Notes under the pieces: model-generated | The model's database searches: none | Seen by the model: only the letters and a program-made list of their open reading frames with translations | What the model was told of the DNA's origin: nothing | Virus record (IMG/VR): IMGVR_UViG_3300046516_001130 | Location: 1-25,157 of that record | Length of the DNA stretch: 25,157 bases | Direction: 5' to 3' (one strand) | From: a virus | Shown: in pieces, positions 1-25,157 of the stretch | Layout: each line of letters starts with the position of its first letter | Numbering within the stretch: the first letter of the stretch is position 1 | Position numbers and translations under genes: made by a program

Positions 1-127
1 CCTGATAGTTCTCCTGCCCGTGCATCGGCGACTCAAGGCCCATGTCGCCGGCGTCGACGATTGCCTCGTATTGGTCCGCGCTCAGCGCAGTGAAATTATA
101 GGAAGCGCGGTCAAGCGTCGTCTGCAT
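1..127 (-). CDS. Unidentified protein, 5' part only (cut by left edge)
   Basis: The first 42 codons of a minus-strand gene run off the left edge. The ATG at 127-125 is preceded by TTGGAGA at a suitable distance, which supports this start. The visible N-terminus contains an F-T-A-L-S-A-D-Q-Y-E-A stretch. This faintly recalls the N-terminus of Uma2-type nuclease-fold proteins, but the following residues do not continue that pattern, so I assign no function. It is separated from the HNH gene by 184 bp and could be the first gene of a new transcription unit or a continuation of the late operon. Confidence 0.55.
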   Translation of the reverse strand, partial: MQTTLDRASYNFTALSADQYEAIVDAGDMGLESPMHGQENYQ

Positions 128-311
128 ATCGGTCTCCAATGATAGCGACGGCAATCCGGTACGGGTCGGGGAAGAGTGGAGACACCCGCCCGGATCGCCG
201 CCGCCCCCAGCATGCCTCGTAGACGCGTTGAGCGCCACGCCACGGGCTGTTCACCTACCGATGCGTAGAATCACCCACCCCGCCGCTCGTCGAGCGCGTC
301 GGTGAAGACCA
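128..311. other. Intergenic gap with a small stem-loop after the HNH stop
   Basis: This 184-bp gap lies between the stop of the left HNH gene and the next minus-strand gene. At 284-296 there is a short perfect stem CGCTC/GAGCG with a 3-nt loop, which a CACC/GGTG pair may extend. There is no T-tract, so it is not a convincing intrinsic terminator. I see no open frame, tRNA or strong promoter here. Confidence 0.35.
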
Positions 312-1001
312 TCATGACGCGGCCTGCTTCTCCCGATCATGTGGGCAATACCCAAATGCTCCGAGAGCGAAGTTGCAGTTCATACAAAGGGCACGAAACC
401 CTGCGGGATAGCCATTTTTACTCAACCAGAGATACATGCTCATCCCCCCCAACCCGGTTTCGCGGCGATGCTGCGCGCCATCACCATTGATATGGTCAAT
501 CGCGAGGAACTCAATCCGCGACTCTCCGCAACAGGCGCAGACGCCGCCATACGCTGCCATCGCCGCGATTTTCAGCTCGCGGTTGCGCACCTGCGAGTAG
601 AGCCTGCGCTTATCCCAGTTCGCGTAATATTCTTCACGGCTTCGCCGGCGCATCTCGTCCTTGTTCGCCTCGTATCGCGCCTTGTGTTGCGCGCGACTCC
701 TTTCCCGATTCGCCCAATACCACGCCTTGCTCCGTGCTCGATCCCTGTCCTTGTTCTTCTCTTTGTACTCTTTCGTGTGTTCGCGATTCGCCGCGCGCCA
801 TGTCTTGCCATAGGCTGACATACTCTCACGGTGGGCCTCCCGCCATGCGGCAAAATAGACCGACCGGCACGCCCTGCACTCGTTTCGCAAGCCATCGGGT
901 GAGGACGGGCGTACCGTGAACTGGGAGCGCGTTTTGAACTCGCCACAGGTTCGGCACTGCTTTGTTGGCGCAAGAAGAGAGAGTTGGGTGTACGATGACA
1001 T
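312..1001 (-). CDS. HNH endonuclease with N-terminal zinc finger and basic repeats
   Basis: This 229-residue protein is probably a free-standing homing-type HNH nuclease acting on DNA. A zinc-ribbon-like C16-x2-C19...C42-x2-C45 opens the protein. Residues about 62-137 form roughly five basic, aromatic units of about 15 residues around a Y/W-x-A-N-R/K-E pattern, likely DNA-contacting helices. The HNH core follows: C155-x2-C158, the D169-H170-I-N172 motif, and C206-x2-C209. The ATG at 1001 is chosen because GGAGGTGG lies just upstream. Longer in-frame starts exist (for example near 1046) but lack such a site. A 115-bp gap with a promoter-like pair precedes it, so it may be transcribed independently of the late operon. 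The family is clear; its target is not. Confidence 0.88.
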   Translation of the reverse strand: MSSYTQLSLLAPTKQCRTCGEFKTRSQFTVRPSSPDGLRNECRACRSVYFAAWREAHRESMSAYGKTWRAANREHTKEYKEKNKDRDRARSKAWYWANRERSRAQHKARYEANKDEMRRRSREEYYANWDKRRLYSQVRNRELKIAAMAAYGGVCACCGESRIEFLAIDHINGDGAQHRRETGLGGMSMYLWLSKNGYPAGFRALCMNCNFALGAFGYCPHDREKQAAS

Positions 1002-1078
1002 CGCCCGCCACCTCCAGTGTGGTTGGGTCACGCCGGGGGCGTTCATACCGCCGCCCGGCACTACTATTTCACGACAAC

Positions 1079-1107
1079 ATTTTACCCGATTTCGCCTGTC
1101 AGGACAA
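1079..1107 (-). promoter_or_regulatory. Candidate sigma70-like promoter for the left HNH gene
   Basis: On the minus strand TTGTCC (1107-1102) and TAAAAT (1084-1079) are separated by exactly 17 nt, in a locally A/T-richer island within GC-rich sequence. The -10 box matches the consensus at five of six positions and the -35 at four of six. It lies about 80 nt upstream of the HNH start. The match is by inspection only. Confidence 0.45.
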
Positions 1108-1116
1108 GGGAAATCG
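1087..1116 (-). other. Inverted repeat directly after the 1117-1491 gene, spanning the -35 box
   Basis: CGATTTC (1087-1093) and GAAATCG (1110-1116) are perfect 7-bp arms. CCT/AGG pairing inside extends the stem. The structure begins at the base next to the stop codon of the upstream gene and covers the -35 box of the candidate HNH promoter. It could be an mRNA 3' stem-loop or an operator. No T-run follows it. Confidence 0.45.
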
Positions 1117-1491
1117 TCACTCTCGTCGCGGGTCAAGGGCATCTAGGTAAATAACTACTTGATCCTGAGTGCGGGCAAAGAAGCCCGCGTCGATGCCCGC
1201 GTCGATCACCGTTTTTGCTTTGCGGCCGATCTCGTCCCAATCGAGCAGGCGCTTCAGGTCCCGCATGCTGATCGTCGCCCCGCCGCCGCGTTCCCGCACC
1301 AGATCGCAGGCGTACCACCAGAGCATCGTCGCCCACGGACCGGCGGCAATCACCCGCTGATGTTCGCGCCAGCCGGCCGGCGGCGGCGGTGACGGCAACG
1401 GCCGCACCATCGGTCGCGTCAGTGGCCCCGATGGGCGATAGGGCGGTGAGACGCCTTCATCATCGGTCGTGGGTATCTGGCGCGTGTTCAC
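1117..1491 (-). CDS. Hypothetical protein, possible winged-helix-like C-terminus
   Basis: This 124-residue protein is of unknown function. The first 45 or so residues are proline-rich and probably disordered. The rest is a compact mix of helices, with R-D-L-K-R-L-L and a following E-I-G-R-K-A-K-T-V-I helix, ending in a V-V-I-Y-L strand. That arrangement is compatible with a small winged-helix fold but is not diagnostic. Translation likely begins at the GTG at 1491, because GGGAGG lies 7 nt upstream; a nearby ATG is in another frame. It lies 15 bp after the small membrane protein gene and looks like part of the same operon. Confidence 0.65.
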   Translation of the reverse strand: MNTRQIPTTDDEGVSPPYRPSGPLTRPMVRPLPSPPPPAGWREHQRVIAAGPWATMLWWYACDLVRERGGGATISMRDLKRLLDWDEIGRKAKTVIDAGIDAGFFARTQDQVVIYLDALDPRRE

Positions 1492-1506
1492 GGTACATCC
1501 TCCCCC

Positions 1507-1752
1507 TCAATCAAATGGTTCCTCTTCCTCGTCACTTTGATCGAAAATTGGGTGTAATAGGCGCACCTCCCGCCCCTCCATCTTGGCGATGTACCGCTCA
1601 TGCGCGTTCACGCGGCGCGAGGTGCGCTCGATCAACTGGCGGTCATGCGTGCGCTTGCGCTCATGCGTGACGACGATTCGCCACAACCAGATCAACGCGG
1701 CGATGCCGGGCAGCGCCACAATCACGTCGAGCAGTGTCTGGGTGTCCCGCAT
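1507..1752 (-). CDS. Small membrane protein with one TM segment and charged helical tail
   Basis: This is an 81-residue protein. Residues about 8-28 (L-L-D-V-I-V-A-L-P-G-I-A-A-L-I-W-L-W) form one hydrophobic segment. A strongly charged, probably coiled-coil stretch rich in R, E and H follows, and the C-terminus is acidic (E-E-E-E). One short N-terminal membrane span with a charged tail is seen in some phage holin-like and spanin-like proteins, and the position after the tail-tip gene would suit a lysis role. No endolysin lies beside it, so this remains a guess. The ATG at 1752 is preceded by GAGGGATGCGGG; a 7-bp tandem copy places a second ATG at 1759 in another frame. Confidence 0.7.
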   Translation of the reverse strand: MRDTQTLLDVIVALPGIAALIWLWRIVVTHERKRTHDRQLIERTSRRVNAHERYIAKMEGREVRLLHPIFDQSDEEEEPFD

Positions 1753-1762
1753 CCCGCATCCC

Positions 1763-1996
1763 TCACGCTGGCGTCAGCGCGGTGACGTTGATCCAGTTGT
1801 AATGCGGGCGATCATCGCGCTGGACGCACACCTCCACCGTCAGCCAGTGGTAGGGGCCGAGGTCGCTGGTCGTGTAGACATCGCGTGCCTGGGCGATCAC
1901 CGTGCCCTGCACGCCGTCATAGCAGCGGACGCGCGCGCCCACGGGCATCTGCTCGCGGACCAGCACGCAGTCAGCGGTCGGTGGCTGCTCACTCAC
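1763..1996 (-). CDS. Small hypothetical beta-rich protein
   Basis: This 77-residue protein has no recognisable family. The core (G-A-R-V-R-C-Y-D-G-V-Q-G-T-V-I-A) resembles a short SH3/KOW-like beta barrel, with a second half of strands (W-L-T-V-E-V-C-V). The GTG start at 1996 overlaps the stop of the preceding membrane-protein gene, so translational coupling is likely. It has no signal peptide or membrane segment. Function is unknown. Confidence 0.65.
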   Translation of the reverse strand: MSEQPPTADCVLVREQMPVGARVRCYDGVQGTVIAQARDVYTTSDLGPYHWLTVEVCVQRDDRPHYNWINVTALTPA

Positions 1997-2331
1997 ACTG
2001 CGCTCCTTTCGAACGGGAGCACCTCGGGTGGCACGTCATACCCTGCGGTGCGTGACACATCCTCGGCCAACTGCTGCGAGAGGTTGTGGGCAACGACGAA
2101 ACAACAGGCGGCGATCTGGGCCGGGATCAACCCCTTACCCTGCGCCTGCGTCGGGAGGCCGCGCTCGTTGACGCGGATCAGGACGACGTACTCCGTCTCA
2201 CCGATGGCGAAATCGGTGCTGGTGATCGGTCGCTTGTGTGCGCGCTCGAGATGGACGAGGAAGACCGCCCACGAGAGCGCGACGGCGAGCGCGAGGATGA
2301 TGCAGGCCATGACACCGATTGCGACATCCAT
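1993..2331 (-). CDS. Membrane-anchored hypothetical protein
   Basis: This 112-residue protein starts with a hydrophobic segment (residues about 5-27) that would act as an uncleaved signal anchor. A soluble domain containing E-T-E-Y-V-V-L-I-R-V-N-E and a helical I-P-A-Q-I-A-A-C-C-F-V-V stretch follows. The ATG at 2331 is chosen because it lies 7 bp after the tail-tip gene stop; upstream in-frame codons would overlap that gene and encode a basic peptide typical of a wrong frame. Its place directly after the tail genes fits a lysis or superinfection-exclusion role, but no motif proves either. Confidence 0.7.
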   Translation of the reverse strand: MDVAIGVMACIILALAVALSWAVFLVHLERAHKRPITSTDFAIGETEYVVLIRVNERGLPTQAQGKGLIPAQIAACCFVVAHNLSQQLAEDVSRTAGYDVPPEVLPFERSAV

Positions 2332-2338
2332 TGGACCC

Positions 2339-5212
2339 TCACAGTTGGAGCAGTGCGGTCGTCGCGAGGCCGTTGAACTCGAATGCGAACGTGCCGGAAT
2401 AGGCGATCGCGCCCAGACCTTGCGGGTTGGAACCATTGCCAATCGAGACGAAGCGGATGCGCGCCACGCGCCCCGGCTGGGTGAAGTAGCGCGAGATTTC
2501 TACCTCGAAGTCGCTGGTGAATCCCGCGCCGCCCTGCGTGTTGCTCACCTGATTCATCAGTTCCGGCGTGACATTGGCGAACTGACCGCTGCCGTTGTCG
2601 ATCCATACCTGGATGGCAGCGGGCCGATCCTTGAGCAGGATCGCGCTCGTCAGGGCGTGCGTGTGCTGCGGTAACGGGCCCGTGAGCGTCGTCGGGTACT
2701 CATTGTCGAGCGACTGCTGGATTGGCGCGGTGTGCGGGTGCTTCGCGGGGGTCAGATCGACCGCGTTCGCACCCGTCCCCGGTGGTTGCAGGGTGTAGAT
2801 GGTGCCGGAATGCCCGTTGCTGAAGACGGTCACACTCTCCCCGTCACCCCCCATCCAGAGATAGCGATCCGGTGCCGCGTTGTAGGGGACGGACGGGATG
2901 CTCAGATTGCGGGTCTGATTGATGACGCTGATCGGGTGGACGTGAATCGGCAGTCCGGGTGTCTCGGTCGAGGTCAGGATGCCCGTGGGGATGAACGACG
3001 AACCGGCGACAGGATTCACCCGGTGAAAGCCGTGCGGGATCGGGATCGTGATCGTCGCGTCACTGTTCTGCGCCAACGAGATCGTCTGCCGGTACTGCTC
3101 GAACCGCACGCGCAGGTAGGCGCTCTGGCAGCGCGTGACGTTCGGCAGAATGCGGAGATCGACCACCACGTCATTGAGACTATCCAGTTCACGGAAGGTC
3201 GTCGGCCAAATGAACATCGAGGTGTTCGCCTGCGTCGTCGTCTGCACCGCCGCCAACTGCCGCGCCTGATCGGCCGCGAACGTGGCGTCGGTTGAGCGGT
3301 ACTTGCCGTTGTTGCTGACCAGCCACGTGTCGGTCACCCCGCCGCTCGTCGCATAGGCACGGGTGCAGCGCAGCACCTGGAACCAGTCATCGACATCGAG
3401 ACGCTGGAAGGGGATGCCGTTGACATTGCCGTAGCTGTGGTACTCGACATAGGCATAGTCACCGGCCCGCACCGGCTTCCCGCGCCCGTCCGTCTCGAAC
3501 GTCAGCGTCAGGTGCGGCTCGCCCGCGCTCGTCAGTTTGCCGACTGCTGAGACATACAGCGCGCGCTCCGTCAGTTCCTTCGTCGCGGTGGACGGGTTGG
3601 GGTCCGTGTACGAGTACTGCGAGTCGGCGCCGCCGCCCTGCATCTCACCATACTGCGCCACGCTGTCACGATGGACGACGTAGTACTCGTAACCGCCAAC
3701 CGCCATCCCGCGCCGATAGATCGGGAAGGCGGCGTTGTACTCAGGGAAGACGATCCCCGCGCTGGACCGATAGCCACCGGGATAGCGGCCGTAGTTCTCG
3801 TAACGCGGGTCATTGAGAATGCGCCAGAGATGCTCGAGCGTCACGGGATTGGAGCCGCCGCCGCCCATCGGCGTGGTGAGGTTGACAAGGGTGGTCGCGT
3901 CCGGACCTGTCTGGGTGATCGCGGCAATCACGCGATGGTTCGGCACCAGCGTCATCTGCTGCACGTCACCGCCCATGCCGTCCACGAACCGGCAGGTTGA
4001 CTGCGTCCCGAATGGCCCGAACTCCACCGACCGGTTCGGCCCGCCCGCCGCGTCTCGTCCCTGCCGGACGTGGTAGTCCGTGTCGGTCGCGAGTTGCAGG
4101 ATCGCCCCCCAGATCGAGAGGCCGTCACTGCGGAGTTTCCACCACTGCTGCCCCGTCGCCACCGTCGCCGCGATCTGCGCGTTCAGCACCTCCGCGCCGT
4201 GCGTGTACATCAGCGCGTGCGGCACCAGCGGCATCGCGCCCGCGTGGTTCGAGATGAAGGCGTAGTCATACTGCGCCGGCGCGGAGACGTAATAGATGAT
4301 CTGCTGCGAGGCGCTGTTCCAGGCAATCGTGAAGCGAGTGTTCGGGAAGAACGTCGCCGTCTGCGCGCCCGTGCCGGTGGGGATCGCGCCGTTCTCGAGG
4401 ATGCGCCACATGCCGCCCGTGAAGTCGAACCCGAAGGCGACCGCGTTGGCCGTGAACGCCGGGAAGGGCGTCAGGCCGACGACCTGGTAGGGGCCGGGGT
4501 CAACGACGGTGAACGAGAAGGCGAAATCGTGACCGGCGTCCGTCGCCATCGGCAGGCCCGTCGCCCCCGACCAGCCATCCACCGCGTTCATGTTCTTCTT
4601 GACACTGTTGCCCGTCGCGGTGATGTCCGGCAGCGTCGTCCAGACGACCGGCGCATTGGACGGTGAGAACGTCCCGTCCGGAATGAACGACGCCGACCAG
4701 CCCGTGGCCTGACCCGGTGTGATCGTCGTCTTCGTGTAGCCCGTCCCTGCGGGATCGTAGCCCGCGAACCCCTGCGGGTCAATCTGGGTGTAATCGAGAC
4801 TGCTGCGCTCATAGGTGGTGCGGCCACCGAGATTGCTGACGATCGTCGCCAGTGCGTTGGTGTCCGCGTAGCCGTAGCCGGTGCGGAGCCAGTGCAACTC
4901 CTCCGTCAACGGCAGGATGGTCAGGGTGAACTCACCGACTCCGGTGCGGGCGATCGCCAGTGAGGGATTCATGACAATGCCGCGCGCGACGATACCCGCA
5001 TCGCCGTCGCCGACATCCTCGATGTCCACACGGACCTTCGTCCCGAAGGCGAGGATCGCTTGCGCGTGGATCGCGGCGAGCCGGACGGTGTGCGCCTCGG
5101 CGCGGTCGATCTGGTCGATGACGATCTGCGCCTCGATCACATCCTCGATGCTGCCGAGATAGTTCTGGGTCAGGTTCTCATAGAAGTGGAGGCGCAACGG
5201 GCCTGACGGCAT
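2339..5212 (-). CDS. Large tail-tip / baseplate hub-like protein with C-terminal H-x-H region
   Basis: This 957-residue structural protein is probably a tail-tip (Tal or hub-like) component. The first 150 residues (Y-E-N-L...A-R-G-I-V and L-T-E-E-L-H-W-L-R-T-G) have the beta-rich character of hub or Gp37-like domains in siphovirus tail tips. The middle is mostly beta and contains several W and Y residues. The last 230 residues hold three H-x-H motifs (I-H-V-H-P near residue 756, K-H-P-H-T near 825, Q-H-T-H-A near 848). In other tail fibres such motifs can bind metal inside trimers. The start at 5212 has AGAGGGGGCG upstream and lies 13 bp after the SGNH gene. Tail-structural assignment is strong; the exact role is inferred from position. 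Confidence 0.75.
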   Translation of the reverse strand: MPSGPLRLHFYENLTQNYLGSIEDVIEAQIVIDQIDRAEAHTVRLAAIHAQAILAFGTKVRVDIEDVGDGDAGIVARGIVMNPSLAIARTGVGEFTLTILPLTEELHWLRTGYGYADTNALATIVSNLGGRTTYERSSLDYTQIDPQGFAGYDPAGTGYTKTTITPGQATGWSASFIPDGTFSPSNAPVVWTTLPDITATGNSVKKNMNAVDGWSGATGLPMATDAGHDFAFSFTVVDPGPYQVVGLTPFPAFTANAVAFGFDFTGGMWRILENGAIPTGTGAQTATFFPNTRFTIAWNSASQQIIYYVSAPAQYDYAFISNHAGAMPLVPHALMYTHGAEVLNAQIAATVATGQQWWKLRSDGLSIWGAILQLATDTDYHVRQGRDAAGGPNRSVEFGPFGTQSTCRFVDGMGGDVQQMTLVPNHRVIAAITQTGPDATTLVNLTTPMGGGGSNPVTLEHLWRILNDPRYENYGRYPGGYRSSAGIVFPEYNAAFPIYRRGMAVGGYEYYVVHRDSVAQYGEMQGGGADSQYSYTDPNPSTATKELTERALYVSAVGKLTSAGEPHLTLTFETDGRGKPVRAGDYAYVEYHSYGNVNGIPFQRLDVDDWFQVLRCTRAYATSGGVTDTWLVSNNGKYRSTDATFAADQARQLAAVQTTTQANTSMFIWPTTFRELDSLNDVVVDLRILPNVTRCQSAYLRVRFEQYRQTISLAQNSDATITIPIPHGFHRVNPVAGSSFIPTGILTSTETPGLPIHVHPISVINQTRNLSIPSVPYNAAPDRYLWMGGDGESVTVFSNGHSGTIYTLQPPGTGANAVDLTPAKHPHTAPIQQSLDNEYPTTLTGPLPQHTHALTSAILLKDRPAAIQVWIDNGSGQFANVTPELMNQVSNTQGGAGFTSDFEVEISRYFTQPGRVARIRFVSIGNGSNPQGLGAIAYSGTFAFEFNGLATTALLQL

Positions 5213-5225
5213 CAGTCGCCCCCTC

Positions 5226-6458
5226 TCACAGGCCGAACGCCCGTTTGAACTGCGTGACGATGAAATCGTGACCGGCGAGCGTCGGATGCGTGCCGTCCAC
5301 CGTCTGCGCGTTCGTCATCGCGGAAATGTCCACGTAGACCGCGCCGTAGTCCCGGCATGCCTGCTGGGTGATCGCATTCATGTCGGCCCACGTGTCTTTC
5401 TGCACGGTCGCACTGCCCGTCCCCCATTGCGGGATCGGGTTGTTCGGGTAGGCGGGTTGCCCCGCTGTTTGCGAGAACTGGATGTAGCCGAGGCCGATCA
5501 ACACGATCACCGCGTTCGGCGCAACCTGCGTCAGATAGCCGAGCAACTGGTTGACGGCGATGCGCCATGTGTCACGGGTCTTAGTGGCCGTTGCGCCCGC
5601 AGCCGTGTGCCAGACATAGCCGTAGTCGTTCGTGCCGAGAGAGACCGAGACGAGGTCGAGCGGCGCGTACCCGTTGATGCGCGCGTCGGCAACCGTGGGG
5701 AACTGATAGAGCAGGTTGAGATTGAACTGACCGTCGTTGTCGGTCGTTTGCAGCAGCGTGTTGGAGATGCCGCTCCGGTAGGTGTTACTGGTATCCGGTG
5801 CCGAGGGATCCGTCGTGTTGCAGGAAAAGGTGAGGTTGTCGATCCAGACCGCGTCACCGGCAGCGGGCGCGCTCAACTGGATCGGTCGCACGAACGCTTC
5901 CGTCGCCCCCGCGACGATGGTGCGGGTCGCCGTGATCCGCTGCCAGCTGTTCGCCTTCGTCACCGTCACCCCCGTGAGATTGTAGGAGCCGGAGCCGACA
6001 CGATCGAGGATGTAGGTCTGCACCAATCCACTGACCGTCGTCGGCGCATAGACATCCATCCCGACGGTGTAGGTTTCCCCGGCACGCATGCCCAGACACA
6101 TCGCCCCGGCATCACCCTCGAGCGATGCCGTGCCGCCCGCCGTGCCGTCCGAGAGCAGTTTCGCCGCCCAGGAACTGCCCTGCGCGCCCGCGTGGGCGCT
6201 GTCACGACTGGCCGTGATCCCGGTCGCGGTCACCAGACCGAGCGGTTTCGCCGCCACGGGCTGTTCGAAATCGGGATTGCTGACGACACTGGCGTTCAGG
6301 AGCGTCCAGCCGTACTGCTGCCGCAAGGAATCCGCGTACTTCCCCTGACGGACGCCGGGATTGTAGTTGTGGTCGGAGATCGAATCGCCAATGAAGATCA
6401 CCCGTGCGCCCGCACCGGGGAGGACATTCGGACGGCGACTGAAGCGATAGGGTTGCAT
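5226..6458 (-). CDS. SGNH/GDSL hydrolase with inserted carbohydrate-binding-like domain
   Basis: This 410-residue enzyme carries all SGNH signatures: G24-D25-S26 (block I, nucleophile Ser26), G275-T276-N277-D278 (block III) and D388-G-T-H391-P (block V, catalytic Asp/His). Between blocks I and III, about residues 60-210 start with an N-P-D-F-E-Q element and end with W-I-D-N-L-T-F. That pattern is typical of CBM-like jelly-roll domains. SGNH enzymes on phage tails usually deacetylate or de-esterify host surface polysaccharides, and the location between tail fibre-like and tip genes supports that role. The ATG at 6458 follows GGGAGG, 12 bp after the previous stop. No signal peptide is seen, as expected for a virion protein. 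Confidence 0.88.
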   Translation of the reverse strand: MQPYRFSRRPNVLPGAGARVIFIGDSISDHNYNPGVRQGKYADSLRQQYGWTLLNASVVSNPDFEQPVAAKPLGLVTATGITASRDSAHAGAQGSSWAAKLLSDGTAGGTASLEGDAGAMCLGMRAGETYTVGMDVYAPTTVSGLVQTYILDRVGSGSYNLTGVTVTKANSWQRITATRTIVAGATEAFVRPIQLSAPAAGDAVWIDNLTFSCNTTDPSAPDTSNTYRSGISNTLLQTTDNDGQFNLNLLYQFPTVADARINGYAPLDLVSVSLGTNDYGYVWHTAAGATATKTRDTWRIAVNQLLGYLTQVAPNAVIVLIGLGYIQFSQTAGQPAYPNNPIPQWGTGSATVQKDTWADMNAITQQACRDYGAVYVDISAMTNAQTVDGTHPTLAGHDFIVTQFKRAFGL

Positions 6459-6470
6459 CGATCGGCCTCC

Positions 6471-8159
6471 CTATGCGTAGAACTTCAGCCATGCCGCGCA
6501 GTTCGCGGGATAGACCGTCAGCGTGTTGCCCGACCCCGTCAACACATACATGGACAGGGTGTGCATCCCCGGGGCAAGTTTGTTACTGGAAATGCCGACG
6601 CTGGCAGTCGATCCGATCCCCCCCGCACCCGTCGCCACTGAGACGAACATTGGGTAGAGTCCGGGCAAAAGCGCGCCATCAACCACGGCAACGATCTGGG
6701 AACCCGTGCCGGTGACGGGCATCAGCCATGCAGCCGTCGCGCTCACTTCCACTTGCTGTGCCTTCGGCAAGTAAAAGATCGTATTACCGACACCGGGGAT
6801 GGCGGCATAACTGGTCGCCGCAGCCATCGCGGCAGGCACACCACCACCGATGCAACTGACGGATTGCAGCGTGACATTGCTGCTCGGCATCCCTGCCACA
6901 TTGGTGAAGTCCACTGCCGTCTGCGCCTGAAGCGCGGAGCCGTCAAACCAGACGACGGCGAGGACCAGTTGGTTCGCGGCCACGGTCGGGGTTGTCGGCA
7001 TCGGGTTCAGGAGCGACCACGTACTGATTCCGGCAACCGAGCAATCGGCCACGACGAAACGGATCCCCGCCGCGCCGGTTGCGCCAGCACTGATCGCACC
7101 CGTCACCTTGCGCCGCGCGCCCTGAATGCTGATCGTCGCCGGGTTGCTCACGGATGCGCTGATCGACACCGTGTTGCCGCTAAAGGAGAGCCGGTTGGGA
7201 CTGAGGAGGTCGTACGTGAACGCCGTTTGCAGGAGATCGTGCAGCGAGGCGTCGGTGAGGCTGTTCCGCACCACGTTCGGATGGATGAAGTCGTTCGTGC
7301 CGGGGTTCTGCGCGTTCAACCCCTGGGGGACACCCACATCCGTACCGGAAATCCAGTACTTGCTGTTGACGGGCGCGCCACTGCCGCCGCCGCCGCCGCC
7401 GACCGCATAGGGCACCGTGCGCGGCGGATTGAGCAGGTAACCACGGGTGCCACCGCCCGCCGTTGCCGCCGCCGCCGCGTTCTGATAGATCGCCGTGCAG
7501 TTGGCAGGGACGAGCAGTTGGCCGAGCAGGTTGACGCCTGCGGGAGCCACCGCTGCGGCACGCGTCCCCGCAGGCGTCCCGAGGACGAGCGTGCCGGAAT
7601 CGTTGTAATAGAGCGGGAAGTACTGCGCCGCCGTCGTGGCAGCGGGCGTCACCGTTTGGCCCGCTGGCGCATCGATCGTCGCGCCGCCGGAGGTCATCAC
7701 CGTGCCGCCCGCACCCGTCAAGACCATCGACGTGCCGGTGGCCGTCACTCTCAGGTCGGTCAGTGAGGAGACATTGATCGGCGTCGTGGGCGAGGCGATG
7801 ATCGTCGGCGTAACCACCGCGTTGTAGAGGGATACCAGTGTGGCCGGTCGCGTGCCGCCGCCCCACGTCGTTGCCGATGACCCCTCGATCGCATTGATGC
7901 GCGTCATGATCTCGCGCAGGCGCGTCTCGACGTTCTGCACCACATCGGATGAAGCGGTGCCAATCGAGGCCGCAACCGTTGCGGGGGCAACGATGTGCGT
8001 CGTCGTGTGCTGGGTGGCGACGATGTCCGTGACCGTCGTGTTTTCCGCGTGCGCCTGAATGTAGTTCATCGCCCGCAGGAGGCCGTTGTTGTAGGCAGCG
8101 GCGATCAGGACGGTGACGCTGTCTTGCCAGAGGTAGTTGCCCATCGGCGGTTGTGGCAT
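6471..8159 (-). CDS. Putative tail fibre or tail-tip structural protein
   Basis: This 562-residue protein is rich in A, G, T, S and V. Residues about 1-95 contain probable helix, including a V-E-T-R-L-R-E-I-M-T-R-I-N stretch that could form a trimeric coiled coil. A beta-rich A/G/T/V segment follows, then a Gly-rich linker (six glycines), G-A-P-V-N-S-K-Y-W, a motif type common in phage fibre proteins, and a C-terminal region probably of jelly-roll type. It lies between the distal tail and SGNH genes, so a receptor-binding or fibre role is likely. GGAGG precedes the ATG at 8159. There is no enzymatic motif. Confidence 0.72.
   Translation of the reverse strand: MPQPPMGNYLWQDSVTVLIAAAYNNGLLRAMNYIQAHAENTTVTDIVATQHTTTHIVAPATVAASIGTASSDVVQNVETRLREIMTRINAIEGSSATTWGGGTRPATLVSLYNAVVTPTIIASPTTPINVSSLTDLRVTATGTSMVLTGAGGTVMTSGGATIDAPAGQTVTPAATTAAQYFPLYYNDSGTLVLGTPAGTRAAAVAPAGVNLLGQLLVPANCTAIYQNAAAAATAGGGTRGYLLNPPRTVPYAVGGGGGGSGAPVNSKYWISGTDVGVPQGLNAQNPGTNDFIHPNVVRNSLTDASLHDLLQTAFTYDLLSPNRLSFSGNTVSISASVSNPATISIQGARRKVTGAISAGATGAAGIRFVVADCSVAGISTWSLLNPMPTTPTVAANQLVLAVVWFDGSALQAQTAVDFTNVAGMPSSNVTLQSVSCIGGGVPAAMAAATSYAAIPGVGNTIFYLPKAQQVEVSATAAWLMPVTGTGSQIVAVVDGALLPGLYPMFVSVATGAGGIGSTASVGISSNKLAPGMHTLSMYVLTGSGNTLTVYPANCAAWLKFYA
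7381..7400 (-). repeat. GCC trinucleotide run encoding a glycine linker
   Basis: A run of GCC/GGC triplets encodes the six-glycine linker of the fibre-like protein. A second short GCC run near 7465-7478 encodes poly-alanine in the same protein. Triplet runs of this kind can change length without a frameshift. Confidence 0.6.
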
Positions 8160-8186
8160 CGTAGCCTCCCGTGAATAGTTTCGCTT

Positions 8187-9215
8187 TCAGAGGAAACGTC
8201 GCTGCCACTGTAAATCGATGGTGCCCCCATACGGTGGCGTACCGGGCACCCCCGCGTTGGCGACGATCAGTTGATTGATGCTGTTCGGGGCGATGATGAA
8301 CCAGTACGGCTGGTAGGGATAGCGCACGCGCCGGTTCTCCCCGTTCGCGATGTTCGAGGCGATGATCGTCTTCTGCCCACAATCGATGATGCAGACTTGC
8401 GGCGGGACGTAGTCGGGCTGTCCCGGCGAACTGTATGGCCCAGAAAGTTGCACCCGCACCGTCAACTGCGGGAAGGTCGGCTTGCCGTTTGCGTCAGGGA
8501 TCGTGACGGAGGTGTTCGCAATCGAGAAGCCGCCGTCCGTGAAGAAGCCGGGGTTGTTCGGATCGGGGACGGGCGCACCACCGTACGGGCCGTAGAGGAT
8601 GAAGCGACAGGTGGTGTCCGCCAGTGTCGGCACGCCCCCCGGCCCCGCCACGGTCGCGTCGGCAAAGCTGGTTGGCAGGGCGATACTGTTCGCTGACAGC
8701 GGCACGCTGGTATCGGTCAGTCGGGTGTTGGTGCCGGGGGGTGTGGCCCCGACGACAATCACATTGCCCGCGCCGACGACCTGTTGCCGTGCCGGGAAGC
8801 GCTCATGCCACGATTCGCGGAGAATGAAGGTCGGCTCCACGTCCACGTAAATCGTTGCCGATGAGGTGTTCGGCCAGCGCAGTTGCGAGAGTTCCGCCGT
8901 GACGACGCGCTCGTAGCCACCGTCATGCGTCCAGATCAACCAGACGGGGAGGCCATTGCCGCAGGCGGCGGCAAAATCGTCTTTCGCCTGATCGGGATTC
9001 CCGTTCGTGAAAATGCGCTCGGGCCACGTGAAGGTCTTCGTGGCAAGCGGCGCGGCATTGTTGCCGAACGGCGAGTAGCCGTAATCGACATTGCTGATCT
9101 CCACCGTCTCCGACCGGCGCTGCCAGCCCATGTCCCCATCGAGATTGTACTTCCCGAACGTGTGCAGCGGCGTGACGCTGCCGCCCACGGCTTCGATCTG
9201 CTTCAGGTAGCCCAT
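8187..9215 (-). CDS. Distal tail (Dit-like) protein
   Basis: This 342-residue protein directly follows the tape measure gene, the usual place for the distal tail protein that caps the tail tube and attaches the tip. The N-terminal half (residues 1-160) has the strand pattern and the W-x-R-R-S-E-T-V-E-I...Y-V-D-V-E-P-T-F sequence type of Dit N-terminal barrels. The C-terminal half looks like a galectin-like or jelly-roll extension ending in W-Q-R-R-F-L. The ATG at 9215 is preferred because GTGAGGG lies upstream and it begins 13 bp after the tape measure stop; a longer frame would overlap the tape measure gene and start with a basic peptide. Confidence 0.75.
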   Translation of the reverse strand: MGYLKQIEAVGGSVTPLHTFGKYNLDGDMGWQRRSETVEISNVDYGYSPFGNNAAPLATKTFTWPERIFTNGNPDQAKDDFAAACGNGLPVWLIWTHDGGYERVVTAELSQLRWPNTSSATIYVDVEPTFILRESWHERFPARQQVVGAGNVIVVGATPPGTNTRLTDTSVPLSANSIALPTSFADATVAGPGGVPTLADTTCRFILYGPYGGAPVPDPNNPGFFTDGGFSIANTSVTIPDANGKPTFPQLTVRVQLSGPYSSPGQPDYVPPQVCIIDCGQKTIIASNIANGENRRVRYPYQPYWFIIAPNSINQLIVANAGVPGTPPYGGTIDLQWQRRFL

Positions 9216-9228
9216 CGCGCCCTCACTC

Positions 9229-12200
9229 TCATGCGATGGTCCGAATGCCGCCCGTGGCGGCCTTGTGTGCGGTGTCGCCACGCGCGGCCGCGTCGAAGGC
9301 CGCGTTGAGCATCGCGGCCACCTGATCGAGCGTCTCGCGGATGATCGCCTGCCGGTCACCACTGGTGACGGTCAGGCCACCGAGATTGATGGTCACCGCC
9401 CCACCGCCACTGTCACCGCCACCGCCAATCGGGGTGACGATCGCGCCAGCGGGGGTGACGGTGACGTGTTCGCTATACCGAGTGATGCCGCCGCCGTTTG
9501 CATCGCCGACGATCGCGGTGCCACCGACGGGGATCATGCCGCCACCCGCCAGGCGCCGGATCGCTCCGGTCGTCGGGTAGTTGGCAAGCGACGTTGCATT
9601 GAGGAGCGATTGCGCCTTTGTCGCCGTGGTCAGCGCCGCCGTCAGACTGGCGCCAATCGCGTCACTCCCCTGTGCCATCAGATTGAACGCCTGCTGCAAG
9701 GAGGCGAGCGCCTGCTGCTCGGCGGTGGCGAGTTCCTGGTATTTGGCGATCTCCGCGTCAATCGAGGCCGTCGCCGTCGTGAACATCGCGTCCTGCGCGG
9801 CGCGCTGATCCTCGATGCCCGCACGATGCTCGAAATCCGCTTCCTGCTGTGCGGCGCGCTGATCGGCAATCGCCGCATCCTGCTCCGCGTACGTGCGCTG
9901 CAGCGCGTCGCTCTGATCTTGCAGGTTCGCCATCCGGTCTTCGTGCGCGCGCTGTGCCGCGATCCGCTCCGTCTCGAGATCGTAGAGGGCATCCGACGAC
10001 ACTTCCGCCTGCTTCTCGATCTGGCGTTGGAGGTCATCGATCGCCGATGCCGACTGCTCGCGCCGGCGCTGATTGAACTCCGTCTCGATTGCCGCCTGCT
10101 CGGACGCCTGCACTTTTGCCCCTGGCGTCGTCGCGGCCGCCGCACCCGCCTCGAGCAACTGCTGCCGTGCGGTGCCGGCGGCATCGGTCGTCCGTGCCGC
10201 GGTCTGTGCGTCCTCGAGTTGATGCCCCAGCCCGCGCGCGGCGAGCGCCTGTTGTTGCGTCAAGGCGCGCTGTCGGTCATCGTTGGCCCGGCTGACTTGC
10301 GTGAACGCCGTGTTCTCTGCCCGCTGCTGATCCTGAATCCCCTGCTGCGCCACCGTGCGCTGCTGCTGGCGCGCGCGATCGGCATCGGCCTGGGCGAACT
10401 GCGCCCGTTGCTGTGTGCGCGAGTCCGCCTGGTCTTGTTGCTGCCGCTGCGCCACGACATCTGCGTGTTGCTTCTCCAGCTCGGTGCGCCGTTGGGTCAG
10501 ATCGTTGATGCGCGTATTGGCCTGCGCCAGCGCATTCATGTGGTCGAGTTGCGCGTTCAGGTTCGTCGCAAGCGGGCCACCAATGGTCTCGGTGATGCGC
10601 TGCTGTGCCGCCGCCAACCCGTCCGTCTGGCCGCGGATCGCCTGTAAGCCCTGCGCCCACGCACCGAGGAAGCCAACGCCCTGCTGCAACGCTTCGTCGG
10701 CGGCGCGGATCGGCGTGTCCGGAAACTTCGTGTTGGCGATCTGCTGGAAGATGGGCAGGAACTGCTGGTAGGTCGCGAGGGCGGACTGCGCGTCACGCGG
10801 GTCGAGGCCGGCGAGCGTCTGGCCGAGTTGGGTACCCTGGACGCCCGCGATGCCAGAGCGGATACCCGCGGCGACGCCACCGCTCGCCGTGGCCGGGCCC
10901 GTCAGGTTCGTGGTGCCACCACCGGCCGCAGCGAGGTACGACTGCGCACCAGAATGGATACCGAGCGCGGCCGCCAGTTCCGGTGACAGGCCGGATGTGC
11001 CACCGGCGGCGCCAATCGAGACGTACTGCGCGCCCTTGCCGACCGATTCGGTATGGATGCGGCTGCCACCGACATCCGCCGTGCTGACCTGCTTGCCGCC
11101 GCCCATGTAGATGGCAACGTGGCCGTTCGTCGCATCGCCGTAGTAGACGAGGTCGCCCGGTTGCGGATCAGTCGTCACCAGCCCTTGCTTTTGCGCTGAG
11201 GCAAAGGCGGCATTGGCGCTGAGCTCATTCTTCCCGGTGGCACCCCGCTTGCCGGTGATCGCCTGGACTGTCTCTTCGACCCACTGCTCGCAGTAGCCCG
11301 CCAGTTTGTCCTGATCGACGTCCGCAAGCGCTTTCTGCACGATCTGGTCACGGACCGTGCTGGCAACCGCGTCATGGGTGCCGGATGCGGCCGGATACTG
11401 CTGCGAGAGGTCCCCGTAGTAACTGACGGTGTTGGCGATGTTCGCTTGCTGTGCCGCACTCGGTGCCGCACTGCCCGCCACGTACCGCTGCCGCACGGCA
11501 GCGAGGTTGCCTGACTGATAGTCGCCCGCGTAGGCGCCTGTGGTGAGATTCGCAGCGAGCGATCGGAAGAAATCCGTGGGACTGCTGTAGGCGGCGTAGG
11601 TGTCTCCCTCGGTGGATACCGGACCACCGCTGCCCTTGATGCCGCCGAAGTTGTTCACCGCCGCCAACGAGGGCGCGACACCCTCATTCTTCACGAACGC
11701 CAGCAGCGCGCGGGGATCGACGTTGTATTCCTGCGCCGCGGCCATCACCCCAGCATAGACCTGCGGGTTGGCAAGCGGACCGGAGGAGACGATGCTGCTG
11801 TACTGTGCCTGCGAGAGCGATTGGAACTGGTTCCAGCCCCCACCGCCGGCGCCGCCTTGCTGCAAGCTGTCATTGCCGTAGGGACCGCCGCCCGTGGAGC
11901 GGATCGTCGTCGGCCGCGCATAGCCGCCATCGCTCGCCGCGGTGGTCGATGCACCCGCTGCCGGTGCGACGCCGGTGGCATTGGCAACAACGGTGGCGAG
12001 CCAGGGCGGCAGACCCGTCAGATGGGTCGCGATCTGGACGTCGATCGTTGCCTGATGCGGCTTCGACAGCAGGTCGTTGATCTGTTCAATCGCCTTGTCG
12101 GTGTTCGTTTTGACATCGATGACGAGTTGCTGCGGCCCGCCCACCTTGCCGATCATGTCTCGGAGCGTGTCGTCGGCCTTTTTCAGGTCCGGGTAGTTCG

Positions 12201-14271
12201 CGGCAATGCCGAGGATGTCACCCGTGGCATGCTGCTGCAAGCCACCCTTCATCTGGTCGATGTTGGCGAGGATGTTCTTGTAGTTCGCGAGCAGTTGCAG
12301 GTCTTCCGGCGTGGCAATGCCGAGGGAGCGCCGACGGTCGGCATCACTGACCGCACCCGTCACCTGGCCGCGGAACGTCGTCAACTGCTGGATCTTCTGA
12401 TCGGTCTCCGTGAGGGTGAGCATGAAACCGCGATACGCAGTTGTCGCCGCATCGGTCGCGTCGGTGAGCGACTTGAACTGCGCGGACAGGGAGGCGAGGT
12501 TGTCGAGCGCCTGATTGCTCTGGCCGAGGTCACGGAGGCTGTCGCGGGCTTTCGCGAGGTCGGGCGCCACCGCGGCGAAGCCCGCGAGCCCGTGCGAGAG
12601 ATCGACCGTACCGACCACCGATGCCGCGCGCTGCCACGCCGTCGTCAGATCGTTGATGTCCTGCTTCGCCCGCTGAATCTGCTCCGGCGTCGCCTGCGCG
12701 CCGGTGGACGTGACGCCGAAGACGCCGCGGCGGATATCCTCCGCGGACGCGCCCACCGCCTGTGCCTGACCCGCTTGCTTGAGGGTGTCCGCAAACTTCT
12801 CGTGCGCCGCGGTGGCAGCATCGACCTGCGCGGTGTGATCCTCAATCGCCTGGTTGAGGTCGCTGTTGAAGACGTCAGACAGTTTCCCGGCGTTGGTGTA
12901 CAGCCCGCCGAACGTCTCCGCGAGCGCCCGCCACTGTTGCCGTGCCTGGTCGGCCGTCAGCGCGCCCGTGCGCACCTGATCGGTCAGATGGCTGATTACG
13001 CCGCTCGTGTTCACTTGTTGAGCGAGGAATGCAGCGCCACCGCCGGCGGGGGGACCGAAATCGCCGGCCGCGCTCTGGTCAGGCGCGGGTCTGGTGTCGG
13101 TGCCCGGCATGCCCGGCATGCCGAACCCGCTCAACGCCCGCCGCGTCCATTGACCGAGGCCGACGGTGGGGAGGCCGCCCGACTCAAATGACTTCACGTC
13201 CTGAGACGAGAGCTTACTGAAGGCCCCCGTGACTGCTTCCACCGCCTTGGTGATCGTCGTCAGGTCCTTGACCATGTCCGCGGCGGCTTGCTTGAACGCC
13301 GGTGACTCCAGCGCCTTGGCCCCCTGATCGACCGCCTTCGAGAGTTCCTCGAACAGCGGCTTGCCGATGTCACCCAACTCCTGCCGGAACGTGTCTTTGA
13401 GGTTTTCGAGCTTCCCCGCGAATGTCTTGGACATCTGGTCCATCAGGTTCGGCAGCTGACTCATCCCCGCGATGATTGCCGCCGACGCGGCCGCCCCGGA
13501 GATCTTCCCCGTCTCCGCCATCTGCCGCGCCTTCGCCTCGGTGACGCCGAGTTGGTCGGCGAGCAGTTTCCAGGCGGGAATGTTCGCCTGGATGAGCTGA
13601 TTCATGTCCTGGGAGTTCAGTTTGATGCTGCCGTGCATCTGGCCCAGGGCGAGTGTCACCCGGTCGAGCGTGTCAGCGTTGCCGCCGGCGGCAGCGACGG
13701 CGTTGCCCATCGCGGTCAGGTCGGGGATGACGTCTTTCGCCGCGAAGCCGACGGCGATCAGTCGCTGCGCGTAGCGATTCACCTGCTCGAAATCGAACGG
13801 GGTTGCTTTCGCGAAGCTCTGCAACTGGCCGATAAAGGCATTCGCCTGACTCGAACTGCCGAGGAGATTGGTGAACGCCACGCGCGACTGCTCAAGCGCG
13901 CTATTGAAACTGACGATCTGGTCGACCGCCGCACCAATGCCCCGGATGATTTGCGAGCCGACAACCGCGCCGATGGCCGCCTGAAGTCCGGTTGCAAGGG
14001 AGGAGATTTTGGCGTCCAGACTGGTCAGCCTATTTTCCGCCTGCGAGGTGTCTACGTTCACGCGGGCCCGTGCCGTCATCTGATTGATCCGCGTCAACTG
14101 GGTCGTGATCTGCCCCAGCTGCTGGTTGACGGTGGTCGTGTTCGCGGCCAGGTTGATGCGCGCACTCTGCTGCCCGAGCAGCGCCACCTCCTGCCGGACG
14201 GCACGCAGCGTCGCCAGGATCTGATCGGCGCCGGTCGCCTGGAGTTGTACCCGGACAAGGGAATCAGGCAC
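9229..14271 (-). CDS. Tape measure protein with two embedded cell-wall hydrolase domains
   Basis: This 1680-residue protein sets tail length and fills the tail tube. Residues about 80-280 match the tape measure N-terminal domain (F-T-N-L-L-G-S...A-T-P-F-D-F...N-I-P-A-W-K-L-L). Residues about 820-960 look like a lysozyme or glucosaminidase-type domain (Y-N-V-D-P-R-A-L-L-A-F-V-K-N-E). Residues about 985-1085 resemble a CHAP or NlpC/P60 cysteine hydrolase, with G-Y-C-E-Q-W and N-G-H-V-A-I-Y as the Cys and His motifs. Residues about 1225-1525 are a long Q/R/A/D-rich coiled coil. The GTG start at 14271 has GAGGAG six nt upstream and lies just inside the chaperone T-frame end. The hydrolases would cut peptidoglycan during DNA entry. 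Confidence 0.93.
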   Translation of the reverse strand: MPDSLVRVQLQATGADQILATLRAVRQEVALLGQQSARINLAANTTTVNQQLGQITTQLTRINQMTARARVNVDTSQAENRLTSLDAKISSLATGLQAAIGAVVGSQIIRGIGAAVDQIVSFNSALEQSRVAFTNLLGSSSQANAFIGQLQSFAKATPFDFEQVNRYAQRLIAVGFAAKDVIPDLTAMGNAVAAAGGNADTLDRVTLALGQMHGSIKLNSQDMNQLIQANIPAWKLLADQLGVTEAKARQMAETGKISGAAASAAIIAGMSQLPNLMDQMSKTFAGKLENLKDTFRQELGDIGKPLFEELSKAVDQGAKALESPAFKQAAADMVKDLTTITKAVEAVTGAFSKLSSQDVKSFESGGLPTVGLGQWTRRALSGFGMPGMPGTDTRPAPDQSAAGDFGPPAGGGAAFLAQQVNTSGVISHLTDQVRTGALTADQARQQWRALAETFGGLYTNAGKLSDVFNSDLNQAIEDHTAQVDAATAAHEKFADTLKQAGQAQAVGASAEDIRRGVFGVTSTGAQATPEQIQRAKQDINDLTTAWQRAASVVGTVDLSHGLAGFAAVAPDLAKARDSLRDLGQSNQALDNLASLSAQFKSLTDATDAATTAYRGFMLTLTETDQKIQQLTTFRGQVTGAVSDADRRRSLGIATPEDLQLLANYKNILANIDQMKGGLQQHATGDILGIAANYPDLKKADDTLRDMIGKVGGPQQLVIDVKTNTDKAIEQINDLLSKPHQATIDVQIATHLTGLPPWLATVVANATGVAPAAGASTTAASDGGYARPTTIRSTGGGPYGNDSLQQGGAGGGGWNQFQSLSQAQYSSIVSSGPLANPQVYAGVMAAAQEYNVDPRALLAFVKNEGVAPSLAAVNNFGGIKGSGGPVSTEGDTYAAYSSPTDFFRSLAANLTTGAYAGDYQSGNLAAVRQRYVAGSAAPSAAQQANIANTVSYYGDLSQQYPAASGTHDAVASTVRDQIVQKALADVDQDKLAGYCEQWVEETVQAITGKRGATGKNELSANAAFASAQKQGLVTTDPQPGDLVYYGDATNGHVAIYMGGGKQVSTADVGGSRIHTESVGKGAQYVSIGAAGGTSGLSPELAAALGIHSGAQSYLAAAGGGTTNLTGPATASGGVAAGIRSGIAGVQGTQLGQTLAGLDPRDAQSALATYQQFLPIFQQIANTKFPDTPIRAADEALQQGVGFLGAWAQGLQAIRGQTDGLAAAQQRITETIGGPLATNLNAQLDHMNALAQANTRINDLTQRRTELEKQHADVVAQRQQQDQADSRTQQRAQFAQADADRARQQQRTVAQQGIQDQQRAENTAFTQVSRANDDRQRALTQQQALAARGLGHQLEDAQTAARTTDAAGTARQQLLEAGAAAATTPGAKVQASEQAAIETEFNQRRREQSASAIDDLQRQIEKQAEVSSDALYDLETERIAAQRAHEDRMANLQDQSDALQRTYAEQDAAIADQRAAQQEADFEHRAGIEDQRAAQDAMFTTATASIDAEIAKYQELATAEQQALASLQQAFNLMAQGSDAIGASLTAALTTATKAQSLLNATSLANYPTTGAIRRLAGGGMIPVGGTAIVGDANGGGITRYSEHVTVTPAGAIVTPIGGGGDSGGGAVTINLGGLTVTSGDRQAIIRETLDQVAAMLNAAFDAAARGDTAHKAATGGIRTIA

Positions 14272-14274
14272 GCA

Positions 14275-14966
14275 TCACTCCTCGGCGTTCTTGGCCGCAA
14301 ACTTGGCCTGCACTTGCGCGTCGGCCTGCGCGGCGAATCGAGCTTCGCGCTCTTCGTCCGTTTCGGGTTCGGCCAGGGATTCCCGCAGCTGTGCGCGCAT
14401 CGCTTTGAGCCCGATGCCGAAGATGCGTGCCGGGTCGGAGGCGGGCAGGCCCATCGAGGCGTCCTGCGAGCAGAACGTCTCGTACCAGTCGCAGTGTCGT
14501 TTGAAGGTTATGGGGTCGGCTTCGACGAGGTCGCGGATTTCCCAGACGGTTTTGTGGAGGGCGGCGGCGAGGCCATAGAGAGCATAGGTTTGAGGATAAA
14601 AGGGTCTGGTTCAGCGGCTTTCTCTGCCGCCTCATCACGATAATCGCCCGTGATCTTCACCACGAACTCGCGTGCGGGCTGGTAGAACCACGCCCCAATC
14701 GCCAACGCTTCGTCAGCGGTGAGCGGCGTGTTCGTCTCGCTGACAAAGCCCATCGCCGCCACCGTGGCATCGTAGCGCGCCGTCGAGAGGTTCGGATTTT
14801 CCGCTTGCAGTTTCACCAGCGTATCGGCCTGGAAGCCGTCGAGGCGGCGGAAGTAGTACGTGTCGCCGTCGATCTCCAGCGGCTGCGGCATGTACCGCTG
14901 CTCGCTCTTCTGTTTCAAGCGCGCGATGGCGTTCAGGCCATTCGGGCTCGCGCCGTTCTCACTCAT
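14275..14966 (-). CDS. Tail assembly chaperone GT, made by -1 frameshift
   Basis: A long chaperone is predicted. The first 123 codons are shared with G. At C-CCT-TTT the ribosome would slip back one base and read 107 more residues in the T frame, ending at a TGA at 14277-14275, for a product of 230 residues. The T frame begins Y-P-Q-T-Y-A-L-Y-G-L and is rich in conserved-looking aromatic and charged residues (V-W-E-I-R-D-L-V-E, H-C-D-W-Y-E-T-F). It has no own start signal near its beginning. G/GT pairs directly upstream of the tape measure gene are a conserved feature of long-tailed phages; they hold the tape measure protein during tail tube assembly. Confidence 0.85.
14508..14966 (-). CDS. 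Tail assembly chaperone G (unshifted product)
   Basis: The zero-frame product has 152 residues. Its body (L-E-I-D-G-D-T-Y-Y-F-R-R-L-D-G-F-Q-A-D) resembles tail assembly chaperone proteins of long-tailed phages. Past the slippery site the zero frame gives a low-complexity S/P/K tail (M-A-S-P-P-P-S-T-K-P), as expected where the other frame is the selected one. The ATG at 14966 is preceded by AAGGGG. That site can pair with AGACCCCT further upstream in the mRNA. Confidence 0.85.
   Translation of the reverse strand: MSENGASPNGLNAIARLKQKSEQRYMPQPLEIDGDTYYFRRLDGFQADTLVKLQAENPNLSTARYDATVAAMGFVSETNTPLTADEALAIGAWFYQPAREFVVKITGDYRDEAAEKAAEPDPFILKPMLSMASPPPSTKPSGKSATSSKPTP
14598..14604 (-). promoter_or_regulatory. 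-1 ribosomal frameshift slippery heptamer C CCT TTT
   Basis: On the coding strand CCCTTTT fits the X-XXY-YYZ rule in the zero frame of G (C CCT TTT, then A TC). After a -1 slip both tRNAs can re-pair, and the T frame stays open for 107 codons until it meets the tape measure start. I see no obvious strong stem-loop immediately downstream. Confidence 0.8.
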
Positions 14967-14969
14967 TGA

Positions 14970-15013
14970 AGACCCCTTCTGTGTGGTGACGAGCCGGGCA
15001 TTGGGAGGGGTCT
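14970..15013 (-). other. Inverted repeat that could mask the chaperone ribosome-binding site
   Basis: AGACCCCT (14970-14977) and AGGGGTCT (15006-15013) are perfect 8-bp inverted arms with a 28-nt loop. In the mRNA the arm nearest the chaperone start contains its AAGGGG ribosome-binding site. Pairing would therefore lower chaperone translation relative to the major tail protein just upstream. Folding was judged by eye. Confidence 0.45.
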
Positions 15014-15075
15014 CACACTACCCGCCGCCCCGCTCGCCATCGTCTGGCACATCATCCACCGCAATCTGCACTCAA

Positions 15076-15768
15076 CTACACAAGTGCTTCTGCGCGGAAC
15101 GTGATGTCCTCGAAAAGTCCGCCCGTACATGTGCCGCCGACCATACCGGCGCCGGGGGCCGTGACGGGAAAGCCGCCGACGTTCGTATAGGCGATGCGCA
15201 TACGATTGGATACCAGGTCCTCGAAGAGGGCGAAGACGAAGTAGTTCTGCCTCATTCTCTGGGCGGTCATGAGATCGACGATGTCGGACGAGGAGTAATA
15301 GTCGAACTGGAACGTGCCGCTCACCTTACCGGCGAACGAGGGCACGATCCGCTTGCCGTACTCATCGGCGGGGATCTGCGCGGCCGTCGAGCCTGCCTGC
15401 CAGTTGTTGACGTGGGAGAGCAGTGGGACGTCGGTGCCGCTGGCAGTCGAGATCCAGCCGCAGTCAATGGTGACCGTCGGCGTGCCCGTGAGCGCGGTAT
15501 AGAACACGATCTCGCCCGTCCCCCAGTTGATGTAATAGTCCGTCTGCTTGGCAGCGACCGTGGCATTCTTGACGATCGTCGGTGAGCGCGGATCGAGGAC
15601 GCTATGGGCGCGTGCGGTGATGCGGAAGCACTGGTTGGCCGGGTAGGTCGTCGGGCTGCCCGAGAGCGTGGTGATCGCCGAGCACGGCTCAGCGGGCGCC
15701 AGCGTGGTGGCGCCGCGCAACCAGGCAATCCCACCTCCGACGCCAGTGGTAGGCGGCTGATAGCTCAT
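15076..15768 (-). CDS. Major tail (tube) protein
   Basis: This 230-residue protein sits between the tail terminator region and the chaperone pair, the standard place of the tail tube subunit. It is strand-rich: I-A-W-L-R-G-A near the start, V-S-G-T-F-Q-F-D-Y-Y in the middle, and F-E-D-I-T-F-R-A-E-A-L at the end. The K-V-S-G-T-F-Q-F and F-V-F-A-L-F-E-D segments are typical of tube proteins that describe a rolled beta sandwich. The ATG at 15768 has AAAGGAG upstream, the strongest ribosome-binding site in this part of the window, as suits a highly expressed virion protein. Identification rests on position plus fold character. Confidence 0.8.
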   Translation of the reverse strand: MSYQPPTTGVGGGIAWLRGATTLAPAEPCSAITTLSGSPTTYPANQCFRITARAHSVLDPRSPTIVKNATVAAKQTDYYINWGTGEIVFYTALTGTPTVTIDCGWISTASGTDVPLLSHVNNWQAGSTAAQIPADEYGKRIVPSFAGKVSGTFQFDYYSSSDIVDLMTAQRMRQNYFVFALFEDLVSNRMRIAYTNVGGFPVTAPGAGMVGGTCTGGLFEDITFRAEALV

Positions 15769-15781
15769 TGGTGTTCTCCTT

Positions 15782-15821
15782 TATGGTGTAACGAACGCTA
15801 CTATGGTGTAACGAACGCTAC
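15782..15821 (-). repeat. Perfect 20-bp tandem repeat before the major tail gene
   Basis: TATGGTGTAACGAACGCTAC occurs twice, back to back (15782-15801 and 15802-15821), without a mismatch. The repeat spans the gap between the 58-residue gene and the ribosome-binding site of the major tail gene; the stop TAG of the small gene lies in the second copy. Each copy holds an imperfect dyad (GTAgCGttCGtTAC on the coding strand), so two dyads are placed exactly 20 bp apart. Confidence 0.9.
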
Positions 15822-15994
15822 GGCGTCTTGCCCAGCCGGGCGGACCGCTCTTCAGCGCGCATCTGTTCCAACAGGGCCGCCTGCTCGGGCGCGATGCCGA
15901 TGCGCCGCGCCACTTCCTCCTGCGCCGCGATCTCTGCCTCGCTCATCGTCGATTCCTTTGGTTCCTTCTTCTCGGTGTCCTTCTCTGCCATCAT
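15818..15994 (-). CDS. Small highly charged hypothetical protein (58 residues)
   Basis: A 58-codon gene lies between the tail terminator and major tail genes. Two consecutive ATG codons (15994 and 15991) follow GAGGAG. The product is lysine- and glutamate-rich at its start (E-K-D-T-E-K-K-E-P-K-E) and then likely helical (E-A-E-I-A-A-Q-E-E-V-A-R-R-I-G-I). No membrane segment or known domain is visible. The codon pattern matches its neighbours, and the good ribosome-binding site plus the tight fit in the operon support it as real. It could be a minor tail assembly factor; function is unknown. Confidence 0.75.
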   Translation of the reverse strand: MMAEKDTEKKEPKESTMSEAEIAAQEEVARRIGIAPEQAALLEQMRAEERSARLGKTP

Positions 15995-16003
15995 GCTGCT
16001 CCT

Positions 16004-16450
16004 CTACAGGTGATATGCCTGAACGCGCACGGTGATCGCAACGTATCGGTAAATTGCTCCCTGGACGTTCTCGGTGTAGGGCCGGGTGTTCTCGCGCGTG
16101 ACCGCGGTCAGGTGCCAGCCGGCAACCGTCCACGGCGTGTCGAGCAGCGCCGTCTGGATCGCCGCGCCGAGGTCCGACACGATCGTCATCGAGTATCCGG
16201 GCGCCGCCGGCCGATCAACGGCGGTGACCTGCCAGAGGTCATTGACTCCTGCATGCGAGTACCACCCTTGCGTCTGGTCGCTCACGACCGCGTAGACGAG
16301 ATAGGGAAACGGGCCGCTCGACAGGTCGTCGTCCGGGTAGATGCGGGTGCCCACGGCCGCCGCGATCGTGGGGTTGGCGAGCAGCGCGGCGCGGAGACCA
16401 ATGGCGATGTCGTGGATGTCGAGCGCCCTTGAGACGGCCATCATGGTCAT
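16004..16450 (-). CDS. Tail terminator-like protein
   Basis: This 148-residue protein resembles the DUF3168/gpU-like tail terminators that stop tail-tube growth and join the tail to the neck. Its opening helix (I-A-I-G-L-R-A-A-L-L-A-N-P-T-I-A-A-A-V-G), then P-Y-L-V-Y-A-V-V-S and the closing strand R-Y-V-A-I-T-V-R-V are typical of that family. The start at 16450 overlaps the stop of the gp10-like gene as TAATG, so the two are probably coupled. A second ATG two codons on is possible. Placement between the gp10-like and major tail genes agrees. Confidence 0.82.
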   Translation of the reverse strand: MTMMAVSRALDIHDIAIGLRAALLANPTIAAAVGTRIYPDDDLSSGPFPYLVYAVVSDQTQGWYSHAGVNDLWQVTAVDRPAAPGYSMTIVSDLGAAIQTALLDTPWTVAGWHLTAVTRENTRPYTENVQGAIYRYVAITVRVQAYHL

Positions 16451-16788
16451 TACGAGCCTCCAAGTGCCGCGGCAATCTCGCGGGCGAACTCGTCGGCATA
16501 CTTCTCAGCGGCAGGGCGCAAATACGGTTGCGCGGGTCTGCCCCTCGTCCCGTATTCGATCAGGTGTGCGTAACTCAAGCCCTCGCCAGCGGTGATCTCG
16601 GCCACCAATCCATTGAGGTGCGTCACGATGGAATCTCTGAGCGCCCCTGTCCTGACCGGCACCAGCGTCTTCGCCTCTTCTTCGATCAGGCCGGCGTACT
16701 TCGCGACAATGGCCTCGATCTGCTCAAGGCGCGCGATGGTGGCATCGATCGGTGAGACGTTCGGCTGAATGCTGATCGAGACGCTCAT
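16450..16788 (-). CDS. HK97 gp10-like head-tail/tail completion protein
   Basis: This 112-residue protein matches the HK97 gp10 family, small proteins needed for joining or completing the tail. The diagnostic stretch is E-A-K-T-L-V-P-V-R-T-G-A-L-R-D-S-I, followed by Y-A-H-L-I-E-Y-G-T-R-G-R-P-A-Q-P-Y-L-R-P-A near the C-terminus. These Y-G-T and P-Y-L-R-P-A motifs are highly characteristic. The ATG at 16788 directly abuts the stop of the head-closure gene. Length is normal for the family. Confidence 0.93.
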   Translation of the reverse strand: MSVSISIQPNVSPIDATIARLEQIEAIVAKYAGLIEEEAKTLVPVRTGALRDSIVTHLNGLVAEITAGEGLSYAHLIEYGTRGRPAQPYLRPAAEKYADEFAREIAAALGGS

Positions 16789-17190
16789 CTACTCCTCCAA
16801 CTTCACGGCCAGCTGGAGGCTGGTGGCATAGGTCTGCCCCAACGATGTCCCGACGATTTGCCAACGGTCGCCCTTGAACGTCACGGTGTCCTCCTCCGTG
16901 GCAACCGTGCTCACCGGCACCCAAAGGATGCCGTTGGCCTGCACCGTCAACCGCCACACCGCGAGGATCTCCGCCGCACCGCCAGCGTCAAGGAAGCGAC
17001 ACGGCACGGTGGTGACGACGACCTCACCAGGCTCGCCACTCCCATCAGGATTGATCGTGCCCGGTTCGGTGTGGACGATGTCGCACGTGTCAGCCATTGC
17101 CCGCTCATCGAGCACCCGGAAGCGGTCAACGCGGTCGGTGGGGACGTAGGGTGGAAAGGGGTTTGCCGTGTACTGTTCAGGTGCAGTCAC
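16789..17190 (-). CDS. Head-closure / head-tail joining protein
   Basis: The protein has 133 residues if it starts at the GTG at 17190, or 102 if it starts at the ATG at 17097. The core (C-D-I-V-H-T-E-P-G...T-V-P-C-R-F-L-D-A-G-G) and the V-P-V-S-T-V...G-D-R-W-Q-I-V-G end fit small beta-barrel neck proteins that close the head, and it lies between connector and gp10-like genes. I prefer the GTG because AAAGGGG precedes it and the codons downstream of it look selected. That ribosome-binding site and start lie inside a palindromic element, which may have replaced the ancestral start. The ATG has only a weak GATGAG upstream. Confidence 0.78.
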   Translation of the reverse strand: MTAPEQYTANPFPPYVPTDRVDRFRVLDERAMADTCDIVHTEPGTINPDGSGEPGEVVVTTVPCRFLDAGGAAEILAVWRLTVQANGILWVPVSTVATEEDTVTFKGDRWQIVGTSLGQTYATSLQLAVKLEE

Positions 17191-17207
17191 ATGCAAACCC
17201 CTTTCCA
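17152..17207. repeat. Palindromic element, copy A
   Basis: The arms TGGAAAGGGGTTTGC and GCAAACCCCTTTCCA are perfect 15-bp inverted repeats (17152-17166 and 17193-17207). Inside, ACTG pairs with CAGT and GTG with CAT/CAC positions around an 8-nt loop. There is no T-run on either side, so it is not an ordinary intrinsic terminator. It sits between the divergent HNH gene and the head-closure gene and overlaps the start of the latter. A second copy with matching stem lies at 21692-21746. Confidence 0.9.
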
Positions 17208-17235
17208 GATAACCACGGCGGCGCACTCCGTTTCC

Positions 17236-17264
17236 TTGATGCCAATGCGCTAAAGTGGTAGAAT
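17236..17264 (+). promoter_or_regulatory. Promoter of the opposite-strand HNH gene
   Basis: TTGATG (17236-17241) and TAGAAT (17259-17264) on the plus strand are separated by exactly 17 nt, close to the sigma70 consensus at both boxes. It lies about 70 nt upstream of the HNH start codon and points into that gene. Because every neighbour is transcribed from the minus strand, an own promoter is what this gene would need. Confidence 0.65.
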
Positions 17265-17287
17265 CGAGGGATGAATTAGCAATGCCC

Positions 17288-17313
17288 CTCCACCGCTGTG
17301 AACGGCGTTGGGG
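17288..17313 (+). other. Leader hairpin of the HNH gene
   Basis: In the 5' leader, TCCACCGC pairs with GCGTTGG (C90-C91-A92, then C94-G95-C96 against the right arm) with one mismatch and an 8-nt loop. The hairpin ends about 10 nt before the AAGGA ribosome-binding site. It may stabilise the leader or modulate translation. Judged by eye only. Confidence 0.4.
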
Positions 17314-17335
17314 CGAACACCGGAAGGATACTCCG

Positions 17336-17968
17336 ATGTCAGGCAAGCGTATCATTCCCCGTATCTGTGAACAATGCGGCGCACCGTTCATGGCCGCCCG
17401 TGACCAGGTGGAGAGCGGCCGCGGCCGCTTTTGCTCCAAATCATGCGCCGCTCGCTCTCACCATCGCAACGGGATGTCACTCGAAGAAGCATTCTGGTCT
17501 CATGTCACACGAACCGAAACGTGCTGGCTTTGGACACGCGGCTTGGGGACCAGCGGCTACGGCGCGTTCAGGGCACTTGGTCGAAACGTACCTGCGCATC
17601 GCTTCGCCTACGAACTGGTGACAGGCCCGGTTCCTGATGGCAAAATCGTCTGCCACACCTGCGACAACCCTCTCTGTTGCCGCAATGACGACGAGGGCTG
17701 GTATGAGATTGATGGCATCGCGCTTCCGAGGCGCGGCCATCTCTTCCTCGGCACCCAGAAAGACAACGCCGTGGACAGAACCAACAAGTGGCGACATCCG
17801 CATGGCGAATCTCACCCGAAGGCGAAACTCACTGACAACGACGTGGTCGCGATTCGCGAGGCGTTTACTGGCAAACGAGGCGAGCTAACGACGCTCGCAA
17901 TGCACTATGGCGTTGATCGCTCCACCATCGAACGCATCGTCCACGGCAAGCGATGGCGGCACGTTTAG
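17336..17968 (+). CDS. HNH endonuclease (HNH_3 type), inserted on the opposite strand
   Basis: This 210-residue nuclease has a zinc-finger-like start (C11-x2-C14...C33-x3-C37), then the HNH_3 core: A-H88-R-F-A-Y-E, V-C-H107-T-C-D-N111-P-L-C-C, and H135-L-F-L-G-T-Q-K-D-N. A C-terminal helix-turn-helix (K-L-T-D-N-D-V-V-A-I-R...Y-G-V-D-R-S-T-I) probably gives target specificity. Between C-C and H-L-F there are 19 residues where the family usually has about three. The ATG at 17336 follows GGAAGGA at ideal spacing; an in-frame ATG upstream has no such site. It is the only clear plus-strand gene, and its stop overlaps the connector stop tail-to-tail, which points to insertion as a homing element. 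Confidence 0.92.
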   Translation: MSGKRIIPRICEQCGAPFMAARDQVESGRGRFCSKSCAARSHHRNGMSLEEAFWSHVTRTETCWLWTRGLGTSGYGAFRALGRNVPAHRFAYELVTGPVPDGKIVCHTCDNPLCCRNDDEGWYEIDGIALPRRGHLFLGTQKDNAVDRTNKWRHPHGESHPKAKLTDNDVVAIREAFTGKRGELTTLAMHYGVDRSTIERIVHGKRWRHV

Positions 17969-18501
17969 AAGAGACCAACCGGCTCCAGTAAACGGGCTTG
18001 TTCGAGACACTGTGCCACCATTTGGCTTTCTCTGGCGCTCACCGCACCGGGTACGGACGAGTCAACCCTGTTTGCCGCTTTTCTGCTTTTCACTCTCCAG
18101 CACTCCGCCGCCGCCGTGCGCACGTCGTACGGCCCGCCTGTCGGCACCGCGGCCGCCCAGGTGATCGTGCCGTCCGTCACGTACACCGCTGGATTGCGAC
18201 TGGTCGCGGGCACCAGCCACACGGGCTCCGTGTCGCCCGAGATACCCGGCAGCACACCGGACGTGTACACCACGTCCGACCACGTATCCCAAAGTGACAG
18301 GCTGATCGGTCGGTACGCCCACCCGTTCGGCACCGTCGGCGTCACGAGCACATCCGGGTAGTACGTCGTCGCCGCCGTCCACGTGCGGAAGCCCATGGTA
18401 CGGAGGATTACCGCGTCGATCTCCGCGTCCGTGAGCACGGGGTCAAGCGTCGGTTCGCACAAGGCGACAACGGCGTCGTGAACCTCGATGGGAACGCTCA
18501 T
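17965..18501 (-). CDS. Head-tail connector with inserted beta module
   Basis: This 178-residue protein has two helical ends that match neck connectors of the gp6/gp15 type. Residues 1-36 hold D-A-V-V-A-L-C-E-P-T-L-D...D-A-E-I-D-A-V-I-L, and residues about 125-178 hold the Y-D-V-R-T-A-A-A-E-C-W-R-V-K-S-R-K-A-A segment. Residues about 41-117 are a different, beta-rich module (W-T-A-A-T-T-Y-Y-P-D-V-L-V-T-P-T-V-P-N-G...V-T-D-G-T-I-T-W), of a kind repeatedly found in phage virion proteins. The connector follows the capsid genes and precedes the closure gene, as usual. Its last codons overlap the stop of the opposite-strand HNH gene by three bases. Confidence 0.82.
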   Translation of the reverse strand: MSVPIEVHDAVVALCEPTLDPVLTDAEIDAVILRTMGFRTWTAATTYYPDVLVTPTVPNGWAYRPISLSLWDTWSDVVYTSGVLPGISGDTEPVWLVPATSRNPAVYVTDGTITWAAAVPTGGPYDVRTAAAECWRVKSRKAANRVDSSVPGAVSARESQMVAQCLEQARLLEPVGLF

Positions 18502-18510
18502 GATCTGGCC

Positions 18511-18909
18511 CTACTTCTTCGTCGGCTTCGGAGCCGCTGGACCCGACGGGCCGCCAGGAGCGTGCCCCTTGTCCTCGGCTTCCTCAGCTGCCGCCGGACG
18601 ATCTGCCAGCGACGACGCGGTGCCCTCTGCGCCCTCAGACGGTGCGGTGCTGTCGTCCGTCAGTCCGTACTTGGCCGCTTCCTCATCCGTGATCGTGCCA
18701 CCGGCGGCAACCACCATGATCGCCGCATCGGGGCTGTCCTCGGGGACGACGTTGCCCTCACTGTCGGCGTATATCGCGGTTTCAGACGTGTACATCGGTG
18801 TCTCCTCCGTGACTTGGCGGATCGTCACCGACCCGCCAGTGCGTACCTGTTCATGTTTACCGAGTGGGTCGCGGACGCCACGCCCCGGACCCACCCAGAG
18901 GCGCGGCAT
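18511..18909 (-). CDS. Hypothetical virion-region protein with disordered Ala/Pro tail
   Basis: This 132-residue protein has an ordered first half (V-G-P-G-R-G-V-R-D-P-L-G-K-H-E, then M-Y-T-S-E-T-A-I-Y-A-D-S-E-G-N-V-V). The second half is low complexity, rich in A, E, P, G and S and ending P-K-P-T-K-K. The ATG at 18909 overlaps the stop of the preceding 81-residue gene by one base (TGATG), which decides the start. It lies between capsid and connector genes, where phages often encode a small conserved protein of unknown role. No known domain is recognised. Confidence 0.72.
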   Translation of the reverse strand: MPRLWVGPGRGVRDPLGKHEQVRTGGSVTIRQVTEETPMYTSETAIYADSEGNVVPEDSPDAAIMVVAAGGTITDEEAAKYGLTDDSTAPSEGAEGTASSLADRPAAAEEAEDKGHAPGGPSGPAAPKPTKK

Positions 18910-19154
18910 CAGCTTTGGGTGCCAACGACCGTCCAGACAATCGTGGATGTGCCGTTCGTGGCTGTGCAAATGTAGAGCTTGCCCGCCGTCGTGTCCGTGT
19001 ACAGCGTTCCCACCTTGGCAGTGCCGAGGCCGGTGACGTTGACGGTTGGCGCGGCCGCACCGGAGGTCATAGCGAGCGAGGAATCACTCCCCGCTCCCAT
19101 GCGCTGCCGCGAGCCCGGCATGATCGACGGGCCCGTGGTATTGATGTATGACAT
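18909..19154 (-). CDS. Small capsid-region protein, possible decoration or fibre-tip fold
   Basis: This 81-residue protein comes directly after the major capsid gene. Its C-terminal half (G-T-A-K-V-G-T-L-Y-T-D-T-T-A-G-K-L-Y-I-C) is a strand motif found in many phage fibre and decoration proteins, ending in I-V-W-T-V-V-G-T-Q-S. AAAGGAG lies just before the ATG at 19154. The position suggests a capsid decoration or head-stabilising protein, though the fold alone does not prove it. Confidence 0.7.
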   Translation of the reverse strand: MSYINTTGPSIMPGSRQRMGAGSDSSLAMTSGAAAPTVNVTGLGTAKVGTLYTDTTAGKLYICTATNGTSTIVWTVVGTQS

Positions 19155-19192
19155 GCGCGACTCCTTTCAGGAGGCAGTATGCGAAGCGTTAC

Positions 19193-20458
19193 CTAAGGCA
19201 ATCCGGTCACAGTACAGAACGCGAGCGGCCTATACACGGCCAGAGCAAGTCTCTCTTCCGCCCTGATTGTGATGAGGTTTTTTACGAAATCATCCACGTT
19301 CGAGTTCGTCGTCTCCAGCGTGATGCCCTGGCGGCGGAAGAGCTGGGCACCGAGTTTGAACGCGCCAACGAAGGCGGTGTGCTGGGTCTGGGCGACGGTG
19401 GCGACTACCGGCAAGCCCCAGAGACGATTGGGGCCGGCGTCGGCGGGATGGCCCCAGATGTAGATGCCATCGGCCGTCTTCAGCAGTTTGACGTTCTGCC
19501 AATCGAACGGGTTGAGCACGACGCCATCGGCCTGGAAGAAGCCGACTGAGGCAATCTTGGTGATCGCCTTGAAGACGGCATCGGGGAGGGGATCGGTCCC
19601 GGTGGCCTGCGTCTGAATGCCCGACGTCGTCTCGATCCCCTGGAGGTTCGGGGGTGTGCCGTTGCCGAGCAGGATCTGCGCCTCTTCTTGCTGCGCGACC
19701 ATGAACTGCAGGCGGTTGTTGACGTAGTCGCGGATGACCGGGAAGTCCGCGAACATCTCGTCGGTGACCTTCCCGGTCACGGCGATCTTGCGCACCGGCG
19801 CGTCCACCTCGGAGGTGTCGAATGCCGCTTCCGGTTTCGTGCCACCCTCAGCGACCGTCGTGGCAGCATTGGTGTATGTGTCCTCACGGACATAGCGGAT
19901 CGTGTTCATCGTCGTCTCACCCTGCGAGATGAGATCGGCGATGGTGAGCGCCTGCTGCCCGATCATCACCATGCCCGGCTGGCGGTCATACTCGGTCAAC
20001 GTCGAGACGGCCGTCGTGAACGTCGTCTTGACAGCGAACCCGAGCTGCTCCGGCGCCTCAAAGAATGCCTGCTGCTGTCCGCCGCGGTGGCGCCACGTCT
20101 TGTACGCCTCGCTGGCGACGAACCGCTCGCCGAGGGTCTTCGCGGCGGTGCTCGTACCTGGCATGGCACCCGGATCGTCGGCCGATCCACCACCAAAGGG
20201 CACGGGACGGACGATGCGGCCGAAATCGTCGGCCGCCTTCCGGTTCTCCTGCTCGATGACGCGCAGGCGCTCCGCCGACTTGAATGCATCCTGGAGCGGC
20301 CCCAGTTCCGCCTCACGCCGGCGCACTTCCTCCACCTGATCGGCGGACAGGTCGTACTCCACAGAACCATTGACGATCTTGCGGTGATCGTCAAACAGTT
20401 TCGCCAACTCACCGCGCTTCTGCGCCAGTTCGCTGCCCATCTCAACCAATGTCGGCAT
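19193..20458 (-). CDS. Major capsid protein, HK97 fold
   Basis: This 421-residue protein has the size and layout of HK97-type capsid subunits. Residues about 1-90 are a charged helical scaffold-like region (L-A-Q-K-R-G-E-L-A-K-L-F). The shell domain then follows, with T-E-Y-D-R-Q-P-G-M-V, I-R-Y-V-R-E and A-V-R-K-I-A-V-T-G-K-V-T-D-E-M-F type motifs and the closing R-R-Q-G-I-T-L-E-T-T-N-S-N-V-D-D-F. The last part matches the family signature of the capsid E/P domain end. The gene follows the prohead protease, which would remove the N-terminal helical part. Assignment is secure. Confidence 0.95.
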   Translation of the reverse strand: MPTLVEMGSELAQKRGELAKLFDDHRKIVNGSVEYDLSADQVEEVRRREAELGPLQDAFKSAERLRVIEQENRKAADDFGRIVRPVPFGGGSADDPGAMPGTSTAAKTLGERFVASEAYKTWRHRGGQQQAFFEAPEQLGFAVKTTFTTAVSTLTEYDRQPGMVMIGQQALTIADLISQGETTMNTIRYVREDTYTNAATTVAEGGTKPEAAFDTSEVDAPVRKIAVTGKVTDEMFADFPVIRDYVNNRLQFMVAQQEEAQILLGNGTPPNLQGIETTSGIQTQATGTDPLPDAVFKAITKIASVGFFQADGVVLNPFDWQNVKLLKTADGIYIWGHPADAGPNRLWGLPVVATVAQTQHTAFVGAFKLGAQLFRRQGITLETTNSNVDDFVKNLITIRAEERLALAVYRPLAFCTVTGLP

Positions 20459-20476
20459 GACGCTTGCCTTTCTTCT

Positions 20477-21322
20477 TTACGCCTCGATCACGACGCCGAG
20501 GGATTCGGCCTGGCGTACGAGGAGTCGGAGATACAGCTGATTGACCGCGGCCTGCTTCGCCGCCGGTTCCGTTTCGTTGAGGAGCGCCTGCATCGTGGCG
20601 ATGTGCGTCCCCATTGCCGCGTGGGCGACTTGCATCTGTGTGTGCATCTCCCGCATCCGCTTGCGCCGGCCGACAGAGAACGGCCGCGCTTCCTTGATGC
20701 ACAGTTCCTTGATCGCCTCTGCGCGCTGTACCGCATCCGCCACCGCAGCAAGCGCGGTTTCGATGCACTCTGCAAACGGCATCGCAGCAGGCGCGACGTC
20801 GTGCTTCGTCTTTCGTGTTTCGAGTCCGAGGAGCGCGGGCAGGGATTTCATCCCGATGGCGCCATTGCGCGGCTCCGCTGGAGATGGTGTGAGCGATGCT
20901 TCGGCTATTGGCCAGTGGGTGATCTCGCGCACCGTCGCGCCATCTTTGGTCTCGACGGATTTGCGTGCGACGAGATGCGCCGGCGCACCCGATGACCAGC
21001 CCAACTTCCCTTTGGCCGCGAGGTTCGCGATCGCCTTCTCGTACTCGTCACGCAGGGAGAGTTGCGCCTCGACCCAGATGCCGATCGCGTCCGTCTTCGC
21101 GGTGAAGCGGCCAATCTTCTTGACGCCCAGCTGCTCGTCGAGGCCGTGCGCGTAATAGACCGAGCGCGTGTCACCGTCGGCGAGGTCATAGTCGGTATCT
21201 TTGGTGAAGTACTCACCGGTGAGGTCGGGACTGGCGGCATCGGAGAAGGTGATGAGATACCCGCCGATGCGACCCTCGCCCAGGTCTTTGACCGCAGAAC
21301 CAAAGGTCACGAGTGTATCCAT
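20477..21322 (-). CDS. HK97-type prohead protease
   Basis: This 281-residue serine protease matures the capsid by cleaving scaffold and capsid N-termini. The catalytic His lies in Y-Y-A-H59-G and the Ser in L-G-W-S110-S-G-A-P-A-H. The segment I-T-H-W-P-I-A-E-A-S-L-T-P-S-P-A (about 134-149) is the third conserved block of the family. Residues after about 160 are likely a helical, disposable C-terminal scaffold-like domain (E-C-I-E-T-A-L-A-A-V-A-D). It lies directly before the major capsid gene. The fibre-like cassette separates it from the portal, which is unusual. Confidence 0.95.
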   Translation of the reverse strand: MDTLVTFGSAVKDLGEGRIGGYLITFSDAASPDLTGEYFTKDTDYDLADGDTRSVYYAHGLDEQLGVKKIGRFTAKTDAIGIWVEAQLSLRDEYEKAIANLAAKGKLGWSSGAPAHLVARKSVETKDGATVREITHWPIAEASLTPSPAEPRNGAIGMKSLPALLGLETRKTKHDVAPAAMPFAECIETALAAVADAVQRAEAIKELCIKEARPFSVGRRKRMREMHTQMQVAHAAMGTHIATMQALLNETEPAAKQAAVNQLYLRLLVRQAESLGVVIEA

Positions 21323-21340
21323 CTCACGATCCGCCTTCCG

Positions 21341-21652
21341 TCAGGGTACGAATCTACTGGGGGAGTAATAGATGCGTCCCTCGAGCTCCGCATCCGGCCC
21401 GCTCGTCACAATCCGCCAGTAATGCATCCCCGCCATCGCGCTTGTCACGGGCGGGTCGTAGTCGTAGTGATATTCACCGGACGCATCTCTGTCCGGTGTC
21501 ACGGGATCGGTCTGCATCCCGTCCGGCTGCAGGAAGCTGATCGTAATCGCCATGGGATCGACGAGTGCGCCCGTCGGGTCGGTGACGCGAATCGGCGTCG
21601 GCGTGATACCGATGCGGACGACGTCGCCGAGTCGGGCATTGATGATGTCCAT
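21341..21652 (-). CDS. Small Ig-like or decoration-type protein
   Basis: This 103-residue protein begins at the ATG at 21652, two bases after the stop of the repeat protein, so translation may be coupled. The sequence is strand-rich (V-V-R-I-G-I-T-P-T-P-I-R-V-T-D-P, A-I-T-I-S-F-L-Q, Y-H-Y-D-Y-D-P-P) and ends G-R-I-Y-Y-S-P-S. It has the character of a single Ig-like or jelly-roll domain of the sort phages put on capsid or fibre surfaces. No family can be fixed with confidence. Confidence 0.68.
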   Translation of the reverse strand: MDIINARLGDVVRIGITPTPIRVTDPTGALVDPMAITISFLQPDGMQTDPVTPDRDASGEYHYDYDPPVTSAMAGMHYWRIVTSGPDAELEGRIYYSPSRFVP

Positions 21653-21654
21653 GC

Positions 21655-22911
21655 TCACTTGCCGACTCCTGCCCTGATCGTCGTGGCCAATTGGAAGGGG
21701 GTTTGCCGCGTACCGCACTGCACGGTCACGTGCAAACCCCCTTCCAATCCCTTGTCCGCTTGCGCCTGCGACAGCACGCCCACGCCCGCCGTCATGACGG
21801 GCAAGACCGCCACGCCCGCGTCCATCGCTGCGAGCGTTGCCACGCCGGCCATGACCGTCGTGACGAGGCCAGTGCCCGCCGTGATGTGCGCGAGCGGGAC
21901 GGGCTCGCCCATCGACGCCCGGCCGCTGAAGACGATGCCACCGGTGGCCGTCAGATGCACGTCCTGCGGCAGCCCGACCGTGCCCGTGAAGGTGATGCCA
22001 CCGGCGGCCGTGAGCCGAATCGCGCGCTCAAGGGCCGCCGTGCCACTGACGACGATGCCACCCGAAGCAGCGAGCACCACGCCCGCAAACGCGGTCAGCG
22101 TCGCGGCACCGCCAAAGACCATGCCGCCACTGGCAGCAAACGGTGGCGGTGCGAACGCCGCGGTGCCGCCGAAGACGATGCCGCCCGCTGCGGTGAGGGC
22201 AGCGCGCGTCTGTGCGTTCACGGTGCCAGCGACGACGATGCCACCGGAGGCAGAGAGGGCGATGCGGAGCTCGAGTGCCGCGGTGCCGCCCCAGACCATG
22301 CCACCGGCCGCGATCAGCGGTGCGGCCGTCGCAAGGGTCGCGCTGCCACCGAAGGCCGCGCCCCCACTCGCACTCAGGCTCACCGGGATCGTCAGCGCGA
22401 CGGCGCCCGTGAACGTGATGCTGCCCGCGAGACTCCAGACGCCCGCGACACCGACGGTTGCCGTGCCACCGAAGGACAGGCCGCCCGTCGCGCTCAGGAC
22501 GGGCACCCGCAGCGCGGCGACACCGGAGAAGGCGATGCCACCAGCGGCCGTGATTGCCGCCGGCGTCAGCGTTGCCGTGCCTGCGAAGAGCATGCCGCCC
22601 GTGGCAGCCAGCTTCTGCGGTGTCAGGGCGATGGCGCCCGCGAGGGTGATGCCACCCGTCGTCGTCAGCGCCGTCGCGGCCCGAAGGCTCGCACTGCCAC
22701 CGAACGCCATGCCGCCGGTGGCGGTCAGTGCCGTGACCGTGCCGAGCGTCGCACTGCCACTGAAGCGTGCGCCACCACTCGCGGTCAGCGGCGACTGCAC
22801 ACTGAGTGCCGCGCTGCCCCCGAACGTCGCGCCACCGGAGGCCGCGAGGGCGTTCGGGGTGCCGAGGTCGTAGGGCTGGCTGTTGTAGCGGACGGTGTTA
22901 TAGCGCGGCAT
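21655..22911 (-). CDS. Repeat protein built of 16 tandem 20-residue units
   Basis: This 418-residue protein has a short start (P-R-Y-N-T-V-R-Y-N-S) and then 16 units of 19-21 residues (about residues 21-339). Each has the consensus L-t/s-A-x-G-G-x-x-F-x-G-t/s-A-x-L, followed by a variable five- or six-residue turn. A shorter degenerate A-G-V-A-x-L repeat comes after. Regular G-G and F-x-G spacing suggests a beta-solenoid or other elongated fibre. Residues about 389-407 are encoded by palindromic element copy B. GGTGAGG precedes the ATG at 22911. It lies among other fibre-like genes between portal and protease. I do not recognise the family; a head fibre or adhesin is an inference. Confidence 0.82.
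   Translation of the reverse strand: MPRYNTVRYNSQPYDLGTPNALAASGGATFGGSAALSVQSPLTASGGARFSGSATLGTVTALTATGGMAFGGSASLRAATALTTTGGITLAGAIALTPQKLAATGGMLFAGTATLTPAAITAAGGIAFSGVAALRVPVLSATGGLSFGGTATVGVAGVWSLAGSITFTGAVALTIPVSLSASGGAAFGGSATLATAAPLIAAGGMVWGGTAALELRIALSASGGIVVAGTVNAQTRAALTAAGGIVFGGTAAFAPPPFAASGGMVFGGAATLTAFAGVVLAASGGIVVSGTAALERAIRLTAAGGITFTGTVGLPQDVHLTATGGIVFSGRASMGEPVPLAHITAGTGLVTTVMAGVATLAAMDAGVAVLPVMTAGVGVLSQAQADKGLEGGLHVTVQCGTRQTPFQLATTIRAGVGK
21692..21746. repeat. Palindromic element, copy B
   Basis: TGGAAGGGGGTTTGC (21692-21706) and GCAAACCCCCTTCCA (21732-21746) are perfect inverted arms. Flanking AT/AT bases extend pairing to 21690-21748. ACCG pairs with CGGT inside, around a 7-nt loop. 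Every stem difference from copy A is compensated. It lies inside the last codons of the repeat protein. The outer arms are read in the same frame as in copy A on the left side only, because the loop is one base shorter. Confidence 0.9.
21895..22851 (-). repeat. Array of 16 imperfect ~60-bp coding repeats
   Basis: These are the DNA units of the repeat protein, mostly 57 or 60 bp, with some of 63 bp. On the plus strand each shows a recurring pattern around GCCACCG and a GAGG/CATGCC context that encodes the G-G and F-x-G core. The repeats are diverged rather than identical, so this looks like an old expansion with selection for the protein pattern. Confidence 0.85.
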
Positions 22912-22928
22912 TGCCTCACCGTTTTCCG

Positions 22929-23816
22929 CTAGGCGATGAACTCCCAGACTTCGACAAAGAGAAACTCGTACGCGCTAAAGCTGTTTGAGCGGCAGATGTA
23001 GGTGCCCGTTTGGAAGGACGAGAGTTGCACCGTGAGTGAGTGGGCGGCAACGCTGAGTGGGCCAATCGAAAACATGGCGGCACCGAGTGCCTGTGAGAAG
23101 GTGGACGCGGCGGTCGCGCCGCCCGCCGCGATCGGGTAGAACGTGCCAGCATCGACAACGAGACGTGAGCCAACATAGTTATTCGCTGAAGAACTGACAA
23201 TCGACGCCGACCCACGAATCAAGACAACGATTTGCGAGCCTGCGGTGGACGGCGTCAGCGTTGTCGTCACGGAGGAGAGCGTCGTCCACACCCCACCCGT
23301 AATCGCGGTCGGGGTCGCTGCCAGATCGGCCCCGACTGCCGAGTAGTTGAGGATGCGGGTCATCTCTGCCTGCCACGCAGACACCCCCGCGCCAAGACTG
23401 AGCAAGGCCCGGTTCGCTGCGGGCGTCGATGCGCCGCTCCCGAGTTTCGTCTCGGCGGCAATCAGCCCGTTTGCGAGCACGCTATGGTGCAAGGCGGTTT
23501 CGTAATGATTGACGACCGATCCGACTGCGGTATGGACGGCAGCGGTCGTGCCGTCCGCGCCCCGGACACAGCCCGTGAAGGTCGTCGCCGTCTTCGCGGT
23601 GTAGGTAATCACCTCACTGTCAATCGAGATCGTGCCGCTGGCGGGGAAGGCCGGTGTCGCGGTCGTCGAGGCGACCGTGATCGTCGTGCCGCTGGTCGAG
23701 TTCGCCCCCGCGCCGCCGACCTCATTGGTCGTCGTGGCGGCGACATTGTTCGCCACGCGAATCAGCGAGTCGGCATCGTCAAGGCTCGTCGGGAAGTTGG
23801 TAGCACCAATCGCCAT
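22929..23816 (-). CDS. Fibre-like protein with C-terminal jelly-roll-type domain
   Basis: This 295-residue protein opens with N-F-P-T-S-L-D-D-A-D-S-L-I-R-V, an N-terminal type common in phage structural proteins. Residues about 43-107 carry the module I-D-S-E-V-I-T-Y-T...T-F-T-G-C-V-R-G-A-D-G-T-T-A-A-V-H-T, which recurs in virion proteins. The last 125 residues (W-T-T-L-S-S-V...S-R-L-V-V-D-A-G...Y-E-F-L-F-V-E-V-W) look like a TNF/C1q-like jelly roll, a fold often used for receptor binding. The start at 23816 lies 8 bp after the upstream fibre gene. Fibre or decoration role is inferred. Confidence 0.75.
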   Translation of the reverse strand: MAIGATNFPTSLDDADSLIRVANNVAATTTNEVGGAGANSTSGTTITVASTTATPAFPASGTISIDSEVITYTAKTATTFTGCVRGADGTTAAVHTAVGSVVNHYETALHHSVLANGLIAAETKLGSGASTPAANRALLSLGAGVSAWQAEMTRILNYSAVGADLAATPTAITGGVWTTLSSVTTTLTPSTAGSQIVVLIRGSASIVSSSANNYVGSRLVVDAGTFYPIAAGGATAASTFSQALGAAMFSIGPLSVAAHSLTVQLSSFQTGTYICRSNSFSAYEFLFVEVWEFIA

Positions 23817-23824
23817 CGTCGCGC

Positions 23825-24262
23825 TCAGGTCACGCTGATCGAGAGCGCAGATGTTGCCACCGAAACGACATTGCCATTAGCAACTATTTGGCTCGGTGTC
23901 AGGTCGCACCAGTAGAGCAGGTTGCCCGCGGTCGACGCGTCGTAGATCGCCAGCGCGGTGCAGGTGACGTTGCCGGTGGTCGCCGCAGTGCCAAAGGCAA
24001 TCGCCGCGCCACTGTTGGTGGACGTGCGCGGGTCACCGGCCGCCGCTCCGAAGGTGGTCGTGTTCGCTGGCGTGGCAACCCGCGCATAGTTGGTCCATGC
24101 AGCGGTTGAGACTTCGGTCACGGTTGCGGCACGCCGTTGTGAAGCGGTGTTGGAGTCGGTGAGGAGCGCCATGTAGAGCGTCGTCGGCCACGTGTAGGCC
24201 GTGCCGCGCAGCATCTGATTGAGGATCGAGCCTTCGAGGAAGTTGCTCGCTGAGGCTGCGAT
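23825..24262 (-). CDS. Phage fibre-family protein, probable ATC start
   Basis: This small protein belongs to a widespread phage fibre-like family: A-S-N-F-L-E-G-S-I-L-N-Q near the N-terminus, T-A-Y-T-W-P-T-T-L-Y-M-A-L-L-T-D, then N-L-L-Y-W-C-D-L-T-P-S-Q-I-V-A-N-G, ending A-L-S-I-S-V-T. Family members normally begin about one residue before the A-S-x-x-L-E block. Here that point is an ATC codon at 24262, preceded by GGAGGG with an 8-nt spacer. The first ATG in frame (24214) would remove the conserved opening helix and has no good ribosome-binding site. I therefore take ATC as the likely start, giving 145 residues. The shorter form starting at 24214 has 129. Confidence 0.8.
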   Translation of the reverse strand: MAASASNFLEGSILNQMLRGTAYTWPTTLYMALLTDSNTASQRRAATVTEVSTAAWTNYARVATPANTTTFGAAAGDPRTSTNSGAAIAFGTAATTGNVTCTALAIYDASTAGNLLYWCDLTPSQIVANGNVVSVATSALSISVT

Positions 24263-24276
24263 TGTGCTATCCCTCC

Positions 24277-24292
24277 ACTCACGGGGGTGAGT
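24277..24292 (-). other. Hairpin immediately upstream of the fibre-gene ribosome-binding site
   Basis: On the coding strand ACTCAC-CCCC-GTGAGT is a perfect 6-bp stem with a 4-nt loop. It ends at the base directly before GGAGGG. It may help expose or protect the ribosome-binding site of the gene with the ATC start, or mark an mRNA end. Confidence 0.5.
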
Positions 24293-24313
24293 ACGATGTC
24301 TATCAAGCGACCA

Positions 24314-24487
24314 CTACTTGTTCCCGTGCCACAAAAGAAAAGCAACCGCCATCAGCCCCCACGCCAAGGAATAGACACGATAGCGATAGGGGCCGTATGC
24401 CGTATCCGCGGCCCAGCCGAGGAAGAAATCCAATAACATGAGGATGGCTGCCACGAGAAACAGGATCAGGACGATGCCCACCGTCAT
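24314..24487 (-). CDS. Small two-TM membrane protein
   Basis: This 57-residue protein has two hydrophobic segments (about residues 4-28 and 40-54) joined by an aromatic loop (Y-G-P-Y-R-Y-R-V-Y). The ATG at 24487 overlaps the stop of the preceding gene as ATGA, which decides the start. A membrane protein beside the portal is not a known head component; it might be a holin-like or host-interaction protein. No motif allows a firmer call. Confidence 0.7.
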   Translation of the reverse strand: MTVGIVLILFLVAAILMLLDFFLGWAADTAYGPYRYRVYSLAWGLMAVAFLLWHGNK

Positions 24488-24771
24488 GGCTGACTCCTTT
24501 TCGGCTGCGGGCCGCCTTCGGGCGAGAGTGGCGTCACGTCGTCCGGGTGCCAAAGTTCATATGGCGGTGGGGGAAAAACGAGCGGTTCAACGTCCGTCGA
24601 GGGGACTGCCGCTGAAAGGATCCCCTCGGCCATTTCCCGCGAAAACGGATGGAAGGCTCGGCCACGATGCCGCCGCTCAAAGTCCGCGAGGCTGTCGCGA
24701 GCAAGAGCATATTCCGTGTACAGGCGTCGCCACTCCTCTTCTTCCTCGGGGCTGAGGTCATCAATCATCAT
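24484..24771 (-). CDS. Hypothetical acidic protein next to the portal
   Basis: This 95-residue protein has an acidic, helical start (D-D-L-S-P-E-E-E-E-E-W-R-R-L-Y) and a proline-rich end (F-P-P-P-P-Y...P-K-R-S-Q-P). It overlaps the portal stop as ATGA and is therefore likely coupled to it. No domain is recognised. Confidence 0.68.
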   Translation of the reverse strand: MMIDDLSPEEEEEWRRLYTEYALARDSLADFERRHRGRAFHPFSREMAEGILSAAVPSTDVEPLVFPPPPYELWHPDDVTPLSPEGGPQPKRSQP

Positions 24772-25157
24772 GCCCCCCTGGCCGCGATCGGCACCGCTGC
24801 CTGCGCAGCCGCGGCCGGTTGATTGCCATTCGTCGCTACCGGCGCCGGCGCAAGGTTGTTCGCACCCGGCTCCGTGTTCACCTTCTCGATCACGGGACTC
24901 ACCGGCTCCGCGATCGATCCGTCGCTGAAGCTCGCACCGCGTGGCAGCAGGTAGATACCGTCGTCCGCCGGCACGGATTCCAGATCAACCATCTTCAGCG
25001 CCGCCGCACGGTCGATGATGCCCGCGGTAAAGAGCTTCGCCGCCCGATCGGCAACGGCGGTCGCATCCTCCTGCAAGGCGCTGACATTGCTCGTGTCGAA
25101 CTCGACGAACTGATCCTTCTGTCCGTTGAAGTCATCACGCAACAAGGAACGGGTCAG
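24768..25157 (-). CDS. Portal protein, C-terminal part (cut by right edge)
   Basis: The last 129 codons of a gene running off the right edge are visible. V-E-F-D-T-S-N-V-S-A-L-Q-E-D and F-T-A-G-I-I-D-R-A-A-A-L-K-M match the end of the HK97-type portal, the dodecameric ring through which DNA enters the head. The visible part then becomes a flexible A/P/E-rich tail. The frame is open to the window edge, so the start lies outside. The usual portal-protease-capsid order supports the call, although here other genes are placed in between. Confidence 0.85.
   Translation of the reverse strand: MTRSLLRDDFNGQKDQFVEFDTSNVSALQEDATAVADRAAKLFTAGIIDRAAALKMVDLESVPADDGIYLLPRGASFSDGSIAEPVSPVIEKVNTEPGANNLAPAPVATNGNQPAAAAQAAVPIAARGA

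Follow-up and report, generated by a model that had tools for sequence, protein, structure and literature searches.

The window analysed here is a linear IMG/VR virus record of 25,157 bases; most of its genes encode phage structural proteins and lie on the minus strand. Two palindromes, A and B, had been pointed out in a preliminary description, and both are present at the coordinates claimed (17152-17207 and 21692-21746). As described there, their stems differ in three pairs, all compensated (A-T/G-C in an outer pair, T-A/C-G in a core pair and again in a pair of the apical stem), and their loops, of 8 and 7 nt, are unrelated. The features concerned are listed below, together with two positions at which the window lacks a copy found in a relative.

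16789..17115, minus strand: gene whose start is interrupted by A (comparison with the related contig L194 and reading of the sequence)
17152..17207, canonical strand minus: element A, 56 bp (sequence, covariance model, DNA fold, empty site in L194)
17193-17207 and 17152-17166: arms of A
17187-17192 and 17167-17172: left core ATGTGA and right core TACACG of A
17173-17186: apical stem-loop of A
21655..22911, minus strand: ORF of 418 aa with B close to the 3' end, the in-frame reading of B being LEGGLHVTVQCGTRQTPFQ
21692..21746, canonical strand minus: element B, 55 bp (sequence, covariance model, DNA fold)
21732-21746 and 21692-21706: arms of B
21726-21731 and 21707-21712: left core ACGTGA and right core TACGCG of B
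21713-21725: apical stem-loop of B
16007..16008: empty site for the copy in contig G003 (L182:12310-12361), a clean 54-nt difference at CACCT^GTAGAGG
18517: empty site for the copy at L029:516-569, a 56-nt insert at TACTT^CTTCG

Folded as single-stranded DNA, each strand of A and B gave z values of -6.5 to -9.4 against shuffles, with 0 of 200 shuffles equalling it. The covariance-model matches reached 67.4 bits (E 8.6e-16) for A and 73.7 bits (E 1.9e-17) for B, and the stem of B extends to 57-59 bp once flanking T-A / A-T pairs are counted. No T-run was read 3' of A or B on either strand, in keeping with the earlier judgement that an ordinary intrinsic terminator is unlikely. Both elements overlap coding ends, as had also been stated: the distance from B to the end of ORF 21655-22911 is 38 nt, and A falls between codons 3 and 4 of gene 16789-17115. 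The start of that gene reads ATG GTC ATC CCG TAC in L194 and GTG GTT ATC [A] CCC TAC in the window, so that A, being 56 nt long, breaks the frame after three codons; an in-frame GTG inside A, with GGAAAGGGG upstream, could restart the gene. The ORF that holds B is made of diverged repeats of about 60 nt (20 residues), which fall into families D1-D4 between positions 21900 and 22850. On the strand opposite to A and 49 bp away, an HNH endonuclease gene (17255-17968, plus strand) is, like A, missing from L194, and looks like an insertion of its own, lying between two head-tail genes. It was considered as a mobiliser of A and set aside, HNH homologues being found near few other copies.

Pattern and covariance-model scans yielded 76 distinct copies from about 40 related IMG/VR phage contigs, with a GC content of 0.61-0.67. 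The pattern of the inner 9-bp arms alone found 24 viral stretches, several of which were clearly related hairpins, and the core pattern GTTTGCC..GTA / TCAC.TGCAAAC also found 24 stretches, without exception in GC-rich phages. Successive patterns returned 24, at least 119 (many of them chance matches), 41, 59 and 28 viral stretches, and two degenerate scans completed the set. When the arms were left out of the pattern (GCATGTGA..TACACGGC), the result was essentially bimodal: in most true copies 12-16 flanking bases were paired, against 0-2 in chance matches, and a handful of true copies scored low through a single mismatch, or a slip of one base, adjoining the core. Because this arm-free core pattern retrieves hairpins with paired arms of 12-16 bp, the copies are far beyond chance. 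A covariance model (R1) built from 46 copies matched all 34 element records, as many as about twelve times in a single record, and had no match in 33 control records. In bacterial and archaeal genomes the strict pattern had no match, and the relaxed pattern matched once, in Streptomyces, at a site that lacked arms and was judged to be chance; plasmid and named-phage collections gave none above chance. No second clear palindrome family was seen in the same contigs, where most of the other palindromes were singletons or else degenerate or extended copies of this one. Most contigs are tied to each other by mosaic similarity, and the copies are therefore not all independent. In the preliminary description, chance or a local duplication had been favoured in the event that neither further copies nor conserved pairing came to light; both a family and its pairing were found.

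Each copy is a hairpin of 54-57 bp, consisting of a hypervariable outer stem of 12-13 bp, an invariant mid-stem core and a variable apical loop. On the minus strand of the window, the core reads TGC-AYGWG-A / T-WCRCG-GCA with two unpaired G. In it, A-Y-G-W-G-A stands opposite T-W-C-R-C-G, with Y-R, G-C, W-W and A-T paired, one extrahelical G per side, and A opposite C. Above the core are two variable pairs, one G-C pair and a loop usually of 5-8 nt. Core variants co-vary, ATGTGA/TACACG being found in 43 copies, ACGAGA/TTCGCG in 9, ATGTGC/GACACG in 7 and ACGTGA/TACGCG in 5. The edge of the stem is sharp: of 74 copies, 72 are paired at position -12, 48 at -13 and 12 at -14, the last being no more than expected by chance. 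The ends of the arms are always paired, and no arm sequence outside TGC/GCA is conserved. Across 78 distinct rows, 442 pair-cells are changed on both sides and 5 on one side, compared with 114 two-sided changes for shuffles and at most 126 for slid registers. No clear case was found of orthologous copies with different arms at one site, so this covariation is mainly among non-orthologous copies. In L032, L037, L172 and L174:7320 the apical loop holds a second small inverted repeat (for example TGCCC.GAGGGC), perhaps another tiny element, and a short hairpin at L170:8592-8623, GGAAAGCCTGATGCCGTTCAGGCTTTCC, resembles a core-deleted copy.

Several copies can be compared with an empty site in a close relative. 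The flanks of the G003 copy are 98% and 96.5% identical to those of its empty site in the window; the site of the L029 copy is also empty in L198/L039 and L035, with flanks 100% and 99.5% identical. The copy at L193:5064-5116 is an insert relative to L192, with flanks 99.5% and 99% identical. Element A itself is missing from L194, a 92.7%-identical relative, where the window's TAGGG[A]GATAACC corresponds to GGGATGACC and homology stops exactly at the edge of A. No target-site duplication was seen at the high-identity empty sites, one junction having a single extra base. One extra base at L193:5064-5116, L038:4174 and L168:2814 is complementary to the neighbouring target base and gives a 13-bp stem, and these junctions look as if the end of the hairpin had been opened off centre. 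Over all loci, the flanks of the copies show a weak preference with two-fold symmetry, favouring Y at -8, T at -1 and A at +1 and having few T at +8, which would suit a dimeric enzyme. In contig G023, three copies at different places share their outer arms, and in G028 two identical copies are 177 bp apart. Taken together, these comparisons support the view that the family is mobile DNA, and the empty sites, the nested copies described next and the many dispersed copies bear out the small mobile palindrome that had been proposed as one possible reading of A and B.

Ten copies lie within another copy, 8 of them at two fixed positions of the core. As read from the flanks, which set the exact base, the insertion point is in the right core (TWCR^CGG) in 6 of the 10 and in the left core (YGWG^A) in 2. 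Excision of the inner copy in silico rebuilds an intact outer copy (E29, E30, E34, E49, E50, E62, E67 and E75), and L038:4174 and L038:4245 both lie, by the same reading of flanks, within one further copy. Because both hot positions adjoin extrahelical bases, the core itself is suggested as the site of cleavage or entry.

Copies are located between genes, at gene ends or in frame inside genes. Eight copies lie deep in ORFs whose coding score is good to either side of the element, and every one has a length that is a multiple of 3 and an outer stem of 12 or 13 bp: six by their 12-bp stem (54 nt), and two (57 and 72 nt) if the paired 13th position is included. For example, a cytosine-5 methylase of G023 carries a 54-nt copy translated as 18 in-frame residues, and a phmmer comparison with 8yf3_A leaves an 18-residue gap exactly at the element, shortly before the PPC catalytic motif. 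Insert-free relatives of this methylase were sought in viral contigs, and the search returned nothing but the G023 record itself; an in-frame check of a 715-aa ORF against solved structures gave no informative homologue. The RecT-like gene at L168:17885-18883 holds two copies in opposite orientations, both in frame.

Phages with three types of head module carry the family and are linked through shared tail genes. These types are that of the window, with an HK97-like capsid, one with a Mu-like portal and capsid E, and one with a third portal/coat pair; relatives at about 43% capsid identity are without the family. A common host or habitat of the carriers is likely. No mobilising enzyme was found in 22 element records, which are contig fragments: a Y1 transposase (Y1_Tnp) was present in 0 of the 22, the control search giving a signal in 5 of 14 genomes, and a tyrosine integrase in 2 of the 22. 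VRR_NUC is weakly over-represented, with 7 of 22 element records against 3 of 33 controls, and its distance from elements is smaller than would be expected at random (Fisher p 0.03, a post hoc value from non-independent records). A cluster of VRR-Nuc-like nucleases is common to phages with different head modules (G002, G007, G020, G023, G028, G034 and G036), and one of RecT-like annealing proteins to eight records.

Altogether, A and B are best read, with a probability of roughly 0.8, as copies of a family of non-autonomous mobile palindromes of 54-57 bp in phages, acting as DNA. The element would extrude as a hairpin or cruciform, and an enzyme supplied in trans, from the host or from other phage genes, would recognise not the arms but the bulged core, reading both its structure and its sequence, and move the hairpin to new sites. 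In the hairpin intermediate one arm may serve to correct the other, or the arm duplex may be exchanged whole; arms matched to each other in this way could drift and yet stay complementary. The insertions that survive would be those at gene ends or with lengths divisible by three, and the element can be read as an insert of 18-19 residues because it is palindromic and has few stops. Against this model, no mobilising enzyme was found in the records scanned, movement is deduced from the comparison of genomes, the copies are not all independent, the strict complementarity could stem from template-switch correction of quasi-palindromes whose hairpin has no function, and the 13th pair and the single extra nucleotides at some junctions are unaccounted for. 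A wider claim is tentative and somewhat short of an even chance: the family would represent a new class of mobile DNA in which only the bulged mid-stem core is conserved, and a structure-reading enzyme would accept any complementary arms, re-perfect them at each cycle, target its own core and spread the element in frame across the genes of different phages.

The same palindromes could be thought of as RNA elements (processing sites, translational operators or antiterminators) copied around phages and kept by selection on transcripts, and the preliminary description had named an RNA hairpin beside a DNA structure. The strong compensated changes would agree with such elements, as would the location of A and B on the sense strand of structural genes and the Shine-Dalgarno-like GGAAAGGGG upstream of ATG/GTG within A. 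True RNA helices drift via G-U pairs. Mismatches in the outer arms are few, and A-C is about as frequent as G-T and similarly so on either strand, so that neither strand is favoured. The shared orientation noted earlier holds for A and B but not for the family, in which a simple codon-usage gene finder placed 32 copies with the strand of the nearest gene, 34 against it and 3 mixed. Copies in frame within the methylase and RecT-like ORFs, and the 0 matches of the window to Rfam at gathering scores, also speak against an RNA element. The random orientation towards genes and the near-absence of one-sided G-T steps make an RNA role very unlikely, and it was rejected on orientation and the scarcity of one-sided changes; what is conserved is pairing in DNA, the other structural reading offered before. 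As a caution, extreme two-sided covariation without transcription bias can be mistaken for conserved RNA. Near-perfect complementarity without one-sided intermediates is also what template-switch correction yields, and A and B might be quasi-palindromes perfected by template switching during replication and spread by local duplication, with no mobility. Such a process cannot generate a common core, many copies scattered through unrelated flanks, exact empty sites or nested copies, and it would remove the conserved bulges. As a full account it is extremely improbable; a contribution to arm correction only is possible.

Among mobile scenarios, free hairpin DNA might be captured at breaks, with VRR-Nuc cutting the cruciform at its core and RecT-type annealing or end joining inserting another hairpin, which is one way to fill in the enzyme of the mobile-palindrome model. 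The nested copies at two fixed core positions, the frequency and proximity of VRR_NUC, the nuclease and annealing clusters common to different head-module types and the extra palindromic nucleotide at some junctions, which resembles off-centre hairpin opening, all fit this scenario. It is considered rather unlikely, since many phages have VRR_NUC, the link with the elements is weak and was drawn post hoc, and the non-independent records probably all share a habitat or host. Mobilisation of REP/RPE-type repeats by a host IS200/IS605-like (RAYT, Y1) transposase would account for the missing phage gene, and the small bulged-stem palindrome, the lack of target duplication and the in-frame intragenic copies are as for REP/RPE (PMC3733652). 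However, of 75 copies, 0-4 per side have GTAG/CTAC just outside the stem, where GTAG REPs carry an unpaired GTAG at one foot, and 2-4 per side have terminal CGTC/GACG, the tag of CGTC REP/RPE; about 2 are expected for each tag and side. Moreover, the stem far exceeds the usual 6-9 bp (PMC3733652), the conserved block is mid-stem and not at the foot, and no Y1_Tnp was seen in the 22 records. This origin is decidedly unlikely, and because the elements failed the test for the tags that define REPs, the family was not filed as REP.

Compared with known systems, the family of mobile palindromes resembles in outline the tagged REP repeats (the GTAG and the CGTC family) and the RPE of Rickettsia, which are small dispersed prokaryotic palindromes with in-frame intragenic copies and some bulged stems, mostly of 6-9 bp (PMC3733652). 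The phage elements share the small dispersed palindromes, the bulged stems and, as in CGTC REP/RPE, the in-frame copies inside functional genes, but differ in having no tag, an outer stem of 12-13 bp plus an inner stem, a conserved mid-stem core, free arms, a location in phages and no Y1 transposase seen in the 22 records. Short mobile hairpins are also known from mitochondria (yeast GC clusters, Allomyces and sponge RHE); the Allomyces double-hairpin elements are without target duplications (PMC2800124), and yeast GC clusters merge into one another (PMC4478555). The phage family is unlike these in being a single hairpin with a fixed bulged core, in GC-rich phage DNA and with in-frame coding insertions, and the AG/ACT direct repeats of yeast clusters are absent from it. 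MITEs of classical DNA transposons are likewise short and non-autonomous, with inverted arms and many copies, but target-site duplications and conserved terminal inverted repeats are both lacking here. The attC sites of integrons are folded single strands with extrahelical bases and a variable apical part, features that the phage elements share; however, the terminal RYYYAAC/GTTRRRY boxes of attC are not found, the outer arms varying at every position, and it is the entire hairpin that appears to move rather than a cassette. A search of the open-access literature, which left subscription papers aside, found no description of a family of miniature mobile palindromes in phages, and as far as this search reached, such a family of ~55-bp mobile DNA hairpins is previously undescribed. 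Compact and apparently active, with precise empty sites, in-frame copies in enzymes and self-targeting, it offers a tractable system, and could address the long-standing question of how tiny palindromes such as REP, RPE and the mitochondrial hairpins move.
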